Positions 1 to 64,000 of a stretch of 64,000 nucleotides of DNA are shown in pieces (position 1 is the stretch's first letter; each line of letters begins with the position of its first letter). The stretch covers positions 2,766,309 through 2,830,308 of the forward strand of contig JAVKHP010000001.1 in NCBI GenBank assembly GCA_031459855.1. The letters run 5' to 3'. Source of the stretch: Armatimonadota bacterium. GTDB lineage: Bacteria > Sysuimicrobiota > Sysuimicrobiia > Sysuimicrobiales > Humicultoraceae. The notes beneath the pieces were generated by a model, which was not told the DNA's origin, searched no databases, and saw only the letters and a program-made list of their open reading frames with translations. The position numbers were made by a program, and so were the translations under genes.

Positions 1-58
1 GCGCCACCACCCCCGGTGCGCCGTCGGCGACCTCGCCGCGGCGCGTGCGCGGGGGCAT
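1..58 (-). CDS. Possible start of the gene downstream of efp (partial)
   Basis: An ATG on the minus strand at 58 overlaps the efp stop codon (TGATG) and stays open for the 19 codons left before the window edge, giving a basic, Gly/Ala-rich start (MPPRTRRGEVADGAPG). Tight overlaps of this type are common in this genome, so a co-transcribed gene is plausible. Too little is visible to name it. In many bacteria accB follows efp, but nothing here supports that. Confidence 0.3.
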   Translation of the reverse strand, partial: MPPRTRRGEVADGAPGVVA

Positions 59-618
59 CATCCCACGCGCTCGACGTACTCGCCCGACCGCGTGTCCACC
101 CGGACGACGTCGCCGACCTCGACGAAGAGCGGTACCTGCACCACCGCCCCGGTCTCGAGGGTAGCCGGCTTCGCGCCACCCGTGGCCGTGTCCCCGCGGA
201 ACGCCGGCGCGGTCTCGACGACCCGCAGGTCCACGGTGTTGGGCAGCTCCACGGCGATGGGGCGCTGCTCGTAGTAGACGACCGTGACCACCGTGTTGTC
301 CTTGAGGAACTTGATGGCCTCGCCCAGCAGCGCAGCGTCCAGCGTCAGCTGCTCGTACGTCTCGCGATCCATGAAGACGTACTGCTCGTCGTGGTGGTAC
401 AGGTACTCGGCGTCGCGCCGCTCCAGGTACGCCTGGGGGACGCGCTCGCCGGCGTTGAACGTGCGCTCGATGATCGCCCCGCTCTTCAGGTTGCGGATCT
501 TGGCCCGCACGTAGGCGCTCCCCCGGCCACGCTTCACGTGCTGCGAGGCGAGCACGGCGTACAGTTCGCCTTCCAGGGCGATCACCACCCCGGGACGGAA
601 GTCGTTGGTCGAAATCAC
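58..618 (-). CDS. efp: Translation elongation factor P
   Basis: EF-P (186 aa, usual length) binds between the P and E sites of the ribosome and relieves stalling at polyproline stretches. The three-domain layout is complete: a KOW-like N-terminal domain, a central OB domain with the MDRETYEQ segment, and a C-terminal OB domain with the GDTATGGAKPATLETGA signature and the ending TRSGEYVERVG. The loop that reaches the peptidyl-transferase centre reads KRGRGSA, so the tip residue (position 32) is arginine, not lysine. This Arg form occurs in Thermus and in lineages that rhamnosylate EF-P with EarP; no modification enzyme is visible in the window. The start overlaps the end of the aminopeptidase by 4 bp, so the two are translationally coupled. 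Confidence 0.97.
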   Translation of the reverse strand: MISTNDFRPGVVIALEGELYAVLASQHVKRGRGSAYVRAKIRNLKSGAIIERTFNAGERVPQAYLERRDAEYLYHHDEQYVFMDRETYEQLTLDAALLGEAIKFLKDNTVVTVVYYEQRPIAVELPNTVDLRVVETAPAFRGDTATGGAKPATLETGAVVQVPLFVEVGDVVRVDTRSGEYVERVG

Positions 619-1706
619 GCTCCCACCTCAACCAGCGCCTTCGGGATTCGCGTCAGCACCTCGACGGCGCCGTCGGCCAGCACCACGAGGTCTTCGATCC
701 GGCAGCCGCCCCATCCCGCCAGGTAGATCCCGGGCTCCACGGTCACCACCGCCCCGGGCGGCAGCACGGCGTCCTCGCGCGGCGACAGCCGCGGCCCCTC
801 GTGCACCGCCAGCCCCACGCCGTGGCCGAGCCCGTGCCCGAACGCCTCGCCGTAGCCGGCCCGTGTGATCCGCTCGCGCGCCACCGCGTCCGCGTCGCGG
901 CCGGTCATCCCGGGGCGCAGGGCCGCCAGCGCCGCCTCCAGGGCGTCGAGCACCAGCGCGTACAGCTCGCGGTGCCGGGCAGTAGCCGGGGCGGTGACCA
1001 CGGTGCGCGTGCAGTCCGAGTGGTAGCCATCGACCACCGCGCCGAAGTCGACGATCACGAACTCCCCGCGTCCGATGGGCCGGTCGCTGGCCCGCGCGTG
1101 CGGCAGCGCGGCGCGCGGACCTGAGGCCACGATGGTCTCGAACGCCACGCCGTCGGCGCCGCCCCGGCGCATGGCGTACTCGAGAGCGGCCGCCACCTCC
1201 CGTTCCGTCGTCCCCGCGCGCAGCAACGGCAACGTCTCGAGGAACGCGGCGTCCGCGATGGCGGCGGCCCGCCGGATCGCGGCCACCTCGTCCGCATCCT
1301 TCTGCCACCGCAGCCGGTCCAGGCCCTCCAGCGGCACCAGCGCGACGGGGTCCACCAGGGCCGCCAGCCGCCGGAACGCTGCCACGGGCAGGTGCTCACC
1401 CTCCACGCCGACGCGCCGCGCTCCCCAGGCGCGCACGAGGGCCGCCGCACCCTCCAGCAGCGTCTGCGGTGCCCGCACGACCTCCCATCCCGGGGCCTGC
1501 GCTGCGGCCTGCTCCACGTACCGGAAGTCGACGACCAGACACACCCGGTCCCGGGAGACGAGCCCGAGCCCAGCAGACCCCCGGAACCCGGAGACGTAGG
1601 CCAGGGTCTCCCAGCTGGAGACGAGGACCACATCGACGTCGGCGGCATCCAGCCAGGTGCGCAGACGGGTCAGACGATCGGCGACGACCACAGGCACTGC
1701 GGACAT
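615..1706 (-). CDS. pepP: Xaa-Pro aminopeptidase (M24 family)
   Basis: A 363-residue cytosolic metallopeptidase that removes N-terminal residues preceding proline. The creatinase-type N-terminal domain (about 1-130) is followed by the pita-bread domain, with all metal ligands visible: Asp in VIVDFGAVVDGY, Asp in HSDCTRTV, His in GHGLGHGVGLAVHEGP, Glu in VTVEPGIYL and Glu in CRIEDLVV. I chose ATG 1706 over an upstream in-frame start because the family N-terminus begins there and because a good sigma-70 promoter ends only 10 nt upstream, which makes a leaderless message likely. It forms an operon with efp. The pairing of a prolidase-type enzyme with EF-P is also seen in Bacillus relatives. Confidence 0.93.
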   Translation of the reverse strand: MSAVPVVVADRLTRLRTWLDAADVDVVLVSSWETLAYVSGFRGSAGLGLVSRDRVCLVVDFRYVEQAAAQAPGWEVVRAPQTLLEGAAALVRAWGARRVGVEGEHLPVAAFRRLAALVDPVALVPLEGLDRLRWQKDADEVAAIRRAAAIADAAFLETLPLLRAGTTEREVAAALEYAMRRGGADGVAFETIVASGPRAALPHARASDRPIGRGEFVIVDFGAVVDGYHSDCTRTVVTAPATARHRELYALVLDALEAALAALRPGMTGRDADAVARERITRAGYGEAFGHGLGHGVGLAVHEGPRLSPREDAVLPPGAVVTVEPGIYLAGWGGCRIEDLVVLADGAVEVLTRIPKALVEVGA

Positions 1707-1715
1707 ACAGCCCGT

Positions 1716-1744
1716 AGGATACTGGAGGCCGTCGCCGCTTTCAA
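1716..1744 (-). promoter_or_regulatory. Sigma-70 promoter of pepP-efp
   Basis: On the minus strand TTGAAA (1739-1744), a 17-nt spacer and TATCCT (1716-1721) match the housekeeping consensus well. Transcription would start at about 1709, only a few bases before ATG 1706, so the mRNA would be essentially leaderless. This supports the chosen pepP start. Confidence 0.6.
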
Positions 1745-1948
1745 CCGCCCGCAGGCCGTCAGCGTGGTACGCGCCTCGAAGGCCAAAGACGCCTGGGGTC
1801 CTCAACGACCGCCCGCAGCGCGTTTCCCCAGGTTCGATGTGCGAACCTGCTGCCCGCCGCGCTGGTCAGGTGCCGCGGTCGTGCGCCGACTTACGGGATA
1901 GTGGGGGGCATCCTGCGGGACATGCCGGACGAGGTCATGACGGTATGT

Positions 1949-1960
1949 CTGTACGTACAG
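1949..1960. promoter_or_regulatory. 12-bp perfect palindrome, possible operator
   Basis: ctgtacgtacag is a perfect palindrome directly abutting the hairpin at 1959-1984, in the gene-free stretch 1745-2010 between the pepP promoter and the TPR gene. No other gene-like signal is visible in that stretch. It could be a repressor site or part of the terminator; there is no further support. Confidence 0.25.
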
Positions 1961-1984
1961 AGGGGCGGGTGGTCCCGCCCCTCT
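1959..1984 (-). terminator. Strong hairpin after the pilP-pilQ-TPR operon
   Basis: A perfect 11-bp stem (agaggggcggg / cccgcccctct) with a 4-nt loop starts 26 nt after the stop of the TPR gene. It lacks a clear U-tract on the minus strand, so termination may be inefficient or factor-assisted. It also separates this operon from the pepP promoter downstream. Confidence 0.6.
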
Positions 1985-2010
1985 CCCCTGACGTCCGGCC
2001 GCTGCCGCGC

Positions 2011-2538
2011 CTACCAGACGGGCATGCGCGGCGCCCAGCCCGGGCGGGCCTTGGCCATCATCTGGGTCAGCACCTCATTGGCCTTGTCGAACTGGCCCAT
2101 CAGGCGGTAGGCGTCGTGCAGCGCCAGGTAGGCCGGAGCGAACGTCTCGTCGAGCCGGATCGCCTCCTGCAGCGACGCCACGGCCCGTTCGCCGTAGCCC
2201 GCCGCATACGAGGCCGCGCCGAGTTGCCACTGGCGGAACGCGTAGACGTAGGCGTAGCCCAACCAGTAGTGCGCCCGCGCGTGCTGTCGGTTGGCGGCGA
2301 TGGCCTGCTGGTAGGGCTGGATCGCCCGGGCGAACTCGGCCTCCGTGAGGTACAGCCGCGCCGCGTTGAACGGCGGCAGCGCCTGGGCGGCGGCGGTCCC
2401 CACCATCACGAGCACCAGCACCCCCGGTAGCAGGCCCCACAGCATGCGCCGCCGCGTGCCGCCACCGGGCGATCGCACCACCTCCGGTGCAGGCCGGTCG
2501 CCTCGCGCCATCCGTCGCCTCGTGCGCACCTGCCCCAC
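2011..2538 (-). CDS. Exported TPR protein next to pilQ
   Basis: Up to 175 residues. A hydrophobic stretch (MLWGLLPGVLVLVMVGTAAAQA, about 32-53) after three arginines looks like a signal peptide with cleavage after AQA, so the mature protein is periplasmic or outer-membrane associated. It then holds three TPR-like helix pairs (FARAIQPYQQAIAANR, AVASLQEAIRLDETFAPAYLALHDAY, QFDKANEVLTQMM). It follows pilQ by 1 bp at most, so it is in the pilP-pilQ operon. Small TPR lipoproteins such as PilF/PilW act as pilotins for PilQ; that role here is an inference from position, and no lipobox cysteine is visible. The true start may be one of the internal ATGs at 2511 or 2445. Confidence 0.75.
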   Translation of the reverse strand: MGQVRTRRRMARGDRPAPEVVRSPGGGTRRRMLWGLLPGVLVLVMVGTAAAQALPPFNAARLYLTEAEFARAIQPYQQAIAANRQHARAHYWLGYAYVYAFRQWQLGAASYAAGYGERAVASLQEAIRLDETFAPAYLALHDAYRLMGQFDKANEVLTQMMAKARPGWAPRMPVW

Positions 2539-2539
2539 C

Positions 2540-4231
2540 TCAGGGCCGCGGCGAGGGCGCCGGCGTGGGTGCCCCGGGCCCGGGCAGGATCTGCGGCGTC
2601 ACGACGAAGATCACCTCGTTGTCGGTTCGGCTGGTCGTGGACACCCGGAACAACGCGCCCAGGATCGGGATGTCTCCCAGGATCGGCACCTTGACGGTGG
2701 TGCGCCGTTCCTCGGAACTGATCAGGCCCGCCAGCACGATGGACTCGCCGCTGCGGACCGTCACCGTGGTCGAGGCCTTGCGGCTGGTCAGGCGCGGGAC
2801 CTGGTTCTGCAGGATCTCGCGCACCGCCGAGATCTCGGGCTCGACCTTGGTGGTCACCAGCCCGTCACGGTTCACCTTGGGCGTGATGCGCAGGATCACG
2901 CCCACCGGCTTGAAGGTGAACGTCACGCGCCCCGTGGCGTCCACCGAGGGGATGGGCAGCTCCTCGCCGAGGTTGACCGACGCCTCGTTGCCGTCCACCA
3001 CCGCCACCCGCGGCGCCGTCAGCACCCGGGCCTTGCCGTCCCGGACCAGGGCTTCCAGGGCGGCGTTGATGGTGAAGTCGCCGTAGCCGACCCGCACCAG
3101 CCCCGGGAACGTGCCCCGCACCTGGATCACGTTGACCGGCGGGTCGCCCGTCAGGCCCCAGCGCAGGCCGAGCTGGTTCAGCGTCTCCATGCTGATGTCG
3201 ACGACCCGGGTCTCGATCATCACCTGCGGCAGCTGCACGTCGAGCCCGGCCAGGATCTTCCGGACCTCCTCGTGCTGGGCCTGGGTGCCCACCACGACCA
3301 CAGCGTTGGACCGCGCATCGGAGGTCACGCGGATGCCCGGCACCGCCGCGCGGATCGCGTCGGCCACGTCCTTGGCCACGCCGAAGCCGATGGGGTAGGT
3401 GATCGTCTCGGGCGCCTCGGGCGGTGGCGCCAGCCTGTCGGCCGCCATGATGATCAGGTTGCGGCCGATGCGCCGGAAGCCGAGGTTGTTCGCCTCGAGA
3501 ATGAACCGCAGGGCCTCCTCGCACGACAGGTCGATCAGGCGAACCGTGACCGCGCCGCGCACCGACGCGTCGGTGACGATGTTCACGTTGCAGACCCGCG
3601 CGAGCGCGCTGAGCACGTCGGCCAGCTCGGTGTTGCGGAACTCGAGGGTGATGCGGCCCGGCGCGAGTGCTGGCGGGGCCGGCGTCACCTGGGCCACGGG
3701 CACCGGGCCGGACGTCGAGGGGCTGCCGGGAGCCTGCGCGATGGGCGCCGGGGCCGCCGGAGCCGCCGCGGGCACGGCGGGCGCGGCGGGCACGCGCACC
3801 GCCACGCTCTGGGAGAACTGCGCCACCAGCACGTTGGGCGAGGCGGTCGCCAGCCGGAACGAGAGCGGGGCGGCCAGGTCCACGGCGATACGGGCGACCG
3901 GCGGCCGATCCTGGAACTGCCCGACCCGCACCCGCTCGACCGCGCCCCTGTCCACGTCGAGCACCGGAGGGACCGCCGCGTCGACGACCGCGCCCGGCAG
4001 GTCGATGACCAGCCGCGGCGGGGACGCCAGCTGCAGGGTCCGGTAGGTGAGCGGGCCGGTGCCGATGACGGCGACCTGCACCATCTCCCCGAAGACCTTC
4101 ACGGTGACCTGCGTGATGCGCACGGCAGCGGCCTCGGGCCGCGCAGGGCCCGCGGGCACCAGCGCAAGCACCAGCACGAAGGCTACTGCGGCGAAGCTAG
4201 TTGTGGCCCAGCGCGGTCGTCGCGGCAACAT
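2540..4231 (-). CDS. pilQ: Type IV pilus secretin PilQ
   Basis: A 563-residue outer-membrane secretin through which the pilus fibre exits. In order: signal peptide (about 10-35), an AMIN domain (about 37-135; AMIN domains bind peptidoglycan), a Pro/Ala-rich linker (140-195), an STN/N0 domain (196-265, ITLEFRNTELADVLSALARV), a NolW/N1 domain (about 270-340), and the secretin core ending with the diagnostic VPILGDIPILGALFR signature and a DNEVIFVVTPQIL strand. The N-terminus overlaps the pilP-like gene by 35 bp. Only one AMIN domain is visible, where proteobacterial PilQ often has two. The promoter of this operon is the SigB-type site at 4921-4946. Confidence 0.95.
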   Translation of the reverse strand: MLPRRPRWATTSFAAVAFVLVLALVPAGPARPEAAAVRITQVTVKVFGEMVQVAVIGTGPLTYRTLQLASPPRLVIDLPGAVVDAAVPPVLDVDRGAVERVRVGQFQDRPPVARIAVDLAAPLSFRLATASPNVLVAQFSQSVAVRVPAAPAVPAAAPAAPAPIAQAPGSPSTSGPVPVAQVTPAPPALAPGRITLEFRNTELADVLSALARVCNVNIVTDASVRGAVTVRLIDLSCEEALRFILEANNLGFRRIGRNLIIMAADRLAPPPEAPETITYPIGFGVAKDVADAIRAAVPGIRVTSDARSNAVVVVGTQAQHEEVRKILAGLDVQLPQVMIETRVVDISMETLNQLGLRWGLTGDPPVNVIQVRGTFPGLVRVGYGDFTINAALEALVRDGKARVLTAPRVAVVDGNEASVNLGEELPIPSVDATGRVTFTFKPVGVILRITPKVNRDGLVTTKVEPEISAVREILQNQVPRLTSRKASTTVTVRSGESIVLAGLISSEERRTTVKVPILGDIPILGALFRVSTTSRTDNEVIFVVTPQILPGPGAPTPAPSPRP

Positions 4232-4838
4232 GCCGTGCCCTCACCTCACCCATCCTCAGCTCGAACCGTTGTCCGTCTTCCTCCAACACCACCAGGCGTT
4301 GTTCCGGATCGATCGCGGTGACGCGGATCTTGTCCTTGATGACGTCCCCGGGCGAGACGATGTACGTCTGGCCGCCCACCCGCACGATGGCCACGGACAC
4401 CGAGTCGTTCACGAGCCCCACGAGTTCCGCGGTGCTGGCCTCCTTGGGTGGCGGCGTGGGCGTCGGCGTCGGCGCTGGCTGGCCCGGGATCTGCTGTCCG
4501 GGAAACAGCGGCGGCGGCAGCGGTGCCGGCGGCGGCACCGGCCCAGGAGCCGGCCGCGGCGCTTCCGCCACGACGAGGGGCGCGAACGGATCTGGCCGTC
4601 CGGCGCCTGGCAACGCCGCAGGGGTCGGGCTGGGCGTTGGGCTTGGCGCGGGCTGCGGGCTTGCTTCCGGCGCCGGCGCAGCGACCTGTGGAGCTGGGGT
4701 GGGGCTGACCGCCGGCGTAACCGCTGAGGGTGGCGGTCCTTGCCGCGGCCACACCACTAGTGCCACGACGACCAGCGCAATTGCCAGCGCGCCGGCCACC
4801 AGTGGATGCGTCCGAAGGTATGCGACAGCCTTGCGCAT
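4197..4838 (-). CDS. PilP/GspC-like inner-membrane pilus protein
   Basis: A 213-residue protein with a single N-terminal membrane helix (about 14-31), a long Pro/Ala/Thr linker (35-130) and a small C-terminal beta domain (about 145-210: ELVGLVNDSVSVAIVRVGG, SPGDVIKDKIRVTAIDPEQRLVVL) of the PilP/GspC homology-region type. Such proteins link the PilNO platform to the secretin. It is the first gene of the pilP-pilQ-TPR operon and overlaps pilQ by 35 bp. There is no lipobox, unlike proteobacterial PilP lipoproteins, so the anchor is a transmembrane helix as in GspC. Confidence 0.8.
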   Translation of the reverse strand: MRKAVAYLRTHPLVAGALAIALVVVALVVWPRQGPPPSAVTPAVSPTPAPQVAAPAPEASPQPAPSPTPSPTPAALPGAGRPDPFAPLVVAEAPRPAPGPVPPPAPLPPPLFPGQQIPGQPAPTPTPTPPPKEASTAELVGLVNDSVSVAIVRVGGQTYIVSPGDVIKDKIRVTAIDPEQRLVVLEEDGQRFELRMGEVRARHVAATTALGHN

Positions 4839-4920
4839 ACGGCCCCCTCACGGTTTCGTCCAGTTCCCCGACCCCGCTGGAGCCCCGGCAAGGCCCCGCG
4901 ATCGCTGACTGTTCAACAGA

Positions 4921-4946
4921 TTGCCCTGAACTCCTGCCGGCTAGAC
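4921..4946 (-). promoter_or_regulatory. SigB/SigF-type promoter of pilP-pilQ
   Basis: Minus strand GTCTAG (4941-4946), 14-nt spacer ending gagttca, GGGCAA (4921-4926). Both hexamers and the spacing are the same as before the sigma-factor gene (48653-48678). The transcript would have a leader of about 75 nt to ATG 4838. The rest of the gene-free stretch 4947-5168 holds only the repeats listed at 5033-5204. Confidence 0.65.
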
Positions 4947-5032
4947 CTGCAGTGGCGCCTCCCATACGGTGCCCGGGAGGGGCCGGTCGCTGTGGTCGCC
5001 GCCACAGGAAACAGGGCTCACTCCCGGGGGGA

Positions 5033-5204
5033 CGCACCACCACACGACCGCTCCCCTCGCGCCGGGGCAGGGCGAGGCCGGAAAGGGCAAGGCGAGCGGA
5101 GGGCCGCACTACCACGCGACCACTCCCCTGGCAGCACGCGCACCGCCTGTTGTTGCTGCACCCGGTCGTTACGGCCAGTACCACCGCACGACCGCCTCAC
5201 CCCA
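5033..5204 (-). repeat. Three degenerate copies of the pilD 3' end at about 73-bp period
   Basis: A 24-bp element (minus sense starting aggggagcggtcgtgtggtg) occurs at 5033-5056 and 5106-5129, and a diverged form occurs at 5178-5204 inside the last codons of pilD (encoding EAVVRWYW). The period is 72-73 bp. The two non-coding copies lie just after the pilD stop. They may come from slippage or tandem duplication of the gene end. Confidence 0.45.
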
Positions 5205-5930
5205 GAACAACGCACCCAGCGCCCCCAGCGCCAGGAACGGCCCGAATGGAATGGGGTCTTTGCGCCCGCGGATGCGCAGGGCCAGGAGCGCAATCCCTAC
5301 GAGGCCCCCGGCCACGAACGCAAGGAACAGCGCCACGGCAGTGGTCGCGGGTGATGCCAGGAACACGCCGATGAGCACCGCCAGCTTGGCGTCCCCCAGG
5401 CCCATCCCGCCCCGGCTCGCCGCCACGATGAGGAGGATCAGGGCACCCGCCCCTCCGCCCGCCACCAGCGCCGGCACCAGCCGGTCCAGCGCGACGGCCA
5501 GGAGCAGCCCGGCGGCTACGCCGGGATAGGTCAGCCAGTTGAGGATCAGCTGGTGGTCGAGGTCGATGAAGGTGATCACCACCAGGAGGAACACGAACAG
5601 CACCCCGCCGGCGACCTCGAGGGCCTCGCGCCATGCAAACGGCGGCGCGCCGCGCGAGCCCGCCGCCACGGTCAGGATCGCCATCACCACTTCGACCACG
5701 AGGTAGCGGAGGCTGATCGGCCGGCCGCATGCGCGACACCGTCCGCGCAGCACCACGTAGCTGAGGATGGGGATGTTGTCCCACGGGCGAATCGGCGTAC
5801 CGCATGTCGGGCAACGCGACCCCGGCGTCACGATCGACTCATCGCGCGGCAGACGATAGATCAGGACGTTGGCAAAACTGCCCAGCACCGCCCCGAGCAC
5901 CGCGAGCAACGCCACGTAGCCCCCCGACAT
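5169..5930 (-). CDS. pilD: Prepilin peptidase / N-methyltransferase
   Basis: A 253-residue polytopic membrane aspartyl protease that cleaves type IV prepilin leaders and methylates the new N-terminal residue. The cytoplasmic methyltransferase-type domain keeps the two zinc-binding pairs CPTC and CRAC, and both catalytic aspartates are present (FIDLDHQ and GMGLGDAKL). About seven further hydrophobic segments follow. I chose ATG 5930 because GGAGGG lies 7 nt upstream. It is separated from the pilP operon by 330 bp, and no SigB-type site was found before it. It should process all four prepilin-like proteins in this window. Confidence 0.95.
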   Translation of the reverse strand: MSGGYVALLAVLGAVLGSFANVLIYRLPRDESIVTPGSRCPTCGTPIRPWDNIPILSYVVLRGRCRACGRPISLRYLVVEVVMAILTVAAGSRGAPPFAWREALEVAGGVLFVFLLVVITFIDLDHQLILNWLTYPGVAAGLLLAVALDRLVPALVAGGGAGALILLIVAASRGGMGLGDAKLAVLIGVFLASPATTAVALFLAFVAGGLVGIALLALRIRGRKDPIPFGPFLALGALGALFWGEAVVRWYWP

Positions 5931-6151
5931 CACGCAGCCCTCCATCGCGCCCATGTTCGTCCCGCGGCCACGGACGAGCGACGGGCTCGCAGCCCCCGAG
6001 GCCTGCGCAGGATGCCCGGCAGCGGCCAGGGGGCGCGACCGGCTGCCCGCAGGGGGCCTTGGACAGAGGAGATTGGGGCACTGGTCAGAATAGCACCGAC
6101 ACGTGACCTCGCGGCAGCCGGAGTGCCGTCGAGATGCGGGAGGCGACGGGC

Positions 6152-6991
6152 ATGAGACAGGGATCCTGGCTGCTCCTCCTGGCCTTCATCCTGGGGATGG
6201 CGTGGCCGGTCGTGGCCCAACAGGGTGCCAGCCCGACGGTCCTGATCGTTCCCGGACAGAGTATCGCCGGCGTCGCCCTGGGACGCTCGATCTCCGCGGT
6301 CGTGGCGCGGCTCGGGCAACCCGGGGAGGCGCGACCGCTGCGTGAGGGCACCCTCTACGCGTTCCCCCGGTATGGGCTCAACGTCTATGCCACCGATGGC
6401 GTCGTCCGTGCGGTGTCGACCACCAACAGCCTGCTGCGCACGGCCGAGGGCATCGCTCCGGGCTCCACGGTCGCTGATGTGCGGCGCGCCTTCGGCGACC
6501 AGTTCGCCGACGCCGTGGTGGAGGGCCTGATGGGCATGGCGTTCGATCAGCATGGGATCGCCTTCGGTCTCGACGGCGCGGTCGTCTCGATCATCATCGT
6601 CTACCCTCCACGCACCCAGGCGGCGCCGCCGACCGCGGTACCCGCCCAGGCGTCCACGCCCGGCCCGGCACCGGCGCCGGTGCCGGCAGCGTCCGCCCCG
6701 GCGGCCACTTCACCCGGGCGGCCCGGCCCGGGGGCGAGTCCCCCGCAGCCGACCACCACCGCGCTCCAGCCAGGATCGCCCCGGCCGGCCGCGGCGCCCA
6801 CGGCCACGCACATCGACCTGGGCCTGGTGGTCATGCCGCGGGTGGAGAACCTGCGACCGTTCTCCCCGGAGACCCAGTACATGTCGGTGGTCGGGTTCCT
6901 GCGGTACGTCGTCTACCAGCAGACCGGAACGTGGCTAACCCACACCGAGGCCACACGCATGCTCCTGGAGCAGCAGCGCATTCGCCTCTGA
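6152..6991 (+). CDS. Exported protein of unknown function with Pro/Ala linker
   Basis: A 279-residue protein on the opposite strand to the neighbouring pilus genes. A signal peptide (MRQGSWLLLLAFILGMAWPVVAQ) is followed by a compact domain (about 25-150) with a repeated pattern of small beta strands (VPGQSIAGVALGRSISAVVARLGQPGEA; IAPGSTVADVRRAFGDQF), reminiscent of SmpA/BamE-like or 'beta-hairpin-motif' periplasmic domains. A 70-residue Pro/Ala/Gly linker and a C-terminal helical part (VVGFLRYVVYQQTGTWLTHTEATRMLLEQQ) follow. ATG 6152 is preferred because GGAGG lies about 8 nt upstream. I do not recognise the family; a pilus-related or envelope role is suggested by position only. Confidence 0.7.
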   Translation: MRQGSWLLLLAFILGMAWPVVAQQGASPTVLIVPGQSIAGVALGRSISAVVARLGQPGEARPLREGTLYAFPRYGLNVYATDGVVRAVSTTNSLLRTAEGIAPGSTVADVRRAFGDQFADAVVEGLMGMAFDQHGIAFGLDGAVVSIIIVYPPRTQAAPPTAVPAQASTPGPAPAPVPAASAPAATSPGRPGPGASPPQPTTTALQPGSPRPAAAPTATHIDLGLVVMPRVENLRPFSPETQYMSVVGFLRYVVYQQTGTWLTHTEATRMLLEQQRIRL

Positions 6992-7037
6992 CGCCGCCCC
7001 GGCGGCATCGCCAGGGCGCCCATCGCGCATCGACGTC

Positions 7038-8048
7038 TCACGCGGGGGCCGCCGGCGCATCGCCGGCGGCCCCCGCTGTCGCCTGCACCACCACGTTGCC
7101 TCCCAGCAGCCGCGCCTCGTCCCGGGCGCGCCGCGCTGCCCGGTGCAGGTCCCGCCCGGTCCCGCCGTGCGTCGGGTACACGGCCAGCCCGACGGACACG
7201 GTCAGCTCCTCTCCCGGCGCATCGGCAGCGGCCTCTCGTCCCGGCGGGGGCAGATCCGCGATACGGCTGCGTACCCGCTCCGCGACGACGAAGGCCGCCT
7301 CGGCACCGGTCTCCGGTAACGCCAGGCTGAACTCCGTCTCGTCGGTGCGCGCCTTCACGTCCAGCTCCCGCGTCAGGTCGCGCAAGACCTCGGCGACCGC
7401 GCGCAGCACGGCCTGCGCCACATGCGGGCCGTACCGCGCGTGCCGCGCCTCGAACTCGTCCACGTCGAGCACGAGCAGCGCGAAAGGCCGCTGGTAGCGG
7501 GCGGCGCGCTTCACTTCCAGGGCCAGGTGCTCTTCGAAGAACCGCGCGGTGAACAGGTCCGTGGCCTCGTCCTGGATCGCCTGATCGATCAGCGCCCGCT
7601 GCAGCTCCTCCATCTCCTTCAGGTGCGCCGCCTCGCGCTGATCGGCCAGGTGCTGGTAGTGCGTCACGAACTCCACGATGGTGAAGTCCGTGGCCTGCGT
7701 GAGCCGCTCCACCAGTGCGTGCCGATCGGCCTCGTGCTCGGCCAGCTGGCCGCACAGGTCCTGGGCCAGGTCACGAAAGACCACGAACCCTTGGACGATC
7801 TCAGAGGCGCCGAACCCCATCGACAGTCGAACCGCGGCCTCCCGGCGGATGAAGTCGCGCAGACCGGCAGGGTCGTCCGAATCGAGGTAGAGCACCAGCT
7901 CGGCGAGGTACGCACGGCCCAGCCGCCGCAGTTCCTCCAGCGGACGGTAGACGAACGCCGACGGCCGCAGCCGTGAAAGCGCCGTTGCCCACGCGGCGGC
8001 CACCCGTTCCTGCTCGCGCTCGAGCAGACTGGCTAGCCGACGCGGCAC
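7038..8048 (-). CDS. RsbRD-like sensor with degenerate GGDEF domain
   Basis: A 336-residue soluble protein. The N-terminal half (about 1-155) is all-helical with the spacing of RsbRD_N-like domains (LLEREQERVAAAWATAL, GLRDFIRREAAVRLSMGFGASEIVQGF). The C-terminal half has the fold signature of a diguanylate cyclase (PFALLVLDVDEFE, VSVGLAVYPTHGG), but the active site reads RTDETEF instead of RxGGDEF and the usual ND substrate pair is absent. It is therefore probably not a cyclase; such domains often bind nucleotides or act as scaffolds. It is the last gene of the pilMNO operon (20-bp gap, GTG start). Its final codons lie inside a 16-bp perfect hairpin. Confidence 0.85.
   Translation of the reverse strand: MPRRLASLLEREQERVAAAWATALSRLRPSAFVYRPLEELRRLGRAYLAELVLYLDSDDPAGLRDFIRREAAVRLSMGFGASEIVQGFVVFRDLAQDLCGQLAEHEADRHALVERLTQATDFTIVEFVTHYQHLADQREAAHLKEMEELQRALIDQAIQDEATDLFTARFFEEHLALEVKRAARYQRPFALLVLDVDEFEARHARYGPHVAQAVLRAVAEVLRDLTRELDVKARTDETEFSLALPETGAEAAFVVAERVRSRIADLPPPGREAAADAPGEELTVSVGLAVYPTHGGTGRDLHRAARRARDEARLLGGNVVVQATAGAAGDAPAAPA
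7042..7076. terminator. 16-bp perfect inverted repeat, bidirectional terminator candidate
   Basis: gcgggggccgccggcg pairs perfectly with 7061-7076 across a 3-nt loop. It lies about 50 nt after the plus-strand gene ending at 6991 and overlaps the last 13 codons of the minus-strand GGDEF gene, so it can end transcription from either side. There is no U-tract. Confidence 0.5.
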
Positions 8049-8067
8049 CGGGGCGACGCCCCCGGGT

Positions 8068-8694
8068 TCAGGGTTGAACTGGCGGCTGCTCTCGCGGCAG
8101 CACGAACGTGTTGGCCTGGAGCGTCACCCGCAGGCGCGGCAGCTCGGGCGTCGGTGCCAGCGAGATCTGCCGCAGTACGATGAACCGCGGGAAGTTCTCC
8201 AGCCGGCCCATGTAGGCGATCAGGTCGCCGTAGGTCCCCTCGAAGCCCAGGTCCAGGCGGAAGAGCTGGTACGGCGGTTGCGCCTGTGGCGGCCGCTGCC
8301 CCGCCGGCGCCGCCTGGGTGCCCGCCGGCGGCTGCACGGAATTGGTCGGGGCCTGGGTGGGCCCGGGCCGCAACAGGGTCAGCTTGATCCCGATCTCGCG
8401 GGCCACGTCCTGCAGCGCCCGGATCAGGTTGGGGATCTCTCGCTCGGGCGGCAGCCGCATCTCGACGAGGCGGATCTCGTTCACCAGTGCCGCGTACTCG
8501 CGCTCCTTGGCCTCGCGCGTGGCGGCCAGGGTCTGCAGCCTCGCGAGCTCCTGCGTCTTGGACGCGAGCTCGCGGTCCAGGCGGGCCAGCTCGTCGGTCT
8601 GCGGCACGTAGACCAGCAGGTAGAACCCCGCCGCAATAACGGCGGCGATGACAAGAGCCACGAGCATGCGCTCGCGCGCGCTCAGGCCTCTCAC
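8068..8694 (-). CDS. pilO: Type IV pilus assembly protein PilO
   Basis: A 208-residue inner-membrane protein that pairs with PilN to form the alignment platform. A membrane helix (LVALVIAAVIAAGFYLLVYV, about 10-30) precedes a coiled coil (DELARLDRELASKTQELARLQ) and a ferredoxin-like domain with PPEREIPNLIRALQDVAREIGI and the Pro-rich loop before LDLGFEGTYGDLIAYMGRLENFPRFI, all typical of PilO. The start is GTG 8694, overlapping the pilN stop (GTGA), which fixes it over the much longer open frame upstream. Confidence 0.93.
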   Translation of the reverse strand: MRGLSARERMLVALVIAAVIAAGFYLLVYVPQTDELARLDRELASKTQELARLQTLAATREAKEREYAALVNEIRLVEMRLPPEREIPNLIRALQDVAREIGIKLTLLRPGPTQAPTNSVQPPAGTQAAPAGQRPPQAQPPYQLFRLDLGFEGTYGDLIAYMGRLENFPRFIVLRQISLAPTPELPRLRVTLQANTFVLPREQPPVQP

Positions 8695-9254
8695 TGGCGC
8701 ACCCCCTGGGCCGACGCCTGCGGCTTCAGCACGCGGGCGCTCACCTGGAACCGCACGACCTCCCGCGTCCCTACCCTCTCGAGCTGGACCACGGTCAGGT
8801 CGACCGCGCGAAACAGCGGCCCCATCCCCAGGTTGTCCATGAGCTGGGCCACCGCGTAGTACGACAGCCCCATGCCCTCGATGGTCAGCGTGCCCTCCTC
8901 CGGCACCGACAACGACGTCAGCCAGACGTCCCTCGGGATCAGGAGGCGGACGTCGTTCAGCACCGAGGCCGCGGGGAGCTGCTGCTTGAGCAGGTCCTGC
9001 AGCAGCCCTTGCTTCACCTTCAGCGCCGCGATCTGTCGGTCGAGGGCCTCGACCCGCTGGATCGTCGGCCGCAGCGTGGCGATCTCCTCTTCGGTGGCGG
9101 CGATGCGCGCACGACGGTCGCGGACCTGTCCGCCGAGCGCCAGTGCCCATATGACGACCACGACCAGCGTGGCCAGCGGCACCACCAGCTCGACCAGCTG
9201 GCGAAACGGAAACCGTCGCCGGGGCGCGCGGGGAAGGAGGTTGATGCGGATCAC
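8691..9254 (-). CDS. pilN: Type IV pilus assembly protein PilN
   Basis: A 187-residue bitopic inner-membrane protein. It begins with the cytoplasmic INLLP motif (MIRINLLPR) that docks into PilM, followed by one membrane helix (about 22-42), a coiled coil (RARIAATEEEIATLRPTIQRVEALDRQIAAL) and a C-terminal ferredoxin-like fold. It overlaps pilM and pilO by 4 bp on each side (ATGA/GTGA), consistent with fixed stoichiometry. Confidence 0.95.
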   Translation of the reverse strand: MIRINLLPRAPRRRFPFRQLVELVVPLATLVVVVIWALALGGQVRDRRARIAATEEEIATLRPTIQRVEALDRQIAALKVKQGLLQDLLKQQLPAASVLNDVRLLIPRDVWLTSLSVPEEGTLTIEGMGLSYYAVAQLMDNLGMGPLFRAVDLTVVQLERVGTREVVRFQVSARVLKPQASAQGVRQ

Positions 9255-10339
9255 GCGACGTCACCTCCGCGCATCGCCAGGCCCACGGCCACCGCCATCG
9301 TGGGGCCCACGGCCTGCAGCCGCTCGGGCGGGAACGCGGCGGGGTTGACCTTCACGTTGACGAACGGCGAGGCGACCGTCGTGGCGATGCCAAGCTCGCT
9401 GGCGATGGCCCTGTCCAGGTGCCGCAGGCGTGCCAGCCCGCCCGCCAGCAGGATCTGGTTGATGACGGCGGTACGCGACCGGGTCTGGTAGTAGTCCAGC
9501 GACCGGCGGATCTCGGTGATGAGGTCGCCGATGTGGGGCGCGATCACGTCGTGGAGGCGCTCGGCGGTGTGATCGGCCGTGGCGCCCTCCTCGAGCACCT
9601 CGCCCTTCTCCTCCAGCAGGGTCCGGGCAGTACTCACGTCCACGTCCATGGCCTCGCGGATGGCTGTCACCAGTGCCATGCCCCCGATGGGGATGTTGCG
9701 GGTGAACCGCAGGCGCGCCCCCTCGGTGATGAGGATGTCGGAGGCCTCTGCCCCGAGATCCACCACGGCCACGGTCTGCCCGTCCTGGCCGCCGCCAGGC
9801 ACCACCGACCGCAGCAGGGCGAACGACTCGACGTCGAGCACCTTGAGCTGTACCCGTGCGGCATCGGCGGTGGCCACGATGTGGTCGACCACCTCTTGGC
9901 GTGCGGCGACCACCAGGACGTCGAGCATCTTCCGTCCATCCTCGGTGGCCTCACCCAGCACCTGGTAGTCCATGTAGACTTCGCGGATGTTGTACGGGAG
10001 GTACCGCTCGGCCTCGTACCGCACCGCGGCGGTCAGCTCCTGCCGGGTCATCGGCGGGACGCGCACCTCGCGCACCGTCACGGCCTGTCCTCCGACGCCC
10101 ATCACAGCACGGTCGGTCCTGATGCCGGCGCGGTCCAGGAGCGCGCGGACGTGGCTTCCCAGTTCCTCGGGGGCGATGGGGACACCGTCGCGGATCACAC
10201 CGGGCGGGCACGGCGCGGTGTCCATCCGGAGCACGCGAAAGCCTGATCGGTAGGTACCCTGCAGTTCCACCACCTTCAGGGTATCGCTCCCCACGTCGAT
10301 ACCCACGTGCCCCTGGGCGCCGGACGAGAAGAGGCCCAT
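9251..10339 (-). CDS. pilM: Type IV pilus assembly ATPase-fold protein PilM
   Basis: A 362-residue actin-like cytoplasmic protein. The FtsA/MreB-type phosphate loops are clear: GIDVGSDTLKVVEL near the N-terminus, VAVVDLGAEASDILI in the middle and ILLAGGLARLRHLDRAIASELG near the C-terminus. It binds the PilN N-terminus under the inner membrane. It is first in the pilM-pilN-pilO-GGDEF operon. The 144-nt leader starts at a SigB-type promoter that sits inside the end of the minor-pilin operon, so pilM may also be read from upstream. Confidence 0.95.
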   Translation of the reverse strand: MGLFSSGAQGHVGIDVGSDTLKVVELQGTYRSGFRVLRMDTAPCPPGVIRDGVPIAPEELGSHVRALLDRAGIRTDRAVMGVGGQAVTVREVRVPPMTRQELTAAVRYEAERYLPYNIREVYMDYQVLGEATEDGRKMLDVLVVAARQEVVDHIVATADAARVQLKVLDVESFALLRSVVPGGGQDGQTVAVVDLGAEASDILITEGARLRFTRNIPIGGMALVTAIREAMDVDVSTARTLLEEKGEVLEEGATADHTAERLHDVIAPHIGDLITEIRRSLDYYQTRSRTAVINQILLAGGLARLRHLDRAIASELGIATTVASPFVNVKVNPAAFPPERLQAVGPTMAVAVGLAMRGGDVA

Positions 10340-10489
10340 CGGCGTCTACCTCACCCCCTCGGGTGGAGTCGTCCGGCAGGAGACCCCGGCAAGCCCGCCT
10401 GCCCGTCTTGTATCCCTTCGCAACCCGGAGCACGAACCCCTGCCACCCAGCAGCCCGAGCCGGGGCACCGCACCCCACTGCCAGTCAAA

Positions 10490-10514
10490 ATGCCCAACTA
10501 GGGGCCGGATAGAC
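10490..10514 (-). promoter_or_regulatory. SigB/SigF-type promoter of pilMNO
   Basis: Minus strand GTCTAT (10509-10514), 13-nt spacer ending tagtt, GGGCAT (10490-10495). It overlaps the last codons of the fimT-like gene. The spacer is one base shorter than in most other copies. The leader to ATG 10339 is about 145 nt and GC-rich; I looked for a GEMM aptamer in it and the conserved GGCAAAC core is missing. Confidence 0.55.
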
Positions 10515-11028
10515 GCACGTAGCCCAGCACCTCGACCGTCACGCGGCGGCGGACGCCCAGGGCCCCGCCGAGCACCACGGTCCCGGCACCCGGATTGCCA
10601 AGCGGGCTGAACGTCACGGTGTGCGCCGGAAAGGTCGTGTCCCGGAGGTCTACGCCCGCTGGCAGCCGCCGGCTGGCGCCGGCAGCCCCGGGCTCTGTGA
10701 ACACCGGCCCTTCCCAGGGGCCAGCACCACAGTGGGGCGACCCACCAGCCACCGTGCCGGCGAACCGCGTGATGGTATAGGCGTCACGCGGGGGGTCGAA
10801 GACGATCCGGTAGCACGTCCGCTCGGCGCTGGCGCGGTGGGCCAGCATGCGCAGGTCGGCGGCCAGCACGCGCGTGGCTCCCGCAAGACGGCGCCCCGTG
10901 ATCACGGCCGTGCCTCCAAGGGCGACCCCGCCCAGCGTCGCGCCAAGGGCCAGGACCACGAGCACCTCGGCGAGCCCGAATCCCCGGAGGCCAGATGCCA
11001 AGACGGCCGGCGAGCCCGTCGCGATCAC
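10498..11028 (-). CDS. Minor pseudopilin, FimT/GspH type
   Basis: A 176-residue prepilin-like protein. The leader ends at glycine in GLRGFGLAEVLVVLALGA, with Glu at position +5 of the processed protein and a hydrophobic helix, so it should be a PilD substrate. The C-terminal part has the GspH-like beta pattern (CYRIVFDPPRDAYTITRFAG, AHTVTFSPLGNPGAGTVVLGG). The residue after the cleavage site is Phe, as usual, but the following T is replaced by G. Last of three coupled minor-pilin genes (ATGA overlap with the gene upstream). Confidence 0.85.
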   Translation of the reverse strand: MIATGSPAVLASGLRGFGLAEVLVVLALGATLGGVALGGTAVITGRRLAGATRVLAADLRMLAHRASAERTCYRIVFDPPRDAYTITRFAGTVAGGSPHCGAGPWEGPVFTEPGAAGASRRLPAGVDLRDTTFPAHTVTFSPLGNPGAGTVVLGGALGVRRRVTVEVLGYVRLSGP

Positions 11029-13055
11029 CGTCCCATCAACTCCTCCCAGTGCGGCCTACGGTACAGCGGATCGCCCCCGGCAAACGCGGGATCGCCGTCG
11101 GAACTTCCTGTCACGCCGACGGTCCGGCTTCGCGGGAAGTACGGCGGCGCTACCATCCGCAGCCGACGGTCGTACGTGACAGCCCGACCGTAGCCTGTGA
11201 GCGGGTCGAACCCGCCAAGGGGCCCCAGGGTCCGCTGCACGACCGCCCCAAAGACCGCGGCAGTCCCCTTGTCGGGGAGGCGATCCCAGCCCTCCACCCG
11301 GACCTGTCCCTGGGGGGCCAGGATGACCGCGTCGACGAAGAGATCACGAGGGGTCAGGGGGCCTGCGATGACGACGTCGCCCCGCCGTGTCCACAGCCCC
11401 AGCAGGCCTCCCGACGCTTGGCCGCCTGAGACTGCCTGGTAGACGAGGTGGTCGGCGATGGCAATGTCGCCCGACGCAGCAAGGGTCAGGCGGAGCGCAG
11501 GATGCACGACCCCGCGGAGCCCGACGTCAGGGTCGTCGAGCAGGCCGTCGCCTCCGGCGTCGTAGGGCGCCGCCAGGGCATCCGACACGTAGACGAGGCC
11601 GTTGAACGTACCCGCCGGATAGGCGCGGGGCGGCCGGCCCGGCTCGGTCACCGTGACCGCGCGCGTACGGGGGTCCACGACCACCCTGACCTCGCCGGGC
11701 GCGCGACCGTCTGCGACGTCGAGCACGAGGGAGATCACCTGCATGTCGTCTTCGACGGCCAGCTGCATTCGGCGCACGCTGCCTGCCACGTACACGCCGC
11801 CGCATCCTGCGCCTGTTGCGCACTGGTCGGCGACGTAGACGCCCGGAGGTACCGGCGTACCGTCGTCGGGCAGGTCGGTGGTGGACGCCCTGATCTCCTG
11901 ATCGGTGGGGTCGGGACCGTCGGCTGGCGACAACCCCAGCACCGCCCGCGCAGGGTTGGTGGCTCCTGGGAGCGTAGCCGGGTCGGGGACGGCTGTCACG
12001 CCCTGGCGGCTGCCACGGACAGTGGCGCCGAACCGGGGTGCGTCGCATCCCGGAACCGTCAGGGTCTCCGCAGCGGTGTCATCGGGAATCTCCAGCGTGC
12101 GCGGCCACCCGCAGGCGTAGAAGCGCATGGCCGGCGCCGCCTGCGTCACGGGACCCGAGAACTGCGGCGTTCCGGCGACTCCAAGCGCGCTGTTGGCGTG
12201 GACGCGGCCGTCGATGCGGGCCCCGGTGTGCAACCAGGCCGGGCTCTCGCCGAGCACCAGCAGCGCTGCCGATGCCACCGGCACCTCGGCCACCACCACC
12301 GGCCAGCCGCCCAGCGCACCGCCCGTGCGCGTGTAGCTTCCCTGCCAGGTGGGCGCGACGTGGGGAAACCACTGCGGGCACCCGTCGGCGCCTTCGCCGC
12401 GCAGGCAGACGATACGCCGCGCCCGGCCGGCGCGTCCCACGGCGACGACGGCGTAGTCGAACCACATGACGTACCGCTCCAACGCGCCCTCGGGCACCGC
12501 CGCCTGGCACGTCGACGGACGTCCCGACCACCGAACCGCCACGGTCGCGTAGACCTCAGCTGTAGTGGCGCCCGAGACCGCCTCGAGTAGGTGAATCGGC
12601 CGGTCGGCGGTGCCGAGGGACAGGTAGGCCGTGCCGCCCACACGTGTCCAGTCGGTGGCCTGCCGGTCAGCGGGCACAGCGAACCGCACGAGGAGATCGA
12701 CCGGCGTGGGCCCCGACGCACTGCCCGCCCCGCGGCAGATCGCCTCCACCACCGGCAGATCCTCCGCACGCACGCGGTCTGGCAGGTCGACCCGCACCCG
12801 GCGGCGCAGTTCGGCCAGGGCCCGGTAGGCGCCGGCCTCCGCCGCCGCGAGCGCCTGCTGCGCGCGCAGGTAGTCGTTGGCCATGGTGGTGTCCGCCATG
12901 GTGGCAACGACGAGCGCGGCGAGGACCACCGACACCACAACTGTGGTCACGAGGATCCCGACGAGCGCAGCGCCCCGCGCACCAGACCCCGGCGCGGCAG
13001 CATGCCAACTCGTGTCCTCCACGGCGCCACCGTCCTCTGCCCGCCCGCCCCTCAC
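11025..13055 (-). CDS. Large PilX-like minor pilin component
   Basis: A 676-residue protein with one N-terminal membrane helix in the PilX_N style (GAALVGILVTTVVVSVVLAALVVATMADTT) followed by the conserved RAQQALAAAEAGAYRAL segment seen in PilX/GspK-type proteins. The remainder (about 120-676) is an Asp/Gly/Pro-rich secreted domain with about eight cysteines; it is several times longer than classical PilX (about 200 aa). Such long forms may carry adhesin or tip functions; this is inference. GTG 13055 is chosen because it overlaps the pilV-like stop (GTGA). The middle and C-terminal parts match no domain I recognise. Confidence 0.8.
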   Translation of the reverse strand: MRGGRAEDGGAVEDTSWHAAAPGSGARGAALVGILVTTVVVSVVLAALVVATMADTTMANDYLRAQQALAAAEAGAYRALAELRRRVRVDLPDRVRAEDLPVVEAICRGAGSASGPTPVDLLVRFAVPADRQATDWTRVGGTAYLSLGTADRPIHLLEAVSGATTAEVYATVAVRWSGRPSTCQAAVPEGALERYVMWFDYAVVAVGRAGRARRIVCLRGEGADGCPQWFPHVAPTWQGSYTRTGGALGGWPVVVAEVPVASAALLVLGESPAWLHTGARIDGRVHANSALGVAGTPQFSGPVTQAAPAMRFYACGWPRTLEIPDDTAAETLTVPGCDAPRFGATVRGSRQGVTAVPDPATLPGATNPARAVLGLSPADGPDPTDQEIRASTTDLPDDGTPVPPGVYVADQCATGAGCGGVYVAGSVRRMQLAVEDDMQVISLVLDVADGRAPGEVRVVVDPRTRAVTVTEPGRPPRAYPAGTFNGLVYVSDALAAPYDAGGDGLLDDPDVGLRGVVHPALRLTLAASGDIAIADHLVYQAVSGGQASGGLLGLWTRRGDVVIAGPLTPRDLFVDAVILAPQGQVRVEGWDRLPDKGTAAVFGAVVQRTLGPLGGFDPLTGYGRAVTYDRRLRMVAPPYFPRSRTVGVTGSSDGDPAFAGGDPLYRRPHWEELMGR

Positions 13056-13540
13056 CGCATCCCTCGCAGCGTTGCCGACGTCACCTGCGCCAGCGGCCTT
13101 CCGCGGAACGTGACCGCAACGCTGATCCACTGGAGGAGATCACCGTGGGCTCCGGGCGGTGGCCGACAGGCCACGGAGGCGGCCGGGACGATCCATGCCG
13201 GCTGAGCATCTGGCGGGTCGAGCCGCACGGCGGCGATCGTCACCGTATAGCCGTAGGCGGCGTACGGGTCGACCACCACGCTGGGGCCCTCGGCCTGCAA
13301 ACAGTCGAACCCGCGGTGCCTCGCGATCTCCGTCAGCTGCGCCTCTGGACGGGCCCGCACCTCCTCGAGCTTCTGCGTGGCGAGTGCGGTCGCGGTGGTC
13401 CGACGTCCCTGGTCAGCCGCCACACGGAGCAGCAGGCCCATCGTGCGAGCGGCTGCCACCGACATCCCGGCGAACACTACCAGGGCTACGAGCACCTCGA
13501 GCAGCGTCAGCCCCACCTGCGACCTGCGGTTGGCGGTCAT
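13052..13540 (-). CDS. Minor pilin, PilV/GspI type
   Basis: A 162-residue prepilin with the class III leader QVGLTLLEVLVALVVFAGM (Gly-1, Glu+5) and the GspI-like segment ATALATQKLEEVRARPEAQL. First gene of the minor-pilin operon. ATG 13540 has GGAGGGAGG just upstream. The upstream region carries no SigB-type site; instead the CRISPR-like array begins about 30 bp away, so the operon promoter is unclear. Confidence 0.88.
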   Translation of the reverse strand: MTANRRSQVGLTLLEVLVALVVFAGMSVAAARTMGLLLRVAADQGRRTTATALATQKLEEVRARPEAQLTEIARHRGFDCLQAEGPSVVVDPYAAYGYTVTIAAVRLDPPDAQPAWIVPAASVACRPPPGAHGDLLQWISVAVTFRGRPLAQVTSATLRGMR

Positions 13541-13570
13541 CTGCCTCCCTCCACCAGGGAACATCGATGG

Positions 13571-13968
13571 CTGATCCCCCAGCGTACAGGGGTGCCGCCA
13601 GCAGGGCCACGATCAGCGGCCGGGAGGGTGGCTGGTGATCCAGCGTACAGGGGTGCCTTCAACGCCGCCGACCCGACCGCGAGGGTGGGCGGTTGGTCCC
13701 CCAGCGTACCGGGGGGTGGACGCGGCGCAGCCAGGGTCGGGGTGCCGGACACCGACGGTATCCTCACGGCGCGCGGGGGGACAGGGCGTCGAGGCGCAAC
13801 GGCAGGAGGCCGACTGCCGTCTCCCCACCGCGTGTGGGTGCAGGGTGGTCGTCCCGATGCCGAAGCGCGTCCCGCTCGTCGTCTCCCCACCGCGCGTGGG
13901 TGCAGGGCATTGCCGTGAGCGCTGCGGCCGTGCAGCTGCTCCTCTCCCCACCGCGCGCGGGTGCAGGG
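13571..13968. CRISPR. Seven-unit degenerate CRISPR-like array, no cas genes
   Basis: Seven copies of a roughly 28-bp element recur every 59-64 bp. Three are well conserved (13818-13845, 13880-13907, 13941-13968; core ctccccaccgcg then gtgggtgcaggg), with unique spacers of 34 and 33 bp. One is intermediate (13759-13786). Three (13571-13598, 13632-13659, about 13695-13722) share a related core (cccagcgtac then ggggtgcc). Each contains an inverted repeat (CCCAC/GTGGG or CCCC/GGGG), as in type I-E repeats, whose 61-bp period it also matches. The stretch 13541-14097 holds no convincing gene. No cas gene is in the window, so it is an orphan or decaying array. Confidence 0.6.
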
Positions 13969-14097
13969 GCTGGCCCCACGGCACCGCGAAGCACCCAACG
14001 CTGTGGTCTGTGCCGTCACCGTGGGGAGCGGCCGGAACCGCAGCCGAGCAAGGGAGCCCGGAGGTCGGCGCCGGCGACGGCCCGGCCCCGCAACAAA

Positions 14098-15375
14098 ATG
14101 GCGCACACACGCTATACCTCCCTGCAGTGGTGGAATCTCGCGGCGGCCGGCCTCGCGCTGCGCGCGGTGCTGCTGCCCTCCGGCGGCTATCCGACCGACA
14201 TCGCGTCGTTCAAAGCGTGGGCGGTCGCCCTGGCCGCAAGCGGGCCAGCGGCCTTCTACGGCTCGGGGTTCGCGGACTACCTCCCTGGGTATCTCTACGT
14301 GCTGTGGCTGGTTGGGGAGCTCAATGCGCTCCTGCAGTTCAACGACGTCGCGTGGCTGGTGGCGTTGAAACTGCCTGCTGTGCTGGCCGACCTGGCCACG
14401 GCGTGGCTCCTGCTGCACATCGGCGCGCGCGCCAGCCACCCAGCCGGCCTGGGCCTGGCCGCGACCTACCTCTTCAACCCCGGAGTCCTCTTCACGAGCG
14501 CAGTGTGGGGGCAGGTCGACAGCGTGGGCGCGTTGCTCATGCTCGCGGGGCTGTGGGCCCTGGCCCGACCCGCACCGGCCCTCGTCGCCAGCACCGCGCT
14601 CCTGGGCGTGGCCGCCCTGACCAAACCCCAGGTGGCCCCCGCGTTGCTGCCGGCCACCCTGGCCGTGCTACCGCTGAGCGCGGCCCGTGCGCCGGTGGTG
14701 CGCGGGCGCCGGCTGGCCCTGGCCGCCGTCGTGCCGCTGGCGATCGTGGCAGTGCTGGCCTGGCCGTTCGGCCTGACGCTGGCGGACCTGGGAGCGCTGC
14801 TCCGGGACGCGGCCCGGGTGTACCCGTACGGCAGCGTCATGGCGTTCAACCTGTGGGGTGCGGTGCAGGGGTTCTGGATCCCCGACACAGCACGCTGGGC
14901 CGGGGTGCCGGTCGTCGTGTGGGGGCTCGTGCTCGGTGGCGGGACCGCCGCGGTGGTCGCGGCGCTGGCCTGGCGCGCTGACCCGCAGCGAGCGTTGCTG
15001 CCCGCGGCCGCCGTGACCCTGCTGGCGGCGTTTGCGCTGCCCACGCGCGTCCACGAGCGTTACCTGCTGCCGGCCCTGCCGGTGCTCGCCGCCGCAGGGT
15101 ACAGCGACCGGCGCTTCTGGGCGCTGTACGGTGGCGCCTCGGGCCTGTTCGCGCTCAACGTGCTGTACGCCTACACACGACCCCATCTACAGACACTGCG
15201 CCTGCCGGTGTGGCTCGAGCAGACGCTGTTCGCCGCACCGGTGACCCGGGCGCTGGGCGTCGCGGCCGTGCTCGCGCTGTCCTGGGGACTCGCTATCCTC
15301 TGGGATCTCTGCCGGCGCTCGCGGGAAACCGCCGCACTCGCCACCACAGACGCCCCAGCTCGTAGAACGCCCTGA
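14098..15375 (+). CDS. Polytopic mannosyltransferase-like glycosyltransferase (GT-C)
   Basis: A 425-residue membrane protein with about ten hydrophobic segments. The first periplasmic loop (GGYPTDIASFKAWAVALAASGPAAFYGSGFADYLPGY) has the Asp-rich pattern of GT-C lipid-linked sugar transferases of the PIG-M/DUF2029 type, and a later loop has VWGQVDSVGALLMLAGL and TRVHERYLLPALPVLAA, common in this family. It would transfer a sugar from a lipid carrier outside the cytoplasmic membrane. There is no Shine-Dalgarno close to ATG 14098. Its last 83 bp overlap the 3' end of the convergent GT2 gene. Confidence 0.75.
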   Translation: MAHTRYTSLQWWNLAAAGLALRAVLLPSGGYPTDIASFKAWAVALAASGPAAFYGSGFADYLPGYLYVLWLVGELNALLQFNDVAWLVALKLPAVLADLATAWLLLHIGARASHPAGLGLAATYLFNPGVLFTSAVWGQVDSVGALLMLAGLWALARPAPALVASTALLGVAALTKPQVAPALLPATLAVLPLSAARAPVVRGRRLALAAVVPLAIVAVLAWPFGLTLADLGALLRDAARVYPYGSVMAFNLWGAVQGFWIPDTARWAGVPVVVWGLVLGGGTAAVVAALAWRADPQRALLPAAAVTLLAAFALPTRVHERYLLPALPVLAAAGYSDRRFWALYGGASGLFALNVLYAYTRPHLQTLRLPVWLEQTLFAAPVTRALGVAAVLALSWGLAILWDLCRRSRETAALATTDAPARRTP

Positions 15376-16018
15376 GGAGCACACGCGGGCTGCCGCCCGT
15401 TTGCCGGCCGTGCCGGCGGGGCCGATGTGAGACCGGCACCTCCACGATCCGCGCGCCGCGCCGGCGCGCCTTCCCCAGCAGCTCAGCGCTGATGAAGGCA
15501 CCCATCGACTCCAGCGCCAGCGACTGCACCAGGGCCGTACGCATGAGCTTGAAAGCGCAGTCCACGTCCCGGACCTGCACGCCCAGCAGAACGCGCATTA
15601 GCCACGTCCACGCCGAGGCAAAGGCACCCCGGTGCCGCGGGTCAGCCCGCCGCACGCGGTATCCCACCACCAGATCGGCGTCGCGCGCCAGGGCGACGAA
15701 CCGGTCGAGCTCCGCCGGCGCGAACTGCCCGTCGGCGTCCAGCAAGAGGATCCACGGCTTGCGCGCCGCCTCGAAGCCCGTGCGCAGCGCCGCGCCGTAC
15801 CCGCGGTTGCGGTCGTGGCGCAGCACCCGTACCGGCAGCTCGGCGGCCAGCCGCGCAGCTACGCTTGCGGTGGCGTCGGTGCTACCGTCGTCGACGACGA
15901 GGACCTCGAAGTCGGCGGCGGCAGCCGCCACCACCGGCACGAGCTCGCGCACGGTCGCCTCCAGGTTGCCGGCCTCGTTGAACGCCGGCAGGACGACGCT
16001 CACGCCCTCTAGATCCAC
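15293..16018 (-). CDS. Family 2 glycosyltransferase (polyprenyl-phosphate sugar type)
   Basis: A 241-residue cytosolic GT-A enzyme without membrane helices. Motifs: SVVLPAFNEAGNLEATV, the nucleotide loop VLVVDDGSTDAT, and the DXD-type LLLDADGQFAPAELDRF, then VDCAFKLMRTALV. It resembles dolichol-phosphate mannose synthase and would make a polyprenyl-phosphate sugar donor, which fits the GT-C acceptor enzymes on both sides. The start is placed at GTG 16018, overlapping the end of the PMT gene. The C-terminus overlaps the convergent GT-C gene. Confidence 0.85.
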   Translation of the reverse strand: MDLEGVSVVLPAFNEAGNLEATVRELVPVVAAAAADFEVLVVDDGSTDATASVAARLAAELPVRVLRHDRNRGYGAALRTGFEAARKPWILLLDADGQFAPAELDRFVALARDADLVVGYRVRRADPRHRGAFASAWTWLMRVLLGVQVRDVDCAFKLMRTALVQSLALESMGAFISAELLGKARRRGARIVEVPVSHRPRRHGRQTGGSPRVLLRAFYELGRLWWRVRRFPASAGRDPRG

Positions 16019-17364
16019 GTGCCGAACCACATGAGGCGCCGGAAGTGCGGCACCGTGATCGGCTGGCCGGTGAGCAGGGGGACGAACGCCGCCAGCCATC
16101 CTGCGGCCAGCGCCAGGTACACCAGCACCGGGCCGTCGCCCGCAGCCGCGCGCACACGGCGCAACCCCCGTGCGACCGCGACGACCAGGAACGGCACCGC
16201 CAGGAGGAAGTGGTAGAGGAACAGCACGCGCGGGATGAACGCGTACTGCCCCCAGGCGCAGGCGAAGCCCACCAGGACAGCAGCGTCGGGAACGCTCCGC
16301 CGAGCGGCCGCGACCGCCGCCGCGAGGAGGGCCGGGAGCCCCGCCCACCACACCACCGGATTCCCGATGGCGAGGACGCCGCGCGCCAGCTCGGGCGCCA
16401 CCTCGCGGTAGTCGTACCAGATGGGTCGCAGGAGCAACGGCCACGACCACCAGGCCGACTGGTAGGGATGTCCCTGCGTCAGGCCCACATGGAACGCCAG
16501 CATCCAGCGCTGCACTGCCAGCACGTCGCCGAGCGTGTGCCCGACCCGCAGGTACGGTACGTAGGTCAGCAGGTAGATGCCGGCCGGCACGAGGCCCAAC
16601 GCGACGACGAGCGCCCACGCATCGGCGCGGACGGCGGCCAGCACCGCGCGGCCTCGGACGAGGGCGACCAGCACGGCAAGCCCCAGCAGGGGCGGCACGG
16701 CGGTCCACTTGGTGGCCATCGCACAGCCTGCGGCGATGCCCGCAGCGTACAACCAGACGCGGCCGCCCGCTCGCGGTGCACGGGCACATGCGCCTGCCCC
16801 CCGCGGGGTTGCCGACGCCGCGGCGACCGCGGCGTCGGTGTCGCCCGGGACCATGCCCTCCCGGCCCACCTTTCGTACGCCAGCCTGCAGGTACCGCCAG
16901 AACGCCCAGTACGCGGTCACCACGAACAGCGCCAGGAACACGTCGGGCTTGGCGATGCGGCTCTCCACGAACACCAGCCCGTCCAGCGCGGTCAGGAGGG
17001 CGCTTGCGGCGGCCACGAACGGATCGGCGTCGACGGCGCGGGCGAACGCGTACACCACCGCCACCAGCAGCACGCCTGCCACCGCGCTCGCCAGCCGCCA
17101 CCCTGCTGGCCGGTCGCCGGCCAGGCGAATCGACGCGGCGATGATCAACTTCGACAGCGGCGGGTGCGTGCGCTCCTCGGTGACCTCCTGGCCCGCCAGC
17201 ACCTGCCTGGCTGCCGGCACGTAGTAGACCTCGTCGAAGATCATGCCAGCAGGCTCGCCCAGGCCCCACAGCCTGGCGGCAGCCGCGACGACAGCCGCCG
17301 CCACCATCGCCCACACGAGCAGATCCCGGCGCCCCGCGACCGCACGCGGCGGTCCTAACGCCAT
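16009..17364 (-). CDS. Dolichyl-phosphate-mannose-protein mannosyltransferase (GT39/PMT)
   Basis: A 451-residue polytopic enzyme. The catalytic first loop FDEVYYVPAARQ with its DE pair and the second motif THPPLSKLI are those of protein O-mannosyltransferases; LDGLVFVESRIAKPD is also PMT-typical. It would O-mannosylate exported proteins using a lipid-linked donor, which the adjacent GT2 may supply. The gene lies at the end of the MoxR-DUF58-transglutaminase operon; ATG 17364 overlaps the transglutaminase stop. A GTG at 17376 is an alternative start. Confidence 0.87.
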   Translation of the reverse strand: MALGPPRAVAGRRDLLVWAMVAAAVVAAAARLWGLGEPAGMIFDEVYYVPAARQVLAGQEVTEERTHPPLSKLIIAASIRLAGDRPAGWRLASAVAGVLLVAVVYAFARAVDADPFVAAASALLTALDGLVFVESRIAKPDVFLALFVVTAYWAFWRYLQAGVRKVGREGMVPGDTDAAVAAASATPRGAGACARAPRAGGRVWLYAAGIAAGCAMATKWTAVPPLLGLAVLVALVRGRAVLAAVRADAWALVVALGLVPAGIYLLTYVPYLRVGHTLGDVLAVQRWMLAFHVGLTQGHPYQSAWWSWPLLLRPIWYDYREVAPELARGVLAIGNPVVWWAGLPALLAAAVAAARRSVPDAAVLVGFACAWGQYAFIPRVLFLYHFLLAVPFLVVAVARGLRRVRAAAGDGPVLVYLALAAGWLAAFVPLLTGQPITVPHFRRLMWFGTWI

Positions 17365-19502
17365 CGCCTCCACCACGGCAGCCTCCGGCGCAGCCGCTCC
17401 AGGTCGCGCCGCGCGGCGGCCAGCGCGGCACCGTCCAACGACGCGCCGCCGTATGCCACCGCCTCCACCATCGCCAGCAGTCGGTCGACCTCCGGCGCCC
17501 CGGTCGCCGCAACGGCCCGCGCACGGTACTCGGCCAGCGTCTCGCTCTGCCCGCGCGCCACCCCGTAACGGGCCAGCAGGCTACAGCAGGTCTCGTAGAG
17601 CGCCCGCAGCTCGCCCCGGGTCGGCCGTCGCCGTGGACGCAGCGCGGTCTTCCAGACGAGCACGCTGCCCAGCCCTGCGACCGCCGCCACCACCACCCAC
17701 AGGAGCCCCGGCCCCCCCAGCGCGCCCCACGGGGCCCAGCCCGCGCGCCACGGCCACCGCAGGCCAAGCGCGGCCAGGCGCGCGCCCATCCGGGCGCTCA
17801 GGCCCTGCCAGAGCCACCGCGGCACCGCCGCGTCCCCGAGCGCCGCAGTGTCGGGAAAGCCCGGCGTCGGCTCGAACTCCACCCAGCCGATCCTGGGGAA
17901 GTACACCTCCACCCACGCGTGTGCGTCGCTGTTGCGCACTTCCAGGAGCCCCGTCACGGGATTGAGCGCCCCCGGCGTGTAGCCCGTCACCAGCCGCGCC
18001 GGGATGCCCGCAGCCCGCAGCAACACCACCATGGCGCTGGCAAACTGCTCGCAGTACCCGCGCCGTTCCTCGAACAGGAAGTAGTCTACCGCATCGCCGG
18101 GCCGGCGCTGCGGGGGGATCGTCAGATCGTAGACGTAGTGGTGCCAGAGGTACCGGTTGACGGCCATCACACGGTCGTAGCGCGTGGGCGCGCCGTCGGT
18201 GAGCCGGCGGGCCAGGGCGTGCACGCGGTCGGGCAGGGGCGGCAGTTGCAGGTAGCGCGCCGTGATGAACGCCGGGACCGTGCCCTCGGCGGCCCGCAGC
18301 CGCCCGGGATCGGGGACCATCGCCCGCGACACCACCGAATACACCGCGCCGGGCCGCAGCGGGCCGGGCAGCCGGATGGCGCCGTAGCGATCCAGGTAGA
18401 CGTGCCCGGCGGGCGTCCACAGGCGCTCGGCCAGGGCGGCCGCGAAGAGCACGTTCGGCTGCTCGGCCTCCAGGAAGAAGGTCTGGATGACCTCCACGGG
18501 TCGCGCGCCGTAGCTCAGCACCTCGTCCCCACGGTAGACCAAGCGGGCCGGCGGGAAGCCAATCCGCACTTCGGTCACCTGCGGGTCGCTGGCGCGCCAG
18601 CCCCACCCCGTGTAGGTGTCGAAGACCAGGCCGCGCCAGTTGAACGCGTGCGTCGCCCGCACGCGCATGACGAGACGGTCGTCCAGCCGGCCGCGCACCC
18701 GCAGGTCGACCGCCGGGCTGAACCCGAAGTAGCCGCGGGCGTTCCACCGCGGCACCTCGGCGCCGTCGTCGCGCGCGTCGGGGTACGCAGGGTTGACGAT
18801 CCGTCCGCCGTGCGAGGTCAGCCACTGCATGCGGGGCGAGAACGGGAGCGCGGTGAGGTGCATCCCCTCGAACCGGGGCATGACCACGAAGAGCACCCCG
18901 GTGGCCGCCACGACCGTCAGCAGCGTCCCCGCGGCCATGGGCCACACCTCGCGCGGCCGTCCCGCCGGCGCATGCACGCCCGCCGCCCCCTCTGTGCCCG
19001 TGCGCGTCGTGTCCCACGCGTGCTGCACGAGGGCAGGCACGGCGGCGGCCAGGTAGGCCGCCAGGTAGCCCAGGTAGCGCACGTCCAGCGCGAATACGGC
19101 CGCCACCGCCATGAGGATGACCGACGAGAGCAGGCTGAAGAGCAGGTCGCGCCGCGCGGGCACGTCGAACGAGTGCAGCACCTGCAGCCACAGCAGGAAG
19201 ACCGTGAGCGGGACGGTGGTCTGCAGCGGGTCGACCAGCACGTCCCGCACGAACTCCCGCGCGACCTCCAGGCACAGGAGGGCCAGCCCAACCTTGACCC
19301 ACCAATTGCGCCGGCCGCGTCGCCAGTACGAGAACAGGTAGCCTGTCGCGATCAACGCCGGGGTCAGCACCCGGAGGTCCGCGAACTCCTCGTGCGCGGT
19401 GAGGGCCAGCACGCTGACCAGCACCGCGGCCAGCGTCCACAGGCGCAGCGGCACGGCCGCCTCGGGCGGCGCGTTGCCGACCGTCGCACGCCAGCGACTC
19501 AT
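17355..19502 (-). CDS. Membrane-bound transglutaminase-like protein (TgpA type, DUF3488/DUF4129)
   Basis: A 715-residue protein. Six or so N-terminal membrane helices (about 15-215) precede a periplasmic transglutaminase-like domain with a plausible catalytic triad: Cys in RRGYCEQFASAM, His in NSDAHAWVEVYF, and the acidic residue in WVEFEPTPG. A further membrane helix and a DUF4129-type cytoplasmic tail follow. TgpA proteins are usually co-transcribed with DUF58 and MoxR proteins, exactly as here. The ATG overlaps the DUF58 stop (ATGA). The substrate is unknown. Confidence 0.9.
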   Translation of the reverse strand: MSRWRATVGNAPPEAAVPLRLWTLAAVLVSVLALTAHEEFADLRVLTPALIATGYLFSYWRRGRRNWWVKVGLALLCLEVAREFVRDVLVDPLQTTVPLTVFLLWLQVLHSFDVPARRDLLFSLLSSVILMAVAAVFALDVRYLGYLAAYLAAAVPALVQHAWDTTRTGTEGAAGVHAPAGRPREVWPMAAGTLLTVVAATGVLFVVMPRFEGMHLTALPFSPRMQWLTSHGGRIVNPAYPDARDDGAEVPRWNARGYFGFSPAVDLRVRGRLDDRLVMRVRATHAFNWRGLVFDTYTGWGWRASDPQVTEVRIGFPPARLVYRGDEVLSYGARPVEVIQTFFLEAEQPNVLFAAALAERLWTPAGHVYLDRYGAIRLPGPLRPGAVYSVVSRAMVPDPGRLRAAEGTVPAFITARYLQLPPLPDRVHALARRLTDGAPTRYDRVMAVNRYLWHHYVYDLTIPPQRRPGDAVDYFLFEERRGYCEQFASAMVVLLRAAGIPARLVTGYTPGALNPVTGLLEVRNSDAHAWVEVYFPRIGWVEFEPTPGFPDTAALGDAAVPRWLWQGLSARMGARLAALGLRWPWRAGWAPWGALGGPGLLWVVVAAVAGLGSVLVWKTALRPRRRPTRGELRALYETCCSLLARYGVARGQSETLAEYRARAVAATGAPEVDRLLAMVEAVAYGGASLDGAALAAARRDLERLRRRLPWWRRWR

Positions 19503-20596
19503 CCGAGCACCGCGCCATCGGCGGCGTAGGTCAGCCGGCCCGTCAGGGGCCATCCCGTGAGCGCGCCGTGCGCGGGCCCGGCCCGGATCGCCGCGTGCGC
19601 CGCGTTGGCTGGTGCCACCAGCGTGCACCCCTCAGGCCACCCGGCCACCTCGTCGGTCAGCGCCACCACCACCAGGTGCCGGTCCGTCGCCGCGCGCAGC
19701 CGCGCCAGCGCCTGCGCGAGCGGCGGCCCGCTGGGCGCGGTACAGGCGAGCCAGTCCATGGCATCCTCCCACTGCCGCAGCACTACGGGGCCGGTGGTCC
19801 ACGCCATCAGGACTACGTCCACACGGCGGTCCCGCGCCAGGCGGTACAGCGACGCCGCGGCGCGCACCGCCGGGTCGAGGGCCACCGCCGGCTGGCGAGC
19901 GTCGAGGTCGAGCACGATGGCCAGTCCGGGTGCCTCGGGCTGCTCGAACTCGCGGACCACCAGCGCGCCACGCCGCGCCGATGAGGGCCAGTGCACGCGG
20001 GTGAGGGCGTCGCCCGGCCGGTAGTCGCGCACACCGTAGAGGTCCTCGGGATGACGTGTGCGGCGCGTCGCAACCGCCGCCTCGAAGACCGGGGCGAGTC
20101 GCCGGACCGCGGCGGGGGCGACCGGGCGCAGCGCCGGCCACACGAGCACGTCGGCCGCCTCGCCGAGCCGCCGCCGCGCCAGGAACACGCCCAACGCGCC
20201 CCGCGAGCGGACCTCGACAGGCCCAACCCGGTGCCAGCCACGGCGGGTCGGCACTGGAGCCAGCACCACCGTCTCCGGGCGCCCTGGAAGCACGGCGGGC
20301 ACAACCGCGGCCACCCGGCCGCCGGGCCAGCCGTCCTCCACGACGAGCAGCCGCGCCAGCCGGCGGGCCTCCACCGAGAGGGTCACCGACAGCGGCGTAC
20401 CCTCCACACCCCGGGCCGGCACCTGCCGGCGCACCCGCACGCGACGCGGGGTGGCGAGCGCGCTCGCCGTGCCCACCACGATCACGCCGAGCACGGCCGC
20501 GTCCAGCACGAACAGCAGCCCCGACATGACGTTGGTGGCCAGCAGGAAGATCGCGGCGGCGATCGCCAGCAGCACGAGCCCCTCCCGCGTTGGCAT
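19499..20596 (-). CDS. DUF58 protein (vWA-like, MoxR partner)
   Basis: A 365-residue protein with two N-terminal membrane helices (REGLVLLAIAAAIFLLATNVMSGLLFVLDAAVLGVIVVG) and the DUF58 core: HPEDLYGVRDYRPGDALTRVHWPSSARRGALVVREFE, then a vWA-like fold (LAIVLDLDA). DUF58 proteins act with MoxR AAA ATPases, probably in assembly or metal insertion of envelope enzymes. ATG 20596 is chosen because GAGGG precedes it and the earlier in-frame Met lies within spacer sequence. Confidence 0.9.
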   Translation of the reverse strand: MPTREGLVLLAIAAAIFLLATNVMSGLLFVLDAAVLGVIVVGTASALATPRRVRVRRQVPARGVEGTPLSVTLSVEARRLARLLVVEDGWPGGRVAAVVPAVLPGRPETVVLAPVPTRRGWHRVGPVEVRSRGALGVFLARRRLGEAADVLVWPALRPVAPAAVRRLAPVFEAAVATRRTRHPEDLYGVRDYRPGDALTRVHWPSSARRGALVVREFEQPEAPGLAIVLDLDARQPAVALDPAVRAAASLYRLARDRRVDVVLMAWTTGPVVLRQWEDAMDWLACTAPSGPPLAQALARLRAATDRHLVVVALTDEVAGWPEGCTLVAPANAAHAAIRAGPAHGALTGWPLTGRLTYAADGAVLG

Positions 20597-20643
20597 GCGA
20601 TCGCCCTCACTGCCAGTCGGTGCGCAGGGCGCGCACGCCCCGC

Positions 20644-21624
20644 TCACGCGTCGACACGGGGGGCCTCGAAGACCGGCACCGGCGTGTCGCGGAGGATCCG
20701 CGCCACCACCTCGTCGGCGGTGGTGCCTGCCCCGTCGACGCCGTCCGGCAGGCCTTGCGACCGCACCAGCAGGCGGTGCGCCAGGACCGGCAGCGCCAGG
20801 GCCTTGACGTCGTCGGGCGTCACGTACGTGGCGCCGCGCAACAGCGCGCGCGCCTGGGCCGCCCGCAGCAGGGCCAGGCTCGCGCGGGGACTGGCGCCCA
20901 GGGCGACCGCTGCGTGCTCACGGGTGGCGGTGGCCAGCCGCAGGACGTACTCGTGGATCGCCGGGCTCACGTAGACGGCCGCCGCCGCCTCGCGCAGGCG
21001 CACCACGTCGGCCGGCGTCAGCACCGGCGCGACGTCCTCGATCGGATGGCGCGCAGCGTGCCCGGCCAGCATGGCCCGCTCGGCCTCCCGTGGCGGGTAG
21101 CCCAACGACGTGGCGAGCATGAAGCGGTCGAGCTGCCCCTCCGGCAGCGGGTAGGTCCCGTGGTGCTCGGCGGGGTTCAGGGTGGCGATCAGGAAGAACG
21201 GGTCGGGCAGCCGGCGCGCCTGCCCGTCGACCGTCACCTGCCCTTCGTCCATGGGCTCGAGGAACGCCGCCTGGGTGCGCGGGCTCGTGCGGTTCAGCTC
21301 GTCGACGAGCACGACGTGGGCGAAGATGGGCCCGGGGACGAAGCGCAGCTCGTACGTGCGCGGATCGATGACGGTCGTGCCGAGGATATCGGACGGCAGC
21401 AGGTCCGGCGTGCACTGAATGCGCGCGAAGTCACCGCCGATCGACCGGGCCAGGGCGCGCGCCAGCATCGTCTTGCCAACGCCGGGCACGTCGCGCAGCA
21501 GCACGTGGCCACGGGCCAGCACCCCCACCAGGACCAGGTCGACGACCTCGTCCTTGCCCAGGATGACACGGCCGATGCTGGCGCGCAGACGGTCGAGGTC
21601 GGCGCGGATGCGGGCGTCGGTCAT
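20644..21624 (-). CDS. MoxR family AAA+ ATPase
   Basis: A 326-residue AAA+ protein: Walker A DVPGVGKTM, Walker B-type VVLVDELNRTSPRTQAAFLEPMDEGQVTV, sensor 1 LIATLNPAEHHGTYPLPEGQLDRFML, and the lid domain. It is a chaperone-type ATPase that works with the DUF58 and transglutaminase products of the same operon. A weak promoter (TACGAT at 21676-21681, poor -35) lies about 50 nt before ATG 21624. The gene-free stretch 21690-21889 shows nothing else. Confidence 0.92.
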   Translation of the reverse strand: MTDARIRADLDRLRASIGRVILGKDEVVDLVLVGVLARGHVLLRDVPGVGKTMLARALARSIGGDFARIQCTPDLLPSDILGTTVIDPRTYELRFVPGPIFAHVVLVDELNRTSPRTQAAFLEPMDEGQVTVDGQARRLPDPFFLIATLNPAEHHGTYPLPEGQLDRFMLATSLGYPPREAERAMLAGHAARHPIEDVAPVLTPADVVRLREAAAAVYVSPAIHEYVLRLATATREHAAVALGASPRASLALLRAAQARALLRGATYVTPDDVKALALPVLAHRLLVRSQGLPDGVDGAGTTADEVVARILRDTPVPVFEAPRVDA

Positions 21625-21889
21625 AAGTTCCCTTGGGGTATCTGCCCATCGGGGCGCCGGCTCGGACACGGGGGTATCGTACCACAGCTCTTGGCCGGCT
21701 CTTCGCAGCCTTCCGCTCGGCTGTTCGTTCTCCGCCGTGCTCCGCGCGCGGCCTTCTGGCGGATCCCCCGTCTGACCCTAGCCTGGCTCGCCCGCCGTCC
21801 GCCGCGGCGCCGGCGGTTGCGACATCTGTGCCTGCCGCCCCGACCCGCGACCGGTACCCTACCCGCCGGTTGTGGTGACCCGGCACTTG

Positions 21890-22978
21890 CTACGTCCGCG
21901 CCTGCCGCCAGGTCCACACGTTGTGCATCAAGTAGTTGAGCCCGCCGCCGACACCCACGGCGATCAGGTTGGCGACCATGGGCACCAGTCCCAGGTGGGT
22001 CAGCGCCGCCAGCAGGCCCAGGTAGACCGCGTTCCCGGCCCACGTCGCCACGTAGTACTTGCCCAGGCGCTGCAGGAAGATGCTCCACGCCCCGGCGGGC
22101 CGGTCAGCCCAGGTGAACGTGCTGTTCAGCAGGTAGTTGGTGCCCGTCGACACCGCGCCTGCCACCAGCCCAGCGGCGAAGTAGTGCACCCCCAGGGGAT
22201 GGGTGAGCAGCCAGAACACGGCGACGTTGACGCCCACCCCGCTCGCGCCCACCAGCAGGAACTTCCACAGGCGCCCCTCGCCGGGGCTCGTGGCCAGCAG
22301 CAGGGCCACGTGTCGCAAGTAGTCGGCCCCCTGGCGCAAAGTCGCCTTCGTCCGCCCGGCCGTGCGCGGCCCAAACGTGTAGGGCACCTCGACCACCCGG
22401 CGGTAGCGCCCGCGCACTAGGATCTCCAACAGAATCTTGAAGCCCACGGGCCGGAGGGCCACGCCGTCCACCACCGTCCGGCGCACCAGGAAGAACCCCG
22501 ACAGCGGGTCGGTGCTCCGGCGCGCGGCGTGGAGCAGCACCCGCGCCAGCAAGCGCGTCAGCAGCGACACGATCCGGCGCGGCCTGCTCAACCCCGGCAT
22601 GCCCGCGCCCGGCAGGTAACGGGAGGCCACCACCAGGTCGGCGTGCTCGGCGTGCAGGCGCCGCAGCATCACGGGCAGGAGGTCGGGCGGGTGCTGCAGG
22701 TCGGCATCGAGCACGGCGATGGTCTCGCCGCGACTGCGCGCGATCCCCTCGACGACCGCGCTGGCCAGGCCCGAGGCCCCGTGCCGATGGTAGACCTTCA
22801 CGCGCTCGTCGTCCTGGGCCGCATCGGCCAGGACGGCATCGGTGCCGTCGATGCTGTCATCGACGAAGACCAACTCGTAGTCGAGACCGTCCAGCGCGGC
22901 CCGGACGGCGCCCAGCAGGCGTGGAATTGCGTCGCGCTCGTTGCGCGTGGGGATGACGACGGAGAGCGTCGGCAGCAT
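21890..22978 (-). CDS. GT2 glycosyltransferase fused to a GtrA domain
   Basis: A 362-residue two-domain protein. The N-terminal part is DPM1-like (SVVIPTRNERDAIPRLL, LVFVDDSIDGTD, IAVLDADLQHPPDLLP, STDPLSGFFLVRRT). The C-terminal 120 residues have four membrane helices in the GtrA pattern (LWKFLLVGASGVGVNVAVFWLL, TGTNYLLNSTFTW, GLNYLMHNVWTW), which flips or retains polyprenyl-linked sugars. The fusion makes and probably translocates a polyprenyl-phosphate hexose for the GT-C enzymes in this region. The start is either ATG 22978 or GTG 22996. Confidence 0.88.
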   Translation of the reverse strand: MLPTLSVVIPTRNERDAIPRLLGAVRAALDGLDYELVFVDDSIDGTDAVLADAAQDDERVKVYHRHGASGLASAVVEGIARSRGETIAVLDADLQHPPDLLPVMLRRLHAEHADLVVASRYLPGAGMPGLSRPRRIVSLLTRLLARVLLHAARRSTDPLSGFFLVRRTVVDGVALRPVGFKILLEILVRGRYRRVVEVPYTFGPRTAGRTKATLRQGADYLRHVALLLATSPGEGRLWKFLLVGASGVGVNVAVFWLLTHPLGVHYFAAGLVAGAVSTGTNYLLNSTFTWADRPAGAWSIFLQRLGKYYVATWAGNAVYLGLLAALTHLGLVPMVANLIAVGVGGGLNYLMHNVWTWRQART

Positions 22979-23206
22979 GGGTCTGCGGGCACCCACCTCC
23001 GGCGACAGGCTAACACCTCACCGCCCAGGCGACAATCCCGCGCAGACCCGCCGCGTGGGCCCACCAGGGCGCAGGCAACACCCGGCGGGCACCATGCCAG
23101 CCTCACCTCCGCGCTGCCCACCTCCCGACGCGGCGCCCCGCTGCCCACGCGCTACGCACCCTCTCCGGTCGGCTGCACGAGGGGCCCCTTGGTCGCGGGC
23201 CCCCAG

Positions 23207-23233
23207 GACTGACAACCACGTCGAGTTGGGCAT
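23207..23233 (+). promoter_or_regulatory. SigB/SigF-type promoter of pilT-pilU
   Basis: GACTGA (23207-23212), 15-nt spacer ending gagtt, GGGCAT (23228-23233). The -35 is the weakest of the nine sites, but the -10 half with its gagttgggcataacc context is strong. A leader of about 115 nt runs to ATG 23354; I see no known riboswitch in it. The remainder of the gene-free stretch 22979-23206 shows nothing. Confidence 0.5.
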
Positions 23234-23353
23234 AACCCGTGCGGGCAATGCTCGTCGACCCGGGGTCCCCCAGACAACCACAGGGCGCATGGGCCGCGTA
23301 CCGCGGCTACCCGGGCTCGCAACCTGAACACCGACGCGCGTGGAGGGCAGCGC

Positions 23354-24430
23354 ATGGACATCACCGATCTGTTGATCCTCACCAAGCAGGCCGGGGCCTC
23401 CGACCTCCACCTGACGGTGGGCATCCCACCCAAGATGCGGCTCAACGGCGAGCTGGTGACGGTGCCGGACGCACCGGTGCTGACCAAGGAGGACCTCCAC
23501 GAGATGGTCTACGAGGTGCTCACCGACAGTCAGAAGAGCCGCCTGGAGGAGCACTGGGACCTCGACTTCTCGGTCGAACTGCAGAACCTCGGTCGGTTCC
23601 GGGTCAACGCCTTCCGGCACCGGCTGGGCGAGGGGATCGTCTTCCGGGTTATCCCCTCCAAGATCAAGTCGCTCGACGAGCTCGGGCTGCCTCCCATCCT
23701 GGGTGAGCTCGCTCTGCAGGACCGTGGCCTGATCCTGGTCACCGGGCCTACGGGCTCGGGGAAGTCCACCACGCTGGCGTCGATGGTGGACCTCATCAAC
23801 GACCGGCGCACGTGCCACGTCATCACCATCGAAGATCCCATCGAGTTCGTCCACCAGCACCGCAAGAGCATCGTGAACCAGCGTGAGGTGGGCATGAACG
23901 CCAAGTCCTTCGCCCAGGCGCTGCGCGCCGCGTTGCGTGAAGACCCTGACGTGATCCTGGTGGGCGAGCTGCGCGACCTCGAGACGATCTCCATGGCGCT
24001 CACCGCTGCGGAGACCGGCCACCTGGTCATGGCCACGCTGCACACCTCCAGCGCCAGCAAGACCATCAACCGCGTGATCGATGTCTTCCCGAGCACACAG
24101 CAGGAGCAGATCCGCGTGCAGCTCGCAGAAAGCCTGCTGGCCGTCGTGGCCCAGACCCTGTTGCCCACCGCCGACGGCAAGGGCCGCGTGGCGGCCGTCG
24201 AGGTGCTCGTCGCCACGCCCGCCGTGCGCAACATGATCCGCGAGAACAAGGTGCACCAGATCCCCTCGGCCATTCAGACCGGGAGCAAGGACGGCATGCA
24301 GAGCCTCGACCAGTCCCTGCGGAACCTCCTCAAGGCCCGCAAGATCACGCTCGACGTGGCCCAACGCTGGGCCGTGGACAAGTCCGCGTTCGCCGAGGGC
24401 CTGGCCGCCGCTGGAGCAGGGAGGCTGTGA
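23354..24430 (+). CDS. pilT: Twitching motility ATPase PilT
   Basis: A 358-residue hexameric retraction ATPase. Landmarks: ASDLHLTVGIPPKMRLNG in the N-terminal domain, Walker A GPTGSGKST, Asp box IEDPIEFVHQ, Walker B VILVGELRD, His box ETGHLVMATLHT, and the AVRNMIREN segment corresponding to the AIRNLIRE retraction motif. GGAGGG precedes ATG 23354. The next gene starts inside its stop codon (GTGA). Confidence 0.96.
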   Translation: MDITDLLILTKQAGASDLHLTVGIPPKMRLNGELVTVPDAPVLTKEDLHEMVYEVLTDSQKSRLEEHWDLDFSVELQNLGRFRVNAFRHRLGEGIVFRVIPSKIKSLDELGLPPILGELALQDRGLILVTGPTGSGKSTTLASMVDLINDRRTCHVITIEDPIEFVHQHRKSIVNQREVGMNAKSFAQALRAALREDPDVILVGELRDLETISMALTAAETGHLVMATLHTSSASKTINRVIDVFPSTQQEQIRVQLAESLLAVVAQTLLPTADGKGRVAAVEVLVATPAVRNMIRENKVHQIPSAIQTGSKDGMQSLDQSLRNLLKARKITLDVAQRWAVDKSAFAEGLAAAGAGRL

Positions 24431-25530
24431 TCACCATGAGTCCGGTGACCGACGAGCGGACCGCTGCCATGCGGATCGTCGACCTGCTGCAGCCCATGGA
24501 GGCTCTGGACGCCACCGACCTGTACGTGAAGGCCGGAACGCCGCCCATGTACCGCATCGACGGCCGGGTCACGTCCAACGGCCTGCCGGTCCTGAGCCGC
24601 GACGACACCGAGCGCCTCGCCCTCGAGATGCTCGATGCGACGCAGCAGGCCCAGTTCCGCGCCGAGAACGCCGTCGACCTGGCCTACAGCCTGCCGGGCG
24701 TCGGCCGGTTTCGGGTGAACGTCTACCGACAGCGCGGCTCGGTCGCGTTCGTGGCGCGCCGCGTGCGCCTCACGATTCCGTCGTTCGAGGAGCTCCGGCT
24801 GCCCGATGTCCTGAAGGACCTCAGCTTGCGCACCCGCGGCCTCGTGCTGGTGACCGGACACGCCGGCACCGGCAAGTCGACCACGCTGGCCGCGATGGTC
24901 GACTACCGGAACGCCCACAAGGACGGGCACATCGTCACCGTCGAGGATCCCATCGAGTTCCTCCACCCCGACAAGAAGAGCATCGTCAGCCAGCGCGAGG
25001 TCGGCACCGACACCCCCAGCTTCCCCCAGGCCCTGCGCGCGGCGCTGCGGCAGACCCCCGACGTCTTGCTGATCGGGGAGATGCGCGACCAGGAGTCGGC
25101 CGAGGCGGCTCTGTACTTCGCTGAGACCGGCCACCTCGTGCTCAGCACCCTGCACTCGGTGAACGCCCCGCAGGCCATCGAGCGCATGCTGGCGTTCTTC
25201 CCGACCGACCACAGCCAGGAAGTGCTGCACCGCCTCTCGCTCACCCTCGAGGCCATCATCTCCCAGCGCCTGGTCCCGCGGGCCGACGGCCGCGGGCGGG
25301 TCGTGGCCATCGAGGTCATGCTGGCCACACCCCGGATCCGCGACCTCGTCAAGAAGGGCGAGATCGGCTCGATCAAGCAGGCCATCCAGATGGGCACCCA
25401 GGAGGGCATGCAGACCTTCGACCAGGCCCTCTACCGCCTGCACAAAGACGGGCTGATCAGCTACGAGGACGCCCTGCGGGCGGCGGACTCGCCCAACGAC
25501 CTCAAGTTGAAGATCAAGGGGCTGGCCTGA
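24427..25530 (+). CDS. Second PilT-family ATPase (PilU-like)
   Basis: A 367-residue PilT paralogue translated from GTG 24427 (or ATG 24436) directly after pilT. Walker A is GHAGTGKST rather than GPTGSGKST; the Asp box VEDPIEFLHPDKK, Walker B VLLIGEMRD and His box ETGHLVLSTLHS are conserved. The AIRNLIRE equivalent is RIRDLVKKG, diverged as in PilU, which supports PilT-driven retraction rather than acting alone. The tandem pilT-pilU order matches many T4P systems. Confidence 0.9.
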   Translation: MITMSPVTDERTAAMRIVDLLQPMEALDATDLYVKAGTPPMYRIDGRVTSNGLPVLSRDDTERLALEMLDATQQAQFRAENAVDLAYSLPGVGRFRVNVYRQRGSVAFVARRVRLTIPSFEELRLPDVLKDLSLRTRGLVLVTGHAGTGKSTTLAAMVDYRNAHKDGHIVTVEDPIEFLHPDKKSIVSQREVGTDTPSFPQALRAALRQTPDVLLIGEMRDQESAEAALYFAETGHLVLSTLHSVNAPQAIERMLAFFPTDHSQEVLHRLSLTLEAIISQRLVPRADGRGRVVAIEVMLATPRIRDLVKKGEIGSIKQAIQMGTQEGMQTFDQALYRLHKDGLISYEDALRAADSPNDLKLKIKGLA

Positions 25531-25600
25531 CCAGGGGGCGGCGGAGAACGGCTCCACTGCCAGCGGCCGCACGCTGAGGTTCACCGGGCCAGCCTCCCAG

Positions 25601-25680
25601 CCGGCAGATGCCCGGCGCCCGGCTGATATACCCCCAGAGGCCAGCAGTTGCCTGGCGCCCGCGTGGCATGCCCCCACAGG
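25601..25680. repeat. Imperfect 40-bp tandem direct repeat
   Basis: 25601-25640 and 25641-25680 align without gaps at 31 of 40 positions; both contain cagNtgccNggcgccc and end in cccccaNagg. They lie in the 214-bp gap between the PilU-like gene and the coiled-coil gene, which otherwise shows nothing. Confidence 0.55.
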
Positions 25681-25744
25681 CTCACCGAGCGCCAACGCGG
25701 CGCCGGCTGTGGTAGAATCAGGCGGTGTCCGCGGAGGCGACCAG

Positions 25745-26620
25745 GTGTCCGACGCGCGTGTGGACAGGCTGGAAGAAGCGTTGCGGCTGTTGGCCGCGGC
25801 CCAGGCGCAGACCCAGGAGGAGTTGCGCGCGCTGGCCAGCGCCCAGCGGCGGACCGAAGAGCACCTCACCGCCCTCACCGAGCGGGTAAACCGCCTTGCG
25901 TTCCACGCCGACCAGCTGGCCGCAAGGGTCGACCAGCTTGCGGAGCAAGTTCAGCACCTGACCGCCAGGCTCCACCAGCTCACCGCGGGGATCGACCAGC
26001 TGGCCGCAAGGGTCGACCAGCTCGCCGAGCAGGTCCAGCACCTCACCGCCCGCCTCGACCAACTGATCGCCCGCGTCGACCAGCTCGCCGTTCGCTTCGA
26101 CGAACTCACCGCCCGCGTCGATCAACTCACCGCCCGGGTCGACCAGCTGACCGAGCAGGTGCGCCGCCTCACCGTCGTCGTCGGCACCCTGCGCGGCGAG
26201 AGCCTCGAACGCCGCTACCGCGAGCGGGCACCCGCGTACTTCGACGACCTGCTCCGCGGCCTCCACACCCTCACCTGGGAGGAGCTGGCCGCCCTGCTGG
26301 ACGAGGCGCAGACCCGTGGCCTCATCAGCCGCGACCAGCGCCGCTACCTGCTCGACGCCGACCTGGTGGCGCGCGGACGCCGGTGGGACGACGACAGTGC
26401 CGCCTACCTCGTCGCCGAGGTCTCTGCGGTCATCGACTCCGAGGACGTCCGCCGGGCGGTGGACCGCGCGGGGCTGCTGGCCCGTGCGACCAACACCCCC
26501 ACGCTGGCGGCCGTTGCCGGGGAGACTATCACCGCGAGCGCCGAGGAGGCCGCCAGGGCGCTACGCGTCTGGCAGGTCCTTGACGGCCGCGCGACGCCGC
26601 CAGAGTCGCCGCCCGCGTAG
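25745..26620 (+). CDS. Long coiled-coil protein with C-terminal DUF3782-like domain
   Basis: A 291-residue soluble protein. Residues 5-150 are a regular coiled coil built from 7- and 11-residue units such as LAARVDQLAEQVQHLTARL; the DNA is itself repeated (25911-25966 against 25999-26054 nearly identical). The C-terminal 130 residues (YFDDLLRGLHTLTWEEL, AYLVAEVSAVIDSEDVRRAVDRAGLL) resemble the DUF3782 / PD-(D/E)XK-like domains often found behind coiled coils, with a possible D-ExS remnant of a nuclease site. GTG 25745 is chosen because GGAGG lies 7 nt upstream. Function unknown. Confidence 0.75.
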   Translation: MSDARVDRLEEALRLLAAAQAQTQEELRALASAQRRTEEHLTALTERVNRLAFHADQLAARVDQLAEQVQHLTARLHQLTAGIDQLAARVDQLAEQVQHLTARLDQLIARVDQLAVRFDELTARVDQLTARVDQLTEQVRRLTVVVGTLRGESLERRYRERAPAYFDDLLRGLHTLTWEELAALLDEAQTRGLISRDQRRYLLDADLVARGRRWDDDSAAYLVAEVSAVIDSEDVRRAVDRAGLLARATNTPTLAAVAGETITASAEEAARALRVWQVLDGRATPPESPPA

Positions 26621-26634
26621 CTAACTCACGCGGG
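26612..26634. terminator. Hairpin between convergent genes
   Basis: cccgcgt (26612-26618) pairs with acgcggg (26628-26634) across a 9-nt loop, covering the stop codon of the plus-strand coiled-coil gene and lying just after the minus-strand sugar transferase. Short, with no U-tract. Confidence 0.35.
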
Positions 26635-26639
26635 GGTCG

Positions 26640-28133
26640 CTACCCTGCCCTGGCCGCGACCTGCGCCTCGCCCCGTAGCACCGCCGGCACCGTCTTCGCC
26701 AGGATGATCACGTCCAACCACAGCGACCAGTTGTTCACGTACCACCGGTCGAGGTGCACGCGCTGCCGGTAGTCCAGCGCGTTCTTGCCGCTCACCTGCC
26801 ACAGGCCCGTCAGCCCCGGGGGCACGTCGAGCATGCCGTCGCCGGGCAGCAGCGGGAGTTCCCGCGGCAGGTAGGGACGCGGGCCCACCAGGCTCATCTC
26901 GCCGCGCAGCACGTTGAGCACCTGGGGCAGCTCGTCCAGTCCCCAGCGGCGCAGCCACCGGCCCACCGGCGTCACGCGCGGGTCGTGCCCGCGCAGCTTC
27001 CAGTAGCGCTCCCACTCCTCGGCCGCCCCTGGATTGTCGCGCAGGAAGGCGGCCAGGCGCGCGTCGGCGTCGACGTACATCGTCCGCAGCTTGTAGCAGG
27101 GGAACAGGCGCCGTCCCCGGCCGACCCGCGGCTCCACGTGGAAGGCCGGCCCCGGCGAGGTCAGCCGCACCGCGACGGCTGCCGCCGCGAGCACCGGGAG
27201 CGCCACGGCCGCCAGCGCCGCACCCGCCAGTAGGTCGAAGGCGCGCTTGGTGACCACGTTCCACGGCCGCAGCAGGTTGTTGGGCACGCGCAGCAAGAGG
27301 GCGCGGTCCTCGAACAGGCCCACGACCTCCACGCCCAGCACCGGCATCTCGCTCACATCGGGGGCCACCAGCACGTTCTCGGCCACTGGGCGCAACCGCT
27401 CCACGAGGGCCAGGAACTCCGCGCGGCCCAGGTGGGCGGCACCGACGATCACGTCGCGGGCACCCAGCGCCCGCGCCCGCTCGGGCGCCAGGGCCGGGTC
27501 GTCGACCACGCCTGCCACGTCGTAGCCCAGCGTCGGTGCCCGTGCCAGCGCCTCGGCCAGCCGCGCGGCCTGCGGGCCGTCGCCGACCACCAGCACCCGC
27601 TGCCGCCAGGGACCCAGGCGCACCAGCGCGGCCTTGACGACCCGCCGCGCGGCCGGCAGCGCCACCAGCAGCACCGCCCAGGCCATCACCACCACCGGCC
27701 GCGAGACGTCGTCGCCCACCTTCGCCAGCGCCAGCAGGGCGAAGGTCGCCACCGCCGCCACCGTGACCCCGGAGACGCAGCGGCGCGCCTCTTCCCAGAA
27801 CGGGTCGCGGCGCGTGTACAGTCCGGCGTACCACAGCGCGCCCAGGTAGACGGCTGGCAGCCACCACAGGCTCAGGTAGTGCGCCAGCGGGTAGGTCGGA
27901 CGGGCGAACGCCGGCGACAGCCACGGCAGGACGGCTCCGCGCACCCCGACCGCCACCGCCAGCGCGGCCACCAGGGTCAGCAGGTCGCCCGCGACGAGCG
28001 CCGCCCGCGCCAGCACGCCCGCGGTCACCGTCGGCAGACGGGGCACCGCGCCCGCTGGCAGAGGGCGCACCGCGTCAGCCGGCAGCCGGTGCTGCCCTAC
28101 CCCTTCGACGTCCGCACGCGCAGGCGCCACCAT
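26640..28133 (-). CDS. Undecaprenyl-phosphate sugar phosphotransferase (WbaP type)
   Basis: A 497-residue initiating enzyme for surface polysaccharide synthesis: it puts the first sugar-1-phosphate on undecaprenyl phosphate. Four N-terminal membrane helices and a CoA-binding-like middle domain (RVLVVGDGPQAARLAEAL) precede the catalytic bacterial sugar transferase domain with KRAFDLLAGAALAAVALPVL, VGRGRRLFPCYKLRTMYVDA, GLDELPQVLNVLRGEMSLVGPRP and LTGLWQVSGKN. It overlaps the end of the WecG-like gene by 37 bp. Confidence 0.92.
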   Translation of the reverse strand: MVAPARADVEGVGQHRLPADAVRPLPAGAVPRLPTVTAGVLARAALVAGDLLTLVAALAVAVGVRGAVLPWLSPAFARPTYPLAHYLSLWWLPAVYLGALWYAGLYTRRDPFWEEARRCVSGVTVAAVATFALLALAKVGDDVSRPVVVMAWAVLLVALPAARRVVKAALVRLGPWRQRVLVVGDGPQAARLAEALARAPTLGYDVAGVVDDPALAPERARALGARDVIVGAAHLGRAEFLALVERLRPVAENVLVAPDVSEMPVLGVEVVGLFEDRALLLRVPNNLLRPWNVVTKRAFDLLAGAALAAVALPVLAAAAVAVRLTSPGPAFHVEPRVGRGRRLFPCYKLRTMYVDADARLAAFLRDNPGAAEEWERYWKLRGHDPRVTPVGRWLRRWGLDELPQVLNVLRGEMSLVGPRPYLPRELPLLPGDGMLDVPPGLTGLWQVSGKNALDYRQRVHLDRWYVNNWSLWLDVIILAKTVPAVLRGEAQVAARAG

Positions 28134-28888
28134 TCTCTAAGAACTATGCCCAGGAAGGCCACGTCGTCGACCAGGTAGCGCCGCCACAGGCGCCGGGGCT
28201 CGTGAATCAGACGCCAGAACCACTCCAGGCCCGCGCGCTGCATCCAGACCGGGGCGCGGGGTTTGACCCCGGCGGCGTAGTCGATGGCCGCCCCGCAGCA
28301 GACGGCGACGGTACAGGCCAGGCGGTCCCAGTGGCGGTAGACCCAGAGTTCTTGCTTGGGGGAACCGAGGCCGACGAACAACACGTCTGGTCTGGCCTGC
28401 GCCACCGCTGCGACAGCCGTCTCCGCCGCGTCGCCTTCGGGTGTAAACTCCGGTGGCGGGCTATGCGTACCGACAATACGCAAGCCCGGAAATCGGATTC
28501 CAAGATTGACCGCTGCACGTTCTACTGTATGCCTACCGCCGCCGAGCAGGAAGACTGAATGCCCTCGCTCAGCAGCCAGAGCACACAGCGCGGGTAGCAG
28601 ATCAGAGCCGGCGAGGCGTTCCGGCAGCGAACGTCCCATCAGTCGAGAGGCCCAAACGAGAGGCATCCCGTCAGCGAGACTCAGCAACGCGCTCTCATAA
28701 ACGGCCCGGAGGTGGGACGTCCGCCGCGCCCGAACCACGTGATCGATGTTCGGCGTTACAACATACCCGCGACTGCCATGTTGCAGGGCGGTGGCAACGA
28801 CAGCCACGGCGGCTGACATAGTAAGCCGGTCGAAAGGAACCTCCGCAAGGCGGACGCGGCTAGACGTCACCACACAGCGCCCTTTCAT
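28097..28888 (-). CDS. WecG/TagA/CpsF family glycosyltransferase
   Basis: A 263-residue GT26 enzyme. Conserved segments: YVVTPNIDHVVRARR, SLADGMPLVWASRLMG, ERLAGSDLLPAL, VFLLGGGRHTVERAAVNL, and DVLFVGLGSPKQELWV. It would add the second sugar (ManNAc-type in characterised members) to the lipid-linked intermediate made by the WbaP-type enzyme. The 3' half is as GC-rich as its neighbours, while the 5' half (28450-28890) is visibly less so, hinting at a recombination joint inside the gene. A GTG shortly downstream of ATG 28888 is an alternative start. Confidence 0.9.
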   Translation of the reverse strand: MKGRCVVTSSRVRLAEVPFDRLTMSAAVAVVATALQHGSRGYVVTPNIDHVVRARRTSHLRAVYESALLSLADGMPLVWASRLMGRSLPERLAGSDLLPALCALAAERGHSVFLLGGGRHTVERAAVNLGIRFPGLRIVGTHSPPPEFTPEGDAAETAVAAVAQARPDVLFVGLGSPKQELWVYRHWDRLACTVAVCCGAAIDYAAGVKPRAPVWMQRAGLEWFWRLIHEPRRLWRRYLVDDVAFLGIVLREWWRLRVRTSKG

Positions 28889-28942
28889 TGAAGCTCTGAT
28901 ACACATTGAACCACAAGCCGATCGGTGACCGCAGCAGCAAAG

Positions 28943-29752
28943 CTACCGGTGGTTTTCCTGTCCCATGGCATGTCGGCCGGTCCGGCTTCCAAAGCGAAGC
29001 GCCAGTCGTTTCATGAAGGCAGGTTTCGCTGCAAACACGTATGTGAAGCCTCTTGCCTCCGCTACGGCGTGAATCTCCCGCGGCGGCCCCGCGGCAAGCC
29101 ATCCGCCAACCTCTATGGTCGAAAGCCGAAATCCCGAAGCAACAAGGTCTTCTAGAAGCACGGTGCCACCAGCAAGCCACCGCGGCACATCCTCCATGAC
29201 CAGACATTGGGCTTGAGACAGAGTAGCGCGGCCCCCTCTCCAGATATCGTGCTCGCTTCCTTCCGCATCGATCTTCGCAAAGTCGATCCGGCCAAGACTG
29301 AGGTCATCCAAACGCGCCACCCTCACGGTTTCTTGTACAAGCACGGCCTCGCCCGCGCTCGGAACCAGCTCGCCTGCCGTCATCTCGTCGAGGGAACCGC
29401 TGCCTCCGTAAGTCCCCAAGCCGCTCTCGACGCGAGCTAACTGCCTCATACCACTATCCGCACCAAGCGCCACGCGGTACGCTCGCGCGATGCCACCATA
29501 GCCATTGCACTGAATGTTGTATTCAAGAAACGAGTGTAGGTGCGTCTGTGGTTCGAAAGCATACACCTTTCCTTCTGCGCCGACCAGGCGACACAACAGC
29601 AGTGTGAAGTACCCGAAGTTCGCTCCAATGTCGACGACTCGCATTCCACGGCGAACGCATCGCAGCACAACCTTCGTAACGTCGGGCTCCCACAGCCCGT
29701 CGGCTACAAGCACCGGCGCAGTCGCCCGGTCGCGACCGTCAAGGAGCATCAA
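28943..29752 (-). CDS. FkbM family methyltransferase
   Basis: A 269-residue SAM-dependent enzyme: motif I VVDIGANFGYFTLLLCRLVG, then VYAFEPQTHLHSFLEYNI, and the FkbM signature FAKIDAEGSEHDIWRGG. It probably O-methylates a sugar in the surface glycan. It starts with TTG or ATG behind GGGGGAG. Base composition is clearly lower in GC than the flanks. The 141-bp gap upstream to the GT4 gene holds no visible signal. Confidence 0.88.
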   Translation of the reverse strand: MMLLDGRDRATAPVLVADGLWEPDVTKVVLRCVRRGMRVVDIGANFGYFTLLLCRLVGAEGKVYAFEPQTHLHSFLEYNIQCNGYGGIARAYRVALGADSGMRQLARVESGLGTYGGSGSLDEMTAGELVPSAGEAVLVQETVRVARLDDLSLGRIDFAKIDAEGSEHDIWRGGRATLSQAQCLVMEDVPRWLAGGTVLLEDLVASGFRLSTIEVGGWLAAGPPREIHAVAEARGFTYVFAAKPAFMKRLALRFGSRTGRHAMGQENHR

Positions 29753-29893
29753 CTCCCCCGAACGCCAATCTGGTGAGTACCGCCCCTTCGCCCAAGTATG
29801 CGCTCGAAAACATCATGCGCCTGCTCACGGCTCGTGCCCACGAGCCGACGCGTTGTCGAAGGTTGCTTGGCCCGTGTCTGATGATCCAGAATT

Positions 29894-31084
29894 TCATCCG
29901 GCCACCACCCGGGTCGTAAAGAACTCGGATACGCAGGAACGGTACACGTCAAGGACCTCCCGGGCGGCCGTCTCCCAGCTAAACCTCGTAGCACGTTGAA
30001 ATCCACGTTGCACGAGCTCTGCCGCCAGCTTGGAATTCGCTACAATGCGCTCAATGCCCCATGCAATAGACTCGACATCCAGAGGGTCGACAAGTAACGC
30101 GGCGTCCCCGGCAACCTCGGGCAGGGAGGACCGGTTACTAGTGACCACCGGCGTTCCGCACGCCATCGCTTCAAGAACAGGCAGACCGAACCCCTCGTGC
30201 AGCGAGGGAAACACCAAGGCCTTAGCGCCTGTAAGCAGAGCCGGAAGGTGCTCGTCGGGAACAAAGCCCAGATACCGAATTCGGTTCTCCAGCCGGTTAT
30301 CGCGTATCGCCTGCACGAACGACCGGTACAACCAACCCAAGCGCCCAGCAACCGCCAAAAGGGGGAACGAGGGATCACGTCTCGCCAGCATCGCGTAGGC
30401 ATCGAGCAACCGACTGAGGTTCTTCCGCGGCTGCACAGTTGCCAGACACAGCACGTAATCGCGCGGCAGACGGTACTGCTTGCGCAGCTCGTCCACGATG
30501 CCGGGCTCGGCCGGACGAAACTCTGTCCCCACGCCAGGATACACCACACTGAGTTTCTCTCGAAGGGTTTTGTCCCACTCGGCGATTTCGCTCGCCGCCG
30601 ACCTGGAAACCGTGACAAGGCGCTCCGCTTTGTGCAGCAACGGACGCGCCAAAGCCCGAAAAAAGATCGCATGCCGTCTAGTAAATGTGTCCGGGTAGAG
30701 AATGGGTGAGATATCGTGGACGGTTGCGACTATCCGAACCTTGCCGAGCGGAGCCAAGGGCACGTCGAGAAAGTCCATGCAATGCAACACGTTGAGCTCC
30801 AATCCCCTAGATCTCCGCGCCACACACAGGGTCGATCGCACAACTCGCGCTGGGATGCCCGCCCTCGGGAGTTTCCAGTAGGCGGTTCCCAGGCTAACGA
30901 CCGGCGAGTGTTCTGCCAGCATTCGCGTGATCCACTCTGCCGGCCCCCTGCCGGGAAACAGAACGTACCTGACTCCCGGCTGCTCGCTGTTGAGGGCAAC
31001 GAGCGACTTTGTCAACTCGACGGCGTATCGCCCGATGCCGCCACTGGCCAACGTCGCGTGCCAGAGATCCAACCCGACGCGCAT
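29894..31084 (-). CDS. GT4 glycosyltransferase
   Basis: A 396-residue GT-B enzyme: N-terminal GLDLWHATLASGGIGRYAVEL, hinge region YVLCLATVQPRKNLSRLLDAY, and C-terminal nucleotide-sugar motif FPSLHEGFGLPVLEAMACGTPVV. It adds a sugar, often mannose, to the lipid-linked glycan in the cytoplasm. ATG 31084 overlaps the flippase stop (TGATG), which fixes the start over a longer open frame. Confidence 0.92.
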   Translation of the reverse strand: MRVGLDLWHATLASGGIGRYAVELTKSLVALNSEQPGVRYVLFPGRGPAEWITRMLAEHSPVVSLGTAYWKLPRAGIPARVVRSTLCVARRSRGLELNVLHCMDFLDVPLAPLGKVRIVATVHDISPILYPDTFTRRHAIFFRALARPLLHKAERLVTVSRSAASEIAEWDKTLREKLSVVYPGVGTEFRPAEPGIVDELRKQYRLPRDYVLCLATVQPRKNLSRLLDAYAMLARRDPSFPLLAVAGRLGWLYRSFVQAIRDNRLENRIRYLGFVPDEHLPALLTGAKALVFPSLHEGFGLPVLEAMACGTPVVTSNRSSLPEVAGDAALLVDPLDVESIAWGIERIVANSKLAAELVQRGFQRATRFSWETAAREVLDVYRSCVSEFFTTRVVAG

Positions 31085-32421
31085 CACTGCACCCGGCCGC
31101 TGGACCACACTGACTTGAAGACCCAGGGCACTACCGCCTGCGAGGGTTTCCAAACAACTGCCAAGTACGCTAGCGCCGCAAGTACCCTGGCCACACCCGC
31201 CCCCGCAATCCCAAACCGCGGTACGAAAACGATGCAGCCGAGTGCAATTGCGGATAGAGCCGCGCCCATAGCCCACAGCATGTTTCCAATCTTCTCTCCG
31301 AGTTCCAAGCCCTTGTGGGCGTACATCGCAAAGTGCCACAGCACGAAGGCCACCAAAAGCCACGGGACGACGCTCAGGCCGGTCAGGTAATCGTGGGGAA
31401 TAACCGCACGAATGATTTTCTCGGCAAACCCCAATCCCAAAATCAAGTATGCTGCAGCCCACGCGCCAAAGACTGTCATGATGCGGCCAAGCGCGACTCC
31501 CGCTTCAGTCCTGCCGCAAGTTGCGAAAATGCGCACCAGGTACGGGAAGGACAACATCAGAAAAGGACCGAAGGCAAGCGTGCTTGTCCTCTCGATCAGC
31601 GCGAAAATCGCCCCGTACGAACCAACCGCGTCGTCCCCCGCGAGCAGTCGCAGAATGCCTCGCTCAATCGCTCCCATGAGACCCAGTCCCGTAAACCACC
31701 CCGCGAGCGGCAGTCCAACCCTGACTGCCCGGCGCGCCGTCGCAGGATCTGTTGGCTTACCCGCCGTCATGACGACGTGTTCGGGTCCTAGCAGGGATCT
31801 GTTTGCCACCCAGATGAGAGCAGCGAGTACCGTAGTTTCCGCCCACAGTCGGCCAAACATCCCAAATCGCAACAACCATACCATGAAGACACTCAGCACC
31901 ATCCCCAACGCGGCTTGAACGAGCTCGTACACTGCATACCGACCCGCTTCACCTCTTGCCTGGTACATCGTTCTCAGCGTTTGGTAAGTGGGGCGAACCA
32001 GCACCACGCATGCGGCAGGCAACAGGTACGGCATGAATGCGGACGGTAACCATCCGACACGCACGACGAGAAAGCCAGTAATGACGAGAATCGCGGCGGC
32101 AAACGCGCTGCTCCGCATCACCAACCGCCGAAGGGTTGACACAGCAACGAGGAAATCGGTGGGACGTTCGATTTCAGGCACCACGCGCAACACCGCGTAT
32201 TCGCCCCAGCCGGCCAACGCGGTGATAATCGTTCCGATAACGGCGGTCACAAACACAAACCGGCCGTAATCGTCAACGCCTACAAGCCTCGTGAAGACCG
32301 CGACGGCTATCAGTGAGATGGCCATCGGCGCCGCTGAGGCCAAAGAATAACTTGCCACCTGAGCACCATACTTCTGCAGAGGGACGAGGAGCCTAATTCT
32401 ATCCCATGGATGATAACCCAT
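31084..32421 (-). CDS. Polysaccharide flippase (MATE/Wzx-like)
   Basis: A 445-residue protein with about 12-14 hydrophobic segments and no soluble domain, starting YGAQVASYSLASAAPMAISLIAVAVFTRLVGVDDYGRFVF, typical of Wzx-type exporters. It should flip the completed lipid-linked oligosaccharide across the inner membrane. The start is at ATG 32421; the upstream DNA is a decayed Uma2 gene, so the in-frame extension beyond is not coding. Lower GC than its surroundings, like FkbM and GT4. Confidence 0.88.
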   Translation of the reverse strand: MGYHPWDRIRLLVPLQKYGAQVASYSLASAAPMAISLIAVAVFTRLVGVDDYGRFVFVTAVIGTIITALAGWGEYAVLRVVPEIERPTDFLVAVSTLRRLVMRSSAFAAAILVITGFLVVRVGWLPSAFMPYLLPAACVVLVRPTYQTLRTMYQARGEAGRYAVYELVQAALGMVLSVFMVWLLRFGMFGRLWAETTVLAALIWVANRSLLGPEHVVMTAGKPTDPATARRAVRVGLPLAGWFTGLGLMGAIERGILRLLAGDDAVGSYGAIFALIERTSTLAFGPFLMLSFPYLVRIFATCGRTEAGVALGRIMTVFGAWAAAYLILGLGFAEKIIRAVIPHDYLTGLSVVPWLLVAFVLWHFAMYAHKGLELGEKIGNMLWAMGAALSAIALGCIVFVPRFGIAGAGVARVLAALAYLAVVWKPSQAVVPWVFKSVWSSGRVQ

Positions 32422-32432
32422 CACGTGACGGC

Positions 32433-32687
32433 CTAGTTCTCGCAAGCCCGCGGCCCCGAAGGCCACAGTCTGCAGAGTCGATAGCCTTGTGGGACTGCCT
32501 GCTGGGTACCCATCCACGCCAGGCGATCGCGACCTTCTACATGGTAATGAATTCGCCGCTGAACCCCGACGAGGTTGTCGGAGGGGAAGAGCACCTCCGC
32601 GGCCAGGTCCGGCGCACCCCACAGCAAGCGGGACGCTAGCCGTCCGTCACGCAACCGGTCGGTCGCAACGAACGTGGGACCTAGCAC
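32433..32687 (-). pseudogene. Remnant of a Uma2-family gene
   Basis: The minus-strand frame reads TFVATDRLRDGRLASRLLWGAPDLAAEVLFPSDNLVGVQRR and then diverges. This aligns with residues about 100-160 of the intact Uma2 gene at 32914-33468 (FIAAERLPDGRLPAGFVQGAPDLAVEVLSPSDSPIDVQQR), and the DNA is also alike (32575-32660 against about 33110-33215). N- and C-terminal parts are missing or scrambled. Confidence 0.75.
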
Positions 32688-32731
32688 GACGCGCTTGGGG
32701 ACAATCCCGGGTGCCCCACTCAGGGCTCACT

Positions 32732-32767
32732 CTCCTAAGTCACCAACCGCTCCTAAGTCACCGACCG
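32732..32767. repeat. 18-bp tandem duplication
   Basis: ctcctaagtcaccaaccg and ctcctaagtcaccgaccg follow each other directly (one mismatch) at the edge of the GT-C gene remnant. Confidence 0.7.
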
Positions 32768-32865
32768 CATCCCACACACCAGCCTGTCGTCCGCCACGCG
32801 GAACCGCCACGAGCCCCGGCAGTCCACCTCGCGACTCGCTGGGCATCGTAGGCATTCCCTGACCA
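32758..32865 (-). pseudogene. Remnant of the 3' end of a GT-C gene
   Basis: About 108 bp match 33649-33756, the 3' end of the 582-aa GT-C gene, with only scattered differences; the remnant still encodes SWRFRVADDRLVCGMRS against SWRFHVADDRLVHGIRL. Together with the Uma2 remnant beside it, this preserves the order Uma2-GT-C, i.e. it is the leftover of a tandem duplication of that pair. Confidence 0.8.
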
Positions 32866-32913
32866 GAAGAATGTCCCGCTCGCTGCAGCGGGCTGGCGCA
32901 GGCACCCGGAATC

Positions 32914-33468
32914 TCACCCGAAAACCCAACCCAACGGAATCCGCAGTCCGGGAAGCACGTCTTCCCCTTCCAGCGTGTCGCCTTCCCGCAGCAACCGGGC
33001 GGACCCGTCCGCGCGATAGACTGTTGCAGTAGCAGCCTGCGGGGTGACCACCCACACCAGGCGGGCACCGCCCTCTAGCCAGTCGCGCACTCGCTGCTGC
33101 ACATCGATGGGGCTGTCGGAGGGGGAGAGCACCTCGACGGCGAGGTCCGGCGCACCCTGCACGAAGCCGGCTGGTAGCCGTCCGTCAGGCAACCTCTCGG
33201 CGGCAATGAAGGCGATGTCCGGAGCGCGGACCCGTTCGGGATCATAGGGCAAGGCGAGGATGAAGCCCACCTCGCCGACAACGACCTCGCCGCTGCCGCG
33301 CTCCTCCATGTACTCCGCGAGGCGGCGATGCAGGCGGCCGACGACCTTGCCGTGCACCCCGCCGACCGGAGGCATTTCGACCACCTCACCGTCAACGAGT
33401 TCCAGGCGACCATCGGTCTCACCGCGTCGCCACAGGTCTTCGGCCGTGCTCCGGGGCTTGATGCTCAT
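32914..33468 (-). CDS. Uma2 family (DUF820) restriction-endonuclease-fold protein
   Basis: A 184-residue protein with the PD-(D/E)XK-like core of Uma2: LELVDGEVVEMPPVGGVHG, VRAPDIAFIA (Asp), and GAPDLAVEVLSPSD with the catalytic-type Glu, then WLEGGARLVWVV. Uma2 proteins are widespread, often multicopy and of unknown function. ATG 33468 is preferred, with GGAG about 7 nt upstream. It follows the GT-C gene in the same direction; the 157-bp gap between them holds no clear signal. A decayed copy lies 230 bp downstream. Confidence 0.88.
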   Translation of the reverse strand: MSIKPRSTAEDLWRRGETDGRLELVDGEVVEMPPVGGVHGKVVGRLHRRLAEYMEERGSGEVVVGEVGFILALPYDPERVRAPDIAFIAAERLPDGRLPAGFVQGAPDLAVEVLSPSDSPIDVQQRVRDWLEGGARLVWVVTPQAATATVYRADGSARLLREGDTLEGEDVLPGLRIPLGWVFG

Positions 33469-33625
33469 CTCCCTGCTCCGCGTCGCCAGGCTATCACCTG
33501 CAATGGCAACCCACAAGGTTCAGGGTCGCCAGTTTCCGCCCCCCAATCCCGGGTGGCCGGCCCCGGCCCGCGTGGTCGGCCCACGACCCGGCGAGGGGCA
33601 GGCTCCCAATTCCGGGCAACCCGCC

Positions 33626-35374
33626 TCACGGCCGCCCCTCGTATGTCACCAACCGAATCCCATGCACCAGCCGGTCGTCCGCCACGTGGAACCGCCACGA
33701 CGCCCCGGCAGTCCACCTCGCGACTTGCTCGGCATCATAGGCACTCCCCGACCAGGGGACGTAGGTCCACCGCTCCACCTGCCGCTCGCTCAACCGCGTC
33801 GCCAGGACCCGCAGGTCCTCGGCATTGCGCACCAGCATCAGCTGCTTCTCGAAGTACACCGGCCCCGCCCCCAGCACCAGCCACTCGAGTCCAGTCACCA
33901 CCACCTCCGCTGGCGCGGTCCGCAGGGCCTCGTTGACGCGGGCGTTGCGCGCCAGCGAGGCGTCGACGTGCTCGACCCCGGCCGCCTGCACCAGCACGCT
34001 GGCCCCGAGCACCAGCCCGGCTGCCAGGCGCAGGGACGGCCAGAGGGCCGGCGCAGCCTGCCGCGCGCGGTCCACCGCCGCCACAGCCAGCCAGACCAGG
34101 GCGGGTACCACCGGCAACAGGTAGCGCGGCCCCCACTGCAACCCCCCGTGGGTCCCGGTGACGATCACGGCACCGGTGAACAGCACGACCACCGTCCATA
34201 GATACCATTCCCACGTCTGCCTCCGGCCACCCACCAGCCCGAGCACCACCACGGGCGCGGTAACCAGCAGGCCCGAGAGCGCGGTGCGGCCCGAGGCCAC
34301 GAGGATCGCCGTGATGGCCACGACCGCCCCGCCGACAAGCACCGGCAGGTGCACCCGCTGACGCACGCCCAGGACCAGGAGTACCGTCCCGACCAGCAGC
34401 ACCGCGGCGATCCCCAGCCCCACCGCGACGGCCCGCGGGTTGAACGCATAGAAGTCGGGCGAGATCAGCTGGTAGTACGCGTTGCCCAGCTTGTTGGCCA
34501 GCCAGCCGGCGGCTTGCCCTCCGCCGGCGGCCTCGGCAAAGCCCTGCAGGCGTCCGGTTACGAGGTCCTGCCCTTTCCAGCCAAGCGGGCTGCCAAACAG
34601 CCGTGTGTTCACCACGGCGGCCGGGAGGGCGCCGACCATCACTCCTGCGCCCAGCGCGGCCGCTCCCCCAATTCTCTCCTTGCCGCCCCAGGCGAGCCAG
34701 GCCGCGAGCAGCGCAGCCACCAGCAGGTACATCTCGTTGCGAAACCACAGCCCGATGCCAAGGAGAACTCCCGCCAGACCCAGGCGCGCGGGGGCGCGCG
34801 CGGAGGGCCGCCAGAGCACCGTCGCCGTCAGCGCCAGCGCGCCCGTGGCCAGCGCCGCGACGAGGCTGTGGTCCCAGAAGACCACACTGTAGATGAACAG
34901 CGGCGTGCCCAGGCCGACTGCGACCACGCCGGGGGCGCTCAGCGCGGGCGCCACACGGTCGAGGAACCGTGCTGTGACCAGCAGAGCTGCGATGCCCGCC
35001 GCCACCGGAACCACCAGCAACCCGGCATAGCCTCCTACGTTGTAGAGCACACCCGCAAGCGCGGGGAAGTACGGAGAGTACGACAGGTAGTGCTGTCCGG
35101 CCCGCATGAAGTGAAACCACGGGCCTGCGGGGAAGAACCGCCCCTCGGGATCGAAGGCGGCGGCCGGATAGGGCACCGCCACGTCGTTGAACGCCGCGCG
35201 CCGCATGGCCTCCGCTTGCACAAAGCGCACCGCCGCATCGGGTGACCAGAACTCCCGATGGCGCAGCAACACAACCGCCGTCGCGATGCACGCGATGGCG
35301 CACACGGCGACAGCGCGCCCTGTCGGGTAGCCATGGCGTGTGGGCTTCTTGGGATGCCACGCGCCTCGCGTCAC
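33626..35374 (-). CDS. GT-C type membrane glycosyltransferase-like protein
   Basis: A 582-residue protein with about twelve membrane segments. The first extracytoplasmic loop REFWSPDAAVRFVQAEAMRR carries an Asp in the position used by GT-C enzymes, followed by DPEGRFFPAGPWFHF. A soluble C-terminal tail (about 500-582) ends WRFHVADDRLVHGIRLVTYEGRP. I cannot assign a substrate. GTG 35374 overlaps the stop of the 166-aa gene (GTGA). The 3' 108 bp exist again as a remnant at 32758-32865. Confidence 0.78.
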   Translation of the reverse strand: MTRGAWHPKKPTRHGYPTGRAVAVCAIACIATAVVLLRHREFWSPDAAVRFVQAEAMRRAAFNDVAVPYPAAAFDPEGRFFPAGPWFHFMRAGQHYLSYSPYFPALAGVLYNVGGYAGLLVVPVAAGIAALLVTARFLDRVAPALSAPGVVAVGLGTPLFIYSVVFWDHSLVAALATGALALTATVLWRPSARAPARLGLAGVLLGIGLWFRNEMYLLVAALLAAWLAWGGKERIGGAAALGAGVMVGALPAAVVNTRLFGSPLGWKGQDLVTGRLQGFAEAAGGGQAAGWLANKLGNAYYQLISPDFYAFNPRAVAVGLGIAAVLLVGTVLLVLGVRQRVHLPVLVGGAVVAITAILVASGRTALSGLLVTAPVVVLGLVGGRRQTWEWYLWTVVVLFTGAVIVTGTHGGLQWGPRYLLPVVPALVWLAVAAVDRARQAAPALWPSLRLAAGLVLGASVLVQAAGVEHVDASLARNARVNEALRTAPAEVVVTGLEWLVLGAGPVYFEKQLMLVRNAEDLRVLATRLSERQVERWTYVPWSGSAYDAEQVARWTAGASWRFHVADDRLVHGIRLVTYEGRP

Positions 35375-35871
35375 GGCGAACGGTCCTGGGGCCCTGCAGG
35401 ATATCCGACGTACACAATCGTACGTGCAATGTCGACCGTGCCGTCATGGGCCACGCGAAACCGCCACGGGTGCGTCGCTGTCCAGCGCTCCACCACTGCG
35501 GCATCAAATCGTCGGCCCGCGTGCAGGACGTGGACCCGGCGAACGTGGAACCAGGGGCCGGCAGGGAAGAACCGTCCTTCCGGGTCGATGTCCCTCGCAG
35601 GGTACAACACGCTGGCAGTTTGAAATCCTTGTCGGAGCAGGTTCTGGAGTTGCACGAACCGCATCACAGAATCGTCAGACCACCAGCCGGTCGTCTGGTG
35701 GAACACGAGTGCCAGGCACGCGAACACGACCGCGGCCCCCGCGATCACACGGCGGAGGGCGTGCGCAACCCGGACAGTGCTTCGCGCCACATCGCTGTGC
35801 GCTGTGTCTCCAAGGGCCGCTTTGGTGCACAGTCGGGCAAGCGGCGCTCCGTAGTCGCTCAAGTCGCTCAC
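35371..35871 (-). CDS. Internally deleted paralogue of the GT-C protein
   Basis: A 166-residue protein that keeps only both ends of the 582-aa neighbour: an N-terminal helix and loop (TTGWWSDDSVMRFVQLQNLL, DIDPEGRFFPAGPWFHV) joined almost directly to the C-terminal tail (RFDAAVVERWTATHPWRFRVAHDGTVDIARTIVYVGYP). About 400 residues with all other membrane helices are missing, yet the frame is intact and both ends overlap neighbours as GTGA (35868-35871 and 35371-35374). It is either a recent in-frame deletion product or a small domesticated protein. Confidence 0.75.
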   Translation of the reverse strand: MSDLSDYGAPLARLCTKAALGDTAHSDVARSTVRVAHALRRVIAGAAVVFACLALVFHQTTGWWSDDSVMRFVQLQNLLRQGFQTASVLYPARDIDPEGRFFPAGPWFHVRRVHVLHAGRRFDAAVVERWTATHPWRFRVAHDGTVDIARTIVYVGYPAGPQDRSP

Positions 35872-37436
35872 GGCCGTCCGGCCCTGGGCCGATAGACCTT
35901 CGACTCCCACAGGAACACGTACACCCACCGGAAATCCCTGCCCTCGCGTTCGACGAAGTACGGGCGGACGAGTTCCTGGAATCGCAGCCGTGCCTCCACG
36001 CCCAACGGAATCGTCGCCACGATCCACATGCGCGGGTGTTGCGCTGCCAACGCGTGCAGTTCCTGCTGTTTGGCGAGCCACTCCGCGCGAGGCGTCGTGC
36101 CTTTGGGCAGCAACTCCCGGGGGTTCAACTGCGCTCTGACCTGCGGACCGGAAAAGTAGTAATCGAACGGTAGATAGGCAAATGCCGGAATGTACATGAT
36201 GAGGTCGTCTGGCCGAGCGCGTTCCGCCACGTATGCGGCCGCCCCGCGCCAGTCGTAGGGCGACGGCCCGTAGTAGATGGTACCGAGGGCAGGCAGGCTG
36301 TAGACGACGACCACGAGTCCCGCACCTGCGGCCAACGCGGTCCGCCGCAGCTCGGGCGCACCGCGGCCAATGCCCCATATTCCGCCGGCGAGCAAGATCG
36401 CGTACGGTGGGATCACAAAGGAGAAATACCGATCGTAGAAGACGTTCATCTTGATCGAGACGAGCCCTGCAACGGCCACCGGCAGCGCCAGGTAGGAGAC
36501 GAGGAACGCCCTGGCCCGCGGCGGAACGCTGAAGATCCCCAGCACCAGCAGCAGCAGGAAAGGCAGCACGACGGCGAGTTTCCCCAGGAGGGGCAGGAGG
36601 CTCCGCTGGTGATAGCTGCCCATCCCCAACAACTCGCCCCCAAAAGACAGCAGCCCCACGAGGTCGGCGAGTGCGGAGAGGCCAAACGGCGGCCTGACGA
36701 TCGGCCAGGCGCGCTGGTGGTGCAGCTGCACCCAGAGCACGGGTACGAAGGGCAGGTAGGCGACGGCGACGGCCGCTCCAGCCGCTAGCCACGGCCGCAG
36801 GGCATGTCGAGCGTAGGCTGCCACGTACACTGCATGGGCCAGCAGCACGAGGAACGCGAAATGGTGGGTGTAGACGGCCGCGGCGACCGCGCCAGCGTAG
36901 CCGACCCAGTATCTGCGCTGGCCGCTATCCAGCGCCAGCCACAACGCGTACGTGGCGCCCAGGGCGAAGACCGCCAGGAACGGATACATCCGGGCGTCGC
37001 GCGAGGCCATCAGCTGGAAGGGCGAGATGGCCACCAGCGCGGCGGCGGTGAGCGCGCACCGTTCGTCGACGAGGCGACGCGCGAGCAGATACGTGAGTCC
37101 GACGAGCACCACCCCCATGAGCGCTGAGGGCAGGCGAAGGGCCAGTTCCGACGTGCCGAAGAGCTTGATCCACAGTCCCAGCACGGCGTAGTAGAGCGGG
37201 GGATGCATGTCCTCCGTGCGCAGGCGGCGCAGTAGTTCGGGCAAGTGCTGCTGGGCCAGAAAGAGACTGTACGCTTCGTCGAACCAAATGCTGGTGCGCC
37301 AGAGGTCCCACACGCGCAAGGCTACCGCCCCCAGCAGCACCAGCGAGACCGCGAGCCGGCCAGACACCACCCGGCGCTCTTGCGTGGCACCGCTGGACGG
37401 CGACTCAGACCAAGGAAGTCTCATCCCACCCAACAC
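35868..37436 (-). CDS. GT-C glycosyltransferase, GT39/GT83-like
   Basis: A 522-residue polytopic protein. First loop SIWFDEAYSLFLAQQHLPELL with the DE pair, then MHPPLYYAVLGLWIKLFGTSELALRLPSALMG, which is the PMT_2/ArnT-like signature. About eleven membrane segments and a C-terminal soluble tail follow. It would transfer a sugar from a lipid carrier on the periplasmic side. It heads a coupled operon with the 166-aa and 582-aa genes and Uma2. Start is GTG 37436 or ATG 37424. Confidence 0.88.
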   Translation of the reverse strand: MLGGMRLPWSESPSSGATQERRVVSGRLAVSLVLLGAVALRVWDLWRTSIWFDEAYSLFLAQQHLPELLRRLRTEDMHPPLYYAVLGLWIKLFGTSELALRLPSALMGVVLVGLTYLLARRLVDERCALTAAALVAISPFQLMASRDARMYPFLAVFALGATYALWLALDSGQRRYWVGYAGAVAAAVYTHHFAFLVLLAHAVYVAAYARHALRPWLAAGAAVAVAYLPFVPVLWVQLHHQRAWPIVRPPFGLSALADLVGLLSFGGELLGMGSYHQRSLLPLLGKLAVVLPFLLLLVLGIFSVPPRARAFLVSYLALPVAVAGLVSIKMNVFYDRYFSFVIPPYAILLAGGIWGIGRGAPELRRTALAAGAGLVVVVYSLPALGTIYYGPSPYDWRGAAAYVAERARPDDLIMYIPAFAYLPFDYYFSGPQVRAQLNPRELLPKGTTPRAEWLAKQQELHALAAQHPRMWIVATIPLGVEARLRFQELVRPYFVEREGRDFRWVYVFLWESKVYRPRAGRP

Positions 37437-37528
37437 TCGCAGTCAGGTAGACCGTATCCACCACGGCGTCCAGCGTTGCGCAGCGCGCTGCGCGGGCCGC
37501 GGGGCCCGGTGAGATCGCTGAAAGAGCT

Positions 37529-37556
37529 GGGGAGCGGCCCCGCAGGGCCGCTCCCC
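37529..37556 (-). terminator. Hairpin after the major pilin gene
   Basis: ggggagcggccc pairs perfectly with gggccgctcccc over a 4-nt loop, 31 nt after the pilin stop codon on the minus strand. The tract after it (agctctttcagc) is only mildly U-rich. Confidence 0.6.
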
Positions 37557-37587
37557 CTGTACCCTCGAGCCAGCAGATGCCCTCCGC

Positions 37588-37998
37588 CTAGAAGTTGCAG
37601 CCTTGCTGGGAATCTCCGTTCCCGAACAAGATGAGGGAGCAAGTATTATTCTCGACAGGCGTGCCGGTGGATCCAGTAAGAGTCCACGTAACCGTCTGAG
37701 TACCGTCACCGGCCCCCGTCGGCGTATTCCAACTGGCCCCCGACGGCATGACGAAGCCGAGCGACGTCAGGGACGTGTTGAAACGATCGTACTCCTGATA
37801 GTACGCCCACGACAGCGTCTTCAGCTCCTGCAGCAGGTTCTGCGCCTCCGCCTTGTACGCCCGCTTCCGGGCGCCCAGGTACCGGGGCACCGCCAGCGCC
37901 AGCAGAATCCCCAGAATGGCCAGCACGACGACCAGCTCGATAAGGGTGAACCCTCCCTGGCCGGCGCGCCGCTTGCGCTTCAGGAAGAAGTTATACAA
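37588..37998 (-). CDS. pilA: Major type IV pilin (PilA-like)
   Basis: A 136-residue prepilin with a 15-residue basic leader (MYNFFLKRKRRAGQG) and the type IVa signature GFTLIELVVVLAILGILLALAVPRY; cleavage is expected after Gly with Phe+1 and Glu+5. The globular domain is small and has a C-terminal cysteine pair (NNTCSLILFGNGDSQQGCNF), a disulfide loop as in PilA. I place the start at TTG 37998 because AAGGAGG lies 9 nt upstream; a longer frame from 38043 lacks this. It has its own SigB-type promoter and terminator, consistent with high independent expression. Confidence 0.92.
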   Translation of the reverse strand: MYNFFLKRKRRAGQGGFTLIELVVVLAILGILLALAVPRYLGARKRAYKAEAQNLLQELKTLSWAYYQEYDRFNTSLTSLGFVMPSGASWNTPTGAGDGTQTVTWTLTGSTGTPVENNTCSLILFGNGDSQQGCNF

Positions 37999-38108
37999 GA
38001 TACCCAACCTCCTTCGTACGATAATTACGACTCCAGCAGTCACACGTGCCTGCGTACCGTCCCGGCCTCATCACCTCCCTGCGCCCGCGAATCGCACCAC
38101 CCGGTTCA

Positions 38109-38134
38109 CTGCCCAACTGCCGCACGCCCTAGAC
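38109..38134 (-). promoter_or_regulatory. SigB/SigF-type promoter of the major pilin
   Basis: Minus strand GTCTAG (38129-38134), 14-nt spacer ending cagtt, GGGCAG (38109-38114), in the 170-bp gap between pilC and the pilin. The leader is about 105 nt and ends in a strong Shine-Dalgarno (38008-38014). Confidence 0.6.
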
Positions 38135-38168
38135 CTGACGCCCGAGGCCGGCGCGCCAGGTCCCGACC

Positions 38169-39392
38169 CTACCGGACCCCTCCGCCCGTCGCCAGGTTGA
38201 AGATCGGTAGGTACAGCGAGATCACCATCGCCCCGACCACCACGCCCATGAAGATGATCAAGATGGGCTCCAGCAGCGAGGTCAGGCTCTGGACGGTGGC
38301 CTCGACCTCGACGTCGTAGAAGTCGGCCACTTTCTGCAGCATCTGCTCCAGGGCGCCGGTCTCCTCGCCCACCCGGGTCATCTGCACGACCATGGGCGGG
38401 AAGATCCCCGAGAACTGCAGGGGGATGGCGATGGACTGGCCCTCCCGGATGCTGGACCGCACGGCGTCGACGGCCTCGCCGATCACCACGTTGTCGATGG
38501 CCTTGGCCACGACCTCCAGCGACTGCATGATGGGCACGCCGCTGGCGATGAGCGTACCCAGGGTGCGGGTGAACCGGGCGATGACGATCTTGCGGTTCAG
38601 CTCGCCCAGCACCGGGGCCCGCAGCTTCAGGCGGTCGTAGCGGGCGCGGCCCGCGGGGGTCTTCAGGTAGCGGCGCAGCACCCAGACGACCGCCCCCAGC
38701 CCGCCGAGGAACACGTACCAGAACCGCCGGAGCACGTAGCTGACGCCCATGGCGATCTGGGTGGGCAGGGGCAGGTCGCCCGAGCCGCCCAGCTCGCGGA
38801 AGAGCGTCTCGAACTGGGGGAGGATCACAATGGTCATGAAGAAGAGGCCGCCCAGGGCGGCCACGGTCAGCAACGCGGGGTAGACCATGGCCGAGCGGAT
38901 CTTGCTGCGCAGGGCCTGCTCCTTCTCGAGGTAGGCGGCCAAGCGTTCGAGGACCTCGTCGAGCACGCCGCCGGTCTCCCCGGCCTTCACCATGTTGACG
39001 TAGAGCGAGCTGAACGCCTGGGGGTGGCGGCCCAGGGCGTCCGACAGCGGGCGCCCGGCCTCCACGTCCTGGCGCACCTGGGTGATGATCTGCCGCAGGC
39101 GTTTGTTGGAAGTCTGCTGCTCGAGGATGGACAGGGTGCGGACCAGCGAGAGGCCCGCGTTCACCATGGTGGCGAACTGACGCGAGAAGACGGCCAGATC
39201 CTTGAGCCCGATGCCGAACAGGCTCTGCAGCGACTCCAGCAGGTCGCGCCGCTCGACGGTGCGCTCGAGGCTCGTGATGAAGAAGCCCATGTCGCGCAGG
39301 CGGTCGATGACCACCGCGTCGTTGTCGGCCTCGATGACCCCGGTGATCAGGCGCCCGGTACTGTCCTTGGCGCTGTAGCGGAAGACCGCCAT
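38169..39392 (-). CDS. pilC: Type IV pilus platform protein PilC
   Basis: A 407-residue inner-membrane platform with two GspF-type repeats (FSRQFATMVNAGLSLVRTLSIL and IARFTRTLGTLIASGVPIMQSLEVV), each followed by membrane helices (ALLTVAALGGLFFMTIVILPQF; LEPILIIFMGVVVGAMVISLYLP). The N-terminal FRYSAKDSTGRLITGVIEADN is typical. It sits between pilT and the pilin in the pilus operon, 4 bp after pilT. Confidence 0.96.
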   Translation of the reverse strand: MAVFRYSAKDSTGRLITGVIEADNDAVVIDRLRDMGFFITSLERTVERRDLLESLQSLFGIGLKDLAVFSRQFATMVNAGLSLVRTLSILEQQTSNKRLRQIITQVRQDVEAGRPLSDALGRHPQAFSSLYVNMVKAGETGGVLDEVLERLAAYLEKEQALRSKIRSAMVYPALLTVAALGGLFFMTIVILPQFETLFRELGGSGDLPLPTQIAMGVSYVLRRFWYVFLGGLGAVVWVLRRYLKTPAGRARYDRLKLRAPVLGELNRKIVIARFTRTLGTLIASGVPIMQSLEVVAKAIDNVVIGEAVDAVRSSIREGQSIAIPLQFSGIFPPMVVQMTRVGEETGALEQMLQKVADFYDVEVEATVQSLTSLLEPILIIFMGVVVGAMVISLYLPIFNLATGGGVR

Positions 39393-39396
39393 GCCC

Positions 39397-40590
39397 CTAC
39401 CTCCGCGTGGGCCGGGCGATGGGCTCGACCTCGCCGCCGGCCTCGCGAATCATCTTGCGCAGCTCCTCGGGGTGGATCGCCCGGGCCAGCGCGTCCTCGA
39501 GCGAGATCATCTTGTTCAGGTACAGGTCGCGCAGCGACTGGTCCATGGTCTGCATGCCGTACTGCGAGCCGGTCTGGATCGCCGTCTCGATCTGGTGGGT
39601 CTTGGCCTCCCGGATGAGGTTGCGGATCGCCGGCGTGGCGATCATGACCTCGACGGCGGGCACGCGCCCGATCTCCTCGAGGCTGGGCCAGGTCTGGGCG
39701 ACGGCGCTGCCCAGTCGGGAGCGCAGCGTCGGCCGCCCCTCGCCGTCGCCGTCGGCGCGGCCACGGTAGCGCAGGTTGGGCAGCAGCTGCTGGCTGATGA
39801 CGGCCTCGAGGACCATCGAGAGCTGGATGCGGATCTGCTGCTGCTGGTAGGGCGGGAAGACGTCGATGATGCGGTCGATGGACTGCGCCGCGTTGGCGGT
39901 GTGCAGGGTGGCGAACACCAGGTGCCCGGTCTCGGCGATGGTGAGGGCGGCGCTGATGGTCTCCAGGTCGCGCATCTCGCCGATCAACACCACGTTGGGG
40001 TCTTCCCGCAGGACCGCCCGCAGGGCATTGGGGAACGACTGGGTGTCGAAGCCCAGCTCGCGCTGGTTGACGATGCTCTTCTTGTGCTGGTGGAGGTACT
40101 CGATGGGGTCCTCGACGGTGACGATGTGCGCCGAGCGCTCGTTGTTGATGAAGTTGATCATGGAGGCCAGGGTCGTGGACTTCCCGTGCCCAGTGGGCCC
40201 GGTCACCAGCACGAGCCCGCGGGGCTTGCGGCACAGCTCCTTGAGGATCGGCGGCAGGTTCAGGGCCTCGATGGTGGGGATGACCATGGGGATGACCCGG
40301 ATGGCGATGCCCACGGCTCCCCGCTGCCGGTAGATGTTCACGCGGAACCGGCCCAGTCCCGGCACGCCGTAGGACAGGTCCAGCTCCCAGAACTTCTCGA
40401 ACTTCTGCTTCTGGAAGGTGTTGAGCATGCTGTAGCCGAGCTGGAACGTGTCCTCGGGCGTGAGGACCTCGTACTGCTCCATGGGCACCAGGCGCCCCCA
40501 GACCCGCATCGTGGGCTTGATGCCCGAGGTGAGGTGCAGGTCGGAGGCCTGGGCCGCCACGACCTCGCGCAGCAGATCGTCGATGTGCAT
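39397..40590 (-). CDS. Third PilT-family retraction ATPase
   Basis: A 397-residue PilT paralogue, longer than the pair at 23-25 kb. Walker A is GPTGHGKST (His in place of Ser), Asp box VEDPIEYLHQHKKS, Walker B VVLIGEMRD, His box ETGHLVFATLHT. An insertion of about 30 residues (RYRGRADGDGEGRPTLRSRLG) precedes VPAVEVMIATPAIRNLIREAKTHQ, where the retraction motif AIRNLIRE is exact. ATG 40590 has GGAGG 5 nt upstream. Found between pilB and pilC, the usual gene order. Confidence 0.95.
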   Translation of the reverse strand: MHIDDLLREVVAAQASDLHLTSGIKPTMRVWGRLVPMEQYEVLTPEDTFQLGYSMLNTFQKQKFEKFWELDLSYGVPGLGRFRVNIYRQRGAVGIAIRVIPMVIPTIEALNLPPILKELCRKPRGLVLVTGPTGHGKSTTLASMINFINNERSAHIVTVEDPIEYLHQHKKSIVNQRELGFDTQSFPNALRAVLREDPNVVLIGEMRDLETISAALTIAETGHLVFATLHTANAAQSIDRIIDVFPPYQQQQIRIQLSMVLEAVISQQLLPNLRYRGRADGDGEGRPTLRSRLGSAVAQTWPSLEEIGRVPAVEVMIATPAIRNLIREAKTHQIETAIQTGSQYGMQTMDQSLRDLYLNKMISLEDALARAIHPEELRKMIREAGGEVEPIARPTRR

Positions 40591-40619
40591 ACTCGCCTCC
40601 CTCGACCGTCCCGGGGTCG

Positions 40620-42329
40620 CTACTCGACGAACACGACCCGGAGCATCTCTTCCAGGGACGTGGCGCCCGCCAGGACTTTGGCCACCCCGTCCTGCTGGAG
40701 CGTGCGCATGCCGTTGGCCACCGCCTGCCGCTTGAGGACGTCGGCCGGGGCCTGCTTGACCACCAGCGCCCGCAGCGCGTCGTCCATCACCATGATCTCG
40801 AACAGCCCCACCCGGCCCCGGTAGCCCAGGTGGTTGCACAGCTCGCAGCCGCGGGCGGTGTAGATCACAGGCGGCGGGGCTCCCGGGGCGGCCAGCCCGT
40901 AGCGCGCCACGACTTCCGGTGGTGGGGTCCGGGGCTCGCGGCAGTGCGGACACAGCACGCGCACCAGGCGCTGCGCCACTACCCCGATCACCGACGACGC
41001 CGCCAGGAAGGGCTCGATGCCCATGTCCACCAGCCGCACGACGGCCCCGGGCGCGTCGTTGGTGTGCAGCGTCGAGAGCACCAGGTGGCCGGTGAGCGCG
41101 GCGTGGATGGCGATGCGCGCGGTCTCCTCGTCGCGGATCTCGCCCACCATGATGATGTCGGGGTCCTGCCGCAGGAACGCCCGCAGGCCCGTGGCAAAGG
41201 TGAGGCCGGCCTTGGGGTTGATCTGCACCTGGCTGATGCCGCTGAGCTGGTACTCTACCGGGTCCTCGATGGTGATGATGTTGACCTCGGGCCTGTTCAG
41301 GCGGTTCAGCGCCGCGTAGAGGGTCGTGGTCTTGCCGCTGCCGGTCGGCCCCGTGACGAGGATGATGCCGTAGGGCTTGGCGATCAGGTTCTCGAAGCGC
41401 GGCAGGTCCTCGGGCAGCAGCCCGAGCTTGTCGATGCTCACCAGGGCCGCCCGCTTGTCGAGGATGCGCATGACCACCTTCTCGCCGAACACCGTGGGGA
41501 TCGTCGAGACGCGCAGGTCGATCTCGCGGTTGTCGACGCGCAGCTCGATGCGCCCGTCCTGGGGGACCCGGCGCTCGGCGATGTTCATCGCCGCCATGAT
41601 CTTGATCCGGCTCACCGTGGCCGCCTGCACGTGCTTGGGTGCGGTCATGACGTTGTAGAGCGTGCCATCGATGCGGTAGCGGATGCGCAGGTGGTTCTCC
41701 TGGGGCTCGACGTGGATGTCGCTGGCACCCTGCCGTACCGCCTGTACGAGCATCAGGTTCACCAGGCGCACGATGGGCGCGTCGTCGACGATCTCCCGCA
41801 GCCGGTCGACCCCGGGCTCCTCCTCGCCCACGTCGGCCGGACGGATCTCCTGGATCACCTGGTCGATCGAGGTGCCCAGCGCCGGGTACTGGTTGACGGC
41901 GTAGTCGAAGCCCTCCTGGGTGACGACCGCCGGGATGACCTCGCGGTTCACCCGCCGCCGGATGTCGTCGAGGGCCAGGACGTCCAGGGGATCGACCATA
42001 CCCAGAACCAGCGTGTCGCCCTGCAGGCGCACGGGCACCACCTGGTAGAGCCGAATGAGCTCCTCCGGCAGCAGCGTGAGCACGTCCTCGGGAATCGCGG
42101 TGGCCTTGAGGTTCACGTACTCGAGCCCGAGCTGGCTCGCCATGGCCCGGGCGATGGCTTCCGGGGTGGCCATCCCCTGGGCGACCAGCACCCGCCCCAG
42201 GCGCTCGCCGGTGCGCTGCTGGATCTGCAGTGCCTGCTCCAGCTGCGCCGGGGTGAGCAAGCCGGCTTCGACCAGCAGCTCGCCGAGCTTGACGCGGCGG
42301 CGCGCGGTGATGCTCCTAGAGGGTTTCAT
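40620..42329 (-). CDS. pilB: Type IV pilus extension ATPase PilB
   Basis: A 569-residue extension ATPase. The N-terminus has two MshEN-type motifs (KLGELLVEAGLLTPAQLEQALQ and RLGRVLVAQGMATPEAIARAMA); this domain binds c-di-GMP in MshE and some PilB proteins. The ATPase core has ASDIHVEPQENHLRIRYRIDG, Walker A GPTGSGKTT, Asp box IEDPVEYQL, Walker B IIMVGEIRDEETA, His box TGHLVLSTLHTND, and a CPHC-CELC zinc site. It starts 14 bp inside the DUF6812 gene. Confidence 0.95.
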   Translation of the reverse strand: MKPSRSITARRRVKLGELLVEAGLLTPAQLEQALQIQQRTGERLGRVLVAQGMATPEAIARAMASQLGLEYVNLKATAIPEDVLTLLPEELIRLYQVVPVRLQGDTLVLGMVDPLDVLALDDIRRRVNREVIPAVVTQEGFDYAVNQYPALGTSIDQVIQEIRPADVGEEEPGVDRLREIVDDAPIVRLVNLMLVQAVRQGASDIHVEPQENHLRIRYRIDGTLYNVMTAPKHVQAATVSRIKIMAAMNIAERRVPQDGRIELRVDNREIDLRVSTIPTVFGEKVVMRILDKRAALVSIDKLGLLPEDLPRFENLIAKPYGIILVTGPTGSGKTTTLYAALNRLNRPEVNIITIEDPVEYQLSGISQVQINPKAGLTFATGLRAFLRQDPDIIMVGEIRDEETARIAIHAALTGHLVLSTLHTNDAPGAVVRLVDMGIEPFLAASSVIGVVAQRLVRVLCPHCREPRTPPPEVVARYGLAAPGAPPPVIYTARGCELCNHLGYRGRVGLFEIMVMDDALRALVVKQAPADVLKRQAVANGMRTLQQDGVAKVLAGATSLEEMLRVVFVE

Positions 42330-42558
42330 GGCGCTCCATCATCATCACGACGTGGGCCTTGTTGACCAGCACGACCTCGGTCTCGTAGAGCAACCGGCCG
42401 TCCAGCGAGAAGAGCCGGGCGGACGTGATGGGCAGGAAGTCCTTGGCCGCATTGAGCCGGTCGGACAGGCGCGCCGTCGAGGGGAGGTGCAGGTCGCCCT
42501 CGATGCGGTGGAAGGGGGTGAACACCACCACCTGCTCGCGATCGAGCTGCACCTTCAT
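42316..42558 (-). CDS. Small DUF6812-like protein
   Basis: An 80-residue beta-rich protein (VVVFTPFHRIEGDLHLPSTARLSDRLNAAKDFLPITSARLF, then LYETEVVLVNKAHVVMMM) matching the pattern I know as DUF6812. Function unknown. It sits between MerR and pilB with overlaps on both sides (4 and 14 bp), so it is part of the pilus operon. Confidence 0.75.
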   Translation of the reverse strand: MKVQLDREQVVVFTPFHRIEGDLHLPSTARLSDRLNAAKDFLPITSARLFSLDGRLLYETEVVLVNKAHVVMMMERHETL

Positions 42559-42872
42559 CGGCTGCTCCCCCGACGTTCGGCGCCCGCCTCGACGGGCCCG
42601 ACGGGCGCCACCGCCCTACCGGCCGCGGGTCCCCCGCCCTGCTCGACCAGCCGCTGGATCCCCTTCAGACTAATGCCCCGATCCACCAGAGCCTTGACCC
42701 AGCGGATGCGCTCCACGTCCTCCTCGCTGTAGAGCCGGTGGCCCCCGGGGGTGCGCGCCGGGGAGAGCAGGTTGTACTGGTCCTCCCACGCGCGGATCCG
42801 GCGCGGGTTGACACCCGTCAGGTGCGCCACCGTGCGGATCGGGTAGATGGGGACGTGCCTGTCGACGATCAT
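42555..42872 (-). CDS. MerR-family transcriptional regulator
   Basis: A 105-residue protein: winged helix-turn-helix YPIRTVAHLTGVNPRRIRAWEDQY, the wing SPARTPGGHRLYSEEDVERIRWVKALV, and GISLKGIQRLVEQ, followed by a short disordered tail without an effector domain, as in HspR/MlrA-like regulators. ATG 42872 overlaps the DnaB-like stop (ATGA), and GGAGG lies upstream. A local regulator of pilus genes is plausible but not shown. Confidence 0.88.
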   Translation of the reverse strand: MIVDRHVPIYPIRTVAHLTGVNPRRIRAWEDQYNLLSPARTPGGHRLYSEEDVERIRWVKALVDRGISLKGIQRLVEQGGGPAAGRAVAPVGPVEAGAERRGSSR

Positions 42873-44443
42873 CGGGGCCTCCCTCCACTGCCGCCCGTGC
42901 GCTGCGCGGCGGCGGGTTCGCGGGGCGGGCCGTAGCCCAGGTCGCGCAGGTACGTGTAGATCTCCTGCAGCTTCGCGAACCCGTGGTAGTCGGGACGGTA
43001 CTCGTCCTCGAGCTTGTAGTCCAGCTCGATGAACTTGTTGAGCGTCACGAAGAACGCGAACTGCACCGTGTTCGACTCGGCCTCGGGGGCGTCGCGGTTC
43101 TTGTCGACGAACAGGTTCACGATGTCGACCCGCGGCATCAACCCCGGGTCGAACCCCTCGGCTTTGGCCCGGGCCTCGATGAGCTGGTGCAGGTCGGCCG
43201 TGGCCTTCCAGTCCTTGGCCAGCACCATGGCCACGTCGAGGTCGTACTCCAGGTCGCCGCTGCCCATGGCATGGTGCATCGTCGGCCGGTTGAACGGGTT
43301 GAAGACGTCGGTGTCCTCGGCGGGGCGTTCGTCTAACTTGCACCCGTCCTTGTCCAGCGGCGAGATGGCGAACACCGGGCAGTTCAGCTCCAGGCTGAGC
43401 TCGGCCAGCTCGGTGGAGATGCGGTCGGTGCGGGCCTTCCAGTCCTCCAGGTGCTCGGTGAGGGGGATCTTCTGCAGGTAGTCGAAGAACAGCACCACCT
43501 CGTTGGTCTGGAACTCCTGCATCAGGTTGTGGGCGTGAGCGCGGATGCGGTCGAGGGTGTCCTTCCGCCCCGCCTCGACCAGGTGCAGGTAGGGCGCGTA
43601 CCGCGCCACGGCGGCTTTGGCCAGCTGCACCCGCGGGCCCACCGGCCCCAGGGCGTCGGCGCCCGCCAGGATCGAGGCAGGGTTGATGCCGACCTCCTTG
43701 GCGATGAGCCGCGCGGCCAGCACGCGCCGCGTCTGCTCCCACGAGTAGTAGAGGACCGGGATCTTGTGGTTGGCCGCCACGTGGCAGGCGAGCTCCAGGG
43801 CCAGGTTGGTCTTGCCCCGTCGGGGCGCGCCGGCCAGCCCGTAGTAGAAGCCACGCCGCAGCCCCGAGAGCAGGGCGTTCAACCGGTCGAACGGGCTCAC
43901 CGAGTAGCCCAGCTGCCCGTTGTGCTCCGGGCGGGGCCCGGTCTCGTGCAACAGCGGCGCAAACGCCTCGGCGATCGGCTGCACCTGCCGCCGGACGCGG
44001 CGGCGCTGGATCTCCAGCAGCCGGTGGATCGCCTCGGCGGTCACCTGCATGATGTCGGCCTGCTGGCCGTCAGGACGAAAGAGGTGGGCGCCCAGCAGCT
44101 CGTGGACCTGCACCAGCAGGTGGCGGCTCTCACGGGCCTTGAGCACCTCGATCTGCGCCACAACCTCGCCGGCCGTGGCGGGCGCCGCCTGGAGCACCGT
44201 GGCCACGTAGCGCTCCATCTCGGCGGTCAGCAGCCCGCGGTCGACCAGGCGGGCCCGCAGCCCGGACTCGTCCACCACCGCCGAGGGCACCGCGTGCAGC
44301 TCCAGCAATGCCTTCGCTACGCGCCGCGCCAGCGGCGAGGTCAGCAGGTCGGGGTGGAACCCCTCGGTGACCGCCAGGGCGATCACGTGCCGGTCGCGCA
44401 AGAAAGCGCTCAGCAGGCGCACCTCGGACTCATAGAGGTCCAC
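42869..44443 (-). CDS. DnaB-helicase-like RecA-fold ATPase in the pilus operon
   Basis: A 524-residue protein. The N-terminal helical domain (LYESEVRLLSAFLRDRHVIALAVTEGFHPDLL) matches DnaB N-terminal domains, and the C-terminal RecA core has Walker A GAPRRGKTN (about 205-213), VLYYSWEQ, and Walker B-type VVLFFDYLQKIPL. Key DnaB features are altered: the usual SxGKT loop is RRGKT and the core has a long insertion (DKDGCKLDERPAEDTDVFNP). The replicative DnaB is normally encoded near rplI; here the gene leads a pilus operon, so a different role is likely. GTG 44443 follows GGGAGG at 11 nt. Confidence 0.82.
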   Translation of the reverse strand: MDLYESEVRLLSAFLRDRHVIALAVTEGFHPDLLTSPLARRVAKALLELHAVPSAVVDESGLRARLVDRGLLTAEMERYVATVLQAAPATAGEVVAQIEVLKARESRHLLVQVHELLGAHLFRPDGQQADIMQVTAEAIHRLLEIQRRRVRRQVQPIAEAFAPLLHETGPRPEHNGQLGYSVSPFDRLNALLSGLRRGFYYGLAGAPRRGKTNLALELACHVAANHKIPVLYYSWEQTRRVLAARLIAKEVGINPASILAGADALGPVGPRVQLAKAAVARYAPYLHLVEAGRKDTLDRIRAHAHNLMQEFQTNEVVLFFDYLQKIPLTEHLEDWKARTDRISTELAELSLELNCPVFAISPLDKDGCKLDERPAEDTDVFNPFNRPTMHHAMGSGDLEYDLDVAMVLAKDWKATADLHQLIEARAKAEGFDPGLMPRVDIVNLFVDKNRDAPEAESNTVQFAFFVTLNKFIELDYKLEDEYRPDYHGFAKLQEIYTYLRDLGYGPPREPAAAQRTGGSGGRPR

Positions 44444-44630
44444 GTGTCGGTCTACCTCCCGTTCACCCGGCCGGCCCGGCCACTTCGCGTACCCGGGTCG
44501 CGGCCACACATGGCCGCTCTCCTTCGCCACGCGACGCGGAACTTCCCGCAATCCTCCATGCACGTGCGGCTACCGTGGGAACTTCCCTGCCAGATTGCGC
44601 CCCCAAACTTCGGGCCGGCCAGACGAGGAT

Positions 44631-44656
44631 ATGCCCAGAAGGACAGGGTGCTAGTC
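44631..44656 (-). promoter_or_regulatory. SigB/SigF-type promoter of the DnaB-like/pilBTC operon
   Basis: Minus strand GACTAG (44651-44656), 14-nt spacer, GGGCAT (44631-44636). It faces the plus-strand site at 44701-44727, forming a divergent pair in the 295-bp gap between the DnaB-like gene and the second pilB. The leader to GTG 44443 would be about 180 nt. Confidence 0.55.
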
Positions 44657-44700
44657 GCCGCGCATCTGGCCGGCAACGAGGGCTTTGGTAGGACGCGCAC

Positions 44701-44727
44701 GTCTTCGAAGCGGCCGCAGTTGGGCAT
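44701..44727 (+). promoter_or_regulatory. SigB/SigF-type promoter of the second pilB
   Basis: GTCTTC (44701-44706), 15-nt spacer ending cagtt, GGGCAT (44722-44727). ATG 44739 follows 11 nt after the -10 with no Shine-Dalgarno, so the transcript should be leaderless or nearly so. Confidence 0.55.
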
Positions 44728-44738
44728 ATCCTTTCGAG

Positions 44739-46979
<2,241 letters not shown>

Positions 46980-47135
46980 TCGCAAGACTGATCGCCCTGC
47001 GGCACGCCCGGTGCGCTGACGGCATCGAGGTTCCCGGCGGCGGGAGCGTGCGGGACCGGGCGCCCCGCGGCATGCCCGACGCCTGCGCGGGCGTCCGCCC
47101 GGTCGACGGCGCGCGCAGGACGACGGGCGGTGCGG

Positions 47136-47492
47136 CTAGACCAGCGCGGCGGCCAGCTGGCTGTTGCGCCGCATCTCGAGCCGGATGCGTCCCAGGTTCG
47201 CCTGCTTGCCGCCCACGACGACCAGCATCGCGTCGGGGCCAGCCGGCCCGATGGCCACGGGGCCCTCGTCGAACTCCAGGAGCAGGTTCCGGATGGTGCC
47301 GCGGACCATCTCACGGCCCATGGAGTCGGCGGCGGCGATGTTGCTGGCCACGATGGCACCCACAGCCTCCAGGTCCACGCTCTCCTCGCTGGTCACGCCT
47401 TCGACCACGAACCCGTCCCGGCTGACCACGAGCGCCGCCAGCACCCCGTCGACCTTGGCCAGGTCGGCCAGCACGTCCTTGAGCTGCGACAT
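47136..47492 (-). CDS. Roadblock/LC7 domain protein (MglB-like)
   Basis: A 118-residue single-domain protein: MSQLKDVLADLAKVDGVLAALVVSRDGFVVEG, then AVGAIVASNIAAADSMGREMV and LLVVVGG-type strands, the Roadblock fold. Family members regulate small Ras-like GTPases such as MglA that control polarity and T4P motility; no MglA is in the window. ATG 47492 is preferred to ATG 47498 because GGAGG is 8 nt upstream. It is 65 bp after the sigma-factor gene, in the same transcript. Confidence 0.9.
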   Translation of the reverse strand: MSQLKDVLADLAKVDGVLAALVVSRDGFVVEGVTSEESVDLEAVGAIVASNIAAADSMGREMVRGTIRNLLLEFDEGPVAIGPAGPDAMLVVVGGKQANLGRIRLEMRRNSQLAAALV

Positions 47493-47557
47493 TCCCATAC
47501 CCTCCTTCGCAAACCTCCGGCAGACTGCGCTCCGGGGCGAGGTCAGTGCGTCGTGCG

Positions 47558-48397
47558 CTAGATCACCTCCGACGAGGCCATGCCCATCACACCCCGCAAC
47601 TTGGCCAGCGCCGAGGCCAGCACGCGCGAGACGTGCTTCTGCGAGATGCCGATGCGCTTCGCGGCCTCGGTCTGGGTCAGGTCCGTGAAGAACAGGTAGT
47701 AGAGCACCTTCTTCTGCAGGCTGTTCAGCGACTCCATCGCCTCCAGCAGCAGGACGCGGTCCTCGATGGGGAGCTGGAAGCTGACGTGGGTGCGATGACG
47801 GATGCGCTCCCGGTCGACGCGCAGCTCGCCGCTCTCCTCGTCGGCCTCCAGCGCGATGGTCCGCAGCGCCTCCCGGGTCCGCAGCACCTCCAGCAGGCCC
47901 TCCTCCTCGATGTTCAGCTCGGCGGCCAGCTCGTCGAGGCTGGGGAACCGACCTTCCTCGCTGATGTAGCGTCCGATGGTGTCCTCGATGCGGGCGTTGA
48001 CCTTCTGCAGCCACCGCGGCTTGCGGATCGTGTCACGCTGGTCGCGCAGGTAGTGGCGGATCTCGCCGCGGATCAGGTAGCTGGCGTACGTGGTGAACTT
48101 GGCCCCGCGGGTGGGATCGAAGGCCGCGATGGCGTTCAACAGCCCGAGGTAGCCGACCTGCACGATGTCCTCCGTGGGCACCCCGGAGAAGACGAACTCG
48201 GCGGCGATGCGCCGGACCAGCGGGGTGCAGGCCAGCACGACCCGCTCCCGGATGGCCGGGTCGCGGGTCCGTGCGTACTCCTGCATGAGCGCTTCCTCAT
48301 CGTCGTGGGTGCGCTGCGCCTGGTGTCCGGCGCCCGTGCGGTTCGCGCGGTGTGGCCGCGCTTCGGGTGTCGCATTCTCTCCGCTGCGCCCGCGCAT
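47558..48397 (-). CDS. Group 3 sigma-70 factor, SigB/SigF/SigG type
   Basis: A 279-residue sigma factor. After a basic 35-residue N-terminus come region 2 (EDIVQVGYLGLLNAIAAFDPTRGAKFTTYASYLIRGEIRHYLRDQRD), region 3 (ERRFPSLDELAAELNI-like helix-turn-helix) and region 4 (NSLQKKVLYYLFFTDLTQTEAAKRIGISQKHVSRVLASALAKL). Region 1.1 is absent, as in group 3 factors. ATG 48397 has GGGAGG 8 nt upstream, which fixes the start. Its transcript begins at a SigB-type promoter and carries a c-di-GMP-I riboswitch with terminator, so it appears autoregulated and ligand-controlled. No anti-sigma factor is adjacent. Confidence 0.93.
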   Translation of the reverse strand: MRGRSGENATPEARPHRANRTGAGHQAQRTHDDEEALMQEYARTRDPAIRERVVLACTPLVRRIAAEFVFSGVPTEDIVQVGYLGLLNAIAAFDPTRGAKFTTYASYLIRGEIRHYLRDQRDTIRKPRWLQKVNARIEDTIGRYISEEGRFPSLDELAAELNIEEEGLLEVLRTREALRTIALEADEESGELRVDRERIRHRTHVSFQLPIEDRVLLLEAMESLNSLQKKVLYYLFFTDLTQTEAAKRIGISQKHVSRVLASALAKLRGVMGMASSEVI

Positions 48398-48444
48398 CGT
48401 GCGGCCTCCCCGTGGCCTCTGGCCTCGTGCGGCACCCGTCCCCG

Positions 48445-48479
48445 AAAAACAGCAGACCCTCTTGGGACTGCCCAAGAGG
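48445..48479 (-). terminator. Riboswitch-associated intrinsic terminator
   Basis: On the minus strand CCTCTTGGG pairs perfectly with CCCAAGAGG over CAGT, and after GTCTGCTG comes TTTTT (48445-48449). It lies directly after the GEMM aptamer and just before the sigma-factor Shine-Dalgarno, the expected expression platform. Confidence 0.85.
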
Positions 48480-48483
48480 ATCT

Positions 48484-48568
48484 ACGGTGCATCCCTTCGG
48501 CAGCCCGGCCAACCCTCTAGGTCCCGTAGCTTTGCGCCCCCACCTTGCGGTGGGTTTGCCTTGTTCGG
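48484..48568 (-). ncRNA. Cyclic di-GMP-I (GEMM) riboswitch before the sigma factor
   Basis: Minus strand: GGCAAACCC, a hairpin with a GCAA tetraloop (CCACC-GCAA-GGTGG), then GGCGCAAAGC leading into the second stem, ending CTGCCGAAGGG. These are the conserved GEMM-I elements: the GGCAAACC strand, the GNRA tetraloop that docks into the second helix, and GCGCAAAGC. The direction matches the sigma-factor gene 87 nt further on. Whether c-di-GMP turns the gene on or off cannot be read from sequence with certainty. Confidence 0.9.
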
Positions 48569-48652
48569 GGATCGGTATGCACTTGTGGCGGACGGTCGCT
48601 GCACGCAGTACAGTCCGCCCAGAACATTGCCGCAAGCTCTCGGTAAAGAACT

Positions 48653-48678
48653 TTGCCCAGAACTCCGGACGGCTAGAC
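48653..48678 (-). promoter_or_regulatory. SigB/SigF-type promoter of the riboswitch-sigma factor operon
   Basis: Minus strand GTCTAG (48673-48678), 14-nt spacer ending gagttct, GGGCAA (48653-48658). Hexamers and spacing are identical to the pilP site. Transcription from about 48646 would reach the aptamer after about 80 nt; that interval contains a further hairpin (GGCGGAC/GTCCGCC). The sigma factor may thus activate its own gene. Confidence 0.65.
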
Positions 48679-48703
48679 ATGAGAGCGCAGCCTGCGGCGT
48701 CCG

Positions 48704-49669
48704 TCAGCGCCGCGGCGCGCCCGCCGGTGGCCGCGCCCGGACGACGTAGCGGAACGCGAGCCGGCGCGCCACGAGCACGTCGAGCACGGCGGCGAGCTGC
48801 GTGCCGGGCAGCCCGCTGGCCGCGGCGACCTCGGCCAGGGTGCGCCCGCCGTCCAGGTATGGCAGCACCGCGAGCGGGTCGATCCCGGCTGCGGCGACGA
48901 TCTCGGCGCGCACGTCATCGGGCAGTGTGGCGTCGATACCGCGGGCGCGCAGGAAGCGCGCGTCCGGCGAGAAGCGACCGAACGTGGCCTCGCCGGGCGG
49001 CGCAGCGGGCGGCGGTGCCTCGGGCGCCACGGCGTCCGCAGACGGCGCGGCGGCGGCCGGCAGCACAGCGTCGTGCCCTGGCGCCGGTGGGTCCACGCTG
49101 GCGTGGCTTGGGACCTCCACGCCGGTCGCGCCGTCGGCCGGGGCGCCCGCGGGTACCGGGACCGGCGCGGCCTCTGGCGCGGGCGACGCGGCGGGCGTCT
49201 CCTGCCCCGGCGGGGGCGCCGGGGCACGCATGCGGCCCGCCAGGTGCACGATCCATCCTGCTGCGCGGTTGATCACAGCGTCCTCCGATGCGTCGGGGGC
49301 GGCGGGGTCGAAGGCGGTCACCGCGCCCTCGGCGATCACCAGGGCAGCGGGGTGCGCTCCGAGCACGAAGAGCACCGCGCTGCTCCCGTCGGCTTGCAGG
49401 CGCCGCACGAACCGCTCGAGGCGCACGAAATCGGTGTGCAGCGCGCCGCCGGCGAACTCCAGCTCCATGCACTGCGCCACCACGTCTTCGGGCAACGGTA
49501 GATGCGCCCGCGCCGCGCCCGGCGGCACGCTGGCCGCCGCCGAGCCGCCGGGCACGAGCTGCCAGCCCGCCGGCCCGAAGACGGCGCCGATGCCTGCTGC
49601 TGGAGTTTCGAATACCACCGCCAGGCCGCCCGGCCAGGTGTAGTGCGTGATACCCGCGCGACCGGTCAC
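48704..49669 (-). CDS. Unknown protein, second gene of the riboswitch-2 operon
   Basis: A 321-residue soluble protein with three parts: an N-terminal alpha/beta domain (about 1-150: GGLAVVFETPAAGIGAVFGPAGW, DGSSAVLFVLGAHPAALVIAEGAVTAFDP), a Pro/Ala linker (155-225), and a C-terminal helical domain (about 230-315: LAEVAAASGLPGTQLAAVLDVLVARRLAFRYV) that looks like a winged helix. I do not recognise a family; the N-terminal part recalls DUF4388/Roadblock-type sensory folds. It starts at GTG 49669, overlapping the upstream gene (GTGA). Confidence 0.7.
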   Translation of the reverse strand: MTGRAGITHYTWPGGLAVVFETPAAGIGAVFGPAGWQLVPGGSAAASVPPGAARAHLPLPEDVVAQCMELEFAGGALHTDFVRLERFVRRLQADGSSAVLFVLGAHPAALVIAEGAVTAFDPAAPDASEDAVINRAAGWIVHLAGRMRAPAPPPGQETPAASPAPEAAPVPVPAGAPADGATGVEVPSHASVDPPAPGHDAVLPAAAAPSADAVAPEAPPPAAPPGEATFGRFSPDARFLRARGIDATLPDDVRAEIVAAAGIDPLAVLPYLDGGRTLAEVAAASGLPGTQLAAVLDVLVARRLAFRYVVRARPPAGAPRR

Positions 49670-50439
49670 CGCCCCTCACCGGCGCCGCTGGTCTGCCGCA
49701 ACGCGTGTTCCGCCGCCGCGATCTGGGCATCGACGAAGCCCCGTCCCACCACGGCGACGATCGACGCGCAGGCGGTCTCGACGATGCGCCGCCACGTCGC
49801 CTCGGGGAGCGGCGGCGCCACGACCCGGCCGTCTTCGACGCGGCCGCCGTGCGGTGCCAGCGCCCGCTCGAGCGAGGCCAAGAACCGGCTGGCGAGCTTG
49901 CGACCCCGCAGACGCGCCAGCCGCTCGACGAAGAGACTCAGGATCTCGGGCCAGGGATGGGGAGGAGGTTCCATCGTGACCGTCGTGCCGGCGGGGACCG
50001 CACGGTTGCCACCCTGCGGCGGCATCCCCCCAGGTGCCGTACCCGTGCGCGCTGCCGCGGCCACGCGCTGCGCGGCGTCGGGCGTCTCCTCGGCCGCACG
50101 GTCGCCGGTCGCCGCCGGCCCGGCTGGCAGCGGCGGCAGGCCGACGACCACCGACAGCGTCCCGCCGCGCGACGCCACCTGGCGCAGGAGATCGCGTCCC
50201 GCCGCAGCCGGCAGCACGGCTTCGGTCCCCGTCGCCTCGAAGAACCACGACTCCTGCGGCGCGCCGTCGTGGATCCACAGCACGGCGTCCGTCTCCGGGT
50301 CGGCGATCGAGACGCCACCTTCGAAGCCGCGGGCCACCAGGTGCGCGATGAGCGCGTCGAGATCGACGGCGTCGGCGGGCACGCCGGCGATCAGAGCCGG
50401 GCCCGTGCGCGCGGTCTCCAGCGCGGTGCGACGATTCAC
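49666..50439 (-). CDS. Unknown protein, first gene of the riboswitch-2 operon
   Basis: A 257-residue soluble protein. The N-terminal 115 residues form an alpha/beta unit (LDALIAHLVARGFEGGVSIADPETDAVLWIHDG, then DLLRQVASRGGTLSVVVGLPP), resembling the N-terminal part of the next gene's product, so the two may be diverged relatives. A disordered linker and a helical C-terminal part (LSLFVERLARLRGRKLASRFLASLERAL, IVETACASIVAVVGRGFVDAQIAAAEHAL) follow. GTG 50439 has AGGAAGG 4-5 nt upstream. No known family. Control by c-di-GMP is inferred from the aptamer in its leader. Confidence 0.72.
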   Translation of the reverse strand: MNRRTALETARTGPALIAGVPADAVDLDALIAHLVARGFEGGVSIADPETDAVLWIHDGAPQESWFFEATGTEAVLPAAAGRDLLRQVASRGGTLSVVVGLPPLPAGPAATGDRAAEETPDAAQRVAAAARTGTAPGGMPPQGGNRAVPAGTTVTMEPPPHPWPEILSLFVERLARLRGRKLASRFLASLERALAPHGGRVEDGRVVAPPLPEATWRRIVETACASIVAVVGRGFVDAQIAAAEHALRQTSGAGEGR

Positions 50440-50500
50440 GGCCTGCCTTCCTGCGGGGGTGCGGTACGCGGACGCCGCACGATGCGGCGCGGGCTTCCAC

Positions 50501-50522
50501 CCTAGCGCGAACCTAGCGCGAA
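50501..50522. repeat. 11-bp perfect tandem duplication
   Basis: cctagcgcgaa occurs twice in a row just after the riboswitch-2 hairpin on the minus strand, about 60 nt before GTG 50439. Confidence 0.6.
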
Positions 50523-50549
50523 GGCCCTCCGGCCACAAGCCGAAGGGCC
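50523..50549 (-). terminator. Hairpin after riboswitch 2
   Basis: GGCCCTTCGGC pairs with GCCGGAGGGCC over a 5-nt loop, with one G-U pair, directly after the aptamer on the minus strand. There is no U-tract, so it may act with Rho or on translation rather than as a simple intrinsic terminator. Confidence 0.5.
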
Positions 50550-50552
50550 CAC

Positions 50553-50648
50553 CTGGCTCCTCTTCGGCAACCCGGCCGGCCGCACGGCACCCCGCGCGCC
50601 CCCGTCGGCTTTGCGCCCCCACCTCGCGATGGGTTTGCCCGTTCGGAG
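50553..50648 (-). ncRNA. Second cyclic di-GMP-I (GEMM) riboswitch
   Basis: Minus strand: GGGCAAACCC, hairpin CATC-GCGA-GGTG with a GNRA loop, GGCGCAAAGCC, a longer second stem (GACGGGGGCG...), then GGTTGCCGAAGAGG. The conserved positions are the same as in the aptamer at 48484-48568. It precedes the two-gene operon 50439-48704 by about 115 nt. Confidence 0.88.
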
Positions 50649-50695
50649 GTGACACGTACCGGCCCTCGCCGGCACGCGGATGTCCACTTCCCTGT

Positions 50696-50721
50696 GTACC
50701 CCGCGGCGGCTTCGCCTAGAC
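50696..50721 (-). promoter_or_regulatory. SigB/SigF-type promoter of the riboswitch-2 operon
   Basis: Minus strand GTCTAG (50716-50721), 14-nt spacer, GGGTAC (50696-50701), the copy closest to the Bacillus SigB -10 (GGGTAT). The transcript enters the aptamer about 40 nt later. It lies just after the transglycosylase gene on the same strand. Confidence 0.6.
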
Positions 50722-50768
50722 CTCCGCCGACCTTCCACCAGGGCGTCGGCGAAGCTCGCCCCGGCGCG

Positions 50769-51734
50769 TCAGAGGGCGAGCAAGCGCCGGTAGAGGCTCG
50801 CGACGTTGAAGACGTACCAGCGGGTCTCGTCGTAGGGCGGAATGCCCTGGTAACGCTCGACCGCGCCGCGCCCCGCGTTGTACGCGGCAAGCGCCAGGTG
50901 CAGATTCTCCCACCCGAAGCGGTCGAGGTTGCCGCGCAGGTAGCGAATCGTCCCGTACAGGTTCTGCACGGGATCATCGGGGTCGACGCCGAGCGCCCGC
51001 GCCGTCTCGGGCATGAGCTGGCCCAGCCCGATGGCGCCGGCACGGGACCGCGCCCGCACCTGAAACCCCGACTCCACCGCCACCAGCGCCACCACCAGCC
51101 GCGGGTCGATGTTGAACACCCGGCTGTAGCCCAGCAGCGCCTCGCCGATGCGGCGCGCCTCCTCCAGCCCCAGACGGGGGTTGTAGTGGCGCGCGAACGC
51201 CTGGTACGTCGCGGCCTCGGTCACCCATCGGACGACGGGGCCGCGCATCGCTGCCTGCGGCAGCGGGCTGATGGCACGCAGGGCCTGCCGGGCCATGTCG
51301 TGGACCGCCGGGCTGGCGGGCAGCAGCAGTACCCGGCGGAACGCGATCTGGGCGACCTGGGGCCGACCGGCCTGCAGCTGCGCGTAGCCGAGCCACAGCA
51401 GCGCCGCTGCATCGCGCGGCTGCCGTCGCGTCACGTAGTCGAACGCCTGGACTGCCCCCTGCATGTCGCCCCGATGGTACCGGATCGCGCCAAGCCACAA
51501 CCACCCGTGCGGGTCCGCGGGCCGCGCCCGCAGTGCGCGGGTCACCGCACCCTCGGCGGCATCCAGACGGCCCGCGCGAAACAGGCGCGCGCCCTCCTGC
51601 AGCGCAGCAACGTGCGCTGTCGGCGCGGGTCGTCCGGCGACGGGGTCGAGGCCGGCGGCACGCGCCGGGGTCACCAGCCCGACGAGGACGACCAGCGCGA
51701 GGACCCCCGCGCCCGGTGTCCCGCGGAGCGTCAT
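50769..51734 (-). CDS. Exported TPR protein with lytic transglycosylase (SLT) domain
   Basis: A 321-residue periplasmic enzyme. Signal peptide ([16 protein letters not shown]), two or three TPR units (about 40-140), then the SLT domain (about 185-315): [18 protein letters not shown] with the catalytic Glu, [34 protein letters not shown] and [25 protein letters not shown]. It cleaves the glycan strands of peptidoglycan, plausibly to make room for the pilus machine. Its start overlaps the end of the second LC7 gene by 4 bp. Confidence 0.9.
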
Positions 51735-52090
51735 GCCAGCTGCTCCGTGATCTCGGCCTTGCGCCGGCGGATCTGCAACCGTGCGCGCGCGACGTTGCCG
51801 CCCGCGTCCAGCACCGTGGCGAGGTAGTGCTGCTGCCCCATGGCCACCACGAGCACCGACAGGCTGTCGGTGGTGAGCGTGATGAAGTCGAGTTCGCCGC
51901 CGTCCAGCTTGCGGATGCAGTAGGCCCCCACCTTCACCAGCGCCGCCAGGTCCGCGCTGACCCGCGTCAGGTCGGCGGCGCCGCCCTTGGTCACCGCCTC
52001 GACGACGTCGCCGTCCATGCTGAGCACTGCGGCTGCTCGCGTATCGTCGCCGACCAGCTCCTGCAGGATCCCGCGCAGCCTCGTGCCCAT
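51731..52090 (-). CDS. Second Roadblock/LC7 domain protein
   Basis: A 119-residue protein of the Roadblock fold: [73 protein letters not shown]. It resembles the LC7 protein at 47136 only in fold. Start is ATG 52090 without a Shine-Dalgarno, or GTG 52135. The only AT-rich stretch of the 112-bp divergent gap (52099-52112) lies immediately upstream and may be its -10 region. Confidence 0.85.
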
Positions 52091-52202
52091 GGTCCGACGT
52101 AAAAATTTACTATTCGCCGCCCTGTTCGCCGCCACCTGCGTGCTTCCTGCTCCGGAGAGGAGTCGTGCGTCCCTGGCACGTAGTACGCGGCAGGAGACCT
52201 CG

Positions 52203-53186
52203 ATGGCGGCTGCCGTCCTCGAACGCGTTCAGATCCACCGCCGGGAACTGGCGGCCCGCTGGGCGCAGCGGATCGCGGCCACGCCGGGCCTCGCTGCCTG
52301 GTGGCACGATCCTGAACGGCTCCAACGGCTGACCCTGGCAGGCATCGACGCGCTCTGCCAGGCGCTGATCGCCACCCGCCCCCAGCCGTTCGCCGAGTTC
52401 GCCGCCCGTCTGAGCCAGGAAGCCTTCGCCTTCGGGGTGCCGCTGCACGACGTCGTTCGGGTCGTGCTGGAGGTCAGGCCGGTGGTGCTGGCGTTCCTCG
52501 CCGAGGCACCCGCCGCGCCCGGCCCCGACCTGGAGATCCACCGGCAGCTGGACCAGGTCACGGCCGCAGCCGTGCTCGAGGGCATCCGGGGCCACGAACG
52601 GCAGCGCGACCGCCGGGCAGTGACCGTCCAGCGCCAGCTGGAAGAGCTGCGTGCGCGGCTGCGGCAGCAGGTGGTCATCGATCCGGCCACCGGCCTGTTC
52701 AACAGCACCTACTTCGGCATCATGCTGCGCCGTGAGGTCCGGCGCTGCCGGCGGTTCGACCGCGAGTTCACTGCGGCCCTGCTGGCCCTGGACCAGGAAG
52801 ACGAGATCCGGGACGCGTGGGGCGACGAGGGCCTGCGGCTGGTCGTCGTGCAGGTCGCGGAGACGTTGCGCCGCGTCACCCGGCAGGTGGACGTTCGCGC
52901 GGCCCTGGGCCCCGCCCGTTTCGGGTTGATCCTGCCGGAGACCTCCCTCGAGGGCGGCCTGATCGTGGCCGAACGCGTGCGCATGGCGGTCGAACAGCAT
53001 CCGTTCACCGTGCCCCAAGAACCGCTGCCGGTGACGCACACGGTGAGCATCGGGCTGGCCGCGTTTCCCCAGGACGCGGACGACGACCAGAGCCTGCTCC
53101 AGCGCCTGGAGGAGGCACTGGCGGTCGCCCGCGCCAGCCGCAACGCCACCGTGGCCGCGGCATCGGCACGGCACCTCCCCCTCTAG
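52203..53186 (+). CDS. Second degenerate GGDEF protein with helical N-terminal domain
   Basis: A 327-residue soluble protein with the same plan as the protein at 7038-8048: an all-helical N-terminal half (RRELAARWAQRIAATPGLAAWW, AAVLEGIRGHERQRDRRAV) and a C-terminal GGDEF-like fold (VIDPATGLFNSTYFGIMLRREVRRCRRF, THTVSIGLAAFPQDADDD). The active-site loop reads LGPARF instead of GGDEF and the metal-binding Asp position reads LALDQEDE, so catalysis is unlikely. ATG 52203 has AGGAG 7 nt upstream. It is divergent from the LC7-transglycosylase operon. Confidence 0.87.
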   Translation: MAAAVLERVQIHRRELAARWAQRIAATPGLAAWWHDPERLQRLTLAGIDALCQALIATRPQPFAEFAARLSQEAFAFGVPLHDVVRVVLEVRPVVLAFLAEAPAAPGPDLEIHRQLDQVTAAAVLEGIRGHERQRDRRAVTVQRQLEELRARLRQQVVIDPATGLFNSTYFGIMLRREVRRCRRFDREFTAALLALDQEDEIRDAWGDEGLRLVVVQVAETLRRVTRQVDVRAALGPARFGLILPETSLEGGLIVAERVRMAVEQHPFTVPQEPLPVTHTVSIGLAAFPQDADDDQSLLQRLEEALAVARASRNATVAAASARHLPL

Positions 53187-54799
53187 CGCTCGCGCCAGAG
53201 GCGCAGCTGCACCTCGAACGGCGGCTTGACCTGTAGCACGCGCAGGAACACCTCGACGAGGAACGGATCCAGCGCGCTCCCGGCCATCGCCCGCAGCTCG
53301 GCCATGGCCTCGTTGACCGTGCGCCCACGCCGGTAGGGGCGGTCGGAGATCAGCGCGTCGAAGGTGTCGGCGATGCGGATGATCCGCGCCCCCAGCGGGA
53401 TGGCCTCGCCCGCGAGCCCCTCGGGGTACCCGCTGCCGTCGTAGGCCTCCTGGTGGTAGCGCACGTAGTCCACCAGCGCCCGGAACGGTGCGAACTCCTG
53501 CAGGATCCCTGCCCCGCGCTCCGCGTGCAGGTTCATGATGACGCGCTCCTCGTCGGTGAGCGGGCCGCGCTTGCGCAGGATGTGTTCGGGCGTGCCGATC
53601 TTGCCGATGTCGTGCAGGAGGCTCGCCCAGCGGATGCGCTCGACCTCCTCCGGCGGCAGGCCCACCTCCTCGGCGATGGCCACCGCGCTGCTGGCCACCC
53701 GCTGGGAGTGGCCCCGGGTATACGGGTCTTTGGCCTCCAGGGCCGCCGCCAGCACGTTGACGGCACTCATGGTGAACTCGTGCGCCTGGACCTGCATCTG
53801 GGCGTCGCGCAGCCCCAGCGCGGCGGCAGCGAGCACCGTCTCAGTAGCCTCCACCTCGGGCTCGCTGAACAGCCGTACCTCGCGCCGCGCCAGGAGCACC
53901 GCCCCGAAGGTCTGGCCGCCGCTGCGCAAGGGAAACAGCACGGCCGACCCCATCCGGCCGCGTCCGAACACGGCCGCCCACTGCGGGTCGGTCGCTGCGT
54001 CCACCGCGGTACGCGGCAGACCGGACTGCAGGACCTCTTCCAGCACGGCCGTGCGCGGCAGGACCTCCCCACGTCGCCACGCCTCCTGCGGGTCCACGGT
54101 GGCTGTGACCACGGCGCGCTGCTCTACGTCGAGCACGATCACCACGCCGACGTCGGCGCCGGCCAGCCGCACGAGCCGTTCGAGCACGCGCCGCGCCCGG
54201 TCCGCGAGCGCCAGGCCCGCCATCGCGTCCACCACCGCCTGCAGTTCGGCTGCCACACGCGCGCGCCGCGCGAGCTCCTCGGCCCCGCGCAGGGCGGCCG
54301 TCATGGCATCGGCACGACGCTGCTCGAGGACCCCGACGAGCAGTCCGAGCAAGGCCAGGAGCGCTGTCCGGGACAGCGCCTCGAGGGTCGGCGCCTGGCG
54401 AAGGCCAACGGCGAGAGCGTACCCCAGCGCCGCCACCCACCCGCCAATGACGCCGGCCAGCAGCCCGCGCCCGGCCGTGCCCCAGATGAGCACGGGCACA
54501 TAGAACACGTAGAAGAGGCTGCCCGTTCCGCCCGTCACGTACACCAACAGGGTGACGATCAAGAGTTCCAGGGCCGTGCCAGCGTAGGCCGCGACCCGGT
54601 GGGTCCCGCGCGATGTCTCCTCCCGCACGCTCAGGATCCCGGCGGGTACCAGCAGCAGCACCAGGGGGATGGCCACCAGAGGCACCGGACGGTCTGGAGG
54701 CGCGCCGACCACGAGCATCGCGACGCCGAAGAGTGCCACAAGCCCTCGAAGGTAGAGGGCCCACCAGTCGAAGCCACCGCGAGGCAGGACCGTTCGCAT
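53183..54799 (-). CDS. Membrane HD-GYP phosphodiesterase with GAF domain
   Basis: A 538-residue c-di-GMP phosphodiesterase. Five or six N-terminal membrane helices (about 10-150), a GAF domain (about 195-335), then HD-GYP (about 350-520): RGHSQRVASSAVAIAEEVGLP, LLHDIGKIGTPEHIL, VIMNLHAERGAGIL, VRYHQEAYDGSGYPEGLAGEAIPLGARIIRIADTFDAL. HD and GYP signatures are intact, so it is probably active and lowers c-di-GMP. It has its own SigB-type promoter and converges with the degenerate GGDEF gene (4-bp overlap). Confidence 0.92.
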   Translation of the reverse strand: MRTVLPRGGFDWWALYLRGLVALFGVAMLVVGAPPDRPVPLVAIPLVLLLVPAGILSVREETSRGTHRVAAYAGTALELLIVTLLVYVTGGTGSLFYVFYVPVLIWGTAGRGLLAGVIGGWVAALGYALAVGLRQAPTLEALSRTALLALLGLLVGVLEQRRADAMTAALRGAEELARRARVAAELQAVVDAMAGLALADRARRVLERLVRLAGADVGVVIVLDVEQRAVVTATVDPQEAWRRGEVLPRTAVLEEVLQSGLPRTAVDAATDPQWAAVFGRGRMGSAVLFPLRSGGQTFGAVLLARREVRLFSEPEVEATETVLAAAALGLRDAQMQVQAHEFTMSAVNVLAAALEAKDPYTRGHSQRVASSAVAIAEEVGLPPEEVERIRWASLLHDIGKIGTPEHILRKRGPLTDEERVIMNLHAERGAGILQEFAPFRALVDYVRYHQEAYDGSGYPEGLAGEAIPLGARIIRIADTFDALISDRPYRRGRTVNEAMAELRAMAGSALDPFLVEVFLRVLQVKPPFEVQLRLWRER

Positions 54800-54845
54800 C
54801 GACACGCGCGCCGGCCCCCGACCGGGCCGCGGGCGCAGAGAGGTT

Positions 54846-54871
54846 ATGCCCGGTGGTCGTGATGGTCAGAC
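54846..54871 (-). promoter_or_regulatory. SigB/SigF-type promoter of the HD-GYP gene
   Basis: Minus strand GTCTGA (54866-54871), 14-nt spacer, GGGCAT (54846-54851), in the 155-bp gap between yqeG and the HD-GYP gene. A second GTCTAG overlaps further upstream but has no partner -10. Confidence 0.6.
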
Positions 54872-54954
54872 GTCTAGACCCACGAGTTCGACGTGGCCAA
54901 TAGCTTGTGCCCTGCGGTCGTGCGGGTCAGACACGGCAAGCCCCGCGGTCGGGG

Positions 54955-55485
54955 TCAGCCCTCGGAGGCGGGACTGAGCAGGCCCCGCGCGGCCAGCGCC
55001 GCCAGCACCCGCCGCTCGAGCGCGCGCACGAGGCGCACGCGCCACGGCTCGCGCGGGCTGAGCGGTGCCACCAGGATCGTGGGCACCCCAAGGCGGTTGC
55101 CCGCCAGCACGTCGGTGAAGAGCTGGTCGCCCACCATGGCCGTGCGCGCCGGCGCGGTGCCCATGATGGCCAGGGCGCGGCGCAGCTTGGCGGCGCTGGG
55201 CTTGAACCGCCCTGCGGCCACGGGCAGGCCCAGCAGACGGGCAGCGCGCCGGACGCGGCCCGAGAGGCTGTTGGACACCAGGCAGGCGGCGATCCCCGCC
55301 TGCCGCAACGTCGCCAGCCAGGCCACCACGTCGGGCGGAGGTGCGTCTGCGCCCCACGGGACCAGGGTGTTGTCGAGATCGAGCATCACCGCGTCGATGC
55401 CCCACGCCCGTAGCAGGGCCGGTGACAGGGCTGCGACACCCGAGACGCGGTGCCGGGGCGCCAGCAGGCGCCACAGCCGGCTCAC
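54955..55485 (-). CDS. YqeG-family HAD phosphatase
   Basis: A 176-residue HAD hydrolase: motif I VMLDLDNTLVPWGADAPP (DxDxT), motif II LVSNSLSG, motif III lysine in FKPSAAKL, motif IV MVGDQLFTDVLAGNRLGVPTILV. The YqeG family is typical of Firmicutes and Cyanobacteria; the substrate is unknown. GTG 55485 overlaps the mltG stop (GTGA). Confidence 0.92.
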   Translation of the reverse strand: MSRLWRLLAPRHRVSGVAALSPALLRAWGIDAVMLDLDNTLVPWGADAPPPDVVAWLATLRQAGIAACLVSNSLSGRVRRAARLLGLPVAAGRFKPSAAKLRRALAIMGTAPARTAMVGDQLFTDVLAGNRLGVPTILVAPLSPREPWRVRLVRALERRVLAALAARGLLSPASEG

Positions 55486-56507
55486 GGGCGGTAGCGGCGC
55501 ACCGCGTCCAGGTGCTCGGCGAACGTGCGGCTGAAGTGGTGGCGGCCATCGGGCCGCCGCACGTAGTACAGGTAGGGCACGGCGGCAGGATGGGCGGCGG
55601 CCTCCAGCGCGGCCACGCCCGGGCTGGCGATGGGGCCGGGCGGCAGGCCGGCCCGCCGGTAGGTGTTGTACGGCGAGTCCACGGCGAGGTCGGCCGCGGT
55701 CACCACCGGCTTGTGGTACCCGAGCGCGTAGAGCACCGTGGCGTCGATCTCCAACCTCATCCCCCGCGCCAGGCGGTTGTAGATCACGCCGGCGATCACC
55801 GGCCGTTCGTCGGGTACCTGGGCCTCGCGTTCGACCATCGAGGCGACCGTCACGAGGTCGTGCAGGCCAAGACCGCGCGCCGCAGCAGCCGCGCGCAGCG
55901 ATTCGCCGACTGCGGCCTCGAAGCGGTCGAGCATCGTCCCGATCACGGCTTCCTCGCGCAGCCCGCGCGGCAGATAGTAGGTGTCGGGGAAGAGGTAGCC
56001 CTCCAGGCTGTCGGAGGGCAGCGCGTCCAGCCACGGCCGCCCCAAGGTGCGGCCCTGCCGCAACGCCAGGTCGAGGAAGCGGTCGCGGTCGACCAGCCCC
56101 ATCCCGGCCAGCAGGTCGGCGATCTGGCGGACCGTGTACCCTTCCGGGACCGTCACCCGATGGAGACGCACGGCCCCGCGGGCGATGCGGCCGGCGATCT
56201 CCCACGCGCTCTGTGACGGGTGGAAGACGTACTCGCCGGGCTGCAGCGTCCCCAGGCGCCGCTGCAGCGCCGCGGCCGCCACCAGCGACACCGGCGCCCG
56301 CACCAGGCCGGCGTCGCGCAGCTGCCGGCCGATCGCCCAGGCCGAGGCGCCCGACGGGATGACAACGACGCGGGCTTCCCCGCCGCCGACCGGCCCCAGC
56401 ACCCACCAGCCGGCGCCGACCGCCACCAGCGCCGCAGCGGCAGCACTACCCGCCACGGCCATCCACAGCCGCCGCGCCCGGGGTGGTGTGCCCTGGTGTG
56501 CCGCCAC
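55482..56507 (-). CDS. mltG: Endolytic murein transglycosylase MltG
   Basis: A 341-residue membrane-anchored enzyme: one helix (about 17-38), a LysM-like region (IPSGASAWAIGRQLRDAGLV), then the YceG fold with FPDTYYLPRG, the catalytic Glu in VASMVEREAQVPDERPVIAGVIYNRL, DATVLYALG and SPYNTYRRAGLPPGPIASPG. It cuts nascent glycan strands and sets their length. Same neighbourhood (alaS-ruvX-DUF1292-mltG) as in Bacillus relatives. Confidence 0.95.
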   Translation of the reverse strand: MAAHQGTPPRARRLWMAVAGSAAAAALVAVGAGWWVLGPVGGGEARVVVIPSGASAWAIGRQLRDAGLVRAPVSLVAAAALQRRLGTLQPGEYVFHPSQSAWEIAGRIARGAVRLHRVTVPEGYTVRQIADLLAGMGLVDRDRFLDLALRQGRTLGRPWLDALPSDSLEGYLFPDTYYLPRGLREEAVIGTMLDRFEAAVGESLRAAAAARGLGLHDLVTVASMVEREAQVPDERPVIAGVIYNRLARGMRLEIDATVLYALGYHKPVVTAADLAVDSPYNTYRRAGLPPGPIASPGVAALEAAAHPAAVPYLYYVRRPDGRHHFSRTFAEHLDAVRRYRP

Positions 56508-56522
56508 CGCAGGCCGGAGGCC

Positions 56523-56873
56523 CTAAGCGTCCTCCGGGTCCTCGTCGTCCTCGTCGGGCTCGCCGTTCGTCGCGAACCCCTCGGTCTCGTCGAGGAGATC
56601 GAGGTCGTCGTCGTCCTCGTCGTCGAGGGTCACGTCGTTGTAGCGCTCCTCGAGTTCGGCCATGACGCGGCTCAGCTCCTCGTCGTCCTCGATCGGCACC
56701 AGGTGGTCCTCGCCCTCGATGCGGAACACGACTGCCGCCGGGTCGTCGTCCTGTTCCTCGGGCTGCAACACCGCGTAGCGAACCCCGCCCACGTCGACGA
56801 CGTCCACCAGGGTAAACCGGTGCTCCAGCCCGTGCTCGTCCTGGAGCGTAATCACGTCACCGTCTTCGACCAC
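56523..56873 (-). CDS. DUF1292 (YrzB-like) acidic protein
   Basis: A 116-residue protein: an N-terminal beta domain (DGDVITLQDEHGLEHRFTLVDVVDVGGVRYAVLQPEE, AAVVFRIEGEDHLVPIED) typical of DUF1292, then a strongly acidic tail. Function unknown. GTG 56873 follows GGAGG at 6 nt. It overlaps the ruvX end by 17 bp. Confidence 0.88.
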   Translation of the reverse strand: MVEDGDVITLQDEHGLEHRFTLVDVVDVGGVRYAVLQPEEQDDDPAAVVFRIEGEDHLVPIEDDEELSRVMAELEERYNDVTLDDEDDDDLDLLDETEGFATNGEPDEDDEDPEDA

Positions 56874-57411
56874 GCCGCACCTCCCGCCCCCGCCGGCTGC
56901 CACGTCGCCTGCGTTCCGCGCCGAGCATAGCACCTTGCCCGACCGCCGACCAGTCGCCGCGCGCCGGCGGCGCCGACGTTGGCGGTGCGCCAGCCTCGAT
57001 CGGCCGGAGCCGCCCGCGGTCGAGGTACGTCTGCAGGACGAGCGCCGCCGCTATGGCGTCGACGCGGCCGCGGATGGCCCGCGCGCCGCCCTCGCGCATG
57101 GCACGCTGGGCCGCCGCCGTCGAGAGGCGTTCGTCCACCTCGTGCACCGGCACGTCCAGGGCCGCGCGCAGGCGCTGCGCGAACGCCGCCGCCGCACGCG
57201 CCTGCGCGCCCGCTTCGCCCCGCAGGGTCAGCGGACGGCCCACGACGACCTCGGTCACGCCCCAGGCGGCCACGATGGCCCGCAACCGCGCCAGGTCGCG
57301 AGCCCACCCCGCGCGCACCAAGACGGCGTGAGGCATGGCGATGGTCCCGGTCGGATCGCTGATGGCGAGCCCGAGCCGGCGCGTGCCGGGGTCGATGGCG
57401 AGCACGCGCAC
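56857..57411 (-). CDS. ruvX: Putative pre-16S rRNA nuclease / Holliday junction resolvase homologue
   Basis: A 184-residue RNase H-like protein: VLAIDPGTRRLGLAISDPTG, VVVGRPLTLRGEAGAQARAAAAFAQRL, VHEVDERLSTAAAQ, and AIRGRVDAIAAALVLQTYLD with the final Asp. In E. coli the YqgF family member matures 16S rRNA. The family is about 140-150 aa; here a 45-residue Arg-rich tail extends over the start of the DUF1292 gene. GTG 57411 is 4 bp after alaS. Confidence 0.92.
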   Translation of the reverse strand: MRVLAIDPGTRRLGLAISDPTGTIAMPHAVLVRAGWARDLARLRAIVAAWGVTEVVVGRPLTLRGEAGAQARAAAAFAQRLRAALDVPVHEVDERLSTAAAQRAMREGGARAIRGRVDAIAAALVLQTYLDRGRLRPIEAGAPPTSAPPARGDWSAVGQGAMLGAERRRRGSRRGREVRRGRRR

Positions 57412-57415
57412 CGGC

Positions 57416-60093
<2,678 letters not shown>

Positions 60094-60097
<4 letters not shown>

Positions 60098-61371
60098 GCC
60101 GACGTCGATGGGAGCGTCACCTCGCTCAGCAGGGCCCGGGCCTCGTCCAGCGCCTCGCCGAAGGCAGCCACCACCCGGTCGGTCTGCGCGTCGGTGGCGA
60201 CCAACGGCGGCGCGAACCGGATCACCTCGGGCCGGTTGAGGGCGTGGAACCCGAGCACCTGGCGCTGGAACAGGCCGGCCATCACCAGGAACGCCACGTC
60301 GGCCTCTCGGAACTCCACGCCCACCAGGCACCCGCGCCCCCGCACCCCGGCGATCAGGTCCGGAGCCGTGGCCGCCAGGCGCCGCAGGCCGGCCAGCAAG
60401 CGGTCGCCGATGGCCGTCGCCCGCGCCAGCAGCCCTTCCTCCTGGATCACGCGGATCGTGGCCACCGCGGCCGCCCAGCCCAGGCGGTTGCCGAAGGTGG
60501 TGGTGTGCATGTACGGGTGCTTGATCAACGGCTCCCAGAGGTGCGGCCGGGCGATCATGGCCCCCACCGGCGCCACGCCGCCGCCCAGCCCCTTGGCCGC
60601 GGTGAGGATGTCGGGGACCACCCCCTCCCGCTCGCACGCCCACATGGTGCCCGTGCGCCCCATGCCGGTCTGCACCTCGTCGACGATCAGCAGCGCACCG
60701 GTGCGGTCGCACAGCGCGCGCACGGCCTGCAGGTAGCCGTCGGGCGGCAGGATCACGCCGTTCTCGCCCTGGATCGGCTCCAGGATCACGGCAGCGGTCG
60801 CGGGGCCGACGGCGCGTTCCAGGGCGTCGACGTCGCCGTAGGGCACGTGGGTCACCCCGGGCAGCAGGGGCGCGAAGGGCGTCCTGTACAGGTCGCGGCC
60901 CGACACCGACAGCGCGCCGAAGGTCTTGCCGTGGAACGCCCCCACCATCGCCACGATCTCCGACCGGCCGGTGGCCGCCCGCGCCAGCTTGAGGGCGGCC
61001 TCGTTGGCCTCGGCGCCGCTGTTGCAGAGGAACGCGTACTGCAGGTCGCCGGGCGTCACCTCGGCCAGCAGCGCCGCCAGCTCGGCCATGGGCTCGTTGG
61101 GCATGATGCGCACCGACAGCGGCATGCGCTCGAGCTCCCGACGGGCCGCGGCCACCACCTTTGGATGCCGGTGCCCGACGATGAAGACCGCCGGCCCGCA
61201 CGCGAAGTCGATGAACTCCCGGCCGTACGCGTCGCGGATGATGGCTCCTTCGGCCTCGACCTCCAGGGTCTCGGCGCCGAGGAACTGGAAGCCCCGCGCC
61301 CAGGCGGGGTTAAGGTGCTGGGCGTACCGCTGGAGCACCGCCAGCACCCGCGCCTCGATGGGATCGGTCAT
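60094..61371 (-). CDS. Class III PLP-dependent aminotransferase
   Basis: A 425-residue fold-type I enzyme. [68 protein letters not shown], and the PLP lysine in [15 protein letters not shown]. It resembles acetylornithine or putrescine aminotransferases; the exact amine or omega-amino acid substrate cannot be told from sequence. Overlaps by 4 bp on both sides in the operon. Confidence 0.92.
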
Positions 61372-61859
61372 GTCGGCTCCGTGCCTCCCGCCACGCGCGA
61401 CGCTTCCAGCTCGGCGAGGGCGGCACGCGCGCGCCGGACGATCTCGCGCGTCTCCTTGTACTTGATCCGCCGCAGGGCCTCGTCCACCGGCACCCACTCC
61501 GCCGCCACGAACCCTTCCTCGCGCTGGGGCCGCACGTCCTCCCCGCCCAGGAACTCCAGCAGGTAGTAGCGCACCGTCTTGTCGTAGAACGCGTGCTCGG
61601 TGCGCCAGTAGAACGAGTAGCGCTCCTGCCCGAGGTCGCAACACACCCGCAGGTTGCCCAGCCCGGTCTCCTCGCGCACCTCGCGCAGGGCCACGGCCTC
61701 GGGGGTCTCCCCGCTTTCGATGGTGCCCTTGGGCAGCATCCACCTGCCGCTCTCGTGCCGGAGCAACAGCACCTCTGGCCCCTGCGGCGTCCGGCGGAAG
61801 ACAACGCCCCCGGCGCTGCGCGCCCGCTTCACCGACCTGCGCTTGTGCACGGCGGTCAC
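61368..61859 (-). CDS. NUDIX hydrolase
   Basis: A 163-residue protein with a complete Nudix box ([23 protein letters not shown]) preceded by [29 protein letters not shown], like Ap4A-hydrolase/MutT-type housecleaning enzymes. Its C-terminal part is [31 protein letters not shown]. Separated from yqeY by a terminator-like hairpin but coupled to the aminotransferase gene. Confidence 0.93.
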
Positions 61860-61879
61860 GCGCTGTCCCGTCCTGGCAA

Positions 61880-61910
61880 GAAGAATGAGGCCCGGGCGGT
61901 GACCCGGGCT
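61880..61910 (-). terminator. Terminator after yqeY
   Basis: gcccggg (61890-61896) and cccgggc (61903-61909) form a stem followed on the minus strand by the U-rich CTCATTCTTCTTG. It lies about 50 nt after the yqeY stop and about 30 nt before the NUDIX start, so it may be a partial terminator within the operon. Confidence 0.6.
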
Positions 61911-61958
61911 CTCGCGTCGGTCCCGCGCGCCGCGGTCACCCGCGGCCAGCCACAGGTC

Positions 61959-62411
61959 TCATCCGCGCAGCAGCTCGCGGACGATGCGCTCGACGGTGCG
62001 CCCCTCGGCGCGCCCGGCCACGCGGCGCATCAACGGCCCCATGACGCGGCCCACGTCGCGCTCGCTGCTGGCCCCCACCTCGGCGATCACCTCCTGGGCC
62101 AGCCGGCGCACCTCGGCCTCGTCGAGGCCGGGCGGCAGGTAGCCCAGCAGGATCGCCAATTCCAGCTGCTCCCGCTGCACCAGGTCAGGACGCCCGCCCC
62201 GCTCGAACCCTTCGATCGCCTCGCGCCGCCGCTTGACCTCGCGCTGCAGGACCTCGACGATCTCGGCCTCGGTCAGCGGCCGCCGGCGGTCGATCTCGGC
62301 GTTCTGCAGCGCCGCCCGCGCCAGCCGGATCGTCGAGGTCCGGATGGCGTCCCGCGCCCGCAGCGCCTCCTTGAGATCCGCCTCCAGCCGCTCCCGCAGG
62401 CCCACGCCCAT
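61959..62411 (-). CDS. GatB/YqeY domain protein
   Basis: A 150-residue helical protein: RERLEADLKEALRARDAIRTSTIRLARAALQNAEID, then LGYLPPGLDEAEVRRLAQEVIAEVGA and DVGRVMGPLMRRVAGRAEG. It resembles the tRNA-interacting tail domain of GatB. rpsU-yqeY is a conserved pair. The gap to rpsU is 27 bp. Confidence 0.95.
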   Translation of the reverse strand: MGVGLRERLEADLKEALRARDAIRTSTIRLARAALQNAEIDRRRPLTEAEIVEVLQREVKRRREAIEGFERGGRPDLVQREQLELAILLGYLPPGLDEAEVRRLAQEVIAEVGASSERDVGRVMGPLMRRVAGRAEGRTVERIVRELLRG

Positions 62412-62438
62412 GCGCCCTCAGGCCGGGCCGGTCGCCGC

Positions 62439-62615
62439 CTACTTGCGACGGCGCTTCGCCGCGCGCGCCAGCTTGCGGCGGCGCCGCTGCCCCGGCGTCT
62501 CGTAGTGCTCGTGCCGCTTGACCTCGGTGAGAATTCCGGACCGCTTGACCTGCCGCTTGAACCGCTTGAGCGCCGCGTCCAGCGTCTCGTCCTTGCCCAC
62601 GCGCACTTCGGCCAT
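62439..62615 (-). CDS. rpsU: 30S ribosomal protein bS21
   Basis: A 58-residue basic protein: MAEVRVGKDETLDAALKRFKRQVKRSG, then HEHYETPGQRRRRKLARAAKRRRK, matching bS21 end to end. ATG 62615 has a GGGGA Shine-Dalgarno. First gene of the housekeeping operon behind a consensus promoter. Confidence 0.97.
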   Translation of the reverse strand: MAEVRVGKDETLDAALKRFKRQVKRSGILTEVKRHEHYETPGQRRRRKLARAAKRRRK

Positions 62616-62800
62616 CGTTCCCCACCCTCTCTCGCGTCCGGACCGGGTCCGGATCGCCGGGATGCGGCCGGCCTTCCGTCCCTGACGCCCATACAACAGC
62701 CGGCAGGCCCCCGACGCTGGTGCCGGAAGACCCGCCGCCATCGACCTCCGCGCGGTTGGCGCGCAGGCGCCTATCCCGTGCCGGGCCGCGCGATACATAA

Positions 62801-62830
62801 ATTATACACCCCACGAAAAAAGGGTGTCAA
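62801..62830 (-). promoter_or_regulatory. Consensus sigma-70 promoter of rpsU-yqeY operon
   Basis: Minus strand TTGACA (62825-62830), 18-nt spacer and TATAAT (62801-62806), both perfect matches in an AT-rich island. The leader to ATG 62615 is about 180 nt. The rest of the 410-bp gap (62616-62800 and 62831-63025) shows no gene or RNA that I can support. Confidence 0.8.
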
Positions 62831-63025
62831 AACACGGGGCCCGTCAGCCTATCGGTGCTGGCACGGGGAACCCAGTCCGGGTCCGGTCGCTCCAGGCGCG
62901 CGACGCGCTCGCGCAGCCCTGCCACGCGCTGTCACAGGGGCCCCCGTGCGGGTCCGGTTCCGGGGCATGGCGTGCGTGGCCGGGTGGTGCGCCCTGCGAT
63001 AGACTGAAAGCAAGGAGGGAGTCTC

Positions 63026-64000
63026 ATGGCAGCAGATGTCGTGATCGTCGGCGCTGCGCGCACCCCGATCGGGCGGTTCATGGGCGGCCTGAGCACGGTG
63101 GCCGCGCCGCGGTTGGGTGCCGTGGCCATCGCCGAGGCCGTCCGCCGCGCGGGCGTCTCGCCCGCGGCGGTCAGCGAGGTCATCATGGGCAACGTGCTGA
63201 GCGCCGGCCTGGGGCAGGCACCGGCACGGCAGGCCGCCCTCGCCGCCGGGCTGCCCGAGACGGTCCCGGCCACCACGGTCAACAAGATGTGCGGCTCGGG
63301 GCTGAAGGCGGTGATGCTCGGCGCGCAGGCCATCGCTGCCGGCGACGCCGAGGTCGTGGTGGCCGGCGGCATGGAGAACATGAGCGCCGCGCCCTTCCTG
63401 GCCGAGCGCGCTCGCACGGGGTACCGGCTGGGCGACGGTACGCTGGTCGACGTGATCCTGCGCGACGGCCTCGTCGACGCCTACCACAAGATCCACATGG
63501 GCAACTGCGCCGAACTCCTGGCCCGCACCCACAGGATCTCGCGCGAAGACCAGGACGCCTACGCCGCGGAGAGCTACCGCCGGGCGCTGGCGGCCATGGC
63601 CTCGGGCGCCGCCGGCGCCGAGATCGTGCCGGTGCCCGTCGACGGCGCCGCCCCGGTGGCCGAGGACGAGGAGCCGCGGCGCGTGCAGTTCGAGAAGATT
63701 CCGCAGCTCAAGCCGGCCTTCGAGTCCGGCGGGACCGTCACGGCGGCGAACGCCAGCAGCATCAGCGACGGAGCCGCGGCGGTCGTGCTGGCGTCGGGCG
63801 AGGCCGCCCGACGGCTGGGGCTGCGGCCCCTGGCGCGCGTGGTGGGCCAGGCCGGCGCCGCCATGGCGCCCGAGTGGTTCACCATCGCGCCGGCGCATGC
63901 CATCCGCGCGCTGCTGCGCAAGGTGGACTGGAGCCTCGAGGCGGTCGACCTGTTCGAGATCAACGAGGCGTTCGCCGCGGTGGTGCTCGGGGTGACGCGA
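63026..64000 (+). CDS. Acetyl-CoA acetyltransferase (thiolase), cut by window edge
   Basis: The first 325 residues of a thiolase; the family is about 390 aa, so roughly 65 residues and the C-terminal CxGGG cysteine motif lie beyond the edge. Visible: VVIVGAARTPIGRFMGGLS, the nucleophilic cysteine in NKMCGSGLKAVMLGAQAI, GGMENMSAAPF, HMGNCAELLA, and the catalytic-site NEAFA near the end. It condenses two acetyl-CoA or cleaves 3-ketoacyl-CoA. ATG 63026 has GGAGGG 6 nt upstream. It is divergent from rpsU. Confidence 0.95.
   Translation, partial: MAADVVIVGAARTPIGRFMGGLSTVAAPRLGAVAIAEAVRRAGVSPAAVSEVIMGNVLSAGLGQAPARQAALAAGLPETVPATTVNKMCGSGLKAVMLGAQAIAAGDAEVVVAGGMENMSAAPFLAERARTGYRLGDGTLVDVILRDGLVDAYHKIHMGNCAELLARTHRISREDQDAYAAESYRRALAAMASGAAGAEIVPVPVDGAAPVAEDEEPRRVQFEKIPQLKPAFESGGTVTAANASSISDGAAAVVLASGEAARRLGLRPLARVVGQAGAAMAPEWFTIAPAHAIRALLRKVDWSLEAVDLFEINEAFAAVVLGVTR

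Follow-up and report, generated by a model that had tools for sequence, protein, structure and literature searches.

Class I c-di-GMP riboswitches exist as both ON and OFF types across species, and those of C. difficile are OFF switches (PMC6366702). One of the latter, Cd1, acts by termination and heads the flgB operon, which contains sigD (PMC6366702). The locus analyzed here, part of a 64,000-nt stretch of DNA (the window), likewise places a class I riboswitch over an operon making an alternative sigma factor, but this factor is of the SigB/F/G type and tied to type IV pili rather than flagella. A separate operon, encoding two proteins referred to here as P1 and P2, is under the control of a second riboswitch that lies behind the same promoter pattern (Table 1). 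The P1-P2 leader shares the full-length model match, conserved core and leader position of known c-di-GMP-I (GEMM-I) riboswitches (RF01051/RF03167) and has a putative terminator-type platform like that of Cd1; it differs from them in standing in tandem with a sigma-factor operon that is led by an aptamer of its own. A literature search found no description of P1/P2, or of the larger PBP-TAXI-P1-M-P2 set described below, as cargo of a c-di-GMP-I riboswitch. The riboswitch class is already known, and what is new is the cargo and the wiring.

A second point of comparison is the MglA/MglB polarity system of pili and gliding (PMC9481161), since P1-like genes of other phyla lie beside genes for a Roadblock protein and an MglA-like GTPase. 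In the window locus, two Roadblock genes adjoin those for type IV pili, and Roadblock proteins adjoin pilus genes in the phylum, although a single-sequence query at E 1e-5, run without an in-phylum positive control, recovered no MglA-like GTPase from the 43 phylum genomes. The window's genome (3.19 Mb, 4 contigs) belongs, as judged from named relatives, to CSP1-3, now Sysuimicrobiota, a poorly studied, uncultured bacterial phylum of soil and groundwater. Our literature search returned no paper dealing with either riboswitches or pili of the phylum, and the phylum description is silent on both.

Table 1. Features of the P1-P2 and sigma-factor operons and their neighbors, in window coordinates.
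Feature	Position	Strand	Match or remark
Roadblock/LC7 protein (second), upstream neighbor	51731..52090	-	PF03259, E 2.2e-5
TPR + SLT lytic transglycosylase	50769..51734	-	PF01464, E 1.7e-20
Promoter-like GTCTAG-N14-GGGTA (GTCTAGGCGAAGCCGCCGCGGGGTA)	50697..50721	-	SigB/SigF-type spacing; one of 10 genome matches to GTCTAR-N14-GGGYA
c-di-GMP-I (GEMM-I) aptamer, P1-P2 operon leader	50563..50649	-	RF01051, 44.2 bits, full length
Hairpin, putative terminator (GGCCCUUCGGCUUGUGGCCGGAGGGCC)	50523..50549	-	Homologous hairpins in relatives
P1, 257 aa, cytoplasmic	49666..50439	-	N-terminal alpha/beta domain (remotely DUF4388-like) and C-terminal helical domain
P2, 321 aa, cytoplasmic	48704..49669	-	P1-like domain, proline/alanine linker and winged helix (HTH_47/PqqD-like)
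Promoter-like GTCTAG-N14-GGGCA before sigma leader	48654..48678	-	Genome 2814962-2814986
c-di-GMP-I aptamer (first), sigma-gene leader	48495..48569	-	RF03167 (c-di-GMP-I-GGC model), 71.4 bits
SigB/SigF/SigG-type sigma factor	47558..48400	-	TIGR02980, E 3.6e-52
Roadblock/LC7 protein, 3' of sigma gene	47136..47498	-	PF03259, E 4.1e-17

An earlier sequence-only reading of this DNA had proposed a second GEMM-I aptamer ahead of P1, and the covariance model bears this out: the cmscan match to RF01051 is full length and exceeds the Rfam gathering score of 35 bits, with an E of 2.3e-5 over 64 kb and no non-standard pairs flagged. All three conserved segments (GGCAAACC, GCGCAAAGC and UGCCGAA) are intact, and the cmscan alignment, with GGCAAACC, GCGCAAAG and UGCCGAA present, contains the nucleotides known to contact c-di-GMP (G20, A47 and C92 in Vc2 numbering). 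Because the conserved core segments are intact, the aptamer is expected to be specific for c-di-GMP. Its score is below that of most aptamers of the phylum. A homologous aptamer precedes the P1-P2 block in nine relatives; with the window's own genome, this makes 10 of the 10 family genomes in which a contig spans the position. At the level of sequence, the P1-P2 leader is thus confirmed as carrying a genuine c-di-GMP-I aptamer, a further example of the known class.

All 43 phylum genomes examined contain c-di-GMP-I aptamers, and the window's genome has seven. Outside the window, two aptamers (L011 5680-5760 and 13225-13302, genome C1 near 1933679 and 1941224) each head a copy of a minor-pilin operon, and the GTCTAG-N14-GGGCA promoter is present at one of the two. 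Another (L008 5521-5595), with the same promoter pattern, heads an operon for a histidine kinase, a response regulator/GGDEF protein and a CBS/GGDEF protein, where a c-di-GMP feedback loop is possible. Aptamers also lie upstream of a GH42-like glycosidase gene (L009 5313-5389) and of a Fur-like/zinc-transport gene cluster (L010 5452-5534).

The SigB-type promoter proposed ahead of the aptamer corresponds to a promoter-like GTCTAG-N14-GGGTA element 47 nt upstream of it, within the span first described. GTCTAR-N14-GGGYA has 10 exact matches in the genome (the reversed-pattern control has 7), and four of them lie within ~110 nt upstream of one of the seven aptamers, against a chance expectation of ~0.002 (ten sites, 6.4 Mb of strand, within 150 nt of seven aptamers). 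These four precede P1/P2, the sigma gene, the histidine kinase/GGDEF operon and one of the two minor-pilin operons, and most relatives in the window's family carry G[TA]CTAR...GGG at a similar spot upstream of the block aptamer. The pattern is common to the presumed regulon, and the neighboring sigma factor, for which TIGR02980 is the best family even though its score of 177 bits falls below the curated 234, may use the site ahead of P1-P2. A fifth match (window 38110-38134, minus strand) is at a pilin gene directly 3' of pilC, and a sixth (window 4922-4946, minus strand) is upstream of PilP-like/PilQ genes; the PilQ near 4922 was confirmed as a secretin with an AMIN domain.

Both a hairpin and a mutually exclusive antiterminator pairing were found in the window leader. 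The hairpin, which had also been noticed in the sequence, lacks a U-run and runs instead into UUCGCGCUAGG, a tandem repeat of 11 nt, whereas U-rich tails follow the homologous hairpins in several relatives, G006 among them; without a U-run, the strength of the window terminator is uncertain and termination may be weak or absent. The repeat consists of two perfect copies of TTCGCGCTAGG (window 50501-50522, minus strand) immediately 3' of the hairpin, in the place expected for the U-run. In all 10 block leaders of the window's family a strong hairpin lies 3' of the aptamer, and in all 10 the aptamer 3' end (CCGGGUUGCCGAAGGGG or similar) can pair with the 5' arm of that hairpin at -21 to -28.5 kcal/mol, a duplex matched by 0.5-12% of shuffles and hence strong for some leaders and modest for others, the leaders being related. 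The sigma leaders of the family have the same pairing architecture with different hairpin sequences. Two-sided changes affect two pairs of the terminator and one of the antiterminator, the latter a compensatory C-G to U-A change in two genomes (G002 and G008).

Since the alternative pairing consumes nucleotides of the ligand-bound fold, c-di-GMP should favor termination, and by this architecture it most likely turns the block genes OFF. An ON switch, in which c-di-GMP would promote read-through and so activate both the block and the sigma/pilus genes, in the manner of the class II switch that acts on C. difficile pili, seems rather unlikely given that the 3' nucleotides of the ligand-bound fold are used in the alternative pairing in essentially all leaders of the family, at both aptamers. 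It would nevertheless agree with the frequent promotion of pili and adhesion by c-di-GMP and with the existence of class I ON switches such as Bc2 (PMC6366702). For the OFF switch that we favor, the aptamer 3' end would pair with the 5' arm of the terminator when c-di-GMP is low, allowing RNA polymerase to read through, and the sigma factor and P1/P2 would be made together; when c-di-GMP is high, the stabilized aptamer would leave the hairpin free to form and transcription would stop.

In 18 genomes, P1 and P2 homologs keep their place in the sigma-Roadblock-pilus locus; these genomes belong to the window's own family (f1, 11 genomes) and its sister (f4, 7 genomes), and the relatives show that the operon was larger than the two genes originally described. 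In f1 the order is aptamer-PBP-TAXI-P1-M-P2-aptamer-sigma-Roadblock-pilus genes, with up to five genes in the operon: a Peripla_BP_6 branched-chain-type solute receptor (PBP), a TAXI receptor (TIGR02122, E 9.5e-104), P1, M and P2. M is a membrane protein of six to seven helices, similar to the membrane-bound input portion of GGDEF proteins from another family, f2, and it gave nothing credible against Pfam and PDB. All five genes are present in 5 f1 relatives and P1-M-P2 in 4 genomes of one genus, while the upstream part could not be counted in G004, whose contig begins within the TAXI gene. In the window genome P1-P2 stand alone, PBP and TAXI being gone from the operon and M absent from a search across the genome. 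Judged from these gene orders, the two-gene operon is a reduced form of a five-gene module; the sequence-only reading was thus right in direction and incomplete, having missed this origin. The promoter-aptamer-gene unit, whose conservation in relatives it had named as a check, is conserved as to the aptamer (every covered f1 genome) and mostly as to the promoter, but its gene content varies.

The sister family separates the genes from their riboswitch. Its order, transglycosylase-PBP-TAXI-P1-M-P2-sigma-Roadblock, is the same as in f1, and a c-di-GMP-I aptamer at gathering score is absent from both leader places in the 7 genomes, two of which have the locus on split or short contigs. Because f4 keeps the genes without the aptamer, the riboswitch is not an obligatory partner of the P1/P2 block, and the proposed link of these genes to c-di-GMP comes close to failing there, while their link to pili holds. 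Conversely, P1, M and P2 are absent as a block from f2, f5 and f7, where, as in f1, an aptamer precedes the orthologous sigma gene, usually directly upstream. PilT-like ATPase genes lie between the aptamer and the sigma gene in two f7 genomes (L147, L148); across these two and the f5 genome L146, such genes occupy the aptamer-sigma slot or an aptamer-led operon of their own. The transglycosylase is constantly found upstream, next to either the block or the sigma leader. The simplest history would be an old sigma-gene riboswitch, followed by arrival of the PBP-to-P2 block between the transglycosylase and the sigma gene, gain of the second aptamer in f1 and loss of the aptamers in f4.

P1 begins with a GTG codon at 50439 preceded by AGGAAGG, and its stop overlaps the P2 start in GTGA. 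The earlier description of two soluble proteins holds in size and character: neither has a signal peptide or membrane helix, except for one borderline stretch in P2 that falls inside the folded alpha/beta domain in the structure model. P1 matches no family in Pfam or NCBIfam, and P2 received no assignment beyond a weak winged-helix match, but the two, described earlier as of no recognized family, share a remotely DUF4388-like domain. The AlphaFold model of P1 has a pLDDT of 82.5, exceeding 90 across most of both domains, and that of P2 shows a P1-related domain, a disordered linker and a winged helix; profile comparison aligned the P1-like domain of P2 with P1 at probability 94 (E 1.3e-7). P1 matched no solved structure, and Foldseek of the two models against PDB gave nothing significant overall, with only the winged helix of P2 finding a match; hits to gyrase B and the sliding clamp were rejected at TM-scores near 0.1-0.2. 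The C-terminus of P2 matches the PqqD-containing chain 5vrd (E 0.0022) and the wHTH of 3k9t (Foldseek probability 0.99), and scores 15.9 bits against HTH_47, below the cut-off of 27.1 (best family member, E 7.8e-5). No PQQ or RiPP genes were identified beside P2.

The order beta-helix-four strands-helix-beta in the P1 N-terminal domain fits the DUF4388 (PF14332) pattern, whereas P1 and P2 themselves score under the cut-off of that family (the best weak match among members is E 0.0048, in f4) and have distinct C-terminal domains. Beyond the phylum, a deeper P1 profile retrieved P1-like proteins from six genomes, with E down to 5.6e-10, and both of the two that were scanned pass the DUF4388 cut-off. 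In three of the six genomes the P1-like gene shares its operon with genes for a Roadblock-type protein, an MglA-like GTPase and a membrane protein, the last with a HAMP domain where scanned. Moreover, DUF4388, a winged helix and the C-terminal domain of P1 are joined in a single 301-aa protein of another phylum (L187:5657-6559), a fusion suggesting that P1 and P2 work in concert. Within the phylum, DUF4388 matches over the cut-off were rejected as members, the proteins being PilB-type ATPases, and a weak resemblance between window gene 6134 and relatives of P1/P2 was put down to alanine/proline-linker noise. Through these intermediates, the P1 N-terminal domain, also found in P2, appears to be remotely DUF4388-like, which relates both proteins to components of the systems that control surface motility in bacteria.

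We regard P1 and P2 as most likely being adaptors of this remote DUF4388 type through which signals reach the Roadblock/type IV pilus apparatus. A different role, regulation of the neighboring sigma factor as a replacement for an anti-sigma or partner-switch system, with the P2 winged helix as the contact and any pilus effect indirect, would account for the position of P2, which in f1 immediately precedes the sigma leader and in f4 is contiguous with the sigma gene, for the promoter pattern common to the two operons, and for the lack of an anti-sigma gene adjoining this SigB/F/G-type factor in the annotated neighborhood. We consider it unlikely, because the same sigma gene occurs without P1/P2 in f2, f5 and f7, and because the P1-like proteins outside the phylum accompany Roadblock and MglA, with no sigma gene recognized nearby in their partly annotated neighborhoods. 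That the window copy is a decaying remnant, left without present function after its terminator wore out and PBP, TAXI and M were lost, fits a genome without M, an operon without PBP and TAXI, a hairpin without a U-run and the comparatively low aptamer score, but is improbable, since P1 and P2 are intact with frames overlapping as in coupled genes, the promoter and aptamer core are intact, and the window copies are about as divergent from G006 as those of G003 (P1, 49.0 vs 48.3% identity; P2, 44.6 vs 47.0%), so that P1/P2 here evolve without clearly greater speed than in relatives with M.

Taken together, the aptamer, the promoter pattern of the presumed regulon, the terminator/antiterminator pairing in relatives and the placement in a pilus locus argue for a riboswitch behind an alternative-sigma-type promoter, and we think it probable that it is an OFF switch controlling P1/P2 as the adaptor core of a five-gene module. 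P1 and P2 would form the cytoplasmic core of that module of two solute receptors, M, P1 and P2, and would pass on signals, from the receptors and M where these are present, to the Roadblock proteins and the type IV pilus; the window genome would have shed the receptors and M from the operon and retained P1 and P2. A broader and more speculative proposal, to which we give little weight, is that through the paired riboswitches c-di-GMP governs the whole surface-motility programme, acting via the sigma factor and via an MglA-independent sensory module that feeds Roadblock and the pilus and consists of the solute receptors, the DUF4388-like P1/P2, and M, which would be a free-standing relative of the input domain of a diguanylate cyclase.

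P1, M and P2 are concrete candidates for undescribed parts of a Roadblock/type IV pilus control system, and the sister families offer a natural comparison in which riboswitches are present, absent or left with reduced cargo. The combination of a sigma-factor riboswitch with a second riboswitch on a dedicated module, behind the same sigma-type promoter, would give these bacteria a compact feed-forward switching of the pilus programme by c-di-GMP.

Follow-up and report, generated by a model that had tools for sequence, protein, structure and literature searches.

In a 64,000-nucleotide stretch of DNA (the window), a gene for a predicted c-di-GMP phosphodiesterase of the HD-GYP type lies about 5 kb from the gene of an alternative sigma factor, and we lean slightly towards the view that the two form a self-reinforcing loop that would hold c-di-GMP low. 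The protein domains, the promoter motif and its conservation, the riboswitch and its conservation and the complementarity within the leader RNA were computed directly; the specificity of the sigma factor for the motif, the polarity of the switch and the activity of the enzyme are what we infer. A preliminary description had proposed negative feedback. That sign is unsupported, because the leaders of the sigma gene have the layout of an OFF switch, so that the phosphodiesterase would reinforce the low-c-di-GMP state.

The HD-GYP gene and the promoter-like sites before it are:
53183–54805, minus strand: gene for the HD-GYP protein, 540 amino acids (ORF, Pfam, hydrophobicity, AlphaFold model)
54847–54871, minus strand: proximal SigB-like site P1, GTCTGA-N14-GGGCAT (motif scan, repeat, conservation)
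54908–54932, minus strand: distal SigB-like site P2, GTCTGA-N14-GGGCAC, in the second copy of a 31-nt repeat (motif scan, conservation)

The interval 53183–54871 comprises the HD-GYP open reading frame, which could start at a GTG (54805) or an ATG (54799), and the upstream DNA to 54871. The encoded protein carries an HD_5 domain at residues 371–534 in the numbering of the 560-amino-acid open frame (E = 2.5e-43; 148.2 bits, above the Pfam cut-off of 27.2), a GAF_2 domain (Pfam, E = 5.3e-11) and, before about residue 160, five main hydrophobic segments that resemble transmembrane segments. An AlphaFold model, with a mean pLDDT of 76 and a weak membrane portion, places N-terminal helices first, then GAF, then HD-GYP. 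Its best PDB match (4mcw; fold match E = 1e-14) is PmGH, a GAF/HD-GYP phosphodiesterase of Persephonella marina with the same order of these two domains. The gene product is probably a membrane-anchored GAF/HD-GYP c-di-GMP phosphodiesterase.

The 3′ end of the gene abuts a convergent gene at 51987–53186 (plus strand) for a degenerate GGDEF protein, which has GPARF at the active site, keeps an I-site-like RxxD and is a candidate c-di-GMP receptor; this gene is conserved beside the HD-GYP gene in G002, G006, G008, G009 and G010. On the other side, a same-strand gene that is HAD-like by reading of its translation ends at 54955, leaving a gap of about 150 bp; a family search of its product gave no match. 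Two Roadblock/LC7 proteins are encoded at 47136–47561 and 51731–52135 (minus strand), between or beside the sigma and HD-GYP genes.

The preliminary description had called the enzyme intact, with membrane and GAF domains. The domains, the HD and GYP motifs (LLHDIG and DGSGYP) and most metal ligands bear this out; the HHE metal-binding motif does not, as it reads HQE, with Q452 in place of the second histidine. Residues H366, H398, D399, H427, H451 and D480 are kept. Q452 is invariant across all ten aligned sequences of the clade, including the GGDEF-linked frames of G005 and G006, and HHE is found in 24 of 26 other HD-GYP rows, the two exceptions (L112 and L113) belonging to the same clade as the window's protein. 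Compared with PmGH, the window's protein adds the membrane segments and aligns Q452 with H277 and Y362 with E185 of PmGH, positions with metal roles.

These substitutions bear on whether the HD-GYP protein, although in the regulon, is a weak or inactive enzyme that senses c-di-GMP or serves as a trigger protein and closes no metabolic feedback. Such a role would suit the invariant glutamine, and DvhD (9rbz), a degenerate HD-GYP protein bound to c-di-GMP, is among the structures closest to the model. We nevertheless consider it unlikely, as H366, H398, D399, H427, H451 and D480 are retained together with GYP, some clade members (in G005 and G006) are joined to GGDEF domains within a single open frame, which fits turnover, and a canonical HHE protein stands at the same motif in G001 and G007. 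Activity in c-di-GMP hydrolysis is therefore predicted as likely but not certain.

Promoters of the SigB type have a GTTT-like −35 element, a spacer of about 12–15 nt and a GGGWA-like −10 element. The sites before the HD-GYP gene, GTCTGA-N14-GGGCAY, represent a GTCT variant of this type by both enrichment and conservation. P1 and P2 sit in the gap behind the HAD-like gene, within direct repeats of 31 nt that are 81% identical and 61 bp apart, and matches of their type number two in the window against 0.14 expected, a count that 1 of 100 shuffles reached. The broad pattern GTYTRNN{13,15}GGGCA was dropped as evidence (46 occurrences in the genome against 50 in the control), and motif evidence is limited to the tight GGGYAYAA form and to conservation. 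Allowing at most one mismatch, GTCT-N16-GGGYAYAA occurs 25 times in the window's own genome against 2 for the reversed pattern. Across the 61 genomes scanned, counts of GTCT-N16/17-GGGYAYA against its reverse were 131 to 33 in the GTDB family (11 genomes), 178 to 83 in family f7 and 60 to 32 in family f2; 18 distant genomes gave 62 to 90.

The motif precedes the HD-GYP orthologue in all seven family genomes with a readable 5′ end (G000, G002, G004, G005, G006, G008 and G009), with N15 spacing in G006 and with G009 read from a separate contig; the 5′ end of the G010 orthologue is cut by a contig end. Among 26 non-orthologous HD-GYP rows the exact motif occurs at two, a pair of closely related genes in G001 and G007. 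A search of these two genomes found no copy of the window's HD-GYP gene, and the motif there stands immediately before the probable ATG of a different membrane HD-GYP gene, a substitution spotted post hoc on inspecting the 26 rows. The upstream HAD-like gene may contribute to the conservation of GTCTGA through its stop codon (by eye, several orthologues read GTC TGA), which would account for the TGA and not for the downstream GGGYAYA. Taken with the enrichment, conservation in seven of seven orthologues makes it very probable that a sigma factor reading GTCT-N16/17-GGGYA has the HD-GYP gene in its regulon. The gene had been placed beforehand in a putative sigma regulon, behind one SigB-type promoter like that of the sigma factor itself; the placement holds up, with two sites found rather than one and a related site before the sigma gene.

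The sigma gene and its leader comprise the following features:
47558–48475, minus strand: SigB/SigF/SigG-like sigma factor, longest frame (domain and subfamily profiles)
48441–48485, minus strand: intrinsic terminator, 48452–48485 with a U tract (folding; 5′ arm and loop complementary to the aptamer 3′ strand)
48495–48569, minus strand: c-di-GMP-I-GGC riboswitch aptamer (Rfam, 71.4 bits against a gathering threshold of 59)
48607–48635, minus strand: sigma-A-like promoter, TTGCGG-N17-TGTACT (read by eye)
48654–48678, minus strand: SigB-like site upstream of the riboswitch, GTCTAG-N14-GGGCAA (motif scan)

The best subfamily of the sigma factor is TIGR02980 (SigB/SigF/SigG), at 176.9 bits against a cut-off of 234.35, which marks it as related and below membership; the true start of the gene is probably further in than that of the longest frame. 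The named relatives of the gene that were found are all metagenome-assembled Armatimonadota, including 'Armatimonadetes bacterium CSP1-3'. The SigB-like site before the riboswitch makes autoregulation of the sigma gene possible; among ten family genomes, only G000 and G006 have the exact GTCT form. A sigma-A-like promoter (TTGCGN-N17-TATGAT-like, by eye) is present in six of ten family sigma leaders, from genera g1, g3 and g7.

The window's own genome also encodes two paralogues of the sigma factor, with 55% and 50% identity. Together with the scarcity of the exact GTCT site before the sigma gene itself, they would suit a motif that is read by, or shared among, paralogous sigma factors, with the HD-GYP gene activated mainly by a factor other than the riboswitch-gated one. 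This arrangement seems improbable: G004 and G005 (the latter 69% complete) have no factor above 40% identity other than the gated one, and the motif nevertheless precedes the HD-GYP gene in both. Indeed, G004 (96% complete) has the window's sigma factor and a single distant homologue (35%), yet its motif count is 17 versus 1.

The leader aptamer is identified as c-di-GMP-I (RF03167/RF01051), and a riboswitch of this class lies directly upstream of the sigma gene in all ten family orthologues. Beyond the family, 28 further members of the order had a sigma match; loci were available for 20 of these, and in 14 of the 20 the scan placed the riboswitch immediately before the sigma gene. An initial scan covered 20 of 30 sigma loci (all 10 of the family and 10 of the 20 others); L093, where the riboswitch lies 1.4 kb upstream, does not count there as directly upstream. 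These counts lend good support to the proposal, made in the preliminary description as a condition, that c-di-GMP gates the sigma factor, which very likely occurs through this riboswitch.

In all ten family leaders, which are related and thus non-independent samples, the aptamer ends in bases (CUGCCGAAG or variants) complementary to both the 5′ arm and the loop of the terminator, of which the family has two different sequences, a GGGGCAGCCC type and a CGGUGGC type. Duplexes between the aptamer 3′ strand and the terminator have energies of −18 to −25 kcal/mol, and between 0 and 16 of 300 shuffles per leader matched the complementarity. According to PMC9262584, the aptamer and terminator of the Cd1 OFF switch coexist and compete with an antiterminator, whereas in the pilM ON switch aptamer and terminator are mutually exclusive. 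All ten leaders have the Cd1-type layout, in which aptamer and terminator coexist and the antiterminator uses the aptamer 3′ strand. Since this layout is like that of Cd1 and unlike that of pilM, the sigma leader should be an OFF switch, by which c-di-GMP shuts the sigma gene off. Minimum-energy folding was dropped as proof of polarity on its own, because the terminator forms without ligand in most family leaders; for that reason OFF logic needs co-transcriptional kinetics.

An ON riboswitch, by which c-di-GMP would induce the sigma factor and the phosphodiesterase would close a negative feedback loop, agrees with a c-di-GMP-gated sigma gene and a motif-bearing phosphodiesterase gene and has a precedent in pilM, an ON-type relative of this aptamer (PMC9262584), but is quite unlikely here, because the sigma terminator contains no aptamer base, so that the two can coexist where those of pilM exclude each other, and because the aptamer 3′ strand is the sole conserved competitor of the terminator found in the leaders. 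Reading the sign of the loop from the phosphodiesterase alone was rejected, as negative feedback requires an ON riboswitch and the leaders look OFF.

The motif also extends to other genes, two examples of which lie in the window:
50563–50649, minus strand: second c-di-GMP-I riboswitch of the window (Rfam), with GTCTAG-N14-GGGTAC at 50697–50721
44701–44728, plus strand: motif with N15 spacing just before the probable pilB start (motif scan)

There are 69 c-di-GMP-I riboswitches in the 11 family genomes, and the exact motif GTCT-N16/17-GGGYA lies within 150 nt upstream of 28 of the 68 that have 150 nt of upstream sequence and is absent before the other 40. At the same 68 riboswitches the reversed pattern occurs 0 times, the antisense pattern once, and 500 dinucleotide shuffles gave a mean of 0.17 and a maximum of 2. 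The 26 riboswitch-linked sites with N14 spacing are biased at unselected positions too, with A at position 5 in 21 and at position 27 in 17. Five of the seven riboswitches of the window's own genome have the exact motif, the sixth has GACT-N16-GGGCA and the seventh is sigma-70-like (by eye). A c-di-GMP-I riboswitch without the motif at G000:C1:648951-649033 (L042) has a sigma-70-like promoter, and the frame downstream resembles a Fur-like regulator (by eye).

The second riboswitch of the window and its SigB-like site both stand over a protein gene at 49669–50655 (minus strand) whose product had no match in Pfam and NCBIfam searches. The pilB gene (44739–46979, plus strand) encodes MshEN and T2SSE ATPase domains. 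Further sites of the form GTCTAG-N14-GGGCA lie at 4922–4946 and 38110–38134 (minus strand). Besides pilB, the motif or a one-mismatch form is found at genes for a receiver-GGDEF cyclase, a LuxR-type regulator, a UDP-glucose dehydrogenase-like protein, a histidine kinase, pseudopilins and a LysM-NlpC/P60 protein, putative targets that together suggest a programme for surface, pilus and matrix functions.

The receiver-GGDEF cyclase gene (G000:C1:1562475-1563554; L047, L292) carries the exact motif upstream, 28 nt from its ATG, and its GGEEF is intact. Its four closest homologues carry the motif, exact in G000 and G004 and with GACT in G005 and G006; seven more distant rows, one of them cut at a contig start, do not. 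The cyclase homologues of G005 and G006 lie in a single open frame together with an HD-GYP of the HQE type. Because a diguanylate cyclase also stands under the motif, the phosphodiesterase by itself does not give the net sign of the loop.

An OFF leader and a phosphodiesterase in the regulon would together make a double-negative, self-reinforcing loop. If this model is correct, the SigB-like promoters of the HD-GYP gene would be transcribed by the sigma factor encoded nearby. With c-di-GMP bound, the aptamer 3′ strand would be locked and the terminator would form in the sigma leader; with c-di-GMP absent, this strand would open the terminator and the sigma gene would be read. Low c-di-GMP would then yield sigma factor, sigma factor would yield phosphodiesterase, and c-di-GMP would fall still lower, the membrane and GAF sensor of the HD-GYP protein tuning the loop.

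Parts of this arrangement resemble known systems. In Clostridioides difficile, a c-di-GMP-I riboswitch (Cd1) in the leader of the flgB operon, which includes sigD, likewise acts as an OFF switch by termination and lowers the output of an alternative sigma factor (PMC5386303; PMC9262584); sigD lies downstream of a flagellar operon leader, whereas here the riboswitch is directly before a SigB/SigF/SigG-like sigma gene, and here many putative targets have a c-di-GMP riboswitch of their own and a phosphodiesterase gene bears the motif. In Streptomyces, c-di-GMP restrains an alternative sigma factor through WhiG–RsiG and the phosphodiesterase RmdB relieves the restraint, by a protein anti-sigma mechanism and an EAL enzyme in place of the RNA switch and HD-GYP enzyme proposed here (PMC13232838). 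In Bdellovibrio, the attack-phase programme likewise combines the regulon of an alternative sigma factor, FliA, with a c-di-GMP riboswitch RNA; that RNA, merRNA, has been proposed not to regulate any gene, and the portion seen reports no riboswitch before a sigma gene (PMC3627812). In the open-licence literature we found neither an earlier description of a SigB/F/G-like sigma gene immediately preceded by a c-di-GMP riboswitch nor one of this HD-GYP loop.

More tentatively, and with rather less confidence than in the loop itself, we suggest a lineage-wide circuit with two RNA layers in CSP1-3-type bacteria. In such a circuit, an OFF riboswitch would gate the sigma factor, and its putative targets (pilus, polysaccharide and signalling genes) would often have their own c-di-GMP riboswitch. 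Both a phosphodiesterase and a diguanylate cyclase would be transcribed, giving a self-reinforcing and possibly bistable decision between low and high c-di-GMP, and unrelated HD-GYP genes would occupy the phosphodiesterase slot in different genera. If this is true, a single second messenger acts through one RNA switch on a sigma factor and through others on many of that factor's putative targets, and is consumed in turn by a product of the regulon that it controls. This would make the sigma factor a candidate for a global regulator by c-di-GMP in a lineage in which all the named members that we found are metagenome-assembled genomes, and the bistability of c-di-GMP decisions would become testable on short, defined pieces of DNA.
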